Below are positions 1 through 64,000 of a stretch of DNA of 64,000 bases, piece by piece (within the stretch, counting starts at the first letter, position 1; each line of letters opens with the position of its first letter). The stretch comes from Prevotella sp. (GTDB lineage: Bacteria; Bacteroidota; Bacteroidia; Bacteroidales; Bacteroidaceae), in contig JAFYZT010000031.1 in NCBI GenBank assembly GCA_017548605.1, positions 24,091-88,090 of the forward strand. Direction: 5' to 3'. The position numbers were made by a program, and so were the translations under genes. The notes under the pieces were generated by a model. The model saw nothing but the letters and a program-made list of their open reading frames with translations, searched no databases and was not told the DNA's origin.

Positions 1-1
1 G

Positions 2-1345
2 GCCGTCAACGAGGTGCTCCGCGCCAAGGACGTGCTCGTGATACATGGTCCACCGGGTACGGGGAAGACGACGACCCTTGTCGAAGCCATCGACGAGACA
101 CTGCGGCGCGAAAGTCAGGTATTGGTATGCGCCCAAAGCAATATGGCCGTGGACTGGATAGCGGAGCAGCTGGTGGACCGGGGCATCAATGTGCTGCGCA
201 TCGGCAACCCTACTCGCGTCAACGATAAAATGCTCAGCTTTACGTACGAGAGGCGTTTCGAGGCCCATCCCGACTATCCCCAACTGTGGAGTATACGCAA
301 GACCATACGCGAGATGCGCGGTCAACGCCGCAAGAACGGCGAAAGCTACCACCAACGGCTCGACCGTCTGAAATCAAGAGCCACGGAGATTGAGTTGCGC
401 ATACACCATGAGCTGATGGACAGTGCACGCGTCATCGCCAGCACCTTGGTGGGCGCCGCCAACCGCCTGCTCGACGGGCAGCGTTTCGGCACCCTGTTCA
501 TCGACGAGGCGGCACAAGCCCTCGAAGCCGCCTGCTGGATACCTATCCGACGAGTGTCGCGCGTGGTCTTCGCTGGTGACCATTGCCAGTTGCCGCCCAC
601 GGTGAAGAGTATCGCCGCCCTGAAAGGCGGTCTGGGCAAGACACTCATGGAACGCATCGTGGAGAACAAGCCCGAAGTGGTGACACTTCTTCAGGTGCAA
701 TACCGTATGCGCGAAGAAATCATGCGTTTCTCGTCACGGGAGTTCTACCACGGCAAGGTAGCCACCGCGCCGCAGGTGAGCCACCGCAGCATCCTTGACT
801 ACGATGAAGCCATCACATGGATAGACACCTCCGACCGCAATTTCCATGAGGCATTCGTGGGTGAGACCTTCGGACGCATCAATAAAGAAGAGGCCGAACT
901 GACCCTTGACACCCTTGAACAATACTACGCCAGGATAGGCAAGCAACGCATCCTCGACGAGCGCATCGACGTAGGTATCATCTCACCTTACCGCGCCCAA
1001 GTGCAGTACCTCAGACGGCAGATACGCAAGAAGGAATTCTTCAAGCCCTACCGCCACCTCATCACCGTAAACACCGTTGACGGGTTCCAAGGGCAGGAAC
1101 GTGACATCATCCTCATCTCCCTTGTACGGGCCAACGATGAGGGACAGATAGGCTTCCTGCGCGACCTGCGCCGCATGAATGTGGCCATCACCCGTGCACG
1201 CATGAAACTCATCATCCTGGGCGATGCCCACACCATGACCCGACACCCCTTCTATCGACGACTGTATGAATATGTAGGGGCAGGGAGCAAGGAGCAGGAT
1301 AGGGAGCAAGGGGCAGGGGGCAAGGGGCAGGAAAATAGTCCATAA
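2..1345 (+). CDS. Superfamily 1 DNA/RNA helicase (UPF1/IGHMBP2-like), 3' part
   Basis: The frame is open to the first bases of the window, so the N-terminal part lies outside. Visible are Walker A (GPPGTGKTTT near base 50), Walker B with DEAAQA (near 505), the motif GDHCQLPPT (near 580), the Q-Y-R motif VQYRM, and the C-terminal helicase motifs VDGFQGQERD and MNVAITRARMK. This order is that of AAA_11/AAA_12 superfamily 1 helicases, which use ATP to unwind nucleic acid. The last 22 or so residues (GAGSKEQDREQG onward) are a low-complexity tail encoded by the GGAGCAAGG-type repeat that otherwise fills intergenic DNA here, so the original stop codon has probably been lost or moved. The family call is strong; the cellular role is not visible. 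Confidence 0.9.
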   Translation, partial: AVNEVLRAKDVLVIHGPPGTGKTTTLVEAIDETLRRESQVLVCAQSNMAVDWIAEQLVDRGINVLRIGNPTRVNDKMLSFTYERRFEAHPDYPQLWSIRKTIREMRGQRRKNGESYHQRLDRLKSRATEIELRIHHELMDSARVIASTLVGAANRLLDGQRFGTLFIDEAAQALEAACWIPIRRVSRVVFAGDHCQLPPTVKSIAALKGGLGKTLMERIVENKPEVVTLLQVQYRMREEIMRFSSREFYHGKVATAPQVSHRSILDYDEAITWIDTSDRNFHEAFVGETFGRINKEEAELTLDTLEQYYARIGKQRILDERIDVGIISPYRAQVQYLRRQIRKKEFFKPYRHLITVNTVDGFQGQERDIILISLVRANDEGQIGFLRDLRRMNVAITRARMKLIILGDAHTMTRHPFYRRLYEYVGAGSKEQDREQGAGGKGQENSP

Positions 1346-1405
1346 ATCCTCTTGTTTACCTTTTTACCTATTTACCCTTTTACTTTTTTACCTTTTTACC
1401 TTTCA
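1278..1405. repeat. Intergenic word repeats: GGAGCAAGG array then TTTACCTTTT array
   Basis: Bases 1278-1330 are degenerate copies of GGGAGCAAGGGGCAGG and overlap the end of the helicase frame. Bases 1351-1404 are T-rich copies of TTTACCTTTT. The same two word families recur at 53390-53480, 54200-54270 and 57290-57365 (first) and at 22150-22190 and 35745-35830 (second). Confidence 0.7.
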
Positions 1406-1408
1406 ACA

Positions 1409-1804
1409 ATGTTACAACAAGACTATATCATGCGGCTTATCCGCGAATTCATGGCTGCCCTGCAACGGTTCCTCCAGAAAAAAGAGGGAGAAGACAAGCA
1501 GGAAGCCCTCAGAGACCTGTACCGCCAATATCTGGGTGAATATGAGCTGTATCATATCACAACGATGGAAGAGGTGATGCAGTCGTTTGAACAGTTCCCC
1601 GTGGAACAACGCATCCACCGCATGGAGATGCTCGCCGAACTGTATTATGTGGAGGCCGACATGAAGTCGGAGCCCACACGCAGTGAACTGCTTCGCCGCG
1701 CCCTTTCACTCTTCCGTTTCATCGACCAGCACGGTAAGACCTATTCCTTCGACCGCGTAGCGAAAATCGACCAGATAGTAAAAACGTTGAATGTTGAAAA
1801 ATAA
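1409..1804 (+). CDS. Conserved small protein of unknown function (131 aa)
   Basis: A 131-residue soluble protein starting MLQQDYIMRLIREFM. The ATG at 1409 is preferred because the in-frame extension back to 1352 is translated from the T-rich repeat (phenylalanine and proline rich) and is not protein-like. The sequence is predicted to be almost all helical, with charged stretches (KKEGEDKQEALRD) and a C-terminal part rich in aromatic and basic residues. There is no signal peptide, membrane segment or metal motif. It resembles small helical proteins annotated as DUF6483 in gut bacteria, but this is recollection and uncertain. It sits downstream of the helicase gene and could share its transcript; the repeat between them makes that unsure. 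Confidence 0.7.
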   Translation: MLQQDYIMRLIREFMAALQRFLQKKEGEDKQEALRDLYRQYLGEYELYHITTMEEVMQSFEQFPVEQRIHRMEMLAELYYVEADMKSEPTRSELLRRALSLFRFIDQHGKTYSFDRVAKIDQIVKTLNVEK

Positions 1805-1885
1805 ACATTAAACATTGAACATGAAGGATTGGAAAGTGAAAATGGCTTTTTCTCCTCACGAATAGTCGTTTTCAGAAAAAACATG

Positions 1886-1893
1886 TACCTTTG
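1886..1893 (+). promoter_or_regulatory. Candidate -7 element TACCTTTG
   Basis: This matches the Bacteroidetes -7 consensus TAnnTTTG 26 bases before the endonuclease start at 1919. No clear TTTG -33 element is seen at the expected distance, so confidence is moderate. Confidence 0.5.
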
Positions 1894-1918
1894 TGGCCAA
1901 AGATAACTACTAACAATT

Positions 1919-4816
1919 ATGAAAAACAGAATGAATATCCTGTTTGTGGTGCTCATGGTGGCATTCACAAACGTTTGGGCACAACAGAGGCCGTACGACC
2001 GCGACACCTATTATGGCGGTGCCAACGGAAAGACAGAACGCGAATTGAAAACCGCTTTGGGAGACATCATCAAAAACCACACCAGTCTCAGTTACGGTAG
2101 TCTGAACGACTACTATTCACAGACCGACCTGCGCAGTGATGGCAAGATTTGGGATATGTATTCCGACAAGACCAACTACACCATCGACGATGCCGGCTCG
2201 GGCACCGAGGGCGCAGGTTACAACAAGGAGCACTCCGTTCCCAAGAGTTGGTTCGATAGCGACACACCCATGTATTCCGACATCATGCACATCGTGCCTG
2301 TGGACAGTTGGGTGAACTCCATGCGCAGCAACCTGCCCTATGGTGAGACGAGCAACCCCACCAAAGGGTCGAACAATATGTTCAGCAAAATAGGTCCCTG
2401 CGACAGCGGCATCGGTTACAGCGGCACCGTGTTCGAGCCTAACAACGAATATAAAGGAGACTTCGCACGTATCTATTTCTACATGGTCACTTGCTATGAG
2501 TACAAAATCATAAGCAAATCATGGAGTGGCGGCATGTTCCAGAGCGGCGCCTACCCCGCATTTCAGGATTGGGCCTTACAGATGTTGCTCCGTTGGTCGC
2601 AAGAAGACCCCGTGAGCCAGAAAGAGATAGACCGCAACAATGCCGTCTATCAGGCGCAAGGGAACCGCAACCCCTACGTTGATTTCCCCGGTCTGGAGCA
2701 GTTGGTATGGGGTGACAAGACCGACGTGGCGTTCTACAGCAATAATTATTCTGCAGGCACGGTTGAATTGGTGGCCACACCGACCATCTATCCTACCTCG
2801 GGCACCTACATTGGTGAGCAGACCGTCACCATTACTTGTAGCACTGAAGGAGCCACTATCCACTATACCACCGACGGCACGATGCCCACGGCAACGAGCG
2901 ACATATACAATGAGCCTTTCACCGTGAGCGAGAGCACCGTCGTCAAAGCTATCGCCATTCTCAACGATGCCAGCAGTCGCATCGCCTCCGTGGTCATCTC
3001 TATCAAGGATGGTGGCAGCGAGATTGTGGAAGGCACCATCTGGTCAGAAGATTTCACGGGCTATCCCGCAGAAACCAACGTCGCCGATGTGGTGAATGTC
3101 GCCGCCGTATATTCCTCCGGCGACAATGGTCAATATACAAAATTGTACGGTGACAACAATGCCGGTGGCGAGGCTCCTGAACTGCTTGTTCCAAGAAGCG
3201 ACCGCAACTCCTACTTCCAGGCCGAAATCAGTCTCGGTGGCGCAAGCGGCAACCTTACATTGACATTTAACGCCAACAACAAAAACCTCTTATTGACGAC
3301 AACCACCGAGGGTGTGACCATCGAAAACTATACGTATGTTTCCACCGACAAGAAATATACCTTCCCCATCACGGTGGCCGCAGGTGTCAGTACGATGACA
3401 CTGAAGTTCGAGACAACCAATAAGAGTAATACCCGCGTTGATAATTTCCTCCTGGTGGCACCTGTGGAACAGGAACTGATACCTGTTGAATTGGCATTCA
3501 GCAGCAGCGAGGTCACTGCCACACTGGGCGAAGACTTCACAGAGCCCACACTGAACATTACACCGAGCGATGCCAACATCACCGTCACTTACAGCAGTGA
3601 CAACACCGAGGTGGCCACCGTGAACCCCACGACGGGCGAGGTGACACTTGTGGGTGAGGGAGCAGCCAACATCATCGCCTCGTTCGAGGGCGACGACACC
3701 TATATGGAAGCAGAGGATGCCACCTACCTGCTCATCGTCAGCGCACAGCAGACGACACCCGTCACAGGCGAAGGCATCTTTGCGAAAATCAGCAGCACCG
3801 AAGACTTGGAGGCTGACAAGAATTACCTATTGGTGTATGAAGCCACACCCGTGGCCTATGCCGGCTATGACAACACATGGGGCCTGTCCACCAACGTGAC
3901 TATCAGCAACGGCACCATTGACATGGACGATGATGCCAACGCAGAAGCCCATGTGCTCGTCTTGCAGCAGACGGAAAACGGCAACTGGACCATCAAGGAC
4001 GGCAATTTCTACTTGGCTCTTACCCAGGACAGGAACACCCTTGCCACACAGACCTCTGCTACCGCAGCGGGAACAAAATGGACGATTTCATTTACCGATG
4101 GTCAAGCCTATATCAAGAATGTGGAACATCCCGACTATTACCTGCAATACAATAGTGAAAACACTTATCTGAAATTCCGCTGCTATAAGGGCACACAGAA
4201 ATATCCTGCCCTCTATAAAGAGCAGGAGAACGAAGAGGTGACACTTACCATCGGTAGTGCCGGCGTGGCCACCTTCGCCAGCAACTACGACCTCGACTTC
4301 ACGGATGTCACGGGCATGAAAGCATATATCGCCAGCGGCTTCAATCCGAAGACGGGCAAACTGGTACTCACCCGTGTGAAAAAGGTGCCAGCAGGTACGG
4401 GACTATTCATCAAGGGCACGGCAGGCACATACACCATCCCGATGAACGCAACTTCGATGTGTTACGCGAACCTGCTCGAGGGCGTGACAGAAGACATTTC
4501 CTTAGCACCTACTACAGACGACATGACGAATTTCATTCTGGCAAATGGCTCACACGGTATCGGTTTCTACAAACTCTCGAAGGAGGTAACCGTCAATGCC
4601 GGGAAGGCTTACTTGGCTCTGCCCACCATGTCTATAGGGAATCTGGCCAACGGCATCATGCTGGAAATTGAGGATGAAACGACTTCGTCAATTACAAATG
4701 ACGAGATACGAATATCGAACGACGGCGTTTGGTACACACTTGACGGCAGGAAACTTAACGGCGAGCCGACACAGAAAGGTGTGTATATCGTGAATGGCAG
4801 GAAGGTGGTGAAGTAA
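1919..4816 (+). CDS. Secreted endonuclease I family protein with chitobiase-like, Ig-like and C-terminal sorting domains
   Basis: A 965-residue exported protein. Residues 1-21 are a signal peptide (MKNRMNILFVVLMVAFTNVWA). Residues about 30-265 match endonuclease I/Bsn-type extracellular nucleases, with the core EHSVPKSWF near residue 104 (catalytic His, metal-binding region) and MHIVPVDSWVNSMRSN. Next come a chitobiase C-terminal-like domain (about 285-360, TIHYTTDGTMPT), a beta-rich region (about 375-515), a bacterial Ig-like domain (about 520-610) and a further beta-rich region. The end, YTLDGRKLNG then GVYIVNGRKVVK, is the tail seen on type IX secretion cargo. It probably cuts extracellular DNA or RNA on the cell surface or outside the cell. 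The nuclease family is firm; the secretion route is inferred from the tail. It converges on the large protein at 5059-9507. Confidence 0.88.
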   Translation: MKNRMNILFVVLMVAFTNVWAQQRPYDRDTYYGGANGKTERELKTALGDIIKNHTSLSYGSLNDYYSQTDLRSDGKIWDMYSDKTNYTIDDAGSGTEGAGYNKEHSVPKSWFDSDTPMYSDIMHIVPVDSWVNSMRSNLPYGETSNPTKGSNNMFSKIGPCDSGIGYSGTVFEPNNEYKGDFARIYFYMVTCYEYKIISKSWSGGMFQSGAYPAFQDWALQMLLRWSQEDPVSQKEIDRNNAVYQAQGNRNPYVDFPGLEQLVWGDKTDVAFYSNNYSAGTVELVATPTIYPTSGTYIGEQTVTITCSTEGATIHYTTDGTMPTATSDIYNEPFTVSESTVVKAIAILNDASSRIASVVISIKDGGSEIVEGTIWSEDFTGYPAETNVADVVNVAAVYSSGDNGQYTKLYGDNNAGGEAPELLVPRSDRNSYFQAEISLGGASGNLTLTFNANNKNLLLTTTTEGVTIENYTYVSTDKKYTFPITVAAGVSTMTLKFETTNKSNTRVDNFLLVAPVEQELIPVELAFSSSEVTATLGEDFTEPTLNITPSDANITVTYSSDNTEVATVNPTTGEVTLVGEGAANIIASFEGDDTYMEAEDATYLLIVSAQQTTPVTGEGIFAKISSTEDLEADKNYLLVYEATPVAYAGYDNTWGLSTNVTISNGTIDMDDDANAEAHVLVLQQTENGNWTIKDGNFYLALTQDRNTLATQTSATAAGTKWTISFTDGQAYIKNVEHPDYYLQYNSENTYLKFRCYKGTQKYPALYKEQENEEVTLTIGSAGVATFASNYDLDFTDVTGMKAYIASGFNPKTGKLVLTRVKKVPAGTGLFIKGTAGTYTIPMNATSMCYANLLEGVTEDISLAPTTDDMTNFILANGSHGIGFYKLSKEVTVNAGKAYLALPTMSIGNLANGIMLEIEDETTSSITNDEIRISNDGVWYTLDGRKLNGEPTQKGVYIVNGRKVVK

Positions 4817-4842
4817 CGGTTAAGGAGTTAAGGAGTTAAGAA

Positions 4843-4990
4843 GTTAAGGAGTTAAGCCAAATCACAAGGTGTAAAAGACTTCATGGACTGAGTTAAGGAG
4901 TTAAGCCAAATCACAAGGTGTAAAAGACTTCATGGACTGAGTTAAGGAGTTAAGCCAAATGCACAAGGTGTAAAAGACTTCATGGACTGA
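4843..4990. repeat. Three tandem 49-base repeats
   Basis: The unit starts GTTAAGGAGTTAAGCC and ends GACTTCATGGACTGA. Copies lie at 4843-4891, 4892-4940 and 4941-4990; the third has one extra G. They are preceded by shorter GTTAAGGA words from 4819. There is no reading frame. They lie between convergent genes, just before the terminator. Confidence 0.9.
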
Positions 4991-5003
4991 GTAAGAACCA
5001 GAA

Positions 5004-5038
5004 AAACGGGGGATGCAAATGATTTGCATCCCCCGTTT
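5004..5038. terminator. Bidirectional hairpin terminator
   Basis: A 17-base inverted repeat (AAACGGGGGATGCAAAT and its complement) around one central base, with A/T at both ends. It separates two convergent genes and could end transcription from both sides. Confidence 0.85.
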
Positions 5039-5058
5039 GATATTGGACTAAGTGATGA

Positions 5059-8000
5059 TTACTTCACCAGCACTTTCTTGCCATTGACCACATAGATACC
5101 TCTCAGTCCGTCGAGGCTATTAGCCTGGCTGCGTACCAGCTTGCCATCGATGGAGTAAATATCCACGGGCTGACCGTTAACAGAAATCTGCTCGATGCCT
5201 GTTGCCACGGTAACAGTTGTTGTAACGGGCTTCGACTCATTACCACCATAGACAGCGGTCACGCTGATGGTATGATCGCCAACCGAAACAGCATCAGAAT
5301 CAATGGTGTAGTCTGTAGCGTCGCCATCGGCAGTGCCAATCAGTTCACCATCGAGGTAGATGTTGTAGGAGTCAACGCTTCCGCCACCAACCAGATAGGT
5401 GATGTCGTCAACCACGAGTATAAACTGGTCAGTCACATTGAAGTGACGAATAGCGACATAGCCATTAGCACCAGCGAAAGAACTCAGGTCGGCCGAGTAC
5501 TCTGTCATTTCACCAGTAGCAATGAATTCTTCAGAAACCTGGGTGTAGGAATCGGTATCAGTGGGATCACCGGTAGTAGCAAATACTGCGAAGTGCTCTG
5601 CTGCCCAGCTGGCATCCTGACCGACAGCCCAGAATGTGAAGTTACCATTGAGAATGGCCTGCGGAGAAATAAGCCAGTTATCAGGTGTCAGGGCTGAGCC
5701 TGTATCATTACTGAAGCTTTCTGATGAGACAGTTCCCAGACCACTGTGGGTAGACAAGTTCTTACCATCATCGGCATTGATGTGATGATTCCAATTGAAG
5801 CCGTCACCATCTTTATCTACAGCTGTCCAGCCACCAAAGTCAGTCTCGAAGTCTTCGGTTACTTCCTGGCTGCTACCAGTAGCAGGAGCAGTCCAGCTCA
5901 CGTTGACACCACCTTCTTCATTCTCAACAGCGGTCAAATCGGTCGGACCTGCGTTAGTAGACTCAATGATGCTGATGATTGTCTCAGCCACGTTATCATC
6001 GGGAACCAGGTCGTTCTCATAATCAACCTCAACGGTGATAGCCACATCGGCGGCTTCGTCGAAGATGGAGGTAGCCAACTCAGCAGTAAATTCCTTCGTC
6101 TTGAACGGATCAAGTGTCTCGCTGACGGTCTGGTTCAACAGTTCCTTGTCGCCAGCCTTAACGGTAACAGTATAACCCGATGCAGCAAACTCACCTTCGT
6201 TCTTCACCGTAGCGGTGATGGTGGCAGTCTTACCGGCGGTCACCGTCTTCGGAGCATTGACAGCAGCCGAGAGGTTGTACTCATAGAGGTCGGCAATACG
6301 GATATTGTCAATGTACAACAAATCTCCATAGTCATAAATATACTCATAAGTACTCCAGTCGATATCGACGATGGTCTCGTTTACGAAGTTGGCACTCAGA
6401 CCAATCTGAGCATAACGTCCATCCCTGAGCGATGAGAGCGGCACCTTGACAGTGGTGTATTCACTGGTCACAGACACGGTCTGAAGATCGGTCATTTCAG
6501 CACCCTCAACAGAGCCTTTCACTTTCATAGAAGTGATGCCAGTACCCTTCACGTCGAAGAGCAATGTGGGATTAGCGGCGGACTTAAGATTCAGTTTACC
6601 AGAATCGAAGCTTACCTCACCGGGTTCCTCAACAAACATCATAAGGGCAACATCGTCGCCATCGGTAGCATCTTCAGAAACACCGAGGTCAGCTTCAGAA
6701 GACCAGTAGTAATGTAACTGTTTTCCTGTAAAGCCTTCTATCACTGGCAAATCATAAGGAGCACCGACGAGCAACCAGGCAGCCATGACATCTTGGCTTT
6801 CACCCGTCGCGTTGGCTGTCTGCAAGCCCCAATACTCATAACCCTGCTCACCTTCGTCGGTGTTATAGGTAACATCATAGGTATCGCCATCGCGCACGGT
6901 GCCGATAACCTCATCCAGCACGAGTTGCTGACCTAACCAAGTTTCCTCAATTTTGGTACTCCAAACGTAATAGTCAACATCGGCGGGGTTCACATAACCA
7001 CCGTTGACACCAACGTCGCCTACCTTGTCCCAGGTAAGGGTTACCTTGGTCTCATTGTCGGCAGCAGCGAAATTCTCAGCAGCAACAGGAATATCCTGAC
7101 CGATGAATACCGTCACCTTCTCGCTCTTCACACCTTTGCCAGAAGCATTGTAAGGAATGGCCTGATAGGTGTAGGTTCCAGCAGCAGTCACATTGTCGGT
7201 AAAGTTTACCGTAGCACCTGGAGCCACATCAGTAGCAGTGTAAACCACTACGTCATCGCGGTAAATCTCAATCTGAGTCAGGTTGTCGGTCAGTGCAGAG
7301 CCGTCAACAGCCGTTGTAGGAGCTGTTACAGTTACATCAGCCGTCAAAGCACCTGTAGCATCGGGAGTGACCTCGAGCACGGCAATGGCAGGAGCGGTAG
7401 GCTCAGCACCGGCATCAATCGTCAGACTGTTCACATACAGCTTATACATGTCGGGATCACTGATGGCATGGATAGCAACATAGTAAAGACCGTCTTCGGC
7501 AACAGAGAATGAACTTTCAAAGTCTTCCGCAGCAGTGGAAGTCACATCCGTGGGATTCATAATCGTGGTGCTCAGACCGGCAGCAGTGGCCTCTTTACCC
7601 AGTTTCACCTCGAAACGCTCGGGCCAAGAGGCAGAAGAACTATTGGCATTGACAATCAATGCGTAGTTCTTGCCAGCATAAAGACGGATAGCAGATGTAA
7701 CAAGGTAGTCATCGGCTGTTGCACTAGCACTATAGGAATAATATGTTCCACCGCTAAACTGCCATGTCTTACCATCGGCATTGGCATCGATAACAGTGAA
7801 GACATCAAGACAACCTTCCTGAGTCAGGTCAACGGTATAAGGTACTTCGATGATACCCGTGATGCTCACGGTCACTTCTTCGCTCAAAGCACCTGCACCC
7901 GCAGCGTTGGAAGCGACCACCTGATAGGTGTGGCTGCCTATGTTAAGTCCTGATTCGTTGTTGTCAACGAATGTCTGCTCCGAACCGGGAACCACATCGG

Positions 8001-9507
8001 TCAGCGTAGTGATGACTGCACCGTCGCGCAAGATGTCAATGGAAAGATTCTCCGTCAGGGCTTCGCCAACAGCGTTCGTGGCAGGTGCCGTGAAGGTAAT
8101 GGTAGCCTCTACCACATTCTCTGTGGGAGTAACCGCCAAGTCAGTAACCATACCGGGAACGTTAGGATTGGATTCCTCGATAGTGAAATTATCAACAATA
8201 AGGTAATACATATCCTTATCGGAGATGGCATGGATACCGAAATAGTAATTGCCCGACTCGCTAACTGTCACGGCAACGTTTTCCAAAGTCTTATATTCAT
8301 CTTTCCAAGTTACATCCGTTGAGTAGATGACAGCAGTAGTCATGGCAGCAACCGTAGCAGCATTGCCCATCTTCATCTCCACACGCTCAGGATAAGAAGT
8401 TGATTGAGCCCTTGTATCGAAAGCAACGCGATAGGTCTTGCCTGCCTCAAGCTTGATGGCCGGAGAAATCAGCCAGTCGTCAGCATCAGCACTGGAGTTA
8501 TAGGGATTGTAAGCATATCCGTTGGCATTGAACTGCCAGGTCTTGCCGTCGTTATTAGCATCGATGATCGTGAATGAGGCCTGCTCACCAGCATCACCGA
8601 AACCATTGCTGTACGGAACTTCAGCCTCAGTAACTACGGTGAGAGCAGTCCATACGGTCTCGTAGTTGCCATAACCAGACCATGAGTCGTCATCATCCCA
8701 GAAGACACCCATGAAATAGGATTCAATTCCTTCGGTATAACCAGCCGTACCCTCCAGGGAAATCTTGTCTCCATCGATGGTGAAAGTGAAAGCATCAGCA
8801 TGAGCATCATCAACCGACACACTACCTTCTGTATCGACATGGGCCCATCGTATGCTAGTCGTAGTAAAATACTGTGTACTTTCATAATACAACGGTTGGT
8901 TGGCGGGGATAGTGATGGTGTTTCCCGATTTGGTACCTTTCACCCAAACACCAGACTCATAGAAAGCAACGATGTCCTTGACGTAAACTGTACCGTCACT
9001 GCACTCCACAACTTCCACGGAGCCTGACTGTTCGCCAATATACAAGGTCCCGCTGGAGACATAGTAACCACCACCGGAACGGGAATAAGTCTTTGACTCA
9101 CCCGCAGCAGGAGTAATGATAATACCATGTTCATCCGTCACCTCACCTTCAGCGGCACCGGCCTTGCGCGGCGAACGGCCTGTAGAAGGGATATTCACGT
9201 TACGCATGCTCTGTCCCTTGAGCGAAACAGCCTTGCCTACAGGAGCATTCTCCTGACGGGCCTCAGTCTGTGTTGCCACAGGGGCAGGGGTCTGTTGTAA
9301 CTGCGACGGTGCACGGAAGGCGATACCCTCCTGCGTGTCAGTAGCTTTCAGCTGGGCTGCCCGCACAGCTTCAGGCGATTGTAAGGTCAGGCGCTGAGGT
9401 GTCTCAATCCTCTTTGCAGCCGCTTTCTTCTGAAGCGTCTGCGCCTGAACCGGTACGGCGAGCACAAAGGCTGCCAATACCAAAAGGTTCGTAAATGTTT
9501 TTCTCAT
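5059..9507 (-). CDS. Large secreted multidomain protein with cleaved-adhesin/choice-of-anchor modules
   Basis: A 1482-residue exported protein with a signal peptide at 1-22 (ending VPVQAQ) and a Q/A/P-rich stretch to about 115. It has at least three beta-sandwich modules of the cleaved-adhesin or choice-of-anchor J type: each has FTVIDANxDGKTWQF or similar, then DDWLISPAIKL and AGKTYR. They lie near residues 305-450, 560-705 and 1230-1390. Fibronectin III-like linkers lie between (about 455-555, 710-805, 1200), and a CARDB-like domain is near 1110-1200. The last 50 residues (IEQISVNGQPVDIYSIDGK, then GIYVVNGKKVLVK) form a type IX sorting-like tail. Such modules occur in gingipain haemagglutinin regions and are thought to bind host or polysaccharide ligands. 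No catalytic domain is seen, so an adhesin role is inferred. Codon use is like the neighbours. Confidence 0.85.
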   Translation of the reverse strand: MRKTFTNLLVLAAFVLAVPVQAQTLQKKAAAKRIETPQRLTLQSPEAVRAAQLKATDTQEGIAFRAPSQLQQTPAPVATQTEARQENAPVGKAVSLKGQSMRNVNIPSTGRSPRKAGAAEGEVTDEHGIIITPAAGESKTYSRSGGGYYVSSGTLYIGEQSGSVEVVECSDGTVYVKDIVAFYESGVWVKGTKSGNTITIPANQPLYYESTQYFTTTSIRWAHVDTEGSVSVDDAHADAFTFTIDGDKISLEGTAGYTEGIESYFMGVFWDDDDSWSGYGNYETVWTALTVVTEAEVPYSNGFGDAGEQASFTIIDANNDGKTWQFNANGYAYNPYNSSADADDWLISPAIKLEAGKTYRVAFDTRAQSTSYPERVEMKMGNAATVAAMTTAVIYSTDVTWKDEYKTLENVAVTVSESGNYYFGIHAISDKDMYYLIVDNFTIEESNPNVPGMVTDLAVTPTENVVEATITFTAPATNAVGEALTENLSIDILRDGAVITTLTDVVPGSEQTFVDNNESGLNIGSHTYQVVASNAAGAGALSEEVTVSITGIIEVPYTVDLTQEGCLDVFTVIDANADGKTWQFSGGTYYSYSASATADDYLVTSAIRLYAGKNYALIVNANSSSASWPERFEVKLGKEATAAGLSTTIMNPTDVTSTAAEDFESSFSVAEDGLYYVAIHAISDPDMYKLYVNSLTIDAGAEPTAPAIAVLEVTPDATGALTADVTVTAPTTAVDGSALTDNLTQIEIYRDDVVVYTATDVAPGATVNFTDNVTAAGTYTYQAIPYNASGKGVKSEKVTVFIGQDIPVAAENFAAADNETKVTLTWDKVGDVGVNGGYVNPADVDYYVWSTKIEETWLGQQLVLDEVIGTVRDGDTYDVTYNTDEGEQGYEYWGLQTANATGESQDVMAAWLLVGAPYDLPVIEGFTGKQLHYYWSSEADLGVSEDATDGDDVALMMFVEEPGEVSFDSGKLNLKSAANPTLLFDVKGTGITSMKVKGSVEGAEMTDLQTVSVTSEYTTVKVPLSSLRDGRYAQIGLSANFVNETIVDIDWSTYEYIYDYGDLLYIDNIRIADLYEYNLSAAVNAPKTVTAGKTATITATVKNEGEFAASGYTVTVKAGDKELLNQTVSETLDPFKTKEFTAELATSIFDEAADVAITVEVDYENDLVPDDNVAETIISIIESTNAGPTDLTAVENEEGGVNVSWTAPATGSSQEVTEDFETDFGGWTAVDKDGDGFNWNHHINADDGKNLSTHSGLGTVSSESFSNDTGSALTPDNWLISPQAILNGNFTFWAVGQDASWAAEHFAVFATTGDPTDTDSYTQVSEEFIATGEMTEYSADLSSFAGANGYVAIRHFNVTDQFILVVDDITYLVGGGSVDSYNIYLDGELIGTADGDATDYTIDSDAVSVGDHTISVTAVYGGNESKPVTTTVTVATGIEQISVNGQPVDIYSIDGKLVRSQANSLDGLRGIYVVNGKKVLVK

Positions 9508-9718
9508 ATAAGATAATTTATGTTAGAAATAAAAAAAAGACAAAACCCTCTACGGTCCGTTGAACCGTGTAATGTGAAAATAGACGATATTACATGAACA
9601 GCGAGCACAGATGGTTTTGGCGGTTAAAGCCCCAATAAACACATCTAACTTACTATGTATCAATCATCAAAGAATTCCTTATATTATTAGGTCATCATCT
9701 ACATTTGCAAATATTCAG

Positions 9719-9726
9719 CAAATTTA
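9719..9726 (-). promoter_or_regulatory. Candidate -7 element for the large adhesin-like gene
   Basis: CAAATTTA on the plus strand reads TAAATTTG on the minus strand. It lies about 210 bases before the start at 9507, giving a long leader. The 439-base gap 9508-9946 holds no gene. Confidence 0.45.
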
Positions 9727-9776
9727 CGAGATTTGTATGAATTTACAAAATTTTCTCTGTTTTTTTTTATAATTCA

Positions 9777-9784
9777 TACTTTTG
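9777..9784 (+). promoter_or_regulatory. Candidate upstream -7 element TACTTTTG
   Basis: A good TAnnTTTG match 163 bases before the C10 protease start. The -33 region is only T-rich. It may act with the nearer element at 9864. Confidence 0.4.
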
Positions 9785-9840
9785 CAGGGGGAAAAAGGAT
9801 AAATTATTTAACAACGACATGAAAAAAAACGGATTTTCTT

Positions 9841-9871
9841 TTTGTACTTCGCCTACCTTATATTAATTTTG
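9841..9871 (+). promoter_or_regulatory. Candidate promoter of the C10 protease gene
   Basis: TTTG at 9841-9844 is followed after 19 bases by TAATTTTG at 9864-9871. This is the full Bacteroidetes -33/-7 layout, 75 bases before the start at 9947. Confidence 0.6.
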
Positions 9872-9946
9872 CAACGAAATTCGAAAAAAATACATTTTAG
9901 GTGAAAAAACACACATCTTTCCACCTTTAATCTTAACAACTTGCAA

Positions 9947-12154
9947 ATGGCAAAAAAATCATTCTACCTCTTGGCAGTGCTCACCCTGCTTGCCCTTACG
10001 GCAACAGCGGCACCACGCACAAAAGCACGCATGCAACAGGCTGCGGCTACAGCCATCAACCAACATCGTGCGGGCAAGCACATGGCTCCGCGTACCGATG
10101 CTTTGAAAGTCCTCAAGTCAACTTCCAGCTATGAAATCATAGGATACGAGAGGGGAGGCTTCGCCATCATCTCCGCCGATGACCTGGTACCCGAAGTGCT
10201 GGGCGTGTCAGCGGCAACTTACAGTGAGGGCAGGAACCCCAATTTCCAATGGTGGCTCAACGCCATGGAAGATGTGGTGAGCTATGCCGTGGCGAATAAC
10301 ATCCGGCTGAACACCACTACGCCCGACCCCAACAAATATCCCACCGAAGTGGAGCCCATGCTGACCACACAGTGGGACCAGGAAGAACCATATAATAATA
10401 TGTGTCCCACCGCCAGCGGCTCTACCAGGTGTCTGACAGGATGTGTGGCCACCGCCATGGCACAGGTGCTCAACTACCACAAGACGCCACCTCATGGCCA
10501 GGGTCAACGTACCATCTACTACCCTTACAACACTCCTTCAGGGCAGGCGGTGACGGCCAATTTCGATGATGACTTCTATGACTGGGAGAATATGCGCGAC
10601 ATCTATGTCCAAGGTCAGTACACCCAAGCGGAAGCAGATGCCGTGGCACTGCTCATGCGCGATTGCGGTGTGGCCGCCGACATGCAATATGGTAGTCCGA
10701 GCGAAGGTAGTGGTGCCTATTCACAAGATGCCGCCCAAGGTCTGCGTGACTATTTCGGCATCGAGGAAGCCGAATGTCTGGAGCGCGACAACTACGGTGA
10801 GAGTGCCTGGATGGACATTGTTTACCGTGAACTCAGCGAACATGGTCCGTTGTACTATGGCGGCGGTGATGGCTGGGCTGGCGGTCATGCCTTTGTGCTC
10901 CATGGCTATCGTCCCAATGGCATGGTGTGTGTGAACTGGGGTTGGAGCGGCGACGACGATGGTGACTACGACATCGCCCTGCTTAATCCGGGATGGTATT
11001 CGTTCAAGTACCAGCAAGATATGATCATTGGCGTGACGAGCGACAATGTCCTGCAGTTGCGCAGCGAAGAGGTAACGGTAGCCTCCGAGGGCACGTTGCA
11101 GCAAGAGGTGGAATCCCTTGAGGGAGAAGGACCGATTGGTAAACTGTCCGTCACAGGTCCACTCGATGAGAACGATATGCTTTATCTGCGCTATCTGGCC
11201 GGTCGCGACAGCGAAGGACAGGAGACGGAAGGCAGTCTGCGTACCCTTGACCTCACCGATGCCACACTACCTGGCAACGGTTTACCTGAAGCCATTTTCA
11301 AAGGCTGTTCATCCCTGCGCCGTGTGCAACTGCCAAAGAGTGTTGAACAGATAGGCAGTGAGGCCTTCAGCGGATGTTCTAATCTCTCAGCGCTGCGCAT
11401 CCCCAGCAAGCAGATACCCACTTTGGGAGGAGCAAGAGTGTTCGAAGGCATGCCCTTCGGTGCCGCCCACCTCTATGTGCGTAGTGGCTTGAAGAAAAAA
11501 TACATGCAAGCAGCGCAATGGAAGGAGTTCGGTGAGGAGAACACATCGGAATTTGGCACGAGCGTGAAAGTGCGCAACACCATTCGCTACTATGGTGAAG
11601 AGAACCCCGATTTGATATACATCGTCAACGGCGACCCCGTACACGGAACACCTGAATTAACCTGTGAGGCCACGCCCTCATCACCGGCGGGACGCTATCC
11701 CATCACCATCACGCCGGGTACCATATCAAGCGAAGACGTTGACTTCTTCGACGGTTACCTCGTGGTACAACGCGTAGAAGCCACAGCTACTGTAGGCAAC
11801 TATACCCGTGAAGCGGGACAGCCCAACCCCGTGTTCGAAATCGAGAGTTATGAAGGACTGGTGCTCGATGAGACGGTACCCGTATGGGTGGAAGAGCCCG
11901 TCATCACCACCACGGCCGATGAGGACTCGCCCGAGGGCGAATATCCCATCATTGTGGAGAGTGCCAAGGCCGCCGGTTATACTTTCACTTTCATTGCCGG
12001 CACGCTGACCGTTACCCCGTCAACAACAGGCATCACCGACCTGACTGTTTCCTCTGAAAAACAGCAGAAAGTATATACGCTTGATGGTCGCCAAGTGAAC
12101 GGACAACCCCAAAAGGGTGTTTACATTGTCGGAGGAAAGAAAGTAGTGAAATAA
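9947..12154 (+). CDS. Secreted C10 family cysteine protease (streptopain-like) with leucine-rich repeat and MBG-like domains
   Basis: A 735-residue exported protease. The ATG at 9947 gives a clean signal peptide (MAKKSFYLLAVLTLLALTATAA); a TTG six bases earlier is less likely. Residues about 25-120 are the Spi-like inhibitory propeptide (YEIIGYERGGFAIISADD). The C10 peptidase domain covers about 125-360, with the catalytic Cys in CLTGCVATAMAQVLNYHK and the catalytic His in GGHAFVLHGY, followed by VNWGWSGDDDGDY. Residues about 420-530 hold BspA-type leucine-rich repeats (LPKSVEQIGSEAFSGCSNLS). MBG-like domains (YTREAGQPNPVF) follow at about 560-690. The tail YTLDGRQVNG then GVYIVGGKKVVK is a type IX sorting signal. 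It probably degrades host or dietary protein outside the cell. Related enzymes are the interpains of Prevotella and SpeB of streptococci. Confidence 0.92.
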   Translation: MAKKSFYLLAVLTLLALTATAAPRTKARMQQAAATAINQHRAGKHMAPRTDALKVLKSTSSYEIIGYERGGFAIISADDLVPEVLGVSAATYSEGRNPNFQWWLNAMEDVVSYAVANNIRLNTTTPDPNKYPTEVEPMLTTQWDQEEPYNNMCPTASGSTRCLTGCVATAMAQVLNYHKTPPHGQGQRTIYYPYNTPSGQAVTANFDDDFYDWENMRDIYVQGQYTQAEADAVALLMRDCGVAADMQYGSPSEGSGAYSQDAAQGLRDYFGIEEAECLERDNYGESAWMDIVYRELSEHGPLYYGGGDGWAGGHAFVLHGYRPNGMVCVNWGWSGDDDGDYDIALLNPGWYSFKYQQDMIIGVTSDNVLQLRSEEVTVASEGTLQQEVESLEGEGPIGKLSVTGPLDENDMLYLRYLAGRDSEGQETEGSLRTLDLTDATLPGNGLPEAIFKGCSSLRRVQLPKSVEQIGSEAFSGCSNLSALRIPSKQIPTLGGARVFEGMPFGAAHLYVRSGLKKKYMQAAQWKEFGEENTSEFGTSVKVRNTIRYYGEENPDLIYIVNGDPVHGTPELTCEATPSSPAGRYPITITPGTISSEDVDFFDGYLVVQRVEATATVGNYTREAGQPNPVFEIESYEGLVLDETVPVWVEEPVITTTADEDSPEGEYPIIVESAKAAGYTFTFIAGTLTVTPSTTGITDLTVSSEKQQKVYTLDGRQVNGQPQKGVYIVGGKKVVK

Positions 12155-12164
12155 GAAGCTCCGC

Positions 12165-12189
12165 CTACCCCCTCCCAAGGAGGGGGAGA
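12165..12189. repeat. REP-like palindrome copy
   Basis: CCCCCTCCCAAGGAGGGGGAG begins about 10 bases after the stop of the C10 protease. It is a divergent copy of the palindrome described at 53352-53442. Confidence 0.6.
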
Positions 12190-12194
12190 CAGAA

Positions 12195-12231
12195 TTACCC
12201 CGCCAAGGTTTTTAATGCCTTGGCGGGGTAA
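12195..12231. terminator. Strong bidirectional hairpin terminator
   Basis: A 14-base perfect stem (TTACCCCGCCAAGG and its complement) with a 9-base loop, followed by CTTTTTC. It separates the C10 protease from the convergent small membrane gene. Confidence 0.9.
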
Positions 12232-12281
12232 CTTTTTCTGCCATTGGGAAGTAAGAAGGAACTCTCACCATTAACTTCTTC

Positions 12282-12599
12282 TCATACGCTCGGTGTGAGA
12301 GAACGGTGGCGGTATGACCAAACGAACCAGAGGCATAATGAGAGGGCGAAGAACACGGCGAAGATGGCCCAGACCATGGTCGAGGCATCATCGCCACCCG
12401 AACCGATATTGCCCATGTAGGCCTGACCTGCATTGAGGGTATCAGCCACTTGGGAACCAGAACCGACGCTGTCGGTAGCGCCACCGCTGTTGCTCACGGT
12501 GTCCACCACATCCTGTGAATGTCTGCGAAGCCATCTTTGGTATCTCAGAAATTCATCTTCCCTGGGGATTCGCGGAATGTCTAATAATCTGAACATCAT
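12282..12599 (-). CDS. Small membrane protein of unknown function (105 aa)
   Basis: It starts MMFRLLDIPRIPREDEFLRY and has a Ser/Gly-rich middle (about 35-70). One strong membrane segment lies at about 73-95 (MVWAIFAVFFALSLCLWFVW), followed by a short basic end. No family is recognised. It is the last gene of a minus-strand run (GH3, MFS, 108-aa membrane protein, this gene), separated from the previous gene by 86 bases containing the CCTAGG repeat, so it may be on the same transcript. Real coding is supported by the terminator just downstream and the well-formed membrane helix. Function cannot be inferred. Confidence 0.6.
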   Translation of the reverse strand: MMFRLLDIPRIPREDEFLRYQRWLRRHSQDVVDTVSNSGGATDSVGSGSQVADTLNAGQAYMGNIGSGGDDASTMVWAIFAVFFALSLCLWFVWSYRHRSLTPSV

Positions 12600-12630
12600 T
12601 GTTTTTATTTTTATAAGGTTGAAATTTTAG

Positions 12631-12690
12631 CTTTCCTAAGTTATCCTAGGTCTTTCTAGATCTTCCTAGGTTATCCTAGGCTTTCCTAAA
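12631..12690. repeat. Array of six 10-base words (TTATCCTAGG type)
   Basis: Six adjacent decamers: CTTTCCTAAG, TTATCCTAGG, TCTTTCTAGA, TCTTCCTAGG, TTATCCTAGG, CTTTCCTAAA. The stop codon of the gene at 12686-13012 lies inside the last word. Confidence 0.85.
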
Positions 12691-13012
12691 AAATGAGCTG
12701 GAAGAGTACTCCCAGCAGGAAGCTGATGGCATTGCAGAGGAAACTGTAGACGAAGGCTCGCTGCCATTCGCGCACAAACCAGAAGTACCACAGAGCCTCA
12801 ACCACGACCACCAACACCTCGCCCACCGCAATCGCCGTCCAGCTGTTGCCCACGAAGAGCAGATAGAGGTTCAGCGGCACATTGGTCAATATATTGATGA
12901 CCACCGAAGAGAGGAGCACTCGCCTCCGTTTCTCACCCAGCATGATCAACACCCCATATTCGATGAGGATTGTCGCCACCAGGGCAATCAACAGCGTCAA
13001 CACCACACCCAT
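12686..13012 (-). CDS. Small polytopic membrane protein (108 aa)
   Basis: A 108-residue protein with four hydrophobic stretches (about 2-22, 33-52, 58-78, 86-106) and short basic loops (GEKRRR, REWQR). No signature is recognised. It begins 12 bases after the MFS gene ends on the same strand, so it is very likely co-transcribed with the MFS transporter and GH3 enzyme. The stop codon lies in the CCTAGG word array. Confidence 0.7.
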   Translation of the reverse strand: MGVVLTLLIALVATILIEYGVLIMLGEKRRRVLLSSVVINILTNVPLNLYLLFVGNSWTAIAVGEVLVVVVEALWYFWFVREWQRAFVYSFLCNAISFLLGVLFQLIF

Positions 13013-13024
13013 CCCTCTCTCATC

Positions 13025-14038
13025 CTATAACGCTGCCAGCAAGATGAATGACAGCAGATAACCAGGCATCAAGGCCGCCGCCAAGAGGCCGAAGGCCAGA
13101 CCTTCCTTGCCTTTCATCACCACATTGGCCAAGTAGAGTGTGATGGGCATGGTGCAGTTGATCATAAACAGTCCCACGAAGGAGAAAGCCTCATGCAAAC
13201 CGCGTAACATAGAGCAGAGCAAGACAGCCGCCAAGATAAACACCATGGCAGCCACGATACCCCACCATTTCGAAAGCCAGCCTCCCATCATCTTTCCCAA
13301 CATCGATATGGCACCCACCGCCAAAACAACCACACCCTCCTTGCCATGGCCTCCGGAAAACGTCTCTCCCAAAAAGGAGCGAAACATGACGAATGCCATC
13401 AATGCCGCCATGGCTATCCACACAGCCACAGGCGCATACGATGAGCCTTTGCCATCCGAAGTGCCATTCCCTGAAAGGCTGTCTGAGAAACTGTCCGGGA
13501 TGCTATCTCCACGCACATACATCACCGCCAAAAGACAGATGGCCAGAAGGAAGGCATAGAGCAAGAACCAGGAGTGGAACACAATACCCACGGAAAGGCC
13601 GAAAGCCCCCGTCGAAACAAAGGTGCCCACCGCCCTTATGTCATTGTCGGTCTTGAGCACTGTCTGCTTGCCACCCCATACATGAAACAGCGAATTGCCT
13701 ATTCCCAGCAACGTGGCCATAAGAAACGGTCCCATGGCGGAGGAGCCGAACGACGGCCATAAGAACATCAACCAAGGTACCGTCACAGCCATAGTTAGGA
13801 AGAGAATGCTGACCAACAGTACCCAATGTTTGCTCTCGACTTTGTCAACATACCATCCCGTGAGCGGTTGGGTGAGGAACGCCAACACGTTATAGGTGAT
13901 GAACACGCCCACGATATAGTGCCAGTCTATCCTCGAAGCCAACAGGTAAAGACAGCATACACACAACCCATCCACAAGGAAATGCATCAACGAGCATATC
14001 CCTACTGTCTGGAGGTAGTATCGTATATTTGCGGCCAT
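13025..14038 (-). CDS. MFS-type transporter, short form
   Basis: A 337-residue integral membrane protein with about ten to eleven hydrophobic helices. The loop after the second helix, GWYVDKVESKHWV, resembles the MFS A-motif (GxxxDRxGRR) in degenerate form. A second amphipathic segment is near MMGGWLSKWWG, at the start of the second half. It is shorter than the usual 400-residue MFS protein, mainly through short loops. It starts 25 bases after the GH3 gene on the same strand, which suggests uptake of an oligosaccharide or sugar made by that enzyme, but the substrate is not shown by sequence. Confidence is good for a transporter-like membrane protein and moderate for MFS. Confidence 0.7.
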   Translation of the reverse strand: MAANIRYYLQTVGICSLMHFLVDGLCVCCLYLLASRIDWHYIVGVFITYNVLAFLTQPLTGWYVDKVESKHWVLLVSILFLTMAVTVPWLMFLWPSFGSSAMGPFLMATLLGIGNSLFHVWGGKQTVLKTDNDIRAVGTFVSTGAFGLSVGIVFHSWFLLYAFLLAICLLAVMYVRGDSIPDSFSDSLSGNGTSDGKGSSYAPVAVWIAMAALMAFVMFRSFLGETFSGGHGKEGVVVLAVGAISMLGKMMGGWLSKWWGIVAAMVFILAAVLLCSMLRGLHEAFSFVGLFMINCTMPITLYLANVVMKGKEGLAFGLLAAALMPGYLLSFILLAAL

Positions 14039-14063
14039 TCTGGATAGGGGTTAGGGGTGAGAC

Positions 14064-17009
14064 TTATTTTACCACGAAGTCAAGTGTCTTTAAGTCACTA
14101 TCGCGCGACGAGGTGCCATAGAGAATCTGGTACCGTCCCTTACGGGTGGACAGCTCATCGATGGAAGCATCGTAATACTCAAATGCCTCGCCGTCGAGGG
14201 TGATGACCGCCTTGGTGGTCTGTCCCGGCTCCAGCCACACCTTTTGGAAGCCGCGCAGCGACTTAATAGGAGCATCGGGATAGTCAAGGGCCTTGACATA
14301 CACCTGCACCGTCTCAGAGCCGTAACGGTTGCCCGTATTGGTGACTGGCACGGTGATGGTCACCTTGCCATCCTGCTTCATCGATTTCTTCGACAATTTG
14401 CCCTTGCCACAGTCGAAGGTGGTGTACGACAAGCCATAACCGAAGGCATACTGCGGTGTGCCACGGAAATAGCGATAGGTGCGGTTGTCCATGCTGTAGT
14501 CCTTGAAGTCAGGCAGGTCGTTGTTGGAACGATAGAAAGTTACAGGCAGCTTGCCACCAGGATTGAAATCACCGAAAAGCACATCTGCCAGAGCCCGTGC
14601 GCCACCCTGACCGGCATACCATGCCTGCAAGAGCGCATCATACTGACCTTCGACGCTGCCAAAGGCTATGGCCGATCCCGAGCAGTTGACAACGACCACT
14701 GGACGACCTGTTTCATGCATGGCACGTATCAGACGCTGTTGCACGGTGGGCAACTCGATGGTCTCCTTGTCGCCGCCCTCACCTTCCATCTGTGCGGAGA
14801 TGCCACCGATGACGATGATGGCATCGGCTGAGCGCACTTCGTTCTGCAGGTCGGTATAATCCACCAGACGACGTTCGCAGATGTCACCTTGGAACATGGC
14901 GAAATTGCCATTGCCTCGTTTGTACTCAACCACCACGTCGTAGGTCTGTCCTGCCTTCACCTCGAACGATTTATATTCGGGCTGGCGACGGAAGCCGAAG
15001 CCCCTGCGACCACCACCGGGCTTGGCCTCTTCCACCACCTCACCGTTCACTTTCAACACATAACCATTGTCACTGTTGAAGGTATATTTCATCTCGCCCG
15101 TGAAATCGGCCTTGTACCGGCCTGACACACGCACCGAAACGGAATCGGTACTGATGCCCTCGGCAAAGCCCCAGGCACCGAAGGTAGAGAAGCGTAGTTC
15201 ATTGTAATAGCCTGTATTATCAGGATTTCCTACTAATTCGCGGTTATTGAAGAACTCCACGAACACGCCCTTGCCATCATTGAAATCCTGCAAGTGGTGA
15301 ACGGTTGTATAGTCATCGTTCAGTTCACATGCCTTTTGGTAAATCACTTTCGCTCCGGGCACGGCTGCCTTGATGCCGTCCAATAGCGTGTGGGTATGCT
15401 CGGCCGTAGGTGTACCGCCATAGTTGCCGTTCAGCAGGGCTGCATCGTCGGCATTGGGACCAACAACGGCAATCGTCTTGATGCTCTTCGACAGTGGCAA
15501 CACGCCATTATTATCCAACAACACCATTGACTCGCGGGCAGCCTGTGTGGCTAATGCATCATTGCTCTCGCTACTGATGACCTCCGGTCCCAGATTGGCC
15601 CAGGGCGACATCTCGGCAGGGTCGAACATACCCAGTTCGAAACGTCCCATCAAGGTCTTCCTGAGGTGGCCATCCAATACCGACTCCTGAATCAGTCCTT
15701 GCTTCAACGCCTCGGTAAGCACCATGAACACCTTACCGCATTCGAGGTCGGTGCCGTTGAGCACAGCATCCACTGAAGCCGACAGCGGGTCGGGGTGCGT
15801 CTCATGCTGTCCCTTATTGTAGAAATTATTGATGGCATCGCAGTCGGTCAGTACGATGGCTTCGTATCCCCATTTGCGACGTAGGATATCAACGAGCAGA
15901 CGGTCGCTTGTGCAACAGGGTACGCCCTCATAGCGGTTATAGGCACACATCACCTCACGAACGTTGCCTTTCTTCACCAATGCCTTGAAAGCGGGCAGGT
16001 AGGTCTCCCATAGGTCACGCATCGAAACGGAGGCATTATAGGTGTGACGCAACGGCTCCGGACCGCTATGCACGGCATAGTGCTTGGCACAGGCATGGGT
16101 CTTGTAATAGGTATGGTCGCCGAGGGTTGAACTCTTTGGTTCCTGCATACCTAATACGGTCTGCACGCCCAGCACGGCATTCAGATAAGGATCCTCACCA
16201 CAGGTCTCCTGTCCCCTGCCCCATCGCGGGTCACGGAAGATGTTCACGTTCGGACACCAGAATGTCAGTTCGGGATTGCCCGGGTAATACGTCACGCCCA
16301 TAGGCACATTGAACACGTTATGGTCAGAACGGTTCCAGTTGGCACGTGCCTCGTCAGAGACCGTGGAAAAAACCTCATACACCTGCTGTGGGTTAAACGC
16401 GGCAGCCATACCGATGGGCTGCGGATAGACCGTATAGCCTCCCTGCCGCACACCGTGGCACGCCTCACTCCACCAGTTGTAGGAAGGTATACCCAGTCGG
16501 TCAACAGACACCGACTTGTTCATCATCAGTCCCACCTTCTCTTCGGGGGAGAGCAACGATATCAGGTTCTCCACCCTCTCGGCATTGGAAAGCGATGTAT
16601 CTTGGAAAGGATATTTGGTGACAGCGGCACTGTCAACCGTGGCTTTGACGGACAGTGCTCCCAATGTACGGCCATTGTTGTCCACCAGTTCAACACTGCG
16701 ATAGGTCTTCCCTCTGCCTCCCACGGGTGAGAACGTCACCATCACGGGCACAGAAGCCCCCGGCTCGATGTCTGTATTGTCATAGCGTGCCGAAATACAG
16801 TTGCAGCTCGGTATGGCACGGGCTATTTTCACGGTTGCCTGCGATGTGTTGGTCAACATGAACGTATGGCAAATAGTTCCCTCGGCCATGTTGACGGAAC
16901 CGAAATTCCATTCGTAAGCATCGAAAACGACTGGACTGTTCTTCACGCCGGCATGCAGTGCAACGGCGACGAACATTGAACACAGGAGAAAAACAATGGG
17001 TCTTTTCAT
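14064..17009 (-). CDS. GH3 family beta-glycosidase (xylosidase/glucosidase-like) with N-terminal DUF1573-like and internal PA14 domains
   Basis: A 981-residue exported enzyme with a signal peptide at 1-20. Residues about 25-125 look like a DUF1573 Ig-like domain (FGSVNMAEGTICHTFMLTN, SCNCISARYDN). The GH3 N-domain (about 140-430) has NWWSEACHGV, GRGQETCGEDP, CAKHYAVHSGPE and the nucleophile Asp in VLTDCDAINNF (about residue 388). The GH3 C-domain is split by a PA14-like insert (about 590-710, NSDNGYVLKVNGE), and a fibronectin III-like domain closes the protein. GH3 enzymes remove non-reducing terminal sugars with retention. The SEACHGV and TDCDAINN variants resemble xylan beta-xylosidases of Prevotella, so a plant cell-wall sugar substrate is likely. 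It heads an operon with the MFS gene. Confidence 0.9.
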   Translation of the reverse strand: MKRPIVFLLCSMFVAVALHAGVKNSPVVFDAYEWNFGSVNMAEGTICHTFMLTNTSQATVKIARAIPSCNCISARYDNTDIEPGASVPVMVTFSPVGGRGKTYRSVELVDNNGRTLGALSVKATVDSAAVTKYPFQDTSLSNAERVENLISLLSPEEKVGLMMNKSVSVDRLGIPSYNWWSEACHGVRQGGYTVYPQPIGMAAAFNPQQVYEVFSTVSDEARANWNRSDHNVFNVPMGVTYYPGNPELTFWCPNVNIFRDPRWGRGQETCGEDPYLNAVLGVQTVLGMQEPKSSTLGDHTYYKTHACAKHYAVHSGPEPLRHTYNASVSMRDLWETYLPAFKALVKKGNVREVMCAYNRYEGVPCCTSDRLLVDILRRKWGYEAIVLTDCDAINNFYNKGQHETHPDPLSASVDAVLNGTDLECGKVFMVLTEALKQGLIQESVLDGHLRKTLMGRFELGMFDPAEMSPWANLGPEVISSESNDALATQAARESMVLLDNNGVLPLSKSIKTIAVVGPNADDAALLNGNYGGTPTAEHTHTLLDGIKAAVPGAKVIYQKACELNDDYTTVHHLQDFNDGKGVFVEFFNNRELVGNPDNTGYYNELRFSTFGAWGFAEGISTDSVSVRVSGRYKADFTGEMKYTFNSDNGYVLKVNGEVVEEAKPGGGRRGFGFRRQPEYKSFEVKAGQTYDVVVEYKRGNGNFAMFQGDICERRLVDYTDLQNEVRSADAIIVIGGISAQMEGEGGDKETIELPTVQQRLIRAMHETGRPVVVVNCSGSAIAFGSVEGQYDALLQAWYAGQGGARALADVLFGDFNPGGKLPVTFYRSNNDLPDFKDYSMDNRTYRYFRGTPQYAFGYGLSYTTFDCGKGKLSKKSMKQDGKVTITVPVTNTGNRYGSETVQVYVKALDYPDAPIKSLRGFQKVWLEPGQTTKAVITLDGEAFEYYDASIDELSTRKGRYQILYGTSSRDSDLKTLDFVVK

Positions 17010-17049
17010 CTGATGAAAGGATTAAAGATAAGTAATACGGATTATTGCC

Positions 17050-17057
17050 CAAAGGTA
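17050..17057 (-). promoter_or_regulatory. Candidate -7 element for the GH3 operon
   Basis: CAAAGGTA on the plus strand reads TACCTTTG on the minus strand, 41 bases before the start at 17009. The gap 17010-17225 holds no gene. Confidence 0.5.
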
Positions 17058-17225
17058 AGCAAAAAAATCCATATCACCTGTTGTAGATTATCTCATTGTT
17101 CTTTACCTGTCGAAAAAACAAAGAATTTGTTACTTTTTCAGAGGCAAGGGTCAGGGGACAAGGTACGGATTTTGTTTATAAAGATTGCGATTTTTGCCGA
17201 TTCGTCAAGTTTTTCAAAATAATAA

Positions 17226-18797
17226 TTACATCCCTCTCTCGGCCCAGTCACCTCGGTCAAGATTTCGGTATCCTATGGCTTCAGCGATATGGTGGGATTG
17301 CACTCGTTCGGAGTGGTCGAGGTCGGCGATGGTGCGGGCGACCTTAAGGATGCGGTTGTAGGCGCGGGCGGAGAGTTTCAGGCGCTCCATGCCCATGCGG
17401 AGCAGCTGGAGCGACTGCTCGTCGGGTTCGGCAAACTGGTGTATCATACGCTCGGTCATCTGGGCGTTGCAATGGATGCGGCCTCTTCCCCCACCCTCCC
17501 CAAGAGGAAGGGAGCTGAAGCGCTCCTCCTGAATCTTACGGGCTGCGACAACCCGCTCGCGGATGGCGGCGGAAGGCTCGCCCGGTGCCGTCTTCGAAAT
17601 GGCATCGAAGGAGAGGGCTGCTATCTCGCACTGGATATCGATGCGGTCGAGTAGCGGACCGGAAATCTTGTTCATGTAGCGTTGTATCTGACCGGGTGTG
17701 CACACGCAGGTGTGCGTCGGGTCGCCGTAGTAGCCACAGGGACAGGGGTTCATCGAGGCGACGAACATAAACGAGCACGGATATTCGATGGTATATTTGG
17801 CGCGAGAGATGGTGATTTTGCGGTCCTCTAGGGGTTGGCGGAGCACCTCAAGTGTCTGTTTGTTGAATTCAGGCAATTCATCTGCAAAGAGCACACCGTT
17901 ATGCGCCAATGAGATTTCCCCCGGCTGGGGATTGGTGCCGCCACCGACCAAAGCTACCTGTGAGATAGTATGGTGCGGACTACGGAAAGGTCGTTGGGAT
18001 ATAAGACTCATGTTCCGTCCCAATTTTCCCGCAACACTATGAATCTGTGTCGTTTCCAAACTTTCATAGAGCGACAACGGCGGCAAAATGCTCGGCAACC
18101 GCTTGGCCATCATTGACTTGCCACTACCTGGAGGCCCAATCATAATTACATTGTGTCCACCCGCTGCAGCTACCTCCAATGCCCGTTTCACGCTTTCCTG
18201 GCCACGCACATCGGCAAAATCGAGGTCGAAATGGCTCTGCTGCTCATAGAACTCCCGTCGTGTATCGATGCGTGTCGGTTCATAGCTGTCATCACCATTG
18301 AGGAAATTGATGACATCGGTGATGCTCTCCATGCCATACACATCGAGGTTGTTCACCACCGCCGCCTCGCGGATATTCTGCTTGGGAACAATCAGTCCCT
18401 TGAACTTCTCGGCGCGGGCACGTATGGAGATGGGCAGGGCTCCACGAATAGGTTGCAGCAGTCCGTCGAGACCCAGCTCACCCACGAGCATATAGTCGGC
18501 CAGGCGGTCGGAACGTATATTCTCGTTGGCTGCCAAAATGCCGATGGCCAGGGGCAGGTCATAGCCACTCCCCTCCTTGCGAATATCTGCCGGTGCCATG
18601 TTCACCGTGATGTCCGCCACAGGAAATTTGTATCCACAGTTCATCAACGCGGCGGCGATGCGGTCACGACTTTCACGCACCGCCTCATCGCCCAATCCCG
18701 TGAGGTGGTACATCACCCCTCGTGTGAGCGACACCTCGATGGTCACCGTGGTCACCTCCAGCCCGTTTACGGCAGCACTGTATGTTTTTACTAACAT
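17226..18797 (-). CDS. comM: YifB/ComM family Mg-chelatase-like AAA+ ATPase
   Basis: A 523-residue cytoplasmic protein. The N-terminal domain (MLVKTYSAAVNGLEVTTVTI, residues 1-170) is the Lon-like ChlI domain. The AAA+ core has Walker A GPPGSGKSMMAKRLP (about 222) and FADELPEF, and a Cys cluster NPCPCGYYGDPTHTCVC. The family includes ComM, a helicase that extends heteroduplex during natural transformation. Between KIQEERF and IHCNAQM there is an extra segment, SSLPLGEGGGRGR (about residues 427-440), encoded by a REP-like palindrome copy at 17485-17514. The frame is intact, so the protein is probably functional with a longer loop. No clear -7 element is seen upstream. Confidence 0.93.
   Translation of the reverse strand: MLVKTYSAAVNGLEVTTVTIEVSLTRGVMYHLTGLGDEAVRESRDRIAAALMNCGYKFPVADITVNMAPADIRKEGSGYDLPLAIGILAANENIRSDRLADYMLVGELGLDGLLQPIRGALPISIRARAEKFKGLIVPKQNIREAAVVNNLDVYGMESITDVINFLNGDDSYEPTRIDTRREFYEQQSHFDLDFADVRGQESVKRALEVAAAGGHNVIMIGPPGSGKSMMAKRLPSILPPLSLYESLETTQIHSVAGKLGRNMSLISQRPFRSPHHTISQVALVGGGTNPQPGEISLAHNGVLFADELPEFNKQTLEVLRQPLEDRKITISRAKYTIEYPCSFMFVASMNPCPCGYYGDPTHTCVCTPGQIQRYMNKISGPLLDRIDIQCEIAALSFDAISKTAPGEPSAAIRERVVAARKIQEERFSSLPLGEGGGRGRIHCNAQMTERMIHQFAEPDEQSLQLLRMGMERLKLSARAYNRILKVARTIADLDHSERVQSHHIAEAIGYRNLDRGDWAERGM
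17485..17514. repeat. REP-like palindrome copy inside comM
   Basis: The minus strand reads TCCCTTCCTCTTGGGGAGGG followed by a TGGGGGAAG run. It is the same family as the intergenic palindromes and is translated as the SSLPLGEGGGRGR loop. Confidence 0.75.
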
Positions 18798-18802
18798 GGA
18801 AG

Positions 18803-18875
18803 AGTAGAAAAATTAAAATGTTAAAACATTAAAAAATGAAAAGATTATAAGATTAAAAATTGATTGAAGATGTAT
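18803..18875. repeat. AT-rich word array between comM and the lipoprotein gene
   Basis: Degenerate words of about 10 bases (AAAACATTAA, AAAGATTATAAG, AGATTAAAAATT). No gene or clear promoter is seen in the gap 18798-18909. Confidence 0.5.
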
Positions 18876-18909
18876 AGATTATTAGGTAGGGATAGGTTGT
18901 TCTTGGTGG

Positions 18910-19953
18910 TTATTCCTGTAGCAGTTCTTCCACTTTTTTCTTCAGGTCGGTCTTTGACAGGCCACGGGCCACGATACACCCATCTTTCATTACGAGATTA
19001 TAAGGAACGGACGTGATGCCCAGTTGGCGCACCAGCTTGCCGTCGAAGAGCTGTTCATCGCAGATATTATGCCAGGTGATGGTATCTTGTTTCATGGCAT
19101 TCTCACAGTCGTGCTTGCTGGCATCGATGGAAATGCCCAACAAATGGAGGCGGCCACCCGACTGTCGTGACAGTTGTTTGAGTTGACGCTGCACATCCTT
19201 GGTCTCATAACGCCATGACGCCCATACATTGATGACCGCCACGCCCGAAGAGAGGTCGTCCTGCGTCACCGCCTCACCCTTGACGTCAGTGACGGCGAAC
19301 GCCGGCAGTCGACTGCCCACAGCTGTCATGCTCAACGTGTCCACCTGCTGTTTCATACGCATGAGCATGCCATTTTTCTCCTGCTCTTTCAACATCAGGT
19401 CGATGAGCGATTTCGCCTTGGTTACGTCGGGTTTATCGCCGAGCACAAAATAACGACGTACGAGGAAAGCGCTCACCGGAGAATCAGCATGATTGCGGAT
19501 AAACGTCTCTGCCATCCGTACCGCCTCAGGGGGCGACGCATTGGCTATCTGCAAGCGGAAATCGGTCATCAGCTCATTATCGTCAGTACCCTTCACCTCC
19601 ATCTCCTTCATATGCGACGCATCGCCCTTGATGGTCACAGTCTTCCCCGGCTCGGCGAAGATGGGCTGTTCAGAAAAGTTTGGGAAGACGAGCATCAGCA
19701 CCGCCGCCCTGCTACACGGCACCTCATAGGCAAAACGACCGCCGTTCACCTTGATGGTGTCGATGCCATCCGTTATGCCATCCTCGCTATACACATAGAA
19801 CTCTCCTTGGTTCATGTTGGCGAACCGTCCTTCCAACTTGAAGAAGCCACTGCGGCCACCACAGGCAGCAAACAGTATGGAAAGAGATAGGAGAAAGAAA
19901 AACGGGAAAATCTTGCTCCTCAGAAAGAAAAAAGAAACAGGTCTGTCGTTCAT
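18910..19953 (-). CDS. Thioredoxin-like lipoprotein with N-terminal DUF4369-like domain
   Basis: A 347-residue predicted lipoprotein. The ATG at 19953 starts MNDRPVSFFF and gives a hydrophobic segment ending in the lipobox LFAACGG. An earlier in-frame start would lie inside the tRNA and is rejected. Residues about 35-125 resemble DUF4369 (FANMNQGEFYVYSEDG). Residues about 215-345 are a thioredoxin-like/AhpC-TSA fold (GSRLPAFAVTDVKGEAVTQD, VINVWASW, LLGISIDASKHDCENAM). The usual redox CxxC after WASW is replaced by RYETKD, so it probably lacks thiol-disulfide oxidoreductase activity. It may act at the periplasmic face as a structural or degenerate member. It lies just downstream of tRNA-Leu on the same strand. 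Confidence 0.82.
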   Translation of the reverse strand: MNDRPVSFFFLRSKIFPFFFLLSLSILFAACGGRSGFFKLEGRFANMNQGEFYVYSEDGITDGIDTIKVNGGRFAYEVPCSRAAVLMLVFPNFSEQPIFAEPGKTVTIKGDASHMKEMEVKGTDDNELMTDFRLQIANASPPEAVRMAETFIRNHADSPVSAFLVRRYFVLGDKPDVTKAKSLIDLMLKEQEKNGMLMRMKQQVDTLSMTAVGSRLPAFAVTDVKGEAVTQDDLSSGVAVINVWASWRYETKDVQRQLKQLSRQSGGRLHLLGISIDASKHDCENAMKQDTITWHNICDEQLFDGKLVRQLGITSVPYNLVMKDGCIVARGLSKTDLKKKVEELLQE

Positions 19954-19973
19954 AAGCAAGATTGTTGATAGTG

Positions 19974-20058
19974 TGCCGCGAGCGGGACTCGAACCCGCAC
20001 AGCCATTCCTGGCCAAGGGATTTTAAGTCCCTCGTGTCTACCATTCCACCATCGCGGC
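19974..20058 (-). tRNA. tRNA-Leu (anticodon UAA)
   Basis: On the minus strand the 85-base gene starts GCCGCGATGGTGGAATGG and ends in the matching TCGCGGC plus discriminator A. The anticodon stem AGGGA/TCCCT encloses CTTAAAA, giving anticodon UAA for codon UUA. The T-loop GGTTCGAGTCC is intact, and a long variable arm is present, as expected for leucine. CCA is not encoded. Confidence 0.97.
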
Positions 20059-20106
20059 AATGTGATGTAAAGCATGATATGCCGTAGCATTTCAGCTTAC
20101 GAAACG

Positions 20107-20114
20107 CAAAGGTA
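20107..20114 (-). promoter_or_regulatory. Candidate -7 element for tRNA-Leu
   Basis: CAAAGGTA on the plus strand reads TACCTTTG on the minus strand, about 50 bases before the tRNA 5' end. It may also serve the following lipoprotein gene. Confidence 0.55.
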
Positions 20115-20157
20115 ATCCTATTTGTCGAATTGACAAAGAAAATTCACAATTTTTTCA

Positions 20158-20739
20158 TCAATTCACTGCCAAGGTACCCAAGGGGCCAGTGCAGGAGGCG
20201 TGGTAACGCGTCATCTTTTTGCCACCGTCGCCATTGACGATGTTACCACCGCTGTTCATATTATACTCTCTCTTGCATGTAGCACACACGGCCAGTCCGG
20301 CACTTGTCATCGTGAGGGGATAAGAGTGAACGGGCAAAGCCTGGGGGTCGAAACAGTTTGGGCACTCCCCGTCGTAGGCATAGAAGACAGCCGGAATGTC
20401 GAGGTTACCGAAGCCCACAATCAGGGAATTATTATAGCCCAATATCACCGTGCGCCGTTGGTCGATGGCATTCTCCACGGAAGGTTCCGACTGTCCGTAG
20501 TTGTTTTCAAAGATATAAGCCCTGGCGCTTGACACCATATAGGGTTTCACCTTGCAGAACGTGCCCGGTGCGTTGACGTTCATGGCCGACGACAGCACGA
20601 TATTCTGATGCACGGCGTTGTCGAAAATGAAATAGGCCGTTCGCACGGTATATTCGTTTTGCACATCGCCACACGACGAGAACATCAAGGCCCATAAGAG
20701 AGAGGCCGCGGCAGCAAACAGGCGAACGGTTCTTTTCAT
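20158..20739 (-). CDS. Lipoprotein with two CxxC motifs, unknown function
   Basis: A 193-residue predicted lipoprotein with signal MKRTVRLFAAAASLLWALMF and lipobox FSSCGD. Residues about 120-150 hold two CxxC pairs, CPNCF and CATCK, spaced about 30 residues apart. The second is followed by REYNMNSGGNIVNGDGGKK and a basic YHASCTG. The spacing fits a zinc ribbon or a Rieske-like beta fold in which His ligands have been replaced by Cys. No family is named with confidence. The start codon overlaps the argH stop codon (ATGA), so translation is coupled to argH. Confidence 0.75.
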   Translation of the reverse strand: MKRTVRLFAAAASLLWALMFSSCGDVQNEYTVRTAYFIFDNAVHQNIVLSSAMNVNAPGTFCKVKPYMVSSARAYIFENNYGQSEPSVENAIDQRRTVILGYNNSLIVGFGNLDIPAVFYAYDGECPNCFDPQALPVHSYPLTMTSAGLAVCATCKREYNMNSGGNIVNGDGGKKMTRYHASCTGPLGTLAVN

Positions 20740-22067
20740 TGCAGTAATGCTTTTTCAGCCTCACGCACCCTGTCGAAATGCAGGTCTGCCATGGCCTGGT
20801 CCATCAACTGTGCCACCTCGGCATTGCAGAGCCTTCCGATGCTCCCTTCATGCGTATGGTGAATGTCACGGTTAGGCTTAAACGTACCATGTTCTATCTC
20901 CATGCCCACCTGTTTGTAGGCATCGCGGAAGGGAACACCCTCCACCACACGACGGTTCACCTCTTCGACGGAGAAGATAGGGTCGTAAAGCGGATTATCG
21001 ATGATACGCTCGTTCACCTCCATGCGGCGGATGATATAGGCAGCCATGCTCAAGCAGTCTTTCAACTCATCGAAAGCCGGCAAGAACGCCTCCTTGATAA
21101 TCTGCAGGTCGCGGAAATAGCCGCTGGGCAGGTTGTTCATGATGAGTGTCACCTCCATGGGCAGCGCTTGCAACTTATTACACTTACCACGTATCAGCTC
21201 GAACACGTCGGGGTTCTTCTTGTGGGGCATGATGCTGCTGCCTGTGGTACATTCCTTCGGCAGACGGACGAACGAGAAATTCTGGCTGTTAAACAGACAG
21301 GCATCGAAAGCCATCTTCGCCAGCGTGCCCGCAATGGATGCCATGGCATAGGCCACATTACGCTCCATCTTGCCACGTCCCATCTGCGCATACACCACAT
21401 TATAGTCCATCGAGTCGAAGCCCAACAGACGAGTAGTCATCGAACGGTCGAGGGGGAACGAACTGCCGTAGCCCGCCGCGCTGCCCAAGGGATTGCGGTT
21501 GGTGAGTCGCCATGCTGCCTGCAAGCCATACATATCATCAAGCAGACTCTCTGCATAGGCACCGAACCACAGTCCGAAAGAGCTGGGCATGGCCACTTGC
21601 AGGTGCGTATAGCCCGGCATGAGCACATGGGCATAACGCTCACTCTGGGTTTGCAGTTCATCGAAGAGCGTCCGCACATCATCGGCTATCTCCATCAGCT
21701 GGCGGCGCGTGAAGAGTTTCAGGTCAAGCAACACCTGATCGTTACGCGATCGACCACTGTGAATTTTCTTGCCCAGGTCGCCCAGGTCGCGCGTGAGCAT
21801 CAGCTCCACCTGTGAGTGGACATCCTCGATACCCTCCTCGATGACGAACTCACCCCGTTCACACTGCGCATAGATACGTTTTAGCGCATCGAGCAACGGT
21901 GCCAGCTCTTCACTCTTGAGCAGTCCGATGCTTTCGAGCATGGTGATGTGGGCCATGCTGCCCAACACATCGTATGGTGCCAAGTAAAGGTCCATCTCAC
22001 GGTCGCGCCCTACGGTGAACCGTTCTATCTCAGCATTGATGGCATAGTCTTTTTCCCAGAGTTTCAT
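20736..22067 (-). CDS. argH: Argininosuccinate lyase
   Basis: A 443-residue cytoplasmic enzyme of the fumarase/aspartase superfamily. It splits argininosuccinate into arginine and fumarate, the last step of arginine synthesis. The family signature is seen as TGSSIMPHKKNPDVFELIRG (about 275). The substrate-binding region SGRSRNDQV, YTHLQVAMP and the N-terminal KLWEKDY are also clear. Length is close to the usual 450-460. Other arginine-related genes in the window (argB, argS, speA) are not adjacent. The upstream gap 22068-22189 holds GTTAATTCGCTTCGCTCATGG-type repeats and no obvious promoter. Confidence 0.97.
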   Translation of the reverse strand: MKLWEKDYAINAEIERFTVGRDREMDLYLAPYDVLGSMAHITMLESIGLLKSEELAPLLDALKRIYAQCERGEFVIEEGIEDVHSQVELMLTRDLGDLGKKIHSGRSRNDQVLLDLKLFTRRQLMEIADDVRTLFDELQTQSERYAHVLMPGYTHLQVAMPSSFGLWFGAYAESLLDDMYGLQAAWRLTNRNPLGSAAGYGSSFPLDRSMTTRLLGFDSMDYNVVYAQMGRGKMERNVAYAMASIAGTLAKMAFDACLFNSQNFSFVRLPKECTTGSSIMPHKKNPDVFELIRGKCNKLQALPMEVTLIMNNLPSGYFRDLQIIKEAFLPAFDELKDCLSMAAYIIRRMEVNERIIDNPLYDPIFSVEEVNRRVVEGVPFRDAYKQVGMEIEHGTFKPNRDIHHTHEGSIGRLCNAEVAQLMDQAMADLHFDRVREAEKALLQ

Positions 22068-22094
22068 GATGATATTTATTTAAGTGGGAGTAAA

Positions 22095-22190
22095 ATTGGG
22101 AGTTAAAATGGAAGTTAATTCGCTTCGCTCATGGAAGTTAAAATGGACATTACTCCGACTTTTACCCTTTTACTTTTTTACCTTTAATTT
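22095..22190. repeat. Intergenic word repeats with the GCGAAGCGAATTAACT motif
   Basis: The copies read GGAAGTTAATTCGCTTCGCTC followed by GGAAGTTAAAATGG, then T-rich TTTACCCTTTTAC words. The same motif recurs at 35878-35990 and 54355-54375. Confidence 0.65.
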
Positions 22191-22606
22191 TACTCATATT
22201 TTATTCCCGCGATGATGTCGGCCATTTTTTCAAGGGCCTCTTTCAGCGGGCCCGACACCATGCCTTTCATCAGGGGATTGAGTTCGGTCTTGATGGTTAG
22301 GCGCATCTTACATGTCTCTTCTGTAACAGGAAGCAGTTGTATCCAGAAGAAGAAGGGGATAGGCGACTCTGCCGTCTCAAACTTGATGCATTTCGACTCC
22401 TCACGTTCGATGATGCGCAGGGTGACACGTCCGATGGGTGATACCTCCACGGAGAGCGAATCACGGTCGAAGGTGAAATCCTGTATCTTATCGTCGGGCA
22501 TACGTTCCTTCACCCTTTCCATGTTGGTTAGGTCACTCAACGTGTCATATACCAGTTGTTGCGGGTAGGGTATCTCCCTAACTTTGCTTTCAAATTTACA
22601 GTCCAT
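22190..22606 (-). CDS. SRPBCC family protein (polyketide cyclase/START-like)
   Basis: A 138-residue soluble protein. The start at 22606 (MDCKFESKVREIPYPQQLVY) fits the family, whose first strand is followed by P-x-x-VY-x-x-L; the longer frame runs into repeat DNA. The rest, including LSDLTNMERVKERMPDD, VSPIGRVTLRIIE, CKMRLTIKTELNPLMKGMV and the C-terminal long helix PLKEALEKMADIIAGI, fits the helix-grip fold. Such proteins bind hydrophobic ligands; the ligand is unknown. It lies downstream of pyrE on the same strand, with a REP-like repeat between them, so co-transcription is possible. Confidence 0.82.
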   Translation of the reverse strand: MDCKFESKVREIPYPQQLVYDTLSDLTNMERVKERMPDDKIQDFTFDRDSLSVEVSPIGRVTLRIIEREESKCIKFETAESPIPFFFWIQLLPVTEETCKMRLTIKTELNPLMKGMVSGPLKEALEKMADIIAGIKYE

Positions 22607-22683
22607 ATAATTATGATTTATTAGGAGTTTAGGAGTTTGGACAATAGTCTTAGGAGTGGAAGAATGACTCCTCACCCCTTACT

Positions 22684-22710
22684 CCTTCCCTCGGGAGAGC
22701 TGGGGTGGGT
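22684..22710. repeat. REP-like palindrome copy downstream of pyrE
   Basis: CCTTCCCTCGGGAGAGCTGG then GGTGGGT, about 13 bases after the pyrE stop and in the same orientation relative to that gene as other copies. Confidence 0.65.
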
Positions 22711-22722
22711 ATTTGTTGTTTA

Positions 22723-23355
22723 TCACTGTCTCCACCTTGCGGGGTCTTTGCGCCACTCGTCGAGCAGTGCCACATCGGCATCAGCGATATATCCAGTAGC
22801 CAGCGCCTGAGCCACCACATGCTCATAGTCGGTGAGCGTGACGAGTTGCACGCCAGCCTCTTTAAACGCCTCCTCGGCCACGGGGAAGCCGTATGTGTAA
22901 GAGGCTACCATGCCCACCACTTCGCAACCGTGACGACGCAGGGCTTCCACGGCCTTCAGGCTGCTGCCACCCGTCGAGATGAGGTCTTCCACCACCACCA
23001 CCTTGGCTCCTTGGGGCAGTTCACCCTCAATCAGGTTTTCCAGTCCGTGGTCTTTGGGTTTACTACGCACGTAGGCAAAGGGCAGGTTCAAAGCATCGGC
23101 CACCAAGGCACCCTGTGCGATGGCACCTGTTGCCACACCTGCTACCGCCTCGGCTTCGGGGAAACAGGCCATCACGGCATGAGTGAGTTGCAGTTTCACG
23201 TAGTTTCGAAGGGCTGGGAAGGAGAGCGTCTTGCGGTTATCGCAATAGAAAGGCGATTTCCACCCTGAAGCCCAAGTGAACGGGTCGTTGGGTTGCAACT
23301 TGATGGCTTTCACATCCAGCAGTTTGCCGGCAAATACTTTTTTCTGGTCGTTCAT
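22723..23355 (-). CDS. pyrE: Orotate phosphoribosyltransferase
   Basis: A 210-residue cytoplasmic enzyme that joins orotate to PRPP to form orotidine monophosphate in pyrimidine synthesis. The PRPP-binding motif VVVVEDLISTGGSSLKAVEA is near residue 120. YVRSKPKDHG and FTWASGWKSPFYCDNRK are typical of the family. Length is normal. It has its own -7 element at 23445 on the minus strand. Confidence 0.97.
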   Translation of the reverse strand: MNDQKKVFAGKLLDVKAIKLQPNDPFTWASGWKSPFYCDNRKTLSFPALRNYVKLQLTHAVMACFPEAEAVAGVATGAIAQGALVADALNLPFAYVRSKPKDHGLENLIEGELPQGAKVVVVEDLISTGGSSLKAVEALRRHGCEVVGMVASYTYGFPVAEEAFKEAGVQLVTLTDYEHVVAQALATGYIADADVALLDEWRKDPARWRQ

Positions 23356-23359
23356 TGTT

Positions 23360-23442
23360 ATGGAGTTTTTTGAATTTCTGGAGGGTTATAGGTTTTTACC
23401 TTGGCTATCTTAAGTCTTCCTTGGATGCCCTAAGATTTCACG
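23360..23442. repeat. Word array upstream of pyrE
   Basis: On the minus strand, words of about 10 bases such as CTTAGGGCAT, CCAAGGAAGA, CTTAAGATAG and CCAAGG fill the pyrE leader. Confidence 0.5.
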
Positions 23443-23444
23443 CG

Positions 23445-23452
23445 CAAAAGTA
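23445..23452 (-). promoter_or_regulatory. Candidate -7 element of pyrE
   Basis: CAAAAGTA on the plus strand reads TACTTTTG on the minus strand, about 90 bases before the pyrE start. Confidence 0.55.
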
Positions 23453-23496
23453 CAACAAATAATTGAGATATAAATAGGATGGTGGTAAAAAGTCGT

Positions 23497-24201
23497 TTAG
23501 TGCTTGGCAAATCCCAGGGAAAGGACACTGAAATGGGCGGCTCCTCCCCGGCGCAGTTCATTGGCACACGACAGGATGGTGGCTCCTGAGGTCACGATAT
23601 CGTCGATAAGGAGGATATGCTTACCTTGCACATCAGCCTTCTTGCGCAGTTCGAACACCCCCTCCACATTCTCATGCCGTCCTTGCAGACTCTGCTGTGT
23701 CTGGCTGCCTTCAAAACGGGTGCGCCGCACCACTTTCAAACCGATGGGCAACTTCGTCACATGAGCCACACCACGCGCTATCTCCATACTCTGGTTATAC
23801 CCACGCTGTCGCTCACGCCGCTTGGCCAGAGGGATGGGAACGATGAGGTCAATGCCCTCGAAGAAGCCATGACGCGAAAACTCCTGTGCGGCCAACCGGC
23901 CCATCTCCCACCCTATCTCCGGATGATGGTGGTATTTCATGTCATAGATGATGCGGCTCACCTCGGAACCAGCTTCATAGTAAAAAAGGGCAGCTGCCCG
24001 TTCGATGGGGATACGTGCCCAGAAGAGTTTGGCCATCTCGTTCTCATAAGCATCGGCGGCATAATTCGTGCGCGGCAGGTGCAGGTTACAACGGGCACAG
24101 ATGACCTCCTCGCCGATGGCCAAACGCTCACCACACACCGGACAGGCGCGTGGCGCTATCAACATGATGAGCCTATGCCAGAAACTCGTCGTCTGTGCCA
24201 T
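23497..24201 (-). CDS. ComF family amidophosphoribosyltransferase-like protein
   Basis: A 234-residue cytoplasmic protein. A zinc-finger-like N-terminus (CPVCGERLAIGEEVICARC, residues about 20-40) is followed by a phosphoribosyltransferase domain with LLIDDIVTSGATILSCANEL (about 190) and PIPLAKRRERQRGYNQSMEI. ComF proteins are linked to DNA uptake and primosome-associated steps of transformation, though their biochemical role is not settled. The ATG at 24201 is chosen because the helix WHRLIMLIAPRACPVCG fits the family start; a TTG at 24210 is also possible. It overlaps the end of recX by about 29 bases, which implies coupled translation. Confidence 0.9.
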   Translation of the reverse strand: MAQTTSFWHRLIMLIAPRACPVCGERLAIGEEVICARCNLHLPRTNYAADAYENEMAKLFWARIPIERAAALFYYEAGSEVSRIIYDMKYHHHPEIGWEMGRLAAQEFSRHGFFEGIDLIVPIPLAKRRERQRGYNQSMEIARGVAHVTKLPIGLKVVRRTRFEGSQTQQSLQGRHENVEGVFELRKKADVQGKHILLIDDIVTSGATILSCANELRRGGAAHFSVLSLGFAKH

Positions 24202-24676
24202 CCTCGTCAATCGTTATGTCATCGGCCTTCATGCACTGGCGTATCAAGTCATAGGAAAAACCGCGACCAAGGGCGAAACGCACTAGTTTGGCACGTGCCT
24301 CGTAATCGTCGGCGGCTCGCAGGGAACGTCGTTTGGAAGCGAGCAGGGGGCGCAACACACGCAGGTATTCCTCGTCATCGACAGCATCGAGAACGGGGCG
24401 CGACACCTCACTGGGTATGCGCTTGAGGAAAAGTGCCTGTTCCACCTTGCGCCGTCCCCATTTATTGTATCGTATCTTGTCCTTGACGAAAGCACGGCAA
24501 TAACGCTCGTCATCGACATACCCCTCCTCCACAAGATGGGCGATGATACGCGCACGGGCATCCTCGGGTAACTGCCACCGGCGCAGTTTCTCGTCCATGT
24601 CGTGTGAACATTGCTCCGAAGAGGCGCAAAGAGCCTCCAGGCGCAACCGGGCCTCGTTTTCTGTCATCTCTCTCAT
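24173..24676 (-). CDS. recX: Regulatory protein RecX
   Basis: A 167-residue all-helical protein. RecX binds RecA filaments and limits recombination activity. Recognisable parts are the three-helix repeats with EEGYVDDERYCRAFVKDKIR and NKWGRRKVEQALFLK near residues 55-95. The ATG at 24676 overlaps the prmC stop (ATGA), which favours this start over the one nine codons earlier. It lies in the tight minus-strand operon prmC-recX-comF. The C-terminus is acidic (DDITIDEDGTDDEFLA). Confidence 0.9.
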   Translation of the reverse strand: MREMTENEARLRLEALCASSEQCSHDMDEKLRRWQLPEDARARIIAHLVEEGYVDDERYCRAFVKDKIRYNKWGRRKVEQALFLKRIPSEVSRPVLDAVDDEEYLRVLRPLLASKRRSLRAADDYEARAKLVRFALGRGFSYDLIRQCMKADDITIDEDGTDDEFLA

Positions 24677-25506
24677 GGTCGTAGGGCTTGCATGAAACGG
24701 CAACGGCCAAAAGCATCGTTGCGCGTTGCTATCTGTGTGAAATGATGCTGTTCGAGCTTCGTCGTCAGCTGACTGGCAAAACGTGGGTTGATTTCAAAAA
24801 AGAGTCGCCCGCCATGACACAACGCCTCGGTGGCATAGTCGGCGATGGCTCTATAGAACAGCAGGGGGTCGTCCTCGCTCACGAACAGGGCTTCTTCAGG
24901 TTCATAACGCAGCACATTGGGATGCATGGCCGTCCGTTCACTTTCACCCACATAAGGGGGATTCGACACGATGACATCCCACCGTTCGCTGTCAAGAGGA
25001 GGTTTCAACGCGTCCTGACGGTGGAAGCGCACGTTAGCACCCAATCGCCGCGCATTATCCTCAGCCAAGGCAAGGGCCGTTTCCGACACGTCCCACGCCT
25101 CCACCTCTGCCGCCATTTCCTTGGCCAAGGTGATGGCGATACAGCCGCTTCCCGTACCGATGTCGAGCGCACGGCAAGGAACGGCGTCGCCGCATGAAGA
25201 CAACACCCAATCGCACAACTCTTCCGTCTCGGGCCGGGGGATAAGCGCCCCTCGCTCCACCTTGAAAGACCTGCCGTAGAACACCGCTTCGCCCAGCACA
25301 TACTGCACCGGTTCGGCCTTTTCCAGCCGAGCCATCATTTTTTCCAGTTTATGATGGTCATCTGCAGATAATTGTGTAATTTTGCCGCTGAGGATGTCGG
25401 CCGTAGTCATACCGAAAGCCGACTCCAGCACCCATCGCACGATGGCTCGCGCCTCGCCCTCGTCATAGAGGGGGGTAAGCCTCAGCCACAATTCTCGGTA
25501 TTCCAT
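24673..25506 (-). CDS. prmC: Peptide chain release factor N5-glutamine methyltransferase
   Basis: A 277-residue cytoplasmic SAM-dependent methyltransferase that modifies the GGQ glutamine of release factors. The SAM motif ALDIGTGSGCIAITLAKEM (near 120) and the catalytic NPPYVGESE (near 185) are present, with an N-terminal helical domain (FYGRSFKVERGALIPRPETE) typical of PrmC/HemK. It is the first gene of prmC-recX-comF and is divergent from ribD; the two starts are only 61 bases apart. Confidence 0.95.
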   Translation of the reverse strand: MEYRELWLRLTPLYDEGEARAIVRWVLESAFGMTTADILSGKITQLSADDHHKLEKMMARLEKAEPVQYVLGEAVFYGRSFKVERGALIPRPETEELCDWVLSSCGDAVPCRALDIGTGSGCIAITLAKEMAAEVEAWDVSETALALAEDNARRLGANVRFHRQDALKPPLDSERWDVIVSNPPYVGESERTAMHPNVLRYEPEEALFVSEDDPLLFYRAIADYATEALCHGGRLFFEINPRFASQLTTKLEQHHFTQIATRNDAFGRCRFMQALRP

Positions 25507-25567
25507 ACGCTGACGGGATAGGATGATTCATTTTGAAATGGATTACAAAAATACGGAAAAAAACAAT

Positions 25568-26497
25568 ATGAACAAAAAAACGACCGACGAAATCTTCATG
25601 CATCGCTGTCTGCAACTGGCTGTCTGCGGTCACCGCGGCGCCCCTCCCAATCCCATGGTGGGTGCGGTCATCGCACACGACGGGCGCATCATCGGCGAGG
25701 GCTATCATATCCGCTGTGGCGAGGGCCATGCTGAGGTGAATGCTTTTGCTTCGGTACGGAAGGAGGACGAACCGCTGTTGCATAAGGCCACCATCTACGT
25801 CAGTCTGGAGCCATGCGCCCATCATGGCAAGACACCACCCTGCGCCGACCTCATCGTGAGCAAGGGAGTTCGCCGAGTAGTGGTGGGCTGTGTTGACCCC
25901 TTCGCCAAGGTACAGGGACGCGGCATCGAAAAGCTGCGAAACGCGGGCATCGAGGTGACGGTGGGTGTCTTGGAAGAGGAGTGCCAGTGGCTGAACCGTC
26001 GGTTCTTCACCTATCATGAGAAGCACCGACCATATATCTTGCTGAAATGGGCACAGACAGCCGACGGGTTCATCGACGACCATGGTCAGGCGGCGGCTAT
26101 TTCCACGCCCTTTACGCGGATGCTCGTCCATCAGTTGCGCTCGGAATACCAGGCCATCCTCGTGGGACGCGTCACCGACGAACGTGAGCACCCCCGCCTC
26201 GACACCCGCCTGTGGGGCGGTCCTTCGCCGCGACGCCATGTGCTCGGTGGCGGCATGTCCATACCTTCGTTACTCAAGGATATGTATGCCGAGGGCATAC
26301 AGTCGCTCATGGTGGAGGGAGGACGGCGCACCCTGCAAAGCTTCCTCGATGCCGGTCTGTGGGATGAGTTGCGCGTAGAGACTTCACCACTCACTGTGGG
26401 CGACGGCACACAGGCACCCGAGCTGCCAGCTACAGTCATGCCCATAGCCCACAAAACCATTGATGGCAATAAAATCTGCTATTACAAAAAGCTATAG
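25568..26497 (+). CDS. ribD: Bifunctional riboflavin biosynthesis deaminase/reductase
   Basis: A 309-residue cytoplasmic enzyme for the second and third steps of riboflavin synthesis. The ATG at 25568 (MNKKTTDEIFMHRCLQLA) is chosen over two earlier in-frame codons because it fits the family start. The deaminase domain has the zinc site HAEVNAF and SLEPCAHHGKTPPCADLI (about 50-95). The reductase domain (about 145-309) has LKWAQTADGFIDD and MVEGGRRTLQSFL. The reductase part is shorter than the usual 350-residue RibD, with a compressed middle after RLWGGPSPRRHVL. Its stop codon forms part of the CTATAG array that follows. Confidence 0.94.
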   Translation: MNKKTTDEIFMHRCLQLAVCGHRGAPPNPMVGAVIAHDGRIIGEGYHIRCGEGHAEVNAFASVRKEDEPLLHKATIYVSLEPCAHHGKTPPCADLIVSKGVRRVVVGCVDPFAKVQGRGIEKLRNAGIEVTVGVLEEECQWLNRRFFTYHEKHRPYILLKWAQTADGFIDDHGQAAAISTPFTRMLVHQLRSEYQAILVGRVTDEREHPRLDTRLWGGPSPRRHVLGGGMSIPSLLKDMYAEGIQSLMVEGGRRTLQSFLDAGLWDELRVETSPLTVGDGTQAPELPATVMPIAHKTIDGNKICYYKKL

Positions 26498-26586
26498 AAG
26501 CTATGATAGCGGCTATCGTTTTATAGCTATAGTATCTATAGCGACTATAGTATTTATAGCTTCTATAGCAGCTAGCAGTTATAGCC
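26491..26586. repeat. CTATAG word array
   Basis: About nine degenerate words (GCTATAGAAG, CTATGATAGC, TTATAGCTAT, AGTATCTATA, GCGACTATAG and so on) with a period near 10. The array begins inside the ribD stop codon and ends 10 bases before the convergent RNase H-like gene. Confidence 0.8.
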
Positions 26587-26594
26587 TTAAAAAA

Positions 26595-27062
26595 TCATTT
26601 CTTCCTGCCGAAGTCGGCGGGAATCTCGCCCCACTTCGATGTTTCCCATTTCATGATGGGTACTTGTATGGGGTGTGTGCGGAGCCAGTTCTCTGCGCGG
26701 GCGATGATGTTGTAAAGCTGCGCGGTGCGTTCGGAACGTTCAAGTGTGGTCTTGCATTTTTTCTTGTTCACCCACAGGATGGCATTGTAACTGTCGCTAT
26801 AGATGACCTTGTCGCGTATGCCGCGCTGCTCCATCAGTGCCAATGCATGAACGATGGCGAGAAACTCACCGATATTGTTCGTGCCGAACATCGGTCCGAA
26901 ATAAAAAACGCGCTCCCCCGTCTGCAAATCCACCCCCTGATATTCCATCATCCCCGGATTACCCGAGCAGCCAGCATCAACAGCCCAAGCTGCCGCTTTC
27001 ACCTCGGGATGTAAAGGCAGTACTGTGTCATGCCGGTAATCCGGCGGATTCACCAATTTCAT
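26595..27062 (-). CDS. Ribonuclease H-like protein
   Basis: A 155-residue protein with the RNase H fold: AAWAVDAGCSGNPGMMEYQG (first catalytic Asp, near 30), NNIGEFLAIVHAL (catalytic Glu), KVIYSDSYNAILWV (catalytic Asp) and WGEIPADFGRKK at the end (final Asp). RNase HI removes RNA from RNA-DNA hybrids. This variant has a long N-terminus and lacks the usual basic handle, as in a Bacteroidetes subgroup. It lies just downstream of argS, with a REP-like copy between. Confidence 0.88.
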   Translation of the reverse strand: MKLVNPPDYRHDTVLPLHPEVKAAAWAVDAGCSGNPGMMEYQGVDLQTGERVFYFGPMFGTNNIGEFLAIVHALALMEQRGIRDKVIYSDSYNAILWVNKKKCKTTLERSERTAQLYNIIARAENWLRTHPIQVPIMKWETSKWGEIPADFGRKK

Positions 27063-27089
27063 CGCTTACTTTTTATAATCTGACAGGTT

Positions 27090-27120
27090 GCCCCCTCCTT
27101 GGGAGGGGGGAGAGGGGGAG
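27090..27120. repeat. REP-like palindrome copy
   Basis: CCCCCTCCTTGGGAGGGGGG then AGAGGGGGAG, located between argS and the RNase H-like gene. Confidence 0.65.
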
Positions 27121-27129
27121 GCTTTTCCC

Positions 27130-28950
27130 TTACATCCTCTCCGGCACTTCGATGCCCAACAGGCGCATGCCGTTCTTGATGGTCTTGGCCACATTGGCGG
27201 CAAGCACCAGACGGACGGTCTTCTGTTCCAGGGTGTCGGCACCGAGGATGCTATAGTCGTGGTAGAACTGGTTGAACTCCTTGGTCAGTTCATAGCAGTA
27301 GTTAGCCACGCCACTCGGACTGTAGTCCTTGCCTGCCTGTGCCACGGCGGCACCATATTCGGAGAGTTTCTGGATGAGTTGCATCTCCTTCTCGTTGACA
27401 GGCATGTCATCAGCCAATGCTTCAGGCAGTGTCAGCCCTTCCGCCTCCGCCTTGCGCAGGATGCTACGGATTCGTGTGTGCGTATATTGAATGAACGGGC
27501 CCGTGTTGCCGTTGAAATCAATGCTCTCCTCGGGGTTGAATAGCATGTTTTTCCTTGCATCCACCTTAAGGATGAAATATTTCAGGGCACCCATACCCAC
27601 GATACGGGCAATCTCGTTCTTCTCCTCCTCGCTGATGCCCGCCAGTTTGTTCACCTTGTCATCGCTCAGTGTCTTGGCGTCGGCAATCATCGTGGCCACC
27701 AGGTCGTCGGCATCGACCACCGTACCCTCGCGGCTCTTCATCTTGCCGTTGGGCAGTTCCACCATGCCATAGGAGAAATGCACCAGGTCCTTACCCCATT
27801 TGTAACCCAACTTGTCGAGCAACAATGAGAGCACCTGGAAATGGTAGTTCTGCTCGTTACCCACCACATAAATCATCTTGTCGATGGGATAGTCGCGGAA
27901 ACGCATGTCGGCGGTGCCGATGTCCTGCGTCATATATACCGATGTGCCGTCGGAGCGTAACAGCAGCTTATGGTCGAGTCCGTCGGCGGTGAGGTCAGCC
28001 CACACGCTGTTATCCTCCTTGCGGTAGAACAGTCCCTTGGCCAAACCTTCCTCCACCTTCTTCTTACCTTCGAGGTAGGTTTCCGACTCATAGTAAATCT
28101 TGTCGAAAGACACGCCCAGGGCATGGTATGTCTCGTCGAAGCCGGCATACACCCAGTCGTTCATCTTCTTCCACAGCGCACGCACCTCGGGGTCGCCCTG
28201 TTCCCACTTCACCAACATGGCATGAGCCTCCTTGATGAGCGGGGCCTCGTCCTTGGCTTTTTTCTCCGCTGCCTCGGCATCCATGCCCTCGGCCAGGTAT
28301 TGAGCCATGAGCGCCTTCACCTCCTCACGGTAGTGCTTGTCGAAAGCCACGTAATAGTCGCCGATGAGGTGGTCGCCTTTCTTGCCGCTGCTCTCCGGTG
28401 TCTCGCCATTGCCCCACTTGAGCCAGGCCAGCATCGACTTGCAGATATGTATGCCACGGTCGTTCACGATGTTCGTCTTCACCACCTTGTTGCCATTGGC
28501 CGCCATGATCTGTGCCAGTGACCAGCCGAGCAGGTTGTTGCGCACATGACCCAGATGGAGGGGTTTGTTGGTGTTGGGCGACGAATATTCTATCATCACC
28601 AGCGGCGATTCGTCGTTAGCCTGTCGCTCCCCATAGTGAGCATCGGCATGGATATCGTTGAGCAGTCCCACCCATGCGGCGTTGGCCACCACAAGGTTGA
28701 GGAAGCCTTTCACCACATTGTAGGAAGCCACGGCTGGACAATGCTCCACCAGATACTTTCCTATCTCTTCGGCCACGTCCTCCGGTTTCTTACGGGCCAT
28801 CTTCACAAAGGGAAAGACCACCAGGGTGAGGTGTCCTTCAAACTCGCTGCGTGTCTTCTGCAACTGCACCATCTTCTCGGGCACCTGTTGCCCATACAAC
28901 TGTTCCACGGCCTCGAACACCGCCTTGCTTATTGTGGTTTCTATCTTCAT
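27130..28950 (-). CDS. argS: Arginyl-tRNA synthetase
   Basis: A 606-residue class I aminoacyl-tRNA synthetase that charges tRNA-Arg. Visible are the HIGH-type motif EYSSPNTNKPLHLGHVRNNL (near 125-145), the KMSKS-like GKMKSREGTVVDADDL (about 400), and the C-terminal DALR anticodon-binding domain (TGPFIQYTHTRIRSILRKAE). Length and order are normal. The promoter element is at 28989-28996 on the minus strand. Confidence 0.97.
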   Translation of the reverse strand: MKIETTISKAVFEAVEQLYGQQVPEKMVQLQKTRSEFEGHLTLVVFPFVKMARKKPEDVAEEIGKYLVEHCPAVASYNVVKGFLNLVVANAAWVGLLNDIHADAHYGERQANDESPLVMIEYSSPNTNKPLHLGHVRNNLLGWSLAQIMAANGNKVVKTNIVNDRGIHICKSMLAWLKWGNGETPESSGKKGDHLIGDYYVAFDKHYREEVKALMAQYLAEGMDAEAAEKKAKDEAPLIKEAHAMLVKWEQGDPEVRALWKKMNDWVYAGFDETYHALGVSFDKIYYESETYLEGKKKVEEGLAKGLFYRKEDNSVWADLTADGLDHKLLLRSDGTSVYMTQDIGTADMRFRDYPIDKMIYVVGNEQNYHFQVLSLLLDKLGYKWGKDLVHFSYGMVELPNGKMKSREGTVVDADDLVATMIADAKTLSDDKVNKLAGISEEEKNEIARIVGMGALKYFILKVDARKNMLFNPEESIDFNGNTGPFIQYTHTRIRSILRKAEAEGLTLPEALADDMPVNEKEMQLIQKLSEYGAAVAQAGKDYSPSGVANYCYELTKEFNQFYHDYSILGADTLEQKTVRLVLAANVAKTIKNGMRLLGIEVPERM

Positions 28951-28988
28951 AATAACTGGTTTTCTGCTTGTTTGCTACTTTGTGGCTG

Positions 28989-28996
28989 CAAAAGTA
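28989..28996 (-). promoter_or_regulatory. Candidate -7 element of argS
   Basis: CAAAAGTA on the plus strand reads TACTTTTG on the minus strand, about 38 bases before the argS start. Confidence 0.55.
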
Positions 28997-29050
28997 CTGC
29001 AAAATGAAGACAAAACAAAAAGAACAGTTCTTTTTTGTAAGCAGAAACAG

Positions 29051-30196
29051 TTATTTTTTCTTCAGCATTTCTTTCAGACTGCCGTTGGCATCTGCCTCCA
29101 ACAAAGATTCCATTTGGTCGTTCTTGCCCGTTTTTTCACGGTTGGCAACATAATAGGCCAACAACCTCCTGATTACAGAAAGGTAGGCCTCCTCATCGAG
29201 CGTCTTGACTTTGTTCTCAAGACAATACTCTATGGAAGCGGCAAGAAAGGCGGTAACATAGTAAGTTATGTCTGTTTGGGTCTTCATCAACCCCGCCAAC
29301 CTCTCATCTATTACGATAGAGACATCGGCGGAAGTGGTGCTCCATGCCAATAGATAGGAGCTGATGTTCTTGTGCTGGGAGTCATCAACAGTTGTATTGA
29401 GAAGGTATTTTGCACAGGCAAGAGCCTCGGGATTATGCTCGTGGCAACCCTCTACTGTCTCCAAATCTTTGAGGTTGAAACGGTCTTTCGCCTTTTCACG
29501 AAGTTGGGCCAGACGACGATCCAGTTTTTCAACATTCTGACGGTCACCCTTGTCGGTATAGTATAGTTTCAGGTATTCCAACTCGCTGAGATAATCCTCA
29601 GACAACTCTCCATTCTGTTCTTTTATGATGGACAAAGCCCTCAATTGATATTTGATGGCATCATCGAACAATCCAAGATCATGGCAGTATTCGGCACAAT
29701 GAATGAGGATGGCAGCCAAGTCGCCATCGTTCCTCAACAAGTCTTCATACACCTTCAGCGCTTTCTTGCCATTGTCGAGGGCTTGCTCTACCTTTCCGGC
29801 TTTTGCCTGATACAAAGACAGGTTATCGAGGAAGATGGCATAATATTCATTGTCAGTTCCCATGTTATCACCCCATAGTGTAACCGTTTTTTGGGCCACG
29901 GCAATGGTCTCTTCGATTGTCCCCAGTCGATAGAGTATTCTTGACTGCATACCTAAACAGCGGATATAATCCTCATCTTTTTCTCCATTCATCCGTAGTA
30001 GAATCTCTGCTTGGGTGGCATTCAGCCTCCATGCAGCGGCATAATCATTATTGAGAAACCGCTCGGTCGCTGCAGAGTCGAGGAAATGACAATACTCTGT
30101 GTTGAGCATATCGTTGGTAATGGCAAGTGGCTGGTCCTGTGCCAAAGCAACATGAACAGTGAGCCAGCAGCCGAGAATGAACAATAGTCTTTTCAT
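29051..30196 (-). CDS. Exported tetratricopeptide-like repeat protein
   Basis: A 381-residue exported protein. The ATG at 30196 (MKRLLFILGCWLTVHVALAQ) gives a clear signal peptide; an ATG four codons earlier is also possible. Much of the protein is helical with TPR-like pairs, e.g. LDNLSLYQAKAGKVEQALDN, AILIHCAEYCHDLGLFDDAI and LKLYYTDKGDRQNVEKLDR. TPR proteins make protein-protein contacts; the partner is not visible. The C-terminus is lysine rich. It lies downstream of the serpin gene on the same strand with a 122-base gap. Confidence 0.78.
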   Translation of the reverse strand: MKRLLFILGCWLTVHVALAQDQPLAITNDMLNTEYCHFLDSAATERFLNNDYAAAWRLNATQAEILLRMNGEKDEDYIRCLGMQSRILYRLGTIEETIAVAQKTVTLWGDNMGTDNEYYAIFLDNLSLYQAKAGKVEQALDNGKKALKVYEDLLRNDGDLAAILIHCAEYCHDLGLFDDAIKYQLRALSIIKEQNGELSEDYLSELEYLKLYYTDKGDRQNVEKLDRRLAQLREKAKDRFNLKDLETVEGCHEHNPEALACAKYLLNTTVDDSQHKNISSYLLAWSTTSADVSIVIDERLAGLMKTQTDITYYVTAFLAASIEYCLENKVKTLDEEAYLSVIRRLLAYYVANREKTGKNDQMESLLEADANGSLKEMLKKK

Positions 30197-30318
30197 ATCT
30201 TTTTGCATAAGGGTTGATTGGTACTTAACTTTTATTTCTTCTGCAAGCAAGAGGCGAAGAGTTGTATCACGCCATACGCCGTTCCGAGGGCATGGTTGAA
30301 GAATAGTTTGCCTTTTTC

Positions 30319-31584
30319 TCAGGAATCACCCCAAAAAGAACCCATAAAACAATAGTTGCCAAATGGGTCTTGGATAATATAGACAAAAGGATGATCAGCA
30401 TAGAAATATGCTTCAGTCGGATTAATAGCTTCACCCAAAGTGGCAAATGAACTTGAAGTAATGGCACCTGCTCTTGTTCCATCTTCATCAAGAATAACTT
30501 TGGTCTTTTGAATTATCTCTTTAATCTTCATCGGTTTGAATTGAATATTGTTCAATTCGGCATGATTACTGAACACTTTTCCGATTCCCAAGAATGTAAG
30601 ATATTTGTTTGCCGTGAACGTATAGTCAACCTCAAATTTGGGGATTTTGACATAGGTATAATTATAAGACTTCAATTGACTCTTGGCGGAACTGAGTTTC
30701 TCCTCATCAAGGGATTGAAGCATTGATGTAAGGCCATCAATTGTATCTGGTAGGATTATATAGAGTCTGTATCCACCTACATAGGGTATACAAAGCATGG
30801 AGAAGTCGTCTAGTTTCGCATATGAGAAAACTTCCTCTGCATCCGTCATATTCATCATGTTTACTGATGAGCTTATTCCACCCTTAAAAGGTTCCTTTTG
30901 GGTAGACTCTTCATCAAACCTCTGCACCCATCTGCCATTAAAATAATTAGCAACGAACAAGTTTGCCGCCTCATCGTCGTTCTGTTTGACAGGAAAACTG
31001 CTGAGTAATCCCTCTGTCTGGTCTGCACACCATTTGTCAATTTCTTGCTGTTGGGCGCTATCGACATCTCCTTTAAAAATTCCGGCAAAATAGTCGTGTT
31101 CCAAAACCTTCTGAAAGGAAGGATTTATTTTTATATGTTTTCCCACCTGAAATAGCGTGGCTGTCCGCATATATGATGAGGGCTTTGCTTGGCCTATCAT
31201 AAATCTTCGACAAAGTTTATTGATGCTATCGATGTTGGTCGTGTCAACGTTCAGAGCATTGCAGATTTCTTGTCGGGTCAGGCCTGATGCGCCATTATTG
31301 ATGATGTTCAAAGAATAGAACATTCCTATTGTTGAGACAAAGATATTCTTTTCTCCCTCATCCTCTGCAATCTCCTTAAAAAACTTGATAGAGAAGTCAT
31401 TGCCATTGCTTACTAAAATCCGTTCCTCATCTATTAATCCATAGTGTTCTTGCGTCTCTGCAGCTAATTCCACTACTGATTCCACTACTGATTCTACTAC
31501 TGACTTTTGCTGAGATACCTTGCAACCTGTCAAAACGGATAGAAGATAGAATGGATAGAAGAAAAAGGCCATGTTCTTTTTCAT
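30319..31584 (-). CDS. Serpin (serine protease inhibitor), lipoprotein form
   Basis: A 421-residue predicted lipoprotein (signal with LLSVLTGCKVS). Serpin hallmarks are NIFVSTIGMFYSLNIINNGA (about 65), FVANYFNGRWVQRFD (about 210), the hinge VILDEDGTRAGAITSSSF (about 375) and the end HPFVYIIQDPFGNYCFMGSF. The hinge is rich in small residues, as in inhibitory serpins, so the reactive loop can probably insert. Serpins trap serine or cysteine proteases by a suicide mechanism. On the outer surface it could protect the cell or its proteins from its own secreted protease (9947-12154) or from host enzymes; that is inference. A tandem 12-base repeat encodes VVESVVESVVE just after the lipobox. Confidence 0.92.
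   Translation of the reverse strand: MKKNMAFFFYPFYLLSVLTGCKVSQQKSVVESVVESVVELAAETQEHYGLIDEERILVSNGNDFSIKFFKEIAEDEGEKNIFVSTIGMFYSLNIINNGASGLTRQEICNALNVDTTNIDSINKLCRRFMIGQAKPSSYMRTATLFQVGKHIKINPSFQKVLEHDYFAGIFKGDVDSAQQQEIDKWCADQTEGLLSSFPVKQNDDEAANLFVANYFNGRWVQRFDEESTQKEPFKGGISSSVNMMNMTDAEEVFSYAKLDDFSMLCIPYVGGYRLYIILPDTIDGLTSMLQSLDEEKLSSAKSQLKSYNYTYVKIPKFEVDYTFTANKYLTFLGIGKVFSNHAELNNIQFKPMKIKEIIQKTKVILDEDGTRAGAITSSSFATLGEAINPTEAYFYADHPFVYIIQDPFGNYCFMGSFWGDS
31474..31509. repeat. Three tandem 12-base units within the serpin gene
   Basis: CCACTACTGATT-type units repeated three times encode Val-Val-Glu-Ser steps in the linker between the lipid anchor and the serpin body. Changes in copy number would stay in frame. 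Confidence 0.75.
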
Positions 31585-31649
31585 AGTTTCGTTAGTTTTA
31601 AATACGGCACAAGTGGTCGAACCATTTTAAGTCATCACATTTTCGAATG

Positions 31650-31657
31650 CAAAAATA
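31650..31657 (-). promoter_or_regulatory. Candidate -7 element of the serpin gene
   Basis: CAAAAATA on the plus strand reads TATTTTTG on the minus strand, about 66 bases before the start. Confidence 0.5.
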
Positions 31658-31718
31658 AAGAATAATATTGATTATCCCCAAAAAAGGTTGAACATCCTTT
31701 TCTTCCCATCTCTTTTTT

Positions 31719-32348
31719 TCAAGGAACGATAATCTTCTTGCTGTTATTGCCTGTTTTTACGATATAGGTGCCGGATGGGAGGGAAAGACCCTCCTGGAAT
31801 CCTTCATAACGTTTGATGCCTTGCAGGTCGTAAACGATAATCTGCGGGTCTGCTGAAGGCATCTCGTTAAGGGAGGTGGGGGATGGTTCTGTTGTTGCAG
31901 GCGCATTTTCTGGTTTGACGGATGATGGGGGCTCCTCTGACATGAAACGGATAGGTATATAGTATTTACAACGAGCCGCTTCACCATTGTATTTTCCGGG
32001 TATCCATTTAGGCATGGAGGCGACCACTCGTAATGCTTCAGCATCAAAGGCTGGGTCCAGACTTCTCACCACCTTGGCCTCGGTGATACTACCGTCTTTC
32101 TCCACCACAAAACTGACGACTACCCTGCCCTGAATACAATCCTCTTCATGGCCAAGCGGCCAATGAATGTTTTCTTTCAGGTAATCAAGCAAGGCATACA
32201 TACCACCAGGAAACGAAGGCTGCTGTTCATAGTCACAGAAAATAATACATTTCTGGGTATCCTTGTTTTTGATACTGTCGTTTTCTTGTGCTGCCGCAAA
32301 ATTCCAACTCAGGGCGAACAGACAACTGATCATCATTATTTTTTTCAT
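31719..32348 (-). CDS. Exported TonB C-terminal domain protein with a sorting-like tail
   Basis: A 209-residue protein with a cleavable signal (MKKIMMISCLFALSWNFAAA). Residues about 45-135 match the TonB C-terminal domain (FPGGMYALLDYLKENIHWP, GRVVVSFVVEKDGSITEAKV, FDAEALRVVASMPKWIPGK). TonB normally passes energy to outer-membrane receptors and needs a membrane anchor, which is absent here. The linker 137-165 is Pro/Thr/Ser rich. The end IIVYDLQGIKRYEG then LPSGTYIVKTGNNSKKIIVP looks like a type IX sorting tail. It is probably an exported or surface protein that uses the TonB_C fold for another purpose. It is divergent from the GH105 gene. Confidence 0.82.
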   Translation of the reverse strand: MKKIMMISCLFALSWNFAAAQENDSIKNKDTQKCIIFCDYEQQPSFPGGMYALLDYLKENIHWPLGHEEDCIQGRVVVSFVVEKDGSITEAKVVRSLDPAFDAEALRVVASMPKWIPGKYNGEAARCKYYIPIRFMSEEPPSSVKPENAPATTEPSPTSLNEMPSADPQIIVYDLQGIKRYEGFQEGLSLPSGTYIVKTGNNSKKIIVP

Positions 32349-32408
32349 GTCTTTTTTATTGATAAGGGTTGATAATGTTTTCTTCTTTCAACGTTCGTTT
32401 TTCTTTTG

Positions 32409-32416
32409 CAAAGATA
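32409..32416 (-). promoter_or_regulatory. Candidate -7 element of the TonB-domain gene
   Basis: CAAAGATA on the plus strand reads TATCTTTG on the minus strand, about 61 bases before the start. The 388-base gap 32349-32736 holds two divergent promoters and no gene. Confidence 0.55.
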
Positions 32417-32601
32417 ATCCGACAATTACTGTTTTGCAATACCCACTCGGATATTGACACAAACGATTTACATAACCGTCTGTAATTCAGCCTGTTGAAA
32501 AAAGCGAACATCCATTCTTGACACAGAATAGAAGTCGGGCTTGATTGTCTTTTCGTTATTTTTCTAATAATAATTTTTTGAAAATTAATACTCCTACGTA
32601 T

Positions 32602-32632
32602 TTGGAAATATCAAAAAACACTGTATCTTTGC
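32602..32632 (+). promoter_or_regulatory. Promoter of the GH105 gene
   Basis: TTTG at 32602-32605, 19 bases, then TATCTTTG at 32625-32632. This is a full Bacteroidetes promoter, about 105 bases before the start at 32737. Confidence 0.75.
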
Positions 32633-32736
32633 TCCTATGTTATAACAGAAGAATAATCATGGCAAATATCGGAACTCGCCACGCCAGATAAGTGGTGATG
32701 CCTTATCTATTATCCAAACTTCTAAACGACCTAAAC

Positions 32737-34002
32737 ATGAAAAGAATCATTAACGTCATACTTGTCTTATGTGCCGTCGTCGTTCAGGCACAGGCACAAG
32801 AGCGCGATCCGCGCATCGACTCCACCCTACGACTCATTGAACGTGTGAACACCATTTGGCAGAGTACCCATTCGCCTGAGGTGCGTGCCTTCTGGGACGA
32901 GGCAGCCTACCACACGGGGAACGTGGAGGCATATCTTCTCTTGAGCAAGGAACCCGGTTACGAAGAGAAAGCACAGAAGATGCTCAATTTCTCGCGTATC
33001 TGGGCAGAGCACAATCGTTTCCAAGGTGCCACCGAACCCGACACCGCCAAGTGGGAATACAAGACGTATGGCGAAGACCAACAACATGTGCTCTTCGCCG
33101 ATTGGCAGACCTGTTTCCAAGTCTATCTCGACCTGTACCGTATCGATGAGGATTCGGCCAGGGAAGCCCGGGCCAAGATGTACCAACATGCTGCAGAACA
33201 CGGCATACATGTCGACCTGCCCGAGCCGAAGCATTACTGGTTTGCCAACCGTGCGTGGGAGGTGATGGGCTATATGGTGAGCCATCCCGCACACGACTAC
33301 TGGTGGTGGGCCGACGCACTGTATATGGCCATGCCGGTGATGACAAAAATGCATAAACTGAGCTACCGCGACATCTATCTTGACAAGCTCTATGAGAACC
33401 TGCTCTATACCGACAGTATCATGTACGACGAAGAGACGGGACTCTATTTCCGCGACGGCAAATATGTCTATCCCAAGCACAAGACGGCCTCGGGGAAGAA
33501 AGATTTCTGGGCACGTGGCGACGGATGGGTACTTGCCGGACTGGCCAAGGTGCTGCAAGACGTGCCTAAGGGTTGGGAGCACTACGATTTCTTCAAGGAG
33601 AAGTTCCAGCGAATGGCTAAGGCGGTGGCGGAGCTGCAACAGCCCGAGGGCTACTGGACACGCTCGATGATGGACCCTGACCAGGCTCCCGGTCCAGAGA
33701 CCAGCGGCACGGCATTCTTCACCTACGGCATCCTCTGGGGCATCAACCATTGGCTGCTCGACAAAGAGGAGTTTGAACCTGTGGTGGAACGGGCATGGCG
33801 ATATCTCAGCGAGACGGCCGTGCAAGCCGATGGCACCGTGGGCTACGTGCAACCCATCGGTGAACGGGCCTTCCCCGGACAACAGGTGGACGGTCATTCC
33901 ACAGCCAACTTCGGAACAGGTGCCTTCCTGCTTGCCGCCAGTGAATATGTGAGATTCCTCAAAGGAGCCTGGAAAAAGCCTGAGAGAAGAAGGAGGAGAT
34001 GA
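32737..34002 (+). CDS. GH105/GH88-like unsaturated glucuronyl or rhamnogalacturonyl hydrolase, exported
   Basis: A 421-residue exported protein. The ATG at 32737 (MKRIINVILVLCAVVVQAQA) begins a signal peptide; the 15-codon extension is not protein-like. The (alpha/alpha)6 barrel signatures are WWWADALYMAMPVM, DEETGLYFRDGKYVYP, the typical FWARGDGWVLAGLAKVL and GTAFFTYGILWGIN. GH105 enzymes remove unsaturated uronic acid from oligosaccharides made by pectin or related lyases. The exact substrate is unknown, and no lyase gene is in the window. The umuD start follows only 3 bases after its stop. Confidence 0.88.
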   Translation: MKRIINVILVLCAVVVQAQAQERDPRIDSTLRLIERVNTIWQSTHSPEVRAFWDEAAYHTGNVEAYLLLSKEPGYEEKAQKMLNFSRIWAEHNRFQGATEPDTAKWEYKTYGEDQQHVLFADWQTCFQVYLDLYRIDEDSAREARAKMYQHAAEHGIHVDLPEPKHYWFANRAWEVMGYMVSHPAHDYWWWADALYMAMPVMTKMHKLSYRDIYLDKLYENLLYTDSIMYDEETGLYFRDGKYVYPKHKTASGKKDFWARGDGWVLAGLAKVLQDVPKGWEHYDFFKEKFQRMAKAVAELQQPEGYWTRSMMDPDQAPGPETSGTAFFTYGILWGINHWLLDKEEFEPVVERAWRYLSETAVQADGTVGYVQPIGERAFPGQQVDGHSTANFGTGAFLLAASEYVRFLKGAWKKPERRRRR

Positions 34003-34005
34003 GAA

Positions 34006-34446
34006 ATGTCTAAAATCCATATACTGAATAGCGAGTTCGGCGAGCGGCAGCCCCTGCAGTTCTCACCGGGCATCAAGGCGGGATTCCCCTCGCCCGCTGA
34101 CGACTACCGACACGACACGCTCGACTTCAACCGCGACTTCATACGTCATCCCGAAGCGACGTTCTACGGACGCGTGGACGGCGACTCGATGATTGAGGCG
34201 GGCATCAGCGACGGTGACATCGCCGTCATCGACCGTTCCCTCGAACCGCATCACGGCGACATCGTGGTGGCCTTCGTCAACGAGGAGTTCACCATCAAAC
34301 AGCTTGACCTCAGCCATAAGGAAGAGGGATATGTCCTGCTCCGCCCCGCCAACCGACGTTACCAACCGATACATATCGATGCCGGCGACGACTTCGAGGT
34401 GTGGGGTGTGGTGGTGTGGACCATCAAAAACTGGCGTAAGCCATAA
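34006..34446 (+). CDS. umuD: UmuD-like S24 family protease subunit of DNA polymerase V
   Basis: A 146-residue protein of the LexA/UmuD family. The catalytic Ser is in GRVDGDSMIEAGI (about 62) and the catalytic Lys in EEFTIKQL (about 98), the spacing expected for self-cleavage. SPADDYRHDTLDFNRDF near residue 27 is typical of UmuD; the usual Cys/Ala-Gly cleavage site is less clear here (IKAGFPSP at 23 is a candidate). Cleaved UmuD dimers join UmuC to form an error-prone polymerase after DNA damage. It forms an operon with umuC (4 bases apart). Confidence 0.93.
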   Translation: MSKIHILNSEFGERQPLQFSPGIKAGFPSPADDYRHDTLDFNRDFIRHPEATFYGRVDGDSMIEAGISDGDIAVIDRSLEPHHGDIVVAFVNEEFTIKQLDLSHKEEGYVLLRPANRRYQPIHIDAGDDFEVWGVVVWTIKNWRKP

Positions 34447-34450
34447 AGCC

Positions 34451-35740
34451 ATGTACGGCATCGTAGACTGCGACAACTGTTATGTATCCTGCGAGCGGGT
34501 GTTCCGACCCGACCTCAACGGTAAGCCCGTGGTGGTGCTCAGCAACAACGACGGGTGCGTGGTGGCGCGTTCCAACGAAGCCAAACAGATAGGTGTGAAA
34601 GAAGGAACGCCCTACTACCAGTTGGCGCAGCTCTTCCCCAACCAGAAGTTTGCCGTGTTCTCATCGAACTATGAGCTGTATGGAGAACTGACGGGGCGCG
34701 TGGTGGACATCATCCGGAAGGAGGTACCCGCCTATTTCCGCTATTCCATCGATGAGTGCTTCATCTACCTCGACGGCATGGAACACCTCGACCTGAAGGC
34801 ATGGGGCGAACAGCTGTACCACACCATACGCCGCTCGGTGGGCGTGCCCGTGAGCATCGGACTGGCACCTACAAAGACACTGGCGAAGATGGCGAGCTAC
34901 TTCGCCAAGCACTACCCCGGCTACCGCCACTGCTGTCTCATCGACACGCCGGAGAAACGCAACAAGGCACTGCGCCTTTATCCCGTCGGCAAGGTATGGG
35001 GCATCGGTCGCCGCTATGCGGCACGTCTGGAAGCCATGGGCATCAAGACGGCCTACGACTTCGCCCATCACCATGGCGACTGGGTGCGGGCCACATTCAA
35101 TAACATCGTCATCTACCGCACCTGGGCGGAACTTAATGGCGAGGACTGTGTGCCCAACGAACAACTGACGAAGAAAAAGAGCATCTGCACGAGCAGGAGC
35201 ATCAATGGCATGGTCGATGACATTGAGACGCTGCGCACCCATGTGGCAAACTATGCCGCGCGATGTGCCGAGAAACTACGCCGACAGGAAACGGCAGCAT
35301 CCATCGTGAGCGTGTTCATCCACACCAACCCGTTCCGCGAAGACCTGCCACAGTATTACAATTTCCATGAGACGCGGCTGTTGACACCTTCGAATGCCAC
35401 CAGCGTCATCGTCGAGGCGGCACACCAAGCCCTACAACAGATATACCGGCCGCATTACCGCTACAAAAAGGCAGGGGTCATCGTCATGGATATCGGCAGC
35501 AATGTGCAGACGAATTTCCTCGACTTCGATGCCGACCGTTTCCAGAAACTCAAACAACTGGATACCGTCGTCGACCGCATCAATAAGATACATGGCACGG
35601 AGACCATCGTGCTCGGTGCACAACAATACACCCGTCAAGGTGGCAAGGGCAAGGCCGAGGTGTTTGCCAACGCCATCAAGCACGACTTTCGAAGCCCCAA
35701 CCCCACCACCCGGTGGAGTGATATTATTCGGTTGAAATGA
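34451..35740 (+). CDS. umuC: UmuC-like Y-family DNA polymerase
   Basis: A 429-residue translesion polymerase. The start at 34451 (MYGIVDCDNCYVSCERVF) carries the first metal-binding Asp; the longer frame back to 34193 overlaps umuD in another frame. YSIDECFIYLDG (about 100) holds the catalytic Asp-Glu, VVARSNEAKQIGVKEGTPYYQ the fingers, and GIGRRYAARLEAMGI the helix-hairpin-helix. The C-terminal UmuC domain ends in DFRSPNPTTRWSDII. With UmuD it copies damaged DNA as part of the SOS response. No LexA box was recognised upstream because the pair directly follows GH105. Confidence 0.95.
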   Translation: MYGIVDCDNCYVSCERVFRPDLNGKPVVVLSNNDGCVVARSNEAKQIGVKEGTPYYQLAQLFPNQKFAVFSSNYELYGELTGRVVDIIRKEVPAYFRYSIDECFIYLDGMEHLDLKAWGEQLYHTIRRSVGVPVSIGLAPTKTLAKMASYFAKHYPGYRHCCLIDTPEKRNKALRLYPVGKVWGIGRRYAARLEAMGIKTAYDFAHHHGDWVRATFNNIVIYRTWAELNGEDCVPNEQLTKKKSICTSRSINGMVDDIETLRTHVANYAARCAEKLRRQETAASIVSVFIHTNPFREDLPQYYNFHETRLLTPSNATSVIVEAAHQALQQIYRPHYRYKKAGVIVMDIGSNVQTNFLDFDADRFQKLKQLDTVVDRINKIHGTETIVLGAQQYTRQGGKGKAEVFANAIKHDFRSPNPTTRWSDIIRLK

Positions 35741-35744
35741 ATGA

Positions 35745-36000
35745 AAGGTAAAAGGGTAAAAAAGTAAAAAGGGAAATAAAAAAGGAAGTAATAGAAGGAA
35801 GTAATAGAAGGAAGTAAAAGGGGAAGTAAAGCACTTCGTGCAGGACATTAGCCTGAGAATGAGTATTGTCCATTTTAACTCCCATGAGCGAAGCGAATTA
35901 ACTTCAATTTTAACTCCCAATTTAACTCCCAATCACCAGAGTAATGTCCATTTTAACTTCCATGAGCGAAGCGAATTAACTCCCACTTTAACTCCCTATT
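35745..36000. repeat. Intergenic repeat block after umuC
   Basis: AAGTAAAAGGG-type words (35745-35830) are followed by two near-identical copies of ATGAGCGAAGCGAATTAACT flanked by TTTTAACTCCC words (35878-35990). They include the phrase GTAATGTCCATTTTAAC, also seen near 22140. No gene is present. Confidence 0.7.
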
Positions 36001-36025
36001 ATATAAATTTATAAACAACACCATC

Positions 36026-36331
36026 ATGAAAAAAACAATTATCATTGCCGTGACATTGGTCATTGCCTGCATTACTTTCCAGGCATGCGGAAAGAAAGTA
36101 TCTGTTGATAAACTGAAGGCCCAAATCAAGGAAGCCATGCTCGAAGAGGCGCGTGATGAGGGCAGCACTCTCGTCATCACAGAGATGACCCTCAACGAAG
36201 ATGGCAAAGGCAACTACAAAGGCGTTGCCCGTGGCACGAAAAACGACAGTGTGAAAGTAACCTATAACGTTTCTGCTGATGATCAAGGCGACGAATTCGA
36301 CGTCGACTGGGACTTAGCGGGAGACGATTAA
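36026..36331 (+). CDS. Small lipoprotein of unknown function (101 aa)
   Basis: MKKTIIIAVTLVIACITFQA then the lipobox Cys (QACGKK). The mature part is about 80 residues, beginning with a charged helix (VDKLKAQIKEAMLEEARDEG), then beta strands (VITEMTLNEDGKGNYKGVA), and an acidic end (DEFDVDWDLAGDD). It may adopt a small alpha/beta fold like other short Bacteroidales lipoproteins. The function is unknown. It is followed by a hairpin at 36410-36457. Confidence 0.82.
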   Translation: MKKTIIIAVTLVIACITFQACGKKVSVDKLKAQIKEAMLEEARDEGSTLVITEMTLNEDGKGNYKGVARGTKNDSVKVTYNVSADDQGDEFDVDWDLAGDD

Positions 36332-36409
36332 CCGGTAGTTGTTGTTCGTTCCGATTCCCTCGGCAACGCACCGAGGTAACGTTCCTCCTAACTACAAGTA
36401 TTTGAAAGA

Positions 36410-36457
36410 TGAACGATAGACGGGAATGTGCAATACATCCCCGCCCGTCGTTCATTC
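36410..36457. terminator. Candidate bidirectional terminator
   Basis: TGAACGATAGACGGG pairs with CCCGTCGTTCA across a 20-base loop, followed by TTCTTTT. It lies at the left border of the AT-rich island, between the lipoprotein gene and a convergent gene. Confidence 0.6.
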
Positions 36458-36505
36458 TTTTATGAAAAAAGCAAACTTCATGCATTCTTAGTACCATTCT
36501 CCTTC

Positions 36506-37090
36506 TCAACGACGTATTATTTCGACTCTTACTCGTCTTCGAGGTATAGGGTCTCTATCTATCAATTCATTAACAAATTCTCTTACTATCCTAACTTCTT
36601 CGGGAGGTAATATATAAAACTCATGATATTGCCCAGTAAACTCAATCCACATGATAGGCTCACCCTCTTCGTTCTTCTTTATATATATCGTTGCGTATAC
36701 TATCTTGTCTTCAGTTTCAACAAAGAAAAATGAACCATCGTATGTATTCTCCACATAAAGCATTGTTTTCTTTGAATTATAAGTTACAGGACATATTTTG
36801 AAAACGCCTATCTTATATCTTACTTTTTTAGATAATAGTGGTTGGGATTTCTCACCGATGAACCATATCTGTAATACATTTATGTGATCACCACGTCCAT
36901 ATAACGGATTGTTAACGATATGGGGGTGATATTTTTTGTTGTAGAAATAGTTAATCTGCGGACATGGAGTCTTGATTACTTGTATTTTGTAGTTTAACTC
37001 CTGAGCATATCTCAGAAGTTGCGGTCGCTTCCATTCTTCGTAGTAATCAAAAAGAGTCTCAGACTCTTCATCAATAAAGATACTAGTCAT
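36506..37090 (-). CDS. Unknown soluble protein (194 aa), left end of the accessory island
   Basis: The ATG at 37090 (MTSIFIDEESETLFDYYEEW) is preferred to an in-frame codon 13 residues earlier that is preceded by no promoter. There is no signal or membrane segment. It is rich in aromatic residues, with beta-like stretches (VLQIWFIGEKS, TMLYVENTYDGSFFFVETED, YATIYIKKNEEGEPIMWIEF) and a basic C-terminus (IPRRRVRVEIIRR). No family is recognised. Base composition is clearly more AT-rich than the umuDC side, marking the start of transferred DNA. Confidence 0.72.
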   Translation of the reverse strand: MTSIFIDEESETLFDYYEEWKRPQLLRYAQELNYKIQVIKTPCPQINYFYNKKYHPHIVNNPLYGRGDHINVLQIWFIGEKSQPLLSKKVRYKIGVFKICPVTYNSKKTMLYVENTYDGSFFFVETEDKIVYATIYIKKNEEGEPIMWIEFTGQYHEFYILPPEEVRIVREFVNELIDRDPIPRRRVRVEIIRR

Positions 37091-37309
37091 AACTATTTGT
37101 TTTTTAATTGTTAAACAATTCACATCCAATCTGGACCACCGTGGCTAACCGCTCGGTTGGCGTGTCATAACAGACAACTCTACAGATGCTATATTATTCT
37201 AATGAGGATAATTATTTATATAGTCATTAATATGTGACATATACCTTACAAGATAAAATACATAGGAGGAAATAGCTTTATCAAACACACTCTCTCAACT
37301 ATTATTGTG

Positions 37310-37317
37310 CAAATATA
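37310..37317 (-). promoter_or_regulatory. Candidate -7 element TATATTTG
   Basis: CAAATATA on the plus strand, about 220 bases before the start at 37090. The gap 37091-37369 shows no other feature except the inverted TGCAAGGCTTGTAA motif at 37350-37363. Confidence 0.4.
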
Positions 37318-37349
37318 ACACAATAACGCCCTTGTTCCAAATAATTATG

Positions 37350-37363
37350 AATTACAAGCCTTG
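37350..37363 (-). repeat. TGCAAGGCTTGTAA motif, inverted copy
   Basis: On the minus strand TGCAAGGCTTGTAA lies about 10 bases after the stop codon of the 354-residue protein. The same motif, direct, is at 38484-38497 and 41873-41886, with a variant at 43859-43871. Confidence 0.7.
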
Positions 37364-37369
37364 CAGGAC

Positions 37370-38434
37370 CTATGTAAATACTACCAATTCCCTGGGTAAT
37401 GCTATTTTCTTTGCTTCGCCTCTCGCTCCGCGAACAAAATAGTAGCGAGCAAGGCGCTCATCAAACTGACTGATGAAAGCCTCACGGATTCTAGAGCATT
37501 TCTCATTGATGGAATTACTGAGAGGATCTGTAACGTCTTCTATACTTCTTTTGGCTGCAAACCTATTAAAGAACGGCCCTTTTACTTTCCTGTAAATATC
37601 CATCAGTTCCTCACGGTAATCCGGCAGGTAACTGAACATGATACCCTCTGGATGTTTTAAGAACAACAAGAACACGGCTTTAGGTAATGGTGTCATTGTT
37701 ATCTCTATGTTGTTGAAATCAGGCAAGAAGATACGATAATCACTGGTTATGTGAAGCCGGCTTAACTCCACTTTCTCATCCATGATTAGAGTCTTCAGGA
37801 CATAGGCGCCAATACCCTTTTGTTTGAGTTTCTCAATCCTTTCCTTAATCTCTTCCAAGAGTTGTGTTGATTCTCTGTCAAACGTCTCATCTGCAGATAA
37901 AGGGGCGTCTTCTTTCGCAATGCTAAAACGAATGGTGTCATCATCCCTTTCGCAAAACATTATGTTGTGACTATTCTTTTCTATCTCGTTTAAGATATCA
38001 AGAAGAACACCTTTCAATCTAACATCTTCATCAAATGAAGAGGCAGAAATCGATATACCCCGGTACTGACATATCGCTTCTGAATATTGCTCATTCCGGC
38101 AATTCGAATCATAATACAAAAGTGAAGGTGGAATTTTCTCTCGATTTTCCGGATGAACCATGTACTGAAGCAAAAAATTATCATCCAACGCCCCGAGATT
38201 GCCTTCCTTTGCATAAGGCGCTGCATATTGAAGAGAACCGTTTTTGCAAAGGTCTTGTTTCATCAAAGGAATATAACAAAACTCATAACCACAAGAATAA
38301 AAATACTCTCTGATGTCGAGATAATTTTCTTGTATGAGTCGATTCACTTCCTCATCATAAGCTCCCTCTACATAGATAATCTGTCTGGTATCTTGTTCAA
38401 AAGGCAGTTCTTTAAGTCCTAAGGTGAAAAACAT
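37370..38434 (-). CDS. Unknown 354-residue protein with a winged-helix-like C-terminal region
   Basis: The ATG at 38434 (MFFTLGLKELPFEQDTRQII) is chosen; the longer frame reads through the TGCAAGG repeat. It is a soluble protein. The N-terminal half is mixed alpha/beta. A coiled helix (LLEEIKERIEKLKQKGIGAY) lies near 215-235. The last third has the conserved-looking TPLPKAVFLLFLKHPEGI, SYLPDYREELMDIYRKVKG and NSINEKCSRIREAFISQF, ending RYYFVRGARGEAKKIALPRE. I recall similar tails in Bacteroidales proteins of unknown function; the helix pattern and the basic end could form a DNA-binding winged helix, but this is inference. A relic with the same C-terminus lies at 43752-43844, so the family is repeated in this island. 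Confidence 0.75.
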   Translation of the reverse strand: MFFTLGLKELPFEQDTRQIIYVEGAYDEEVNRLIQENYLDIREYFYSCGYEFCYIPLMKQDLCKNGSLQYAAPYAKEGNLGALDDNFLLQYMVHPENREKIPPSLLYYDSNCRNEQYSEAICQYRGISISASSFDEDVRLKGVLLDILNEIEKNSHNIMFCERDDDTIRFSIAKEDAPLSADETFDRESTQLLEEIKERIEKLKQKGIGAYVLKTLIMDEKVELSRLHITSDYRIFLPDFNNIEITMTPLPKAVFLLFLKHPEGIMFSYLPDYREELMDIYRKVKGPFFNRFAAKRSIEDVTDPLSNSINEKCSRIREAFISQFDERLARYYFVRGARGEAKKIALPRELVVFT

Positions 38435-38483
38435 ATACTTCTTTTTGATTATTCTGTTGCGAAAATACAAATTTTTGAAATTC

Positions 38484-38539
38484 TGCAAGGCTTGTAACCC
38501 AAAAATGTTTGGAATTGAATTGTATTTTCTGTTCTTTTG
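38484..38539 (+). promoter_or_regulatory. Promoter module, copy 1 (TGCAAGGCTTGTA + TTTG + TTCTTTTG)
   Basis: The TGCAAGGCTTGTAACCC motif at 38484 is followed by TTTG (38508-38511) and, after 20 bases, TTCTTTTG (38532-38539). It drives the small gene at 38584. Nearly the same sequence stands before 41975. Confidence 0.65.
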
Positions 38540-38583
38540 CAATAATAAAAGAAAAGTCGACAATTTAAAACCAATAGAAAACG

Positions 38584-38871
38584 ATGGAAACTTTGACATA
38601 CGAGCAGAAGATGGCTCGGAGAAGGCATCTCGACTTATTGAAGCGGGAGATAGACGAAGACAATATCAGTCTTGGCTTGCCTCCAGTGAACTGGGTGAAC
38701 AAGACGGGCCTACACGTAGTTTCATTCAGCAGGCACTCCGCAACGTCGAGCACTTCCAGCGAACAAAAGGCAGAAAAGCCTGTCTCGCAGAATCGCTACG
38801 AGGAGTTCAGGGAGAAAGCTATCCAGAGTCCTTCACCGGTAATTGATAATACGACTGAGAAAGACATCTAA
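38584..38871 (+). CDS. Small island protein A, copy 1, with replaced C-terminus (95 aa)
   Basis: Starts METLTYEQKMARRRHLDLLK and shares REIDEDN, PPVNWVNKTG and HVVSFSR with copy 2 at 41975. Identity is high from residue 1 to about 79 (EEFREKAIQ), then stops abruptly: copy 2 continues MLMEKHGYSREQAEATV while this copy reads SPSPVIDNTTEKDI. The break is at about base 38822. It is a charged, soluble, probably partly disordered protein with no known family. The next gene starts 51 bases later on the same strand. Confidence 0.68.
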   Translation: METLTYEQKMARRRHLDLLKREIDEDNISLGLPPVNWVNKTGLHVVSFSRHSATSSTSSEQKAEKPVSQNRYEEFREKAIQSPSPVIDNTTEKDI

Positions 38872-38921
38872 AGGTATACCGTTGATACTGAATGATGTTT
38901 CTATAAACCGCTATAAGAGGA

Positions 38922-39929
38922 ATGAAGAATACAGACCGATTTGAGTTAAAGGTCGCCAATGGAATTGATAAGCCGGCGATATGGTTTAGACTGCATGAAA
39001 GAGAAGTGCTGGTCAATCCTTTTGTGCTCTATAATCTTCTCTGGGATTGTTCCCGGAAAGATTATTTCAGCAGAGGAATAACTGCTAATTTCCAAATTTT
39101 CAAAGATGAAGTGTGTGGCTATTTCCACGATAATGCTATCGGTTTCTATAACATAGAATTTGAAAGGAGTAGCTTCGTTGAATCTGCGTTAAAGGCTCTT
39201 GACAATCTATGTGAAACCACGATTAAAGGGGAATTGTCAGCATATAAAGGATTTGTAACAGCTACTGCCGAACAAATGAAAGTCGGTTTAAATGACTTGA
39301 TTATTCCAAGAAGTTATTATCAAATAAGGGAGGATGAGATAACCGTCGAACGGTTTTCATTCAATTTTGTCGAGCCTTATAATTTCGACTCCCATTTTGA
39401 GATAACGATTGGAAACAGAAAATACGAATCCTATCTCTCCGATTGGTCAAATGACTTTAATCGCATTAGGTTGGAAATAGAGAAATCATTACAGACGTAT
39501 TTTGCAGACTCTGAAATTAATCTTCATTATGAAGACTCCCCCACAATTATTCGACTAAGAAAAAAAGAACTATACGACTCCGATTACTGGCCAACCAACA
39601 AATACATGACGAAAGTCACAATAGTACCAGACGGATTTAGCAAGGCACCAAACATGTTCGGATGGTGTGATTCTCGCCAGCTTATTCGTTCGCTCTATTT
39701 AGGATTACTGTCTATTTGTGTTAATGAAACAGATTGGTTTGATTGCGGATATGATGGTAATTGGGAGGATTTCAGATTGGCGACATATAATAAGTTGCAG
39801 TCATGTGTGATTGAGAATTACATCAAGGGGGTAAAAGAGGATGATTATACTTTCTTTCCCCGTCAGAGAGTCATAGACAGTGTTCCGGCAATGCTGGAAG
39901 ATTATGAAAACCTGAAACAAGATATCTGA
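38922..39929 (+). CDS. Unknown protein (335 aa), first cargo gene
   Basis: A soluble protein starting MKNTDRFELKVANGIDKPAI. No motif is recognised. It appears mixed alpha/beta with many aromatic residues (YNFDSHFEITIGNRKYESYL, NMFGWCDSRQLIRSLYLGLL, NETDWFDCGYDGNWEDFRL). There is no signal peptide. The stop is followed 35 bases later by the RlaP-like nucleotidyltransferase gene, so they probably form an operon with the 34-residue ORF and the 300-residue protein. Function is unknown; the AT-rich base composition matches the island. Confidence 0.72.
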   Translation: MKNTDRFELKVANGIDKPAIWFRLHEREVLVNPFVLYNLLWDCSRKDYFSRGITANFQIFKDEVCGYFHDNAIGFYNIEFERSSFVESALKALDNLCETTIKGELSAYKGFVTATAEQMKVGLNDLIIPRSYYQIREDEITVERFSFNFVEPYNFDSHFEITIGNRKYESYLSDWSNDFNRIRLEIEKSLQTYFADSEINLHYEDSPTIIRLRKKELYDSDYWPTNKYMTKVTIVPDGFSKAPNMFGWCDSRQLIRSLYLGLLSICVNETDWFDCGYDGNWEDFRLATYNKLQSCVIENYIKGVKEDDYTFFPRQRVIDSVPAMLEDYENLKQDI

Positions 39930-39964
39930 AACAGAACATACAAATAACTAATTGAATTGCAACC

Positions 39965-40783
39965 ATGACTGAATACAGAGAAGACTCCCCGAGTCTCTAT
40001 GCTGAGAAAATGGAAATGCTTGCGATACCGGCCCACCTGAGGAGCATTGAACAAGAACATCATGTGAAAATCCTCCTTGCAGTGGAGTCGGGAAGCCGTG
40101 CCTGGGGCTTTGAGTCGGCCAACAGCGACTGGGATGTCCGTTTCATCTATGTCCATAAACCAGAGTGGTATTTCAAGGTTGAGGAACAACGTGATGTCAT
40201 CGAACACATGTATGAAGATGACGTTGACCTGGTTGGTTGGGAATTGGGAAAGGCATTGGCATTATTCCGGAAAAGTAATCCGTCGCTGTTGGAATGGTTC
40301 AATTCGCCGATAGTGTATTATGCCGACGATGATTTTGTCAGGCGAATCCGCGAGGTGGAAAAGGATTATTTCAACCCAGTCAAGTCAATGTATCACTATA
40401 ACCATATGTACAACAAGGACAACGAGCGTTATCTTCAGAAAGAGGATTGCGACATGAAACGTTTCCTCTATTATCTTCGTGGTATATTGGCTTGCAAATG
40501 GATAGAGAGCAACAGCACTTTACCGCCGGTATCATTCAAAGAGCTTCTTGACGCGACTATCGATGATGAGATGATAAAGGCAAAGGTTGATGAACTGCTC
40601 CGTATCAAGAAAAGCGGGGAAGAACATGACATGCAAGTTGTCGATAAAACTCTAGTTGAATATGCTCACCGCTGGGCTGATTATTACAACGAGATGATTG
40701 GCTCTTTCAGGCCGGAACAGCATAAAACCTCTACCGATGCCTTGGACGCAATTCTATATGATATGGTAAAAGAGAATGCATAA
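39965..40783 (+). CDS. RlaP-like nucleotidyltransferase (DNA polymerase beta superfamily)
   Basis: A 272-residue cytoplasmic protein. The polymerase-beta-type motif is seen as VESGSRAWGFESANSDWDVR (about residues 38-57), with the paired acidic residues in SDWDVRFIYV and a third acidic site in DDVDLVGWEL (about 86). The following LALFRKSNPSLLEWFNSPIV and a helical C-terminal half agree with the COG3541/PF10127 family, called RlaP for its link to RNA repair ligases. These enzymes add nucleotides to an unknown acceptor. No RNA ligase is nearby; instead it sits between two unknown proteins, so the target here is open. Confidence 0.85.
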   Translation: MTEYREDSPSLYAEKMEMLAIPAHLRSIEQEHHVKILLAVESGSRAWGFESANSDWDVRFIYVHKPEWYFKVEEQRDVIEHMYEDDVDLVGWELGKALALFRKSNPSLLEWFNSPIVYYADDDFVRRIREVEKDYFNPVKSMYHYNHMYNKDNERYLQKEDCDMKRFLYYLRGILACKWIESNSTLPPVSFKELLDATIDDEMIKAKVDELLRIKKSGEEHDMQVVDKTLVEYAHRWADYYNEMIGSFRPEQHKTSTDALDAILYDMVKENA

Positions 40784-40795
40784 ATAAACGTAAAA

Positions 40796-40900
40796 ATGAA
40801 AGCAAACGCTCAAAGATTATTAGCCGATGTTAAAGCACAATTATTACAATTCAACATTTCAAATAACCGAGCAGATTTCAAATCGATAATAGTATACTAA
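40796..40900 (+). CDS. 34-residue ORF between the nucleotidyltransferase and the 300-aa protein
   Basis: ATG at 40796 reads MKANAQRLLADVKAQLLQFN then 14 more residues to TAA at 40898. It begins 12 bases after the nucleotidyltransferase stop and ends one base before the next start (40902), which suggests translational coupling. The peptide is an amphipathic helix followed by a short polar tail. It may be a real small protein, or a leader that controls the next gene. No homologue is known to me. Confidence 0.4.
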   Translation: MKANAQRLLADVKAQLLQFNISNNRADFKSIIVY

Positions 40901-40901
40901 A

Positions 40902-41804
40902 ATGGAACAGAAAGACAAGAACATAGGAACACTTTTAGGTGACATAGGCTGCGCCTTCCGCAGCAATATCGAAGACCATATAAAAGATTATAAACTGCAG
41001 AAAGGGGATGATGTCGAATGGATTCTTGAGCCATTGGATTCCATCAGTCATTCCGCTGATATCGTGATTGACGCATTTCAATATGGTTCTCATGGTGATT
41101 CGTATTATGAACTGTACTTTCACAACAAGAACGCTGCAAATACATACGTCGCATATGACAAACCCTTGGAAGAACCCCGTATCAGAAAAACGGTCGGGAG
41201 CACTATCAATTTCTCCATATCCAATGAGAAAGAAAAAGTTCCCGAACCGAACACATATGATAAAACAATGGTAATTAATAAAACCCTAAATTTCCATGTC
41301 GCAAAATTTATACCCACTATCTGGAAAGATTTGATAGTTCCTTTTACAGAAAAAGGAATATGGCAGGCTGTGCTGCTTAATGAAACGAAATCATTGTTCC
41401 CAAAGGGTTGGCATGGCAACTATCTTAATAATAAATACGTCTTTTCAAAAGACGACATGCAATTGATTATTAAGCGTAGCAAAAGATTTATTAATGACAT
41501 TACTGAATATGACAAGAAAAGACTGGTAGCCTATTACAAGTCCATGGGCAATTCCAACCCCACCCTAGAGTATGATTTTACTGAATCTGATTATGAGAAA
41601 CTGGCATCTTATCTGGACCGAGAGGATATCATGCCTTCGGTTGAGATTGACGGGGATAAGGCTGTAGCTTCCTTTTGCTATTGGAATGACTGGAGCGGTT
41701 TCTGCCGAAAAATCATACCGGTAGAGCGAAAGGACCAATCGGTAATCATCGGGGAAACTGAAAAAGAGGTTCTTGTGAAATACGTCTGTGGTATACGCTA
41801 TTGA
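40902..41804 (+). CDS. Unknown protein (300 aa), last gene of cargo operon 1
   Basis: Starts MEQKDKNIGTLLGDIGCAFR. Soluble, with no signal peptide. Residues about 40-85 are beta-like (ADIVIDAFQYGSHGDSYYEL), the middle has basic helices (KDDMQLIIKRSKRFINDITE) and the end is beta-like (AVASFCYWNDWSGFCRKIIP). No family is recognised. It is separated by one base from the 34-residue ORF. The region after its stop (41805-41870) leads into promoter module copy 2. Confidence 0.7.
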   Translation: MEQKDKNIGTLLGDIGCAFRSNIEDHIKDYKLQKGDDVEWILEPLDSISHSADIVIDAFQYGSHGDSYYELYFHNKNAANTYVAYDKPLEEPRIRKTVGSTINFSISNEKEKVPEPNTYDKTMVINKTLNFHVAKFIPTIWKDLIVPFTEKGIWQAVLLNETKSLFPKGWHGNYLNNKYVFSKDDMQLIIKRSKRFINDITEYDKKRLVAYYKSMGNSNPTLEYDFTESDYEKLASYLDREDIMPSVEIDGDKAVASFCYWNDWSGFCRKIIPVERKDQSVIIGETEKEVLVKYVCGIRY

Positions 41805-41872
41805 ATAATATTATAACACAAAACGCGACCAACAATTATTCCAAATCGATGGAGACAGGAAAAACGATAGGA

Positions 41873-41929
41873 CTGCAAGGCTTGTATCCCAAAAATGTTT
41901 GGAATTGAAATGTTTTTTCTGTTCTTTTG
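41873..41929 (+). promoter_or_regulatory. Promoter module, copy 2
   Basis: TGCAAGGCTTGTATCCC at 41873, TTTG at 41898-41901 and TTCTTTTG at 41922-41929 (20-base spacing). It is nearly identical over about 55 bases to copy 1 at 38484-38539. Confidence 0.7.
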
Positions 41930-41974
41930 CAAAACAGAAGAAAAGTCGATAATTAATTACAAAAATAGAAGAAG

Positions 41975-42283
41975 ATGAAAACTTTGACGGACGAAGAAAA
42001 GATGGCACGGAGAAGGCATCTCGACTTATTGAAGCGGGAGATAGACGAAGACAATATCAAACGCGGTTGGCCTCCAGTGAACTGGGTGAACAAGACGGGG
42101 CAACACGTAGTCTCATTCAGCAGGCCCTCGAAAACGTCGAGCATTTCCAGCGAACAAAAGGCAGAGAAGCCAATATCGCAGATGAGCAACGAGGAGTTCA
42201 GGGAGAAAGCCATCCAGATGCTGATGGAGAAACACGGGTACAGCAGGGAACAGGCCGAAGCGACAGTGAACAGCCCGTATTAG
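41975..42283 (+). CDS. Small island protein A, copy 2 (102 aa)
   Basis: Starts MKTLTDEEKMARRRHLDLLK. Full form of the protein at 38584: helix, REIDEDN, PPVNWVNKTGQHVVSFSR, a Ser/Lys-rich linker, then NEEFREKAIQMLMEKHGY and EQAEATVNSPY. The C-terminal helix pair (EFREKAIQML...SREQAEATV) looks like a small helical domain. The function is unknown. It is followed 27 bases later by small protein B. Confidence 0.7.
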   Translation: MKTLTDEEKMARRRHLDLLKREIDEDNIKRGWPPVNWVNKTGQHVVSFSRPSKTSSISSEQKAEKPISQMSNEEFREKAIQMLMEKHGYSREQAEATVNSPY

Positions 42284-42310
42284 AACGTGACACCAAGGAA
42301 CAAATAGACG

Positions 42311-42559
42311 ATGAACAGGATACAACAGGCGTTGGAGTGGATAGCGAGTCTCAGCCCAGAGCAACTGAAGGAAGAGATGGAAAGGGCAGAGAGAACCGTG
42401 GAAGACAAGATGCCGAAGAACGCGTGGCTGCTCCCGCCTCGCAAGTGGGCAGAGGAACTGCTTCTGACACTGTGGCTGGAAGACCACTGCTCTGGAGTTC
42501 ACGATAGGCGTGAAGGATGTGAGCAAGGCCCTGGAAGAGTTGGAGAAAGCCGGCTTTAG
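42311..42559 (+). CDS. Small island protein B, copy 1, with altered C-terminus (82 aa)
   Basis: MNRIQQALEWIASLSPEQLK begins a 59-residue helical protein shared with the copy at 45329. After TLWLEDH this copy continues CSGVHDRREGCEQG, while the other ends DHPM. The change falls at about base 42487, where foreign sequence is joined. From there the frame overlaps a remnant of another gene in a different frame. The common part is an amphipathic helix bundle with Arg/Glu-rich helices. No function is recognised. Confidence 0.6.
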   Translation: MNRIQQALEWIASLSPEQLKEEMERAERTVEDKMPKNAWLLPPRKWAEELLLTLWLEDHCSGVHDRREGCEQGPGRVGESRL

Positions 42560-42749
42560 CGACTTCACCATAGACCAGAATGAGAAACTTATCAGACTCG
42601 ATTACTTCATCGACAGGGACAACCCGGAAGCAGATGAAGTCAAGCGGCAAGAGTTTGCCAATAAAAATGGAAAAGAAAAAAGAATTAACCTGGGAGGAAA
42701 AACATCCTTTCGGCAACTTACGTTACTACACTTTTCAAGAAGGTTTTGA
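42492..42749 (+). pseudogene. C-terminal remnant of an unknown gene
   Basis: A protein-like frame without a proper start reads FTIGVKDVSKALEELEKAGF, then DFTIDQNEKLIRLDYFIDRD and NPEADEVKRQEFANKNGKE. It begins exactly where small protein B diverges from its paralogue and overlaps the start of the next gene. It is best explained as the 3' end of a gene cut by recombination; short coupled translation from GTG 42510 cannot be excluded. Confidence 0.5.
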
Positions 42750-43749
42750 AGGAGTTCCCTCTTTGGGGGAAGCAGCGACGAAGTCTGCCCTACGTGTACT
42801 AAAACGTCATCTTGAAGATGAAATGGGTTTTGAACTGTCTGATGAGCAGTTCTTGTCTATCTTTTCCACTGTTATAAACCTAAAACCGGCCCGTCCAATT
42901 GGTGCTTGGTCTTTTCATTATGGCTTTGTGGTTCCAATGAAGAAGTTGCTTCAAGAACAGAATTTGTACTGTGGCGTAAAAGAGATTTTCGATTTCTTTA
43001 ATATACGTAATTGTGATAATAGGCGTTACAATTTTTTACTTCTTCATGTACCTCATTCCTCAAGAACATTTCCCGATAGTTCGATGGTAAGTTTCAATGA
43101 TTTGGATGAAGAAGAACGTCTTCTTATAGATTATTATACAGATGAACTATTTATTCCAACCCAAACTTATGAGAACATTGAAAATATAGTTTTCCCATAT
43201 TGCCGGTTGTACTGCGATGTAGAATGTTTATTTAATGACCCTCTTGAAAAAGAGGGACTTGGAATCTCATATTCCAGGTGGGTGAAAAAAGATAAATATA
43301 GCGAAATACATCGGTCATTCAGTTCATTAACATCTGTCTTTAAAATGTATTCAGATTTTCATACAGAGGCGTCATTAAAATTGTTGAAGGCTAATGGAAC
43401 CGAATTAGTTATTGACTGTCATAGCTTTTCAAACCACCCTAATCTTTTATGCCCCACACCACCGAACATTGATATTTGCATTGGATATAACAACGATGGA
43501 ACACACCCGTACAGTGTTACGCTTGGGAATATCATTCAGTATTTCAAATCATGTGGCTACAAGGTTGGCATCAATGAGCCTTTCTCCAATAGTAAGACGT
43601 TCTCTGTCCCTGTAAAATATCATTCTGTTAAGATAGAAGTGAACAAGAGACTATATATGAACGAGGATACTCTCGAAAAGACAGAAGGGTTCGAGAAACT
43701 TAAACAAGATATTCAGTCTCTCTATAATATTATTTTAAAGACAAAGTGA
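42667..43749 (+). CDS. N-formylglutamate amidohydrolase-like protein with extra N-terminal domain
   Basis: A 360-residue protein; ATG at 42667 (MEKKKELTWEEKHPFGNLRY). The C-terminal 235 residues resemble the N-formylglutamate amidohydrolase family: LLHVPHSSRTFPDSS (about 125, a metal ligand His), DYYTDELF, ADVE-like YCDVECLFNDP, and LVIDCHSFSNHP (about 270, Asp/His ligands). Known members hydrolyse N-formylglutamate or act on cell-wall peptides. The N-terminal 120 residues (FELSDEQFLSIFSTVINLKP, PIGAWSFHYGFVVPMKKLL) match nothing I know. Because it sits as cargo in a recombining island, a role in small-molecule or peptide hydrolysis for defence or competition is possible but unproven. Confidence 0.75.
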   Translation: MEKKKELTWEEKHPFGNLRYYTFQEGFEGVPSLGEAATKSALRVLKRHLEDEMGFELSDEQFLSIFSTVINLKPARPIGAWSFHYGFVVPMKKLLQEQNLYCGVKEIFDFFNIRNCDNRRYNFLLLHVPHSSRTFPDSSMVSFNDLDEEERLLIDYYTDELFIPTQTYENIENIVFPYCRLYCDVECLFNDPLEKEGLGISYSRWVKKDKYSEIHRSFSSLTSVFKMYSDFHTEASLKLLKANGTELVIDCHSFSNHPNLLCPTPPNIDICIGYNNDGTHPYSVTLGNIIQYFKSCGYKVGINEPFSNSKTFSVPVKYHSVKIEVNKRLYMNEDTLEKTEGFEKLKQDIQSLYNIILKTK

Positions 43750-43751
43750 CA

Positions 43752-43844
43752 TTCCATCTTGCCAAAAATTACTACGTTAGCGGCAAAGGCGGTGAACCAA
43801 AGCGTATTCTTCTCGATAGAACAAAGATTCTCTGGGATGACTGA
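43752..43844 (+). pseudogene. Relic of the C-terminus of the 354-residue protein family
   Basis: Straight after the amidohydrolase stop a frame reads FHLAKNYYVSGKGGEPKRIL then LDRTKILWDD and TGA. It aligns with the end of the protein at 37370 (RLARYYFVRGARGEAKKIAL): LA, Y, V, G, GE, K, I, L and R keep their places. As with the intact gene, the TGCAAGG motif follows within about 15 bases of the stop. The rest of the gene is absent. Confidence 0.6.
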
Positions 43845-43858
43845 AGAAAATCGCCATA

Positions 43859-43916
43859 GTTGCAAGGGTTGTTTCTCGTTTTTGTTTGGATGTAATAGAG
43901 TTTTCGTGTATTTTTG
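43859..43916 (+). promoter_or_regulatory. Promoter module, copy 3 (diverged)
   Basis: TGCAAGGGTTGT at 43860, TTTG at 43885-43888 and TATTTTTG at 43909-43916 with 20-base spacing. Same layout as copies 1 and 2, 23 bases before the start at 43939. Confidence 0.65.
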
Positions 43917-43938
43917 TGTCTACATATGAAAGAGCGTA

Positions 43939-45147
43939 ATGAAACAAAAAGAACATATAAAAGAAAATTGTTTGAATGAATCATCTTGTTTGGTCAACGG
44001 AGAGGTCAAGGTCGATGATTCTGATACACCAGCCTTTGGGGCCAATCGTAGTTTGTTCGAGCGTGAATCGAACAATAAGTTGACTTCAGAGGAGGAACTT
44101 GACAGGATATACATGGAACTCAAAGACAGGTTCTATAAATTGTCCTGTGCATTGGAGAAAGATCAACCTTCTATGACTGGTAATTACGACCTCTCCTGTA
44201 AGACGAAACCGACAAAGGATGAATTGGTAGACGCTCTCAACAAATGGAACTGCGCCATTATAACCGCTTTTCGCGGTTCTGGTAAATTGTCTGAGGAAGC
44301 TAACCTGAAACGAAACGAGGAACTTAAGACCAAGATGCTTGAAATGGGATTGTTGTTCCGTCCTGTGGATGGATATTATTTGGGTATAGACGAGAATCAT
44401 ACGAGCATTAAAAGGATTCCAGTCAACGAATACAGTTTTTTCGTTACCAATACGAATGACGATGGCGCATTGAGAATGGACGAAGCAGCGAGAAAAGACT
44501 TCTTTACGAAATTGTTTCGACTGGCGGAGCATTACGAGCAGGATAGCTTCTTGTTCACTTTTCCTGTGGCCAACGGCGTTGCATTCAGGGTGGCTACAAA
44601 TAGTAACGGCCGCTCGTATTTCCGAAATGATATTAAGTATGCAGGACGACTATACACCAATATTGAAAACATAGGTGCATGGACGGGCTGTGCTAATGAT
44701 GGGAAAATTGCATTTATGTTGAAAGGAATGATTCTGAAAAGAGTATATGAACATGAGTTGGTATGGATAGGAGAAGGAGATATTTTCGATATTGAGCATT
44801 ATAACCCTGATAGTCTGGTCATTATCCATGATAATAAACATGCAGAATTAAATGGTTCTTGTGCAGGTTATAAAAAAGACCATGATAATTTGTATGAATA
44901 TGTATTTGTCAATGAAGCCATCTCAGAAGAAGATATACGAATAACTGTAATAAAAATGCTGGAAACTCTGCCCAACAATAGTCGAACCATAGGTTTCCAT
45001 TGCTCGGCATCGTTAGATGGCTCATATATGGAAGGAGCAAAAGTTGCATATGATACTATTCTGAAATGGGTTGAGAAAAACTGGGAAAGGGTGTCTAAAA
45101 TAGTAATTGTTGACATCTATGGTGATTATTGTAAGATTCAGAATTAA
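43939..45147 (+). CDS. Unknown protein (402 aa) with DUF3293-like middle and macro-like tail
   Basis: A soluble protein starting MKQKEHIKENCLNESSCLVN. Residues about 100-180 (WNCAIITAFRGSGKLSEEAN, LKTKMLEMGLLFRPVDGYYL, EYSFFVTNTN) resemble the DUF3293 type found in phage and bacterial proteins. Residues about 190-300 are beta-rich (YEQDSFLFTFPVANGVAFRV). The last 75 residues (NEAISEEDIRITVIKMLETL, then AYDTILKWVEKNWERVSKIV and IVDIYGDYCKI) look like the end of a macro (ADP-ribose-binding) domain, although the usual N-terminal half of that fold is not obvious. The function is unknown. Its own promoter (module copy 3) suggests an independent cassette. Confidence 0.68.
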   Translation: MKQKEHIKENCLNESSCLVNGEVKVDDSDTPAFGANRSLFERESNNKLTSEEELDRIYMELKDRFYKLSCALEKDQPSMTGNYDLSCKTKPTKDELVDALNKWNCAIITAFRGSGKLSEEANLKRNEELKTKMLEMGLLFRPVDGYYLGIDENHTSIKRIPVNEYSFFVTNTNDDGALRMDEAARKDFFTKLFRLAEHYEQDSFLFTFPVANGVAFRVATNSNGRSYFRNDIKYAGRLYTNIENIGAWTGCANDGKIAFMLKGMILKRVYEHELVWIGEGDIFDIEHYNPDSLVIIHDNKHAELNGSCAGYKKDHDNLYEYVFVNEAISEEDIRITVIKMLETLPNNSRTIGFHCSASLDGSYMEGAKVAYDTILKWVEKNWERVSKIVIVDIYGDYCKIQN

Positions 45148-45180
45148 AACTATTAATGGATATGGTTTTTCTCATGAAAA

Positions 45181-45235
45181 ACCTTGATCCTCTGGAATAA
45201 CTGAAGAAAAATGCCCTAATTACAAGGCTCTATGC
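45181..45235 (+). repeat. Micro-relic of the cassette end
   Basis: TCCTCTGGAATAACTGAAG and AATGCCCTAATTACAAGG repeat the sequence at 43829-43866 (TCTCTGGGATGACTGAAG, ATCGCCATAGTTGCAAGG). It encodes only the last residues (ILWNN) of the 354-residue family tail. Confidence 0.55.
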
Positions 45236-45328
45236 ACTACACGACTGCCGTATCACTCAAAATGTCGGATGAGCCGAAGCGACAGTGAACAGCCCGTATT
45301 AAAACGTGAAACAAAAAAATATAAAAAC

Positions 45329-45514
45329 ATGAACAGGATACAACAGGCTTTGGAGTGGATAGCGAGTCTCAGCCCAGAGCAACTGAAAGCAGAAATGAAA
45401 AGGGCAGAAAGAACCGTGGAAGACAAGATGCCGGAGGAAGCGTGGCTGCTCCCGCCAAGGAAGTGGGCAGAGGTGCTTCTGCTGACGCTGTGGCTGGAAG
45501 ACCACCCCATGTGA
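45329..45514 (+). CDS. Small island protein B, copy 2 (61 aa)
   Basis: MNRIQQALEWIASLSPEQLK continues AEMKRAERTVEDKMPEEAWL and LPPRKWAEVLLLTLWLEDHPM. It is about 90 percent identical to the first 59 residues of the protein at 42311. The similarity starts upstream of the start codon, at about 45275 (CCGAAGCGACAGTGAACAGC), which in copy 1 is the end of protein A. So a piece carrying the end of A plus B was duplicated without the body of A. A 41-residue frame (45539-45664, MPKNKDVAVRPYDKTDTKAI) follows; whether it is used is unknown. Confidence 0.6.
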   Translation: MNRIQQALEWIASLSPEQLKAEMKRAERTVEDKMPEEAWLLPPRKWAEVLLLTLWLEDHPM

Positions 45515-45631
45515 GTGTAACTGATAAAGTAATAGAAAATGCCAAAAAATAAAGACGTGGCAGTACGTCCGTATGACAAGACAGACACAAAAGCAATTTA
45601 TGGGTGTAGTTACTATTGTATGCAAATAGTA

Positions 45632-45661
45632 CCGCCCACCATCAGTATTGAAGGTGGGCGG
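45632..45661. terminator. Hairpin at the right end of the island
   Basis: CCGCCCACC and GGTGGGCGG form a perfect 9-base stem with a 12-base loop, between small protein B copy 2 and the convergent vWA gene. It could terminate both. Confidence 0.75.
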
Positions 45662-45679
45662 TAATTGTTGAAGCTGTAA

Positions 45680-46336
45680 TCACGCATTGGGGGTCTCTTC
45701 CTTGTTTTCGTCCTTTTCTTCTTCGAAGAAATGGCCGGTAGGCATACTAATATTATGCTCCACGCAAAGAATGTAGTGTTCACGAGCCTTATGTTCGCGT
45801 CTGAACATGGTATCGGTTCCTTCCTCGCTTTGGTCCCAGCTCATATGCTCATCAATACTCATCGAATGGGCCATACCCTCTACATCAAGGTTATCGGTAC
45901 CGATGAGCGTGAAGGTCCACTTCTGTCCTTTCAGCTTGTCGATGAGGTTCTTCACCATCTTCAACGTCCACTCCTGAGAACAGTTTTCCATGCCGTCGGT
46001 GATGATGGTCACCAGCACATTATCGCCTTTCCTCACCTGTGCGTTGAGTTTCGACACCGTCTTTCCGATGGCATCATAGAGCGGTGTGGCGGCACAGGGG
46101 TTATAGGACTTCCATTCCAGGTTATGGGTGTCACGAGCCAAGGCATCATTGTAGTGCCATTTCATGTGTCCGCTGTCAAAGGTTACCAAGGTGACATGCT
46201 GCTCGGTATCAGGATACTTCTCCTGCATGGAGCGTACAGTAGAAAGCGTCTCGTTCATTCCCGAAAACGCCTGCTTGCGGATGACTGACATGGAACCACT
46301 CTCGTCAACAATAATCAAATTAAATACTCTTTTCAT
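45680..46336 (-). CDS. von Willebrand factor A domain protein
   Basis: A 218-residue cytoplasmic protein made almost entirely of one vWA domain. The MIDAS site is complete: IIVDESGSMS at residues 8-17, a Thr near AATPLYDAIG (about 90), and IITDGMENCS (about 115). Such domains bind ligands through a divalent metal. The C-terminus is acidic (EEEKDENKEETPNA). It is divergent from the sigma/macro-like fusion gene with 138 bases between the starts, so the two may be regulated together. GC content is back to the genome level, so this gene lies outside the AT-rich island. Confidence 0.85.
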   Translation of the reverse strand: MKRVFNLIIVDESGSMSVIRKQAFSGMNETLSTVRSMQEKYPDTEQHVTLVTFDSGHMKWHYNDALARDTHNLEWKSYNPCAATPLYDAIGKTVSKLNAQVRKGDNVLVTIITDGMENCSQEWTLKMVKNLIDKLKGQKWTFTLIGTDNLDVEGMAHSMSIDEHMSWDQSEEGTDTMFRREHKAREHYILCVEHNISMPTGHFFEEEKDENKEETPNA

Positions 46337-46437
46337 TTTTCCTGATGTTTTAAGTGAATACTAATGTTTTTGAATTGCTCTTTAAACCTTTAAAGACTAT
46401 TTCAAGAAAAAATGAAGGCATGGTGATAATTATTTTG

Positions 46438-46445
46438 TAAATTTG
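46438..46445 (+). promoter_or_regulatory. Candidate -7 element of the sigma/macro-like gene
   Basis: TAAATTTG lies 30 bases before the ATG at 46475. Because it is so close to a GTG at 46448, transcription would start near that codon, which favours the ATG at 46475 as the true start. Confidence 0.55.
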
Positions 46446-46474
46446 CCGTGAAAAAAACTAAACACCAACAAATC

Positions 46475-47572
46475 ATGTTAAGCGACAGTATCATCATTGA
46501 AGGCTTCCGCCGTGGAGACGAATGGTTCTTCCGGCATTATTTCTATGAATACTGCCGGACTGCCTATCATATCTTCGACAAGCGATATGAACTCAGCAAG
46601 AAAGAAAACCTCGACTTCATGTCGCTGGCGCATCAATATGCCATCTACCTGATGGAACACGACTGGAAACCGTTGGAAGACCGTTCGCCCAACGTGTCAC
46701 TCCGCACATGGATGATTAACGGCTTCCGCTATATCGTGCTCGATGCGCTGAAATGGTACAAGCGCGAATACGGTACGCTGACCTTCGAAGATTATCTCAA
46801 ATCGTTCGACACCAGCCAGGACCTGCGTCTGAACTTCAACAAACTCATCCTCGACATCTGCGATGCCGCCAAACTCGACCGCATCTCTCGAACCATCCTG
46901 GTGATGTTGCTGGTGGAAGGCTACAAGAGCAAGGACATTGCCGCAAAGATAGGCATCACGCCCTCGGCTGTTTCTCAACGCTTCCAGACACTGAAAAACA
47001 AATATATCATCCCCTATTTCAAGGAGTATTTCGACATGGACTTCGACACGCAGGAGGTGATGGAGGAAGAGGTAATGGAGAAAAGAGATTACTGCGATGT
47101 CTTACCTACTTTCCCTGCCAGTATATCCCACGACGAAAGTACGTCAGCCTTGGATGTTATTCATCATATCGACTATCAAAGAAAAAAATATATACCTATG
47201 GAAAAGAAACGCACCACACCAGAATTTATACACACGTTGGCACCGGGCGAGATCTTCGTCTTCGGCAGCAACCTCAGAGGCATGCACGGCGGAGGAGCCG
47301 CCTATGCCGCCTATCGTAAGTTCGGCGCCATCATGGGACAGGGCGTGGGTTTGCAGGGACAGAGCTACGCCATCCCCACCATGCAGGGCGGCGTGGAGAC
47401 CATCAAGCCCTACGTGGACGAGTTCATCGAGTTTGCGAAGGAGCACCCGGAACTAACCTTCCTGGTGACACGGATAGGCTGTGGCATTGCGGGCTTTAGC
47501 GACAGCGAGATTTCACCGCTCTTCGCCAAAGCCCACGAAGTAGAGAATATCATATTGCCCGAGGGGTGGTAA
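46475..47572 (+). CDS. Fusion of a sigma-70-like protein and an A1S_2505/macro-like domain
   Basis: A 365-residue protein (start MLSDSIIIEGFRRGDEWFFR). Residues about 1-110 resemble sigma region 2. Residues about 140-195 are a helix-turn-helix of the region 4 type (ISRTILVMLLVEGYKSKDIA then KIGITPSAVSQRFQTLK). After a 50-residue linker, residues about 242-365 form the domain called A1S_2505 phage non-structural protein: EIFVFGSNLRGMHGGGAAYA, YAIPTMQGGVETI and VTRIGCGIAGFSD, with the Gly-rich loop of macro-like ADP-ribose binders. An internal ATG at 47198 (MEKKRTTPEFIHTLAPGEIF) matches the usual start of the stand-alone domain, so a second, shorter product of 124 residues is possible. Regulation by an ADP-ribose-like ligand is inference. 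Confidence 0.8.
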   Translation: MLSDSIIIEGFRRGDEWFFRHYFYEYCRTAYHIFDKRYELSKKENLDFMSLAHQYAIYLMEHDWKPLEDRSPNVSLRTWMINGFRYIVLDALKWYKREYGTLTFEDYLKSFDTSQDLRLNFNKLILDICDAAKLDRISRTILVMLLVEGYKSKDIAAKIGITPSAVSQRFQTLKNKYIIPYFKEYFDMDFDTQEVMEEEVMEKRDYCDVLPTFPASISHDESTSALDVIHHIDYQRKKYIPMEKKRTTPEFIHTLAPGEIFVFGSNLRGMHGGGAAYAAYRKFGAIMGQGVGLQGQSYAIPTMQGGVETIKPYVDEFIEFAKEHPELTFLVTRIGCGIAGFSDSEISPLFAKAHEVENIILPEGW

Positions 47573-47588
47573 CCATCCCTTGCAGGCA

Positions 47589-50777
<3,189 letters not shown>

Positions 50778-50782
50778 TTATG

Positions 50783-50983
50783 AGTGTTGAATTTTGAGTG
50801 TTGAATGTTGAATTGTCGCTTCGCGATTCTGATTTATCAATGAAGAATTTATGGGGTATTCTCTTGTTCCTTGCCCCCTGCCCCCTCTTCCCCCTCCCTT
50901 TGGGAGGGTTGGGGTGGGTTCTCACTCCTTGCCCCCTGCCCCTTCTTACCCCCTCCCTTTGGGAGGGCCGGGATGGGTGCTCA
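50783..50983 (+). repeat. Left arm of a 200-base inverted repeat (two REP-like copies inside)
   Basis: Reads GTGTTGAATGTTGAATTGTC, the GCGATTC motif, ATTTATGGGGTATTCTCTTG, then REP-like copies at 50891-50919 and 50950-50979, ending in the stop codon of the esterase. It aligns along its whole length with the reverse complement of 53347-53560. Confidence 0.9.
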
Positions 50984-51802
50984 AAACGATTCAAGCCAGG
51001 ATTTCAGGTTCATGATCATCTCGAGATGGTACTTGAAACTGAGTCGACTGCCCCAACCATGACCGCCGGTGGGATAGACATGTATGGATGCCGGCACATC
51101 ATGACGGTACAGTTCCATGTAGTAGTTGGCACCATTGGCGGGCAACACCACATCATCGTCGTCGCTCAGGGCTATCCATGCCCGTGGCGTCATGCGCGTC
51201 ACTTGCTGGTCGTTGCTGAAATCTTTTTCCTGCTTTTTCGCCTTTCCTGTACCCAGAAGGTTGTCGTGCGACCCCTGGTGGGTGATGCCTGGCATCATGG
51301 TGATGACGGGATAGAACAGTATCTGGAAATTGGGTTTGGCATCTCCCGTGGCATGTGTGGCTATGGTTGAGGCGAGGTGACCGCCCGCCGAAAAGCCCAT
51401 GATACCTACCTGCTCAGGGTCGATATGCCACTCATAGGCATGGTTACGCACATACCTGATAGCCTCTTCAGCATCGCTGATGGGAACTTTGTAATTACCA
51501 TGGGGCATACGGTACTTCAACACCACAGCCGTAATACCCATGTTGTTGAAGAACGCCGCCCAGTCGTGTCCCTCATGGTCCATGGCGAGATGGCTGTAGC
51601 CGCCGCCTGGACAGATAACGATGGTTCGTCCTGTGACAAGCCGTGACTCAGGTAGATAGACAAACACCTTGGCGGTATCGGAAGGATCGCCGTTCTTGTT
51701 GGGTGCTTTGTTGGGCCACAACGGCTCCTCGTAGGTTTGTTGGGCCATAGCCATGGTGGTGCATAGAGCTATCATACTGGTAAAGAAATAACGTAGTTTC
51801 AT
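50981..51802 (-). CDS. Exported alpha/beta-hydrolase, carbohydrate esterase-like
   Basis: A 273-residue enzyme with a signal peptide (MKLRYFFTSMIALCTTMAMA). The fold is shown by the oxyanion loop IVICPGGGYSHLAMDHEGHD, the nucleophile elbow GIMGFSAGGHLAST (Ser about residue 138), WIALSDDDDVV (acid) and YPTGGHGWGSR (His about 255). It resembles the BD-FAE/acetyl-xylan esterase-like group in polysaccharide loci of gut Bacteroidetes, which removes acetyl or feruloyl groups. It is divergent from the sialate O-acetylesterase-like gene (116 bases between starts). A -7 element, TACCTTTG on the minus strand, lies at 51846-51853. Confidence 0.87.
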   Translation of the reverse strand: MKLRYFFTSMIALCTTMAMAQQTYEEPLWPNKAPNKNGDPSDTAKVFVYLPESRLVTGRTIVICPGGGYSHLAMDHEGHDWAAFFNNMGITAVVLKYRMPHGNYKVPISDAEEAIRYVRNHAYEWHIDPEQVGIMGFSAGGHLASTIATHATGDAKPNFQILFYPVITMMPGITHQGSHDNLLGTGKAKKQEKDFSNDQQVTRMTPRAWIALSDDDDVVLPANGANYYMELYRHDVPASIHVYPTGGHGWGSRLSFKYHLEMIMNLKSWLESF

Positions 51803-51845
51803 TTGCGTTTGACAGATAAAAAGTAAAAATCAGAATGTTTCTTTG

Positions 51846-51853
51846 CAAAGGTA
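51846..51853 (-). promoter_or_regulatory. Candidate -7 element of the esterase gene
   Basis: CAAAGGTA on the plus strand reads TACCTTTG on the minus strand, 43 bases before the start. No equally good plus-strand element was found for the gene at 51919; TAATATTG near 51872 is a weak match. Confidence 0.5.
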
Positions 51854-51918
51854 ATGTTTTTTTCGTAATATTGCAGTCTATTTAATATTATATTAACAAT
51901 CCGATAATACCTAAAAGC

Positions 51919-53349
51919 ATGGATAAACGATTTTTAATCATTGCCTTACTCATGAGCATGGCACTTGGCACACAGGCCAAGGTACGACTGCCGCATCTTA
52001 TCGGCAATGACATGGTGTTGCAGCAGAACACAGAAGTGCGTCTGTGGGGCTGGGCAAAGGCAGGTAAAAGAGTGAAGGTTACCCCTTCGTGGGACAACAA
52101 TACCGTCACTGCTAACGCCGACAAAGATGGTCGTTGGCTGGTGAAGGTGAAGACGCCCGCCGCCAGTTTCACCCCTTACAGCATCACCTTCGATGATGGT
52201 GACAAATTGACCATCACAGGTGTGATGACGGGTGAGGTGTGGGTATGTGCCGGACAAAGTAATATGGAGATGCCCGTGAAAGGATTCGGCAACTGTCCCG
52301 TGGAAGGTTACAACCTGGCCGTGGCCGATGCCGTTAACTCACGTGGTGTGCATTATGTGAAGATTCCCAGCGTGATGTCGATGACGCCGCTCGACGATGC
52401 CGATTGCGAATGGAAGGTCTGCGACCCCTCGACCGTCGGCGAGGCCTCCGCCACCGGCTATTTCTTCGCCCGTCTGGTAAGCCGCACACTGAACATCCCC
52501 GTGGGACTAGTCATGGCTAACAAGGGTGGCACACGTGTGGAGAGTTGGCTCACCCGTGAAAACCTGCAGAGTTACACCCAAGAGACACTCGACTCGATGG
52601 AGATGGTGCGCCGCTTCCCGTGGGACTACCACCGTCCGCTGCTTTGGGGTAACGGCACCTTCAACCCCATCCTGAACTACACCGTCAAAGGCATCCTCTT
52701 CTACCAAGGCTGCTCGAACGTGGGTGATCCGGGCAATCAGTATTCCGACCGTTTGGCACTGCTCGTTCGTCAGTGGCGCGAACAGTTCGGACTGGGCGAC
52801 ATACCTTTCTACTTCGTACAGATAGCCCCCTATTACTATGACGACGACGTGAATGGCATCAGCGGAGCCCTGCTGCGCGAACAACAGTTCCGTGCCGCGC
52901 AGATTATCCCCAATAGCGACATCGTATGTACCAACGACCTGTGTTATCCATGGGAGACCCAACAGATTCACCCCTGTCAGAAACAGCCCGTGGGTGAACG
53001 TCTGGCATTCATCGCCCTGAACAAGACCTACGGCATGAAGAGCATCATGTGCGACAGTCCGTCGTTCAAAGAGATGACCATCAAAGGTGACACCTGCTTC
53101 GTGCGCCTGAAGGACGACTACGACGGTATCAGTCGCTATGAGGACATACAAGGTTTCGAGGTGGCCGGTGCCGACCGAGTGTTCCATAAGGCTAACGCCT
53201 ACTACTATTGGACGAAAGGTATCATCATCACCTGTCCTGAGGTGAAGGAACCTGTAGCCGTGCGCTACTGCTTCCGCAATTTCCAACTGGGCAACGTGGC
53301 CAACCAGGCATTGCTGCCCCTGTTCCCCTTCAGAACGGATCAGTGGTGA
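51919..53349 (+). CDS. Exported sialate O-acetylesterase family (SASA) protein
   Basis: A 476-residue protein with a signal peptide (MDKRFLIIALLMSMALGTQA). After an Ig-like N-domain (RLPHLIGNDMVLQQNTEVRL) the SGNH-hydrolase block I is seen as EVWVCAGQSNMEMPV (Ser about 116), followed by the Asn/Gly-rich VGLVMANKGGTRVESWL and GILFYQGCSNV. The C-terminal DxxH catalytic pair would lie near IHPCQKQPVGERLAF. The family deacetylates sialic acids or xylan-type sugars; with the neighbouring GH2 and esterase, hemicellulose or mucin glycans are plausible. The stop codon lies in the inverted repeat. Confidence 0.9.
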   Translation: MDKRFLIIALLMSMALGTQAKVRLPHLIGNDMVLQQNTEVRLWGWAKAGKRVKVTPSWDNNTVTANADKDGRWLVKVKTPAASFTPYSITFDDGDKLTITGVMTGEVWVCAGQSNMEMPVKGFGNCPVEGYNLAVADAVNSRGVHYVKIPSVMSMTPLDDADCEWKVCDPSTVGEASATGYFFARLVSRTLNIPVGLVMANKGGTRVESWLTRENLQSYTQETLDSMEMVRRFPWDYHRPLLWGNGTFNPILNYTVKGILFYQGCSNVGDPGNQYSDRLALLVRQWREQFGLGDIPFYFVQIAPYYYDDDVNGISGALLREQQFRAAQIIPNSDIVCTNDLCYPWETQQIHPCQKQPVGERLAFIALNKTYGMKSIMCDSPSFKEMTIKGDTCFVRLKDDYDGISRYEDIQGFEVAGADRVFHKANAYYYWTKGIIITCPEVKEPVAVRYCFRNFQLGNVANQALLPLFPFRTDQW

Positions 53350-53560
53350 GCACCCACCCCGACCCTCCCAAAGGGAGGGGGAGAGAAGTGTGGGCAGGGG
53401 GCAAGGAGTGAGAACCCACCCCAACCCTCCCAAAGGGAGGGGGAGAGAAGTGTGGGCAGGGGGCAAGGAGCAAGGGGCAAGAGAATACCCCATAAATTCT
53501 TCATTGATAATTCGGAATCGCGAAGCGACAATTCAACATTCAACACTCAACATTCAAAAA
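53347..53560 (-). repeat. Right arm of the 200-base inverted repeat (two REP-like copies inside)
   Basis: Contains REP-like copies at 53352-53381 and 53414-53442, GCAAGGAGCAAGGGGCAAG words, the AGAATACCCCATAAATTC phrase, the AATCGCGAAGCGACAATTC motif, and CATTCAACACTCAACATTC. It starts at the SASA stop codon. It is the inverted counterpart of 50783-50983. Confidence 0.9.
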
Positions 53561-53566
53561 CTCACC

Positions 53567-54100
53567 ATGCATATTCTCGATATTTTTACGCACTGTCCGT
53601 TTTGCGGCAGTGCGCATTTCCTGACACAAGACGAAAAGAGTAAACGTTGCGCCAACTGCGGACATGAGTATTACCTCAACCCATCGTCGGCCAATGCTGC
53701 CTTCGTGGTCAACGGAAAAGGAGAGATACTCGCCATCCGTCGCAAGAAAGAACCGCAGGCGGGCATGCTCGACCTTCCGGGCGGCTTTGCCGACATCGGC
53801 GAGACGGCAGAGGAGGGTGTTGCCCGTGAGGTGAAAGAAGAGACGGGACTGACGGTGAAAAAGGTGGAATACCTGTTCAGTTTCCCGAACAACTACCTCT
53901 ATTCAGGCATGAACATTCCCACCCTCGACCTGTTCTTTCTATGTCGTGTGGACGATTTTTCCACACTTCATGCCGCCGATGATGCTGATGCCACACTCTG
54001 GCTGCTACCCGATGAGGTGGAACCCGAGGCCTTCGCTTTCGAATCCATCAGAAACGGTGTGCGCGCTTTCTTAAAAAAACTAAAAAAATCGCCTATATAA
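53567..54100 (+). CDS. Nudix hydrolase with N-terminal zinc ribbon
   Basis: A 177-residue cytoplasmic protein. The ATG at 53567 (MHILDIFTHCPFCGSAHFLT) is clear; the frame upstream is translated repeat. A zinc ribbon (CPFCG, then CANCGHEY) covers residues 10-40. The Nudix box GGFADIGETAEEGVAREVKE then ETGL (about 70-92) matches GX5EX7REUXEEXGU in full. Zinc-ribbon Nudix proteins include NADH pyrophosphatases and regulators of NAD or ADP-ribose metabolites; the substrate cannot be told. It lies upstream of topA but is separated by 310 bases of repeats. Confidence 0.92.
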   Translation: MHILDIFTHCPFCGSAHFLTQDEKSKRCANCGHEYYLNPSSANAAFVVNGKGEILAIRRKKEPQAGMLDLPGGFADIGETAEEGVAREVKEETGLTVKKVEYLFSFPNNYLYSGMNIPTLDLFFLCRVDDFSTLHAADDADATLWLLPDEVEPEAFAFESIRNGVRAFLKKLKKSPI

Positions 54101-54123
54101 TAAGGTGATAAAAAAGTTATGCT

Positions 54124-54131
54124 TACTTTTG
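54124..54131 (+). promoter_or_regulatory. Candidate -7 element in the nudix-topA gap
   Basis: TACTTTTG is about 280 bases before topA. The gap 54101-54410 otherwise holds a REP-like copy (54164-54192), GGAGCAAGG words (54205-54285) and an ATCGCGAAGCGAATTAACTC motif (54355-54375), with no gene. Confidence 0.4.
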
Positions 54132-54163
54132 CGCCCCAAAAGCGGAGTTAGAAGAAGTAAAAG

Positions 54164-54192
54164 ACCCACCCCGACCCTCCCAAAGGGAGGGA
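54164..54192. repeat. REP-like palindrome copy
   Basis: ACCCACCCCGACCCTCCCAA followed by AGGGAGGG, 60 bases after the Nudix stop, in the same orientation relative to the gene as at 53352. Confidence 0.8.
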
Positions 54193-54410
54193 GCAAAGAA
54201 GGGGTAAGAGGTGAGAGGAGAGGGGTAAGAGATATGCTAGTGGCAGGAGTAAGGAGCAAGGAGTAAGGAGCAAGAGCTTACTCGCGGACTATTGTCTACA
54301 CTTCTAAACTCCTACACACCTGAACTCCATAATTATATTCAACATTCTAAAAAATCGCGAAGCGAATTAACTCCTGTTTTCATTTCAGTAAAATAACAGT
54401 AAGTAAGCAT

Positions 54411-56720
54411 ATGCAAGACAATTTAGTAATCGTGGAAAGCCCTGCAAAGGCAAAGACGATAGAGAAATTTTTGGGCAAAGACTTCAAGGTAATGTCAAGT
54501 TACGGTCACATCCGCGACTTGAAAAAGAAAGAAATCAGTGTCGATATGGACACGATGTTGCCCGACTACGAGATTCCCGAAGAGAAAAACCACTTGGTGA
54601 GCGAGTTGAAAGCCAACGCCAAGAAAGCGAAGACTATATGGCTTGCTTCCGATGAGGACCGCGAGGGAGAAGCTATCTCCTGGCACCTCTGCGAAGTGCT
54701 TGGTCTGGACGAAGCCAATACCAACCGCATCGTCTTCCACGAGATTACCAAACCTGCTATCCTCAATGCTATAGAGAACCCTCGTCATCTCGACATGAAC
54801 CTGGTGGATGCCCAGCAGGCTCGTCGCGTGCTTGACCGTATCGTAGGCTTCCGCCTGTCACCAGTACTCTGGCGTAAGGTGAAACCGGCTCTCTCTGCCG
54901 GACGTGTGCAGAGCGTGGCCGTCAGACTCATTGTGGAGCGCGAACGCGAGATACAGGCATTTGAGAGCGAGACCTATTACAGGGTGAACGCCACCTTCCT
55001 GCTCACCGACGAAAACAAGGCAGAGGTGAAAGCGGAACTGAACCACCGTTTCAAGACACACGACGAAGCCGTTGCTTTCCTTCAGTTGTGTGCCAACGCA
55101 CAGTTTCAGGTAACCGACATCAGCAAGAAACCGCTCAAGCGCATGCCCGCACCGCCCTTCACCACCTCGACACTCCAACAAGAGGCCGCCCGTAAACTAG
55201 GATTCACCGTGGCGCAGACAATGATGGTGGCTCAGCACCTCTACGAGAACGGTCTCATCACCTACATGCGTACCGACTCGGTCAACCTGTCGAACCTCTG
55301 TCTGGGTCAGAGCAAGGAAGAGGCCGTCAACCTGTTCGGCAAGGAATATAGCAAGACCCGTAATTTCCACACCCGCTCGAAAGGTGCCCAGGAGGCCCAT
55401 GAGGCCATCCGTCCTACCAACATGGGTCTGCATGCCATCGAGGGCAACAGCCAGGAGAAACGTCTCTACGAGCTGATTTGGAAACGTACGCTGGCCTCAC
55501 AGATGGCCGACGCTCAGATAGAAAAGACCACGGTGAGCATCAGCGTGAGCGGCACCGACAAACTGTTCGTCGCCAATGGCGAAGTGGTTATCTTCGACGG
55601 TTTCCTAAAAGTGTACCGCGAGTCGGTGGACGATGAAGAGAACGCCCTCGACGAACAGATCAATATGCTCCCCGCCATGAAAGCGGGTGACATGTTGCAG
55701 CGGAAAGACATCACCTCCACCCAACGCTTCACCCTCGGTCCGGTGCGTTACACCGAGGCCAGTCTGGTACACAAGATGGAAGAGCTGGGTATCGGCCGGC
55801 CCTCTACCTATGCGCCCACCATCAGTACCATCCAACAACGCGAATATGTACAGCGCGGCGACAAGAAAGGTGAGGAACGCACTTATCTGGTCGATACGCT
55901 CAAGGGCAACAAAATAACCACCAAGGAAAAGAGCGAACTCGTGGGCAGCGACAAAGGCAAACTGCTTCCCACCGACATTGGCATCGTGGTGAACGATTTC
56001 CTCCTGAAATACTTCCCCGACATCATGGACTACAATTTCACCGCCAATGTGGAAACCGAGTTCGACAAGATTGCCGAGGGCAAGACGAAGTGGCAAGCCA
56101 TGGTCAAGAAATTCTACAAAGGGTTTGAACCGGTGGTGGAGCGTACCATGAACATACGCGCCGAGCATAAGGCTGGCGAGCGCGAATTGGGCATCGACCC
56201 GAAGAGTGGCAAACCTGTGTTCGTGAAAATCGGCCGCTTTGGTCCCATCGTACAGATAGGCACCGCCGAGGACAAGGAGAAACCGCGCTTCGCCCAGTTG
56301 CCCGACAACATGAGCATGGAGACCATCACCCTGGAAGAGGCCCTCGAACTGTATTGTCTGCCGCGCGAAGTGGGTTCCTTCGAAGGAAAGCCCGTGGTCA
56401 TCGGCAATGGTCGTTTCGGTCCTTATGTGCTGCACGACAAGAAATACGTGTCGCTGCCTAAGACCGACGACCCCTACACCATCACCCTCGACCGTGCCAC
56501 CGAGCTCATCCGCCAAAAACGCGAGCAGGAGTCACAACGCCACATCAAGACCTTCGAGGAAGACCAACGCATGCAGCTGCTCAATGGTCGTTTCGGGCCC
56601 TACATCGCTTTCGACGGGAAGAATTACCGTCTGCCAAAGAGCAAACATGCCAAAGTGGCCGAACTGACCTTCGAGGAGTGCATGGACATCGTGAAGGCCA
56701 CCCCGGAGAAGAAGAAATAA
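54411..56720 (+). CDS. topA: DNA topoisomerase I (type IA)
   Basis: A 769-residue enzyme that relaxes negatively supercoiled DNA. The Toprim domain starts LVIVESPAKAKTIEKFLGKD, with SDEDREGEAISWHL near 82. The catalytic Tyr is in GLITYMRTDSVNLS (about 287). RIVGFRLSPVLWRKVKPALS (about 145) and GIGRPSTYAPTISTIQQREY (about 460) are typical. Instead of zinc fingers the C-terminus carries repeats of the form NGRFGPYVLHDKKYVSLPK and NGRFGPYIAFDGKNYRLPK, as in other Bacteroidetes. It is followed 3 bases later by aroK. Confidence 0.97.
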   Translation: MQDNLVIVESPAKAKTIEKFLGKDFKVMSSYGHIRDLKKKEISVDMDTMLPDYEIPEEKNHLVSELKANAKKAKTIWLASDEDREGEAISWHLCEVLGLDEANTNRIVFHEITKPAILNAIENPRHLDMNLVDAQQARRVLDRIVGFRLSPVLWRKVKPALSAGRVQSVAVRLIVEREREIQAFESETYYRVNATFLLTDENKAEVKAELNHRFKTHDEAVAFLQLCANAQFQVTDISKKPLKRMPAPPFTTSTLQQEAARKLGFTVAQTMMVAQHLYENGLITYMRTDSVNLSNLCLGQSKEEAVNLFGKEYSKTRNFHTRSKGAQEAHEAIRPTNMGLHAIEGNSQEKRLYELIWKRTLASQMADAQIEKTTVSISVSGTDKLFVANGEVVIFDGFLKVYRESVDDEENALDEQINMLPAMKAGDMLQRKDITSTQRFTLGPVRYTEASLVHKMEELGIGRPSTYAPTISTIQQREYVQRGDKKGEERTYLVDTLKGNKITTKEKSELVGSDKGKLLPTDIGIVVNDFLLKYFPDIMDYNFTANVETEFDKIAEGKTKWQAMVKKFYKGFEPVVERTMNIRAEHKAGERELGIDPKSGKPVFVKIGRFGPIVQIGTAEDKEKPRFAQLPDNMSMETITLEEALELYCLPREVGSFEGKPVVIGNGRFGPYVLHDKKYVSLPKTDDPYTITLDRATELIRQKREQESQRHIKTFEEDQRMQLLNGRFGPYIAFDGKNYRLPKSKHAKVAELTFEECMDIVKATPEKKK

Positions 56721-56723
56721 GGC

Positions 56724-57251
56724 ATGACGCGCATCATCATCATCGGCTATATGGGTGCCGGGAAGACCACTGTCGGCAGGCAGTTGGGCAAGGCACTGGA
56801 CATACCGTTCTATGACCTGGACTGGTATATCGAAGGCCGCATGAGAAAGACAGTGCCCCAGCTGTTTGCCGAACGCGGTGAAGAGGGGTTCCGCATGGTG
56901 GAGCGTAATATGTTACATGAGGTGGCCGAGTTCGAGAACGTGGTGCTCAGCTGTGGCGGCGGCACCCCCTGTTTCTTCGATAATATGGACTACCTGAACG
57001 GACAAGGGGAGACCATTTACCTGAAGGCGTCGCCTGAAGTGCTTTACGGTCACCTGAAGATGGGACGCACCGAACGGCCGCTACTCAAAGGCAAGAGTGC
57101 CGAGGAGATGCAACGGTTCATCGCCGAACAATTGGCCCTGCGCGAGCCCTATTACAGTAAGGCCAAGCACACCCTCGACGTCAACCTGCTCGACAACTAC
57201 GAGAAGATAAAAATCTCCGTCCAACGCATCCGCGAGATGCTGGGGATATGA
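56724..57251 (+). CDS. aroK: Shikimate kinase
   Basis: A 175-residue cytoplasmic kinase that phosphorylates shikimate in aromatic amino acid synthesis. Walker A is IIIGYMGAGKTTVGRQLGKA (residues 4-23), the shikimate-binding DxD region is YDLDWYIEGR, LSCGGGTPCF gives the GGG motif, and MGRTERPLLKG the lid. The start lies 3 bases after the topA stop, so the two are co-transcribed. A REP-like copy begins 3 bases after its stop. Confidence 0.95.
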   Translation: MTRIIIIGYMGAGKTTVGRQLGKALDIPFYDLDWYIEGRMRKTVPQLFAERGEEGFRMVERNMLHEVAEFENVVLSCGGGTPCFFDNMDYLNGQGETIYLKASPEVLYGHLKMGRTERPLLKGKSAEEMQRFIAEQLALREPYYSKAKHTLDVNLLDNYEKIKISVQRIREMLGI

Positions 57252-57254
57252 GAT

Positions 57255-57284
57255 ACCCATCCCGACCCTCCCAAAGGGAGGGGG
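57255..57284. repeat. REP-like palindrome copy after aroK
   Basis: ACCCATCCCGACCCTCCCAA then AGGGAGGGGG, starting 3 bases after the aroK stop codon. Confidence 0.85.
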
Positions 57285-57285
57285 A

Positions 57286-57480
57286 AGAAGGGACAGGGAG
57301 CAAGGGGCAAGGAGCAAGAGAAATGCTAGTTGCAAGAAGGGGCAGGGAGCAAGGAGCAGGGGGCAAGAGAAATGCCAACAGGGTAATGGCTTAACTCCTT
57401 AACTTCCTAACTCCTTAACTTCCTAACTCCTTAACTTCCTAACTCCTTAACTTCCTTAACCTCCTAACTTCTTAATTCAT
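57286..57480. repeat. GGAGCAAGG and TTAACTTCC word arrays
   Basis: Purine words (57286-57372) are followed by about eight pyrimidine words of the type CTTAACTTCCTAACTC (57388-57478). The 262-base gap between aroK and speA holds no gene. Confidence 0.8.
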
Positions 57481-57513
57481 CAACTAATAATCTAAAAACC
57501 TCATATACTAAAA

Positions 57514-59406
<1,893 letters not shown>

Positions 59407-59409
59407 AAT

Positions 59410-59477
59410 ACCCACCCTGACCCTCCCAAAGGGAGGGGATAGGAAATACCCACCCTGGCCCTCCCAAAGGGAGGGGA
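59410..59477. repeat. Two tandem REP-like copies after speA
   Basis: Copies at 59410-59438 and 59448-59477 (CCCACCCTGACCCTCCCAAA, then GGGAGGGGATAGG). They lie between the speA stop and the DUF559 start. Confidence 0.88.
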
Positions 59478-59497
59478 TAGGAAAAAAACATTTTATT

Positions 59498-60808
59498 ATG
59501 AAAAGAGGTTACGAGACAACTGATGCCGCAACATATCATCTTCTGCTTGAAAAAGCAAAAGAAAACAGGAATAATCCAACAGCAGCAGAAAAGCATCTTT
59601 GGAGATACCTCAAAGGTAACCTACTTGGGGTTCATTTTCGACAGCAACATCCTATCTATGGATACATTCCAGATTTTGTTTGTCTCCAACAACAATTAAT
59701 AATAGAAGTCGATGGTGGGTATCATCTTGACGGTGAACAACCAGAAAAAGACGAAGAACGTACCCAATGGTTGAAAAGTCAAGGTTACAGGGTTCTTCGT
59801 TTTACAAATGAAGAAGTTCTTCAAAAAACAGAAGCTGTAATCACAAAAATAAAAGAAGCCTTGAATAATAATATTAATCCACAGTCTGGCAACTCCCTCC
59901 CTTTGGGAGGGTCCGGGGTGGGTTCCAAGTCTAACTCTAACAACCCCCTCCCTCTGGGAGGGCACGGGGTGGGTAATCCACATTCTGACAAGCCCCTCCC
60001 CCAGTCTAACTCTAACACCTCCCTCCCTTGGGGAGGGTCCGGGGTGGGTATCTCTATTGTGAAAGTTGGTGGCGCTATTGTGGAAGATGAGCGGCAGCTA
60101 AGTATGCTGCTCGATAACTTCAGTGCCATTCCCGGACGGAAAGTGCTGATTCACGGTGGCGGCAGACGTGCTACACAGATAGCCTCGCAGTTAGGTATCG
60201 AGAGCCGGATGGTCAACGGACGGCGCATCACCGACGAGAAGATGCTCAATGTGGTGACCATGGTCTATGGCGGTCTAGTGAACAAACAACTCGTGGCCCG
60301 TCTGCAGGCACATGGCGTGAACGCCCTCGGACTGACGGGCGCCGACATGGATATCGTCCGCTCACACCGCCGGCCGGTGAAAGATGTGGACTACGGCTTT
60401 GTGGGCGATGTAGACAAGGTGGACGGTGAGCGGTTAGCCACACTCCTCGAGGCTGGCATCACACCCGTACTCGCACCCCTTACGCACGATGGCAACGGTA
60501 CCATCCTCAACACCAATGCCGACACCATCGCCTCAGTGGCTGCACAGGCCCTGGCACCGTTTTATGAGGTGACACTCATCTACAGCTTCGAGAAACCGGG
60601 CGTACTGCGCGACCCCGACGATGACTCATCAGTCATCCCCCATATCACCCGTGCCGACTTTGACCGCTATGTGGCCGACGGCACCATCTCTGGCGGCATG
60701 ATTCCCAAGATAGAGAATGCCCTCGCCGCCGTGGAGGCGGGCGTGCGCCGCGTCATCATCACCCTTGCCACCGCCATCGACGGACAGCATGGCACGGTGA
60801 TAGAGTAA
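59498..60808 (+). CDS. argB: In-frame fusion: DUF559 endonuclease-like domain, translated repeats, acetylglutamate kinase
   Basis: One open frame of 436 residues. Residues 1-125 are a DUF559/Vsr-like nuclease domain (NPTAAEKHLWRYLKGNLLGV, FRQQHPIYGYIPDFVCL, LIIEVDGGYH, RVLRFTNEEVL) with PD and ExD residues of the restriction-endonuclease fold. Residues about 128-183 are translated REP-like repeats (SLPLGGSGVG, PLPLGGHGVG, SLPWGGSGVG). From about residue 184 (ISIVKVGGAIVEDERQL, LIHGGGRRATQIASQLG, GGMIPKIENALAAVEAGVR) it is acetylglutamate kinase, the second step of arginine synthesis. A GTG at 60044 in the third repeat, preceded by GGGAGGG, would give a 254-residue kinase of normal length, so argB may be translated alone or as a fusion. 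The original argB start has been replaced by repeat sequence. Confidence 0.85.
   Translation: MKRGYETTDAATYHLLLEKAKENRNNPTAAEKHLWRYLKGNLLGVHFRQQHPIYGYIPDFVCLQQQLIIEVDGGYHLDGEQPEKDEERTQWLKSQGYRVLRFTNEEVLQKTEAVITKIKEALNNNINPQSGNSLPLGGSGVGSKSNSNNPLPLGGHGVGNPHSDKPLPQSNSNTSLPWGGSGVGISIVKVGGAIVEDERQLSMLLDNFSAIPGRKVLIHGGGRRATQIASQLGIESRMVNGRRITDEKMLNVVTMVYGGLVNKQLVARLQAHGVNALGLTGADMDIVRSHRRPVKDVDYGFVGDVDKVDGERLATLLEAGITPVLAPLTHDGNGTILNTNADTIASVAAQALAPFYEVTLIYSFEKPGVLRDPDDDSSVIPHITRADFDRYVADGTISGGMIPKIENALAAVEAGVRRVIITLATAIDGQHGTVIE
59894..60049. repeat. Three REP-like copies inside the DUF559-argB frame
   Basis: Copies at 59894-59922, 59944-59973 and 60020-60049 (CCCTCCCTTTGGGAGGGTCC, then GGGGTGGG). 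They are in the opposite orientation to the two copies before the DUF559 gene, so the nuclease gene is flanked by inverted sets. CAAGTCTAACTCTAACA-type spacers join them. Confidence 0.88.
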
Positions 60809-60818
60809 GTAAGCCAAA

Positions 60819-60898
60819 ACCCACCCCGACCCTCCAGAAGGGAGGGGGTAGATGCTCATGGTAATTGTTCTCCCCCTCGGGGGAGTTAGTGGGGGGCT
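60819..60898. repeat. REP-like copies after argB
   Basis: A clear copy at 60819-60848 starts 10 bases after the argB stop. A degenerate one is at 60869-60898 (CTCCCCCTCGGGGGAG). Confidence 0.75.
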
Positions 60899-60973
60899 CC
60901 TTAAATTTTGTTAAAACCCTCCGTTTCACTGTAACTTATCTATTAACCCATTCGTCGATATTTTTGAGAGAAG

Positions 60974-61483
60974 ATGAAAAACGTCAGTTTCCGTAACGAT
61001 GTGCTACCGTTGAAAAACGTACTCTACCGGTTGGCACTACGCATCACTCTTCAACATGAGGACGCGGAAGACATCGTGCAGGATACACTGATAAAGATTT
61101 GGAACAAACGCGACGAATGGCAAGACATCGACTCGATAGAGGCATACAGCCTCACTATCTGTAGGAACCTTGCCCTCGACCGGCTGAAACGGAAAGACCG
61201 CCACAGCGAATCCATTGATACCATCCAACTCGCGTTGCACGACGCCACGGCAAGCCCGTATGAACAGATTGACCAGAAAGACAGGCTGCAAATCGTGAAA
61301 AACATCGTCAACGCCCTTCCTGAGAAACAACGCTCCTGCATGCAACTGCGCGACTTTGAAGGGAAGACCTATAAAGAGATTGCCAACATCATGGACATCA
61401 GCGAAGACCAGGTGAAAATCAACCTTTTCAGGGCTCGCCAAACGGTCAAACAACGGTATCAGGATTTGGCATCATTAGATTGA
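60974..61483 (+). CDS. RNA polymerase sigma factor, ECF subfamily
   Basis: A 169-residue sigma factor. Region 2 is NVLYRLALRITLQHEDAEDI, VQDTLIKIWNKRDEW and EAYSLTICRNLALDRLKRKD. Region 4 is LPEKQRSCMQLRDFEGKTYK, EIANIMDISEDQVKINLFRA, RQTVKQRY. ECF sigma factors direct RNA polymerase to stress or nutrient promoters and are often held by an anti-sigma factor. The next gene, 30 bases downstream, fits that role. Confidence 0.94.
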   Translation: MKNVSFRNDVLPLKNVLYRLALRITLQHEDAEDIVQDTLIKIWNKRDEWQDIDSIEAYSLTICRNLALDRLKRKDRHSESIDTIQLALHDATASPYEQIDQKDRLQIVKNIVNALPEKQRSCMQLRDFEGKTYKEIANIMDISEDQVKINLFRARQTVKQRYQDLASLD

Positions 61484-61513
61484 CAATAATTCGGTAAACA
61501 TATTTCCGATAAC

Positions 61514-61984
61514 ATGAACTATCAGTACATCGAACAGCTTTTGGAACGCTACTGGCAATGCGAGACCACGGTAGAGGAAGAGAAAATCCTCCGCACGTTC
61601 TTCAGCCAGAAAGACGTGCCGGCCGCCTTGCTCCCCTATAAGGACCTGTTCACCTACGAACAGCAGGAGCGCGAAGAGGTGGCGTTGGGCGATGACTTCG
61701 ACAGTCGGATGATGGAACTCATCAACGAACCGACACCTGTCAAGGCACGCACCATCAAGCTGACCGAACGGCTCAAGCCGCTCTTCAAAGCTGCGGCAGT
61801 GGTGGCCATCATTCTCACCCTGGGCAATGCCGTACAGATGGCATTCCTGCATGAGACAGCGGCCACACAAGGTGAGATAGCCGTCATCGAGCAGAACATC
61901 GACGGTCCGTCGGTAGCCAAGGCCGACTCGGCACGCATTGATACGCTCAACGCCATCACAGGCGACGTACCGTTCATCAAATAA
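61514..61984 (+). CDS. Putative membrane anti-sigma factor (156 aa)
   Basis: MNYQYIEQLLERYWQCETTV then EEEKILRTFF resembles the N-terminal helices of Bacteroidales anti-sigma-like proteins (YWxCETTxEEE is common there). One membrane helix is near 92-112 (LFKAAAVVAIILTLGNAVQM), followed by a 45-residue periplasmic tail. Its position directly after the ECF gene supports binding of that sigma factor. There is no FecR domain. The target stimulus is unknown. Confidence 0.8.
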   Translation: MNYQYIEQLLERYWQCETTVEEEKILRTFFSQKDVPAALLPYKDLFTYEQQEREEVALGDDFDSRMMELINEPTPVKARTIKLTERLKPLFKAAAVVAIILTLGNAVQMAFLHETAATQGEIAVIEQNIDGPSVAKADSARIDTLNAITGDVPFIK

Positions 61985-62091
61985 GATATTTTTTCTATGC
62001 TTTCTCTATAAATAATCATGTTTTAGTAAAACAAAAGAAACTGTGAAGTTTCAATTTCTCTCAAATTTTTCATAACATACTATTTTTAGTG

Positions 62092-62123
62092 AATCCCCGG
62101 TTCAATGCGCTGAATCGGGGATT
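62092..62123. terminator. Hairpin terminator
   Basis: AATCCCCGGTTCA pairs with TGAATCGGGGATT around a 6-base loop, with one G/T mismatch. It ends the sigma/anti-sigma transcript. The 455-base gap 61985-62439 holds no gene but has this hairpin, a palindrome and a promoter. Confidence 0.85.
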
Positions 62124-62214
62124 ATTGATTCTGATAACTTCACCACCTTTGTTTTGTTTTTGTTGTTTGAGGTTTTTTCCTTATTTATGACCATAAATTC
62201 ATGTTTTCAAATGT

Positions 62215-62272
62215 AACATGTAAAACATGTAAAAAACGTGCTACGTGTTGTGATACAGATGGTTATCTGTAT
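62215..62272. promoter_or_regulatory. Palindromic operator-like cluster
   Basis: ACATGT twice (62215-62230), ACGTGCTACGTG (62236-62247) and a perfect inverted repeat ATACAGAT-4-ATCTGTAT (62253-62272) lie 30-110 bases before the promoter at 62301. A regulator binding site is inferred. Confidence 0.4.
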
Positions 62273-62300
62273 GTAACAACGTTAAATCCCATTATCCAAA

Positions 62301-62332
62301 TTTGGAACTTTGAAAACTATTTCATATATTTG
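62301..62332 (+). promoter_or_regulatory. Promoter of the small envelope protein operon
   Basis: TTTG at 62301-62304, 20 bases, then TATATTTG at 62325-62332: a full Bacteroidetes promoter, about 108 bases before the start at 62440. Confidence 0.75.
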
Positions 62333-62439
62333 CCACAGACAAACAAAAACATATAATAACGAAGAGGGGGATGGTATTTATAAATCATAAACAAATGCGC
62401 CACAGATAATTATATTCCGTTGATTTAGAGTATTATTGG

Positions 62440-63033
62440 ATGGTAAAGGAAATAGTAAAACGAGGAGCGTTTGTCGTTCTGGGGATATTGCTGGGATTGC
62501 TTTTGTGTAAAGTATTCTTGGCAAAAGACCCTGTTTCTCATACCGAGAGTAGCAATAACGACAAACATTTAAGAGTGTTTAATCCCGACACTCTGAGCAA
62601 ATGGATATCTCAAAAAGAAGCAAAACTGTTTGTTAAGAATAACCCTCATTGGGATGACCCATATGGAGATTCCAGTATCTTACACCAAAGGAGTGAGTAT
62701 ATTATTATCACAAAAGACACATTGTATAAAGGCACTGACTACTTTGAAATATCAAGCTATTCTGAGAACGACAGTTTAATTTTTGTCAGCGAATGCGACT
62801 ATCCGCCACATTTGTCCTTTTATCCGATTGTCGCCAGGGACAATAAAAAGATAGTATATCTGAATGACAGCATAAAAGAAACTATCATCCTTTCCCAATA
62901 TCATGACAGATTAGCAAAGAGAAGTGTTAATCGGATTATTGAGAATTTTTTAAAAGTACAGGTCAGACCTGACGAGCCTGAATTATTTCAACCCGCTATG
63001 AATTGTCATGGCGGCCAGTATCTTGTAGATTGA
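62440..63033 (+). CDS. Unknown membrane-anchored protein (197 aa)
   Basis: MVKEIVKRGAFVVLGILLGL then LLCKVFLAKD: a positive start and one membrane helix (about 8-28), with the rest outside the cytoplasm. The exported part has SKWISQKEAKLFVKNNPHWD, EYIIITKDTLYKGTDYFEIS and a long helix near the end. No family is recognised. The next gene starts 10 bases later and has a similar build (anchor, then ...SNDTVYRIT...), so the two may be distant paralogues acting together. Confidence 0.7.
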   Translation: MVKEIVKRGAFVVLGILLGLLLCKVFLAKDPVSHTESSNNDKHLRVFNPDTLSKWISQKEAKLFVKNNPHWDDPYGDSSILHQRSEYIIITKDTLYKGTDYFEISSYSENDSLIFVSECDYPPHLSFYPIVARDNKKIVYLNDSIKETIILSQYHDRLAKRSVNRIIENFLKVQVRPDEPELFQPAMNCHGGQYLVD

Positions 63034-63043
63034 CTATAACTAT

Positions 63044-63502
63044 TTGATGATGAAGAAATCCTATTTATTATATCTGTTGGGTGGGTTTATCCTTGCTGTT
63101 GCCTTTGAAAGAATCATTCTTGGCAACAAACAGCCCATGGAGGATTCATCAAGCGTTCAAGATGAAGCTCTTCTGAAAGATGAGATTATCACTCCCAATG
63201 GCATTTATTGGGAACGGCATGAGAATGGCGGCAAGGATATCTGCCGACAAGAATTTGAAAGTCTTTTTATCTCCAATGACACGGTTTACAGAATCACAGC
63301 CGAAGCTAACCTGATTGGTGACAGCATTGAATTAGTTCGTCTCTCTTCCCCAGTAATCAGAAGGAAAATCAGGGATTATTCATCATCTTGGGTGAGATAC
63401 GAGGCCCCTCATTCTTATAAAACCATCTATTTAAAGAGATACGACAGACACAGATGCAACAAAAACAGTTACAAAAACGTTGCGAACTGGATTGCACTAT
63501 GA
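63044..63502 (+). CDS. Unknown membrane-anchored protein (about 150-152 aa)
   Basis: Starts MMMKKSYLLYLLGGFILAVA (one of three adjacent ATG codons). A membrane helix at about 6-22 is followed by an exported part with IITPNGIYWERHENGGKDIC and LFISNDTVYRITAEANLIGD. It resembles the previous protein in layout (ISNDTVYRI versus ITKDTLYKG). A basic, Tyr-rich end follows. The stop overlaps an in-frame ATG (63499) of the next gene. Confidence 0.7.
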   Translation: MMMKKSYLLYLLGGFILAVAFERIILGNKQPMEDSSSVQDEALLKDEIITPNGIYWERHENGGKDICRQEFESLFISNDTVYRITAEANLIGDSIELVRLSSPVIRRKIRDYSSSWVRYEAPHSYKTIYLKRYDRHRCNKNSYKNVANWIAL

Positions 63503-63567
63503 ACTGTAATACGAAAACGAAATATAAACAGAGGTGTAGTCAAACGATATCAAGATTTATTGAAACC

Positions 63568-64000
63568 ATGAACAAAGTTTTGCTTTTTGTTGTCTGTTCA
63601 TTATCCTTGATGGCATGTTCTAAGGAAAATAAAAACAATCCTTTTTGCGGAGCGTTAAGTGATTGTGTGGAAGGATTTATGGATTCTGTTCACTCGAAAA
63701 TTATTAACATATCGTTTTTCAGGAAAGACAATAAGGACTATGCTTACATCCATAATGCGTACTACTTTGACACTTTGCGAACGGATTACTATATAGAAAC
63801 AAATGGCAATTATTATAGGGAAGGAGGAGCGTTTTCAAATAAGAGGCTTATCACTGTTAATTTTGGCACTTACATTAATCATCAGGATGTTTTTGATTCA
63901 GCAAAGGCTAATAGGTTTGAAGGGAAAGTTCCTGATGGATGGACTACAAACAGAGAGGTTTTCGACGGAGGCCTCGATAAGAAAGTATTCATAATTGAAA
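63568..64000 (+). CDS. Predicted lipoprotein, cut by the window end
   Basis: The ATG at 63568 reads MNKVLLFVVCSLSLMACSKE, a short signal with the lipobox LMACS. The frame stays open to base 64000 (144 codons seen). An in-frame ATG at 63499 would add 23 residues before the signal and is less likely. The mature part has KIINISFFRKDNKDYAYIHN and TDYYIETNGNYYREGGAFSN, probably beta-rich. The function is unknown. It is the third gene of the run starting at 62440. Confidence 0.72.
   Translation, partial: MNKVLLFVVCSLSLMACSKENKNNPFCGALSDCVEGFMDSVHSKIINISFFRKDNKDYAYIHNAYYFDTLRTDYYIETNGNYYREGGAFSNKRLITVNFGTYINHQDVFDSAKANRFEGKVPDGWTTNREVFDGGLDKKVFIIE

Follow-up and report, generated by a model that had tools for sequence, protein, structure and literature searches.

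Organization of the locus

The DNA analysed here (hereafter the window) is a stretch of 64,000 nt from Prevotella sp. (GCA_017548605.1, contig JAFYZT010000031.1, 24,091 to 88,090, forward strand; the source genome is 92% complete), and all positions given below refer to it. The island under study occupies approximately 36332..45665, with genes on both strands, and a gene for a vWA protein lies just beyond its edge. A preceding sequence-only reading described the island as an AT-rich block of about 9 kb; its GC content is indeed 0.398, compared to 0.514 and 0.506 in the left and right flanks, but the portion that carries the small genes A2 and B1 reaches 0.524, and further AT-rich stretches occur in the window at 29-33 and 62-64 kb. 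The idea of a mosaic built of repeated parts is borne out, as we find two copies of small protein A, two of small protein B, the gene of the putative regulator P354, a relic of a second such gene, and four promoters of one layout. In the four relatives that were read (L053, L055-L057) the vWA and sigma/A1S_2505 genes form an adjacent pair, but neither the island nor a UmuC match is present, so no empty site can be defined.

The island supposedly carried two copies each of A and B, and both repeats are confirmed, but one copy of A is incomplete and an additional A tail is present. The complete copy, A2 (102 aa), lies at 41975..42283; A1 (38584..38871) retains just the first ~81 codons and has a foreign 3' end; and the final nine codons of A, with its stop, occur at 45273..45302, just before B2. 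A1 and this tail jointly lack 35 nt of A (42219-42253), which would fit the opening of an A-B pair. The conserved part of B1 lies at 42311..42487 and B2 at 45329..45514 (all these elements are on the plus strand), and B2 has no dyad promoter of its own. The A copies (38573-38827 and 41964-42218) are 87% identical over 255 nt, and the B copies (42311-42487 and 45329-45505) 90% identical over 177 nt. Differences fall on the three codon positions as 7/8/15 in A and 4/2/11 in B, and the changed codons of A divide into synonymous and nonsynonymous ones as 10:14 in its own frame but 4:17 in the only other open frame, those of B as 9:5 and 1:14, respectively (the third frame contains stops). Since both measures favour the A and B frames, A and B look translated. 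In 299 genomes of the genus, convincing matches to A and B come only from their own genome; we treat the weaker ones elsewhere (E 0.006 in one genome, 0.010 and 0.034 in two) as chance. Scans of GTDB contigs, plasmids and IMG/VR viral contigs, which are limited to close relatives and may lack near records, returned no protein A, and the 92%-complete genome itself has no further copy of A, B or the promoter parts.

The remaining genes, which include those of several proteins of 335-402 aa, are unlike each other. The first gene behind dyad P0 encodes a 194-aa protein (36506..37090, minus strand) with nothing above the cut-off in Pfam, NCBIfam or PADLOC, found among 200 genomes of the genus only in its own. 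On the plus strand, A1 is followed by a 335-aa protein (38922..39929), likewise without a family above the cut-off in these three collections and without a relative in the GTDB contig scan, by an RlaP-like nucleotidyltransferase (39965..40783; PF10127, E 1.7e-79), and by a 300-aa protein (40902..41804) with relatives in 8 of 200 genomes, its own included. The C-terminal part of the latter is common to a 768-aa protein encoded beside a P354-type gene in another species (24.7% over 166 aa, E 2.4e-10). Behind A2 and B1 lies the gene of an N-formylglutamate amidohydrolase-like protein (42580..43749, plus strand; PF05013, E 4.2e-22); this identity and that of the nucleotidyltransferase had both been proposed from the letters and both hold. 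The 402-aa protein (43939..45147, plus strand), behind dyad P3, has a single relative over nearly its full length (35%), and weak, short matches in 5 more of 200 genomes. The macro-like tail ascribed to it is not confirmed, as the two-sequence model has a mean pLDDT of 42 and is unreliable, and the Foldseek list is mixed. PADLOC models run against ten window proteins gave no defence-system match (lowest E 0.013).

At least three copies of one promoter layout were expected, and four were found, plus a decayed dyad. In this layout a Bacteroidetes-type -7 box follows the start of the dyad RCAAGNCTTGY at 48 nt. Dyad P0, TGCAAGGCTTGTAA (37352..37365, minus strand), lies 4 nt past the P354 stop codon, and its -7 element, TATATTTG, is at 37310..37317 (minus strand), 48 nt from the dyad start. 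P1 (38484..38497) lies between the divergent P354 and A1 genes; the A1 -7 box, TTCTTTTG (38532..38539, plus strand), follows it at 48 nt, and on the P354 strand a TATTTTCG box follows it at 30 nt. P2, TGCAAGGCTTGTAT (41874..41887, plus strand), is again 48 nt from its -7 element, TTCTTTTG (41922..41929, plus strand); the -7 elements of P1 and P2 depart from TAnnTTTG. P3, TGCAAGGGTTGTTT (43861..43874, plus strand), has one core mismatch, and its -7 element, TATTTTTG, is at 43909..43916 (plus strand), 48 nt from the dyad start. The copies before A1 and A2 are near-identical (38483-38542 and 41873-41932, 95% over 60 nt), while those before the 194-aa and 402-aa genes resemble them mainly in the dyad and the 48-nt spacing. 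The string TGCAAGGCTTGTA occurs exactly three times in the window, always inside the island, and shows no excess in the window when up to 3 mismatches are allowed (14 found, 16.3 expected). A candidate invertible segment bounded by inverted repeats (I1, I2) was dropped, as its arms consist of the dyad and promoter parts belonging to divergent promoters.

P3 stands 16 nt past the stop of a relic (43752..43844, plus strand) that comprises the stop and the preceding 30 codons of a second gene of the P354 type; this was recognized by its match to a homologue in another species and checked in the letters. That homologue is its best match (67% over 27 aa, E 5e-13), and P354 is absent from its matches at E<=1. 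The earlier proposal of two relics of the 3' end of the 354-residue gene can be kept as far as the existence of relics is concerned, but the first derives from a sister gene, and the second is just a 42-nt piece, 81% like the first, which together with a dyad remnant, TTACAAGGCTCTAT at 45220, makes up a decayed junction at 45186..45233 (plus strand).

The P354 protein and its C-terminal domain

P354 (37370..38434, minus strand) is a predicted one-component regulator of 354 aa with relatives in 34 of 100 genomes, its own included, and none in phage records. Its structure model has a mean pLDDT of 76.2, and residues 224-354 (37373..37765, minus strand), the C-terminal domain (CTD), are predicted to adopt an OmpR/PhoB-like winged-helix fold in which the N-terminal strands, the helical core with the recognition helix and the C-terminal hairpin wing are all present; the best fold matches include BaeR, SaeR, CosR, GlnR, CadC, PhoB and ToxR. 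Comparison of 25 members of the CTD family with curated families gave no OmpR/PhoB-type Pfam match at E<=0.1, so we call the domain OmpR/PhoB-like by predicted fold and do not file it as a family member. The best hit of the CTD alignment to PDB sequences (E 0.088) is not of the OmpR type. P354 itself matches no Pfam family at E<=1, hence no WYL domain, and no receiver domain was found in proteins of its type.

The CTD is widespread in the genus behind variable N-termini, which may be of the A1S_2505/DUF1810 type, of the DUF6804 (membrane) type, or of no recognizable family. Some CTD genes are linked to ftsZ: 15 of 41 by neighbour, with 17 of 41 in class Z by wing motif. Literature searches for the family (Prevotella, FtsZ, OmpR, and links to DUF1810, DUF6804 or A1S_2505) showed nothing on it among the papers listed, all outside subscription, which does not prove absence; the CTD proteins seemingly make up one family of DNA-binding regulators that has not been described. 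Among the papers listed for the dyad letters, no title names Prevotella or Bacteroides.

Association of the dyad with the CTD genes

A dyad in phase with a -7 box is present in all 37 CTD loci examined, two of which (L131 and L132) had been picked because of their dyad matches, and no dyad at all occurs in 172 kb of control DNA. The distance from the dyad start to the -7 box is mostly 41, 48 or about 60 nt. A second set comprises 24 genomes (G036-G059); in it, strict dyads are phased at 13 of 13 sites near a CTD gene and at 0 of 12 elsewhere. The dyad itself was derived from loci overlapping the first set, and the loci that had supplied the allowed phases include 12 of the 13 near sites, so that the sites wholly unseen beforehand are the 12 distant ones, the near site in G037 and two named plasmids. 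On both strands of 60 genomes of the genus we counted 63 strict dyads against 5 for the pattern read backwards (58 sites, 33 and 25, when palindromes on both strands are merged), but only 16 against 12 in 40 other genomes, which makes the excess of dyads a matter of the genus. In pE2-28 there are 42 core matches when one mismatch is allowed, with an additional two -7 boxes at 64 and 69.

From this co-occurrence, and from the co-variation described below, we infer that the CTD binds the dyad. An alternative is that another, unlinked factor reads the dyad, with CTD genes merely among its targets. Several dyads stand before genes other than a CTD gene, one genome (G004) has a phased dyad before a kinase-LRR gene on a contig without a CTD match, and binding by the CTD is itself a prediction. 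We consider this alternative unlikely, since genomes lacking CTD matches have no phased strict dyad (0 of 22 and 0 of 8), and since the dyad letters and spacing co-vary with the CTD subclass when each site is given the class of the nearest CTD gene.

The dyad is located at the stop codon in 16 of 26 CTD genes not flagged as ftsZ-linked, and the next genes are mostly unrelated; in 14 of these 16 junctions (exceptions L046 and L051) the gene called next has the same orientation, the calls in relatives being greedy ORF calls and related loci not being independent. A remnant of such a junction of CTD gene end, dyad and promoter, the relic with P3, is present within the island. It had been suggested that the parts of the island are reused with different cargo; this is borne out, and for the junction it extends beyond the window, as the junction recurs in other species before mostly unrelated genes. 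For A and B, with convincing matches in their own genome only, the reuse can be followed just within the island.

Evolution and possible function of the island

We think it probable that P354 represents a family of one-component regulators, and that its operator governs the modules making up the island, which duplication and deletion have reshuffled. According to this scenario, a variable N-terminal (sensor) part would be coupled to the OmpR/PhoB-like CTD, which would read the dyad just upstream of Bacteroidetes-type promoters at a fixed phase. The island would be a local regulon with P354 inside and four 48-nt dyad promoters, controlling the 194-aa gene, A1 with the 335-aa, RlaP-like and 300-aa genes, A2-B1 with the amidohydrolase-like gene, and the 402-aa gene. 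Because the dyad lies just upstream of the -33 region, the regulator would mainly activate; P354 may at the same time repress itself, because the position of its own -33 box overlaps with the P1 dyad. As to the order of events, the promoter-A-B portion may have been duplicated, new cargo may then have been inserted into one A-B pair, and the body of the second CTD regulator may have been deleted, leaving its 3' end and operator. Cassette gain and loss by homologous recombination, as put forward earlier, stays a conjecture here, with one genome per species available for comparison. With the promoter layout tied to the P354 CTD as a regulatory site, retention for function would explain part of the repetition.

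The relics, the truncated A1, the decayed junction P4 and the lack of a separate dyad promoter for B2 could also be taken as signs of a decaying patchwork of horizontally acquired genes without common control, in which the repeats are duplication debris. This is highly unlikely, as the A and B copies are kept in frame with changes mostly at third positions, and the four promoters keep the 48-nt phase though P0 and P3 have otherwise diverged. The position of the dyad at gene junctions with differing next genes, and at gene boundaries in the island, would also suit an integron-like attachment or recombination site that joins cassettes; we find this barely credible, because the distance from dyad to -7 box is fixed, at ftsZ-type loci as well, P0 and P3 resemble P1 and P2 mainly in dyad and spacing, and a Pfam scan of ten island-region and ten further window proteins (25.5 to 46.3 kb) detected no integrase or recombinase family. 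The least credible explanation of all is a rAID-like array of orphan immunity genes, which would share with the island accessory genes, homologous small genes and an intergenic motif that is conserved (PMC12247911), but against which stand the lack of a tyrosine recombinase among the same 20 proteins, of co-orientation of all genes, and of any immunity-named family in the Pfam results for island-region proteins at E<=1, as well as the enzymes among the cargo.

It is quite possible, though we would not favour it outright, that the regulator family as a whole carries a plug-in socket, composed of its 3' end, the dyad and the promoter, with the sensor halves swapped (A1S_2505/DUF1810, DUF6804 membrane and others), giving a stress or defence regulon that can be switched; the island would be a species-specific expansion of it. 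Any gene landing downstream (DnaB-like, SLOG, vWA or of no known family) would fall under the same control. The family would span Prevotella and some other Bacteroidales, with one subclass tied to FtsZ-like genes. Prevotella is a common gut and oral genus, and to our knowledge the control of its accessory systems has been little studied. Should this hold, accessory genes across a large genus would be coordinated by a single regulator family whose operator can be searched for, a mosaic island could hold one control circuit while its cargo changes, and the operator would offer a way to find co-regulated uncharacterised genes, including FtsZ-like and ADP-ribose-related ones, without guessing from gene names.

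Relationship to known systems

OmpR/PhoB-type domains, including those of the one-component proteins ToxR and CadC, resemble P354 residues 224-354 in predicted fold, but the P354 family differs from them in the absence of a Pfam sequence match and of a detected receiver domain, in the location of the domain C-terminal to A1S_2505/DUF1810, DUF6804 or unassigned parts, and in a site that is a short inverted repeat. BrxR is a WYL-domain repressor of phage-defence islands with an inverted-repeat site (PMC9122601). P354 is similar to BrxR/CapW in residing inside an accessory island, in its putative inverted-repeat site and in a family found beside many different systems; however, it has no WYL match at E<=1 and a different predicted DNA-binding fold, the position of the site suggests an activator, and a role in defence is, in this case, our inference. 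The rAID arrays of Bacteroidales (PMC12247911) combine accessory genes with conserved intergenic motifs and homologous small genes; the island too, in a comparison by description, has conserved intergenic motifs, but its motif is a phased promoter element, its genes occupy both strands, and no recombinase was found among the 20 window proteins scanned.

A defence or competition role was part of the original proposal for the island. No DarT, TerY-like vWA, ADP-ribosylglycohydrolase or DUF1810 family was matched among the scanned island proteins, and the vWA gene is just outside the island, which sets it apart from the Ter/TerY and DarT-type ADP-ribosylation conflict systems. The proposal has nonetheless become somewhat more plausible, because relatives of P354 elsewhere adjoin genes for DarT, ADP-ribosylglycohydrolase, TerY-like vWA and ZorB-like proteins, and the regulon may serve stress responses or defence; DUF1810 genes, too, occur beside such relatives.

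Phase of the dyad and its putative reader

The four dyad promoters of the island (P0 to P3, before the 194-aa, A1, A2 and 402-aa genes) share the inverted repeat TGCAAGGCTTGTAA or a variant of it, starting 48 nt 5' of a Bacteroidetes-type -7 box (TATATTTG, TTCTTTTG in two promoters, and TATTTTTG). The same dyad lies near relatives of P354, the predicted one-component regulator of 354 aa (37370-38434, minus strand), in other genomes, and in the loci compared for spacing it stood 41/42, 48/49 or 57-60 nt from TAnnTT[TC]G in 40 of 50 cases. Genome scans with the strict dyad YGCAAGSCTTGYRA tie this phase to the CTD, the C-terminal domain of P354 with a predicted OmpR/PhoB-like winged-helix fold. 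Among 33 sites in 36 genus genomes, 14/17 located near a CTD match (within 20 kb) were phased, as opposed to 1/16 elsewhere (Fisher p 1.3e-5), and random positions had a -7 box at the same distances in 154/9900 trials. A second set (24 genomes, 25 sites) gave 13/13 near and 0/12 distant (p 1.9e-7), with 12 of the 13 near sites belonging to loci already examined when the phase distances were tabulated. Counted by genome, phased dyads occur in 9/14 and 11/16 genomes with a CTD versus 0/22 and 0/8 without; when phase is ignored, the split is weak (10/14 versus 5/22, and 12/16 versus 4/8). When the core RCAAGNCTTGY was used and the -7 rule relaxed, all 37 of 37 CTD loci possess a phased site (52/58 dyads), and the core is absent from 171,621 bases of control loci. 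The strict pattern outnumbers its reversed control 63 to 5 in 60 genus genomes, and 16 to 12 in 40 genomes outside the genus.

Relatives of P354 in a plasmid collection, from Prevotella sp. E2-28 and Segatella hominis, agreed with the prediction, both plasmids being new to the analysis. In pE2-28 the core lies 11 nt past the stop of the CTD gene with the -7 at 48, and in S. hominis the dyad separates divergent ftsZ and CTD genes, with -7 boxes at 48 and 60. Three copies of a dyad-like repeat in another genome (TGCAAGGCTTGTGAAGGTGTGAAGG..., L113, L114, L115 of G008) have no -7 box at 30-75 nt and apparently belong to a separate, unrelated repeat family.

The form of the site varies with the protein: the FtsZ-linked subclass has GCAAG-N-CTTGC at 12/17 sites, mainly with spacing 41, and the other subclass at 4/35, mainly with spacing 48 (p 3.3e-5, such values being guides only, as related loci are non-independent samples; 15 spacings at 41 and 28 at 48). 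Such co-variation is the pattern expected of a reader of the dyad. The CTD, the putative reader, has an almost invariant predicted recognition helix. FtsZ-like genes adjoin CTD genes, with a phased dyad between, at L168:7385-9489, L142, L143, L148 and L151, one of the pairs being on the S. hominis plasmid; one such neighbour is FtsZ according to Pfam, and the pairing may reflect an FtsZ paralogue that has a regulator to itself.

The P1 dyad occupies the usual activator position upstream of A1 and overlaps the expected place of the -33 box of the P354 promoter (dyad to -7, 30 nt), an arrangement that would suit a regulator activating its targets and repressing itself. P354 would operate much as the BrxR-type regulators of defence islands do (PMC9122601), but it has neither a WYL match nor the BrxR fold. 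Arrays of the rAID type (PMC12247911) resemble the island only in their conserved intergenic motifs. Among the papers listed by our literature searches, and judging by title and abstract, none describes the CTD family or its dyad.

Junctions and assembly of the island

Among CTD genes not flagged as ftsZ-linked, 16/26 have the core (at most one mismatch) at -13 to +37 nt from the stop codon, compared with 0/15 of the ftsZ-linked genes. The -7 box follows at 48 nt in 14 of these 16 junctions and at 41 in one, and none was found in one; in 14 the gene called next has the same orientation. For the most part the genes 3' of the junctions, including DnaB-like and SLOG proteins, are unrelated to one another, with no more than two homologous sets found at E<=1e-3.

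One such junction in the island joins P354 to the 194-aa gene. The sequence-only reading had also recognised relics of the 3' end of the 354-aa gene; a relic is indeed present, but it consists of the final 30 codons of a sister regulator rather than of P354, and is followed by a dyad 16 nt past the stop and the 402-aa gene. Its best match is the homologue in G009 (L036), where a dyad stands about 19 nt past the stop, followed by a different gene. This pair of junctions is the clearest support for the reuse of modules with different cargo, as that reading had proposed.

Repeat comparison within the window, which belongs to a 3.25-Mb draft genome (92% complete) of what is presumably a Prevotella in the broad sense, likewise bore out the claimed repetition of A, B and promoter parts. 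A1 and A2 are 82% identical across 82 residues, and B1 and B2 92% across 59. Differences by codon position are 7/8/15 for A, mostly third positions, and 4/2/11 for B, again chiefly third. Synonymous to non-synonymous changed codons number 10:14 in the A frame versus 4:17 in the other open frame, and 9:5 versus 1:14 for B. These patterns suggest that both were translated, with mild constraint on A.

The likeness of A1 to A ends past codon ~81, and the final nine codons and stop of A stand at 45273-45302, directly 5' of B2, the two pieces together missing 35 nt of A. The simplest account among the possible orders of duplication and deletion, as read from these remnants, is that a single A-B pair was split by the block 38828-45272, itself bearing a second, complete A2-B1. 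The GC content of A2-B1 (0.524) is flank-like (0.514 and 0.506), versus 0.398 for the whole island. Two 62-nt direct repeats (35861-36000, 90% identical, 78 nt between) lie 5' of a small lipoprotein-like gene at 36026.

Cargo and possible function

Family searches of the island proteins agreed with the RlaP and N-formylglutamate amidohydrolase-like assignments made earlier. No relative turned up for the 335-aa protein in a scan of GTDB contigs, or for the 194-aa protein among 199 other genus genomes. A 768-aa protein encoded in another species, at a locus of the P354 family, has in common with the 300-aa protein the C-terminal part of the latter, which also has weak matches in 7 other genomes of 200 searched. 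For the 402-aa protein, 200 genomes yielded a single relative of near full length (35%) and short weak matches in 5 more; its closest relative (L061) adjoins an ORF that seems to resemble a restriction-modification protein.

Elsewhere, neighbours of CTD genes, chosen by eye from the loci, include DarT, ADP-ribosylglycohydrolase, DUF6939, a DnaB-like helicase, SLOG, a TerY-like vWA protein, a ZorB-like MotB protein and, near the CTD gene in pE2-28, two ADP-ribosylglycohydrolase genes, which suggests a possible role of the CTD regulators in stress or conflict. A PADLOC scan of ten window proteins gave no match below E 0.013. The annotation of pE2-28 (L169, L171, L172) lists a restriction system, TerY/PP2C/kinase genes, two genes for WYL proteins, and three genes each for DUF1810 and ADP-ribosylglycohydrolase. 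Beside the island, a gene for a sigma-70-like protein with a fused A1S_2505-type domain (46448-47572; NF049995, E 3e-44) is divergent from the vWA gene (45680-46336), and the two genes are adjacent as a pair also in the loci of four relatives.
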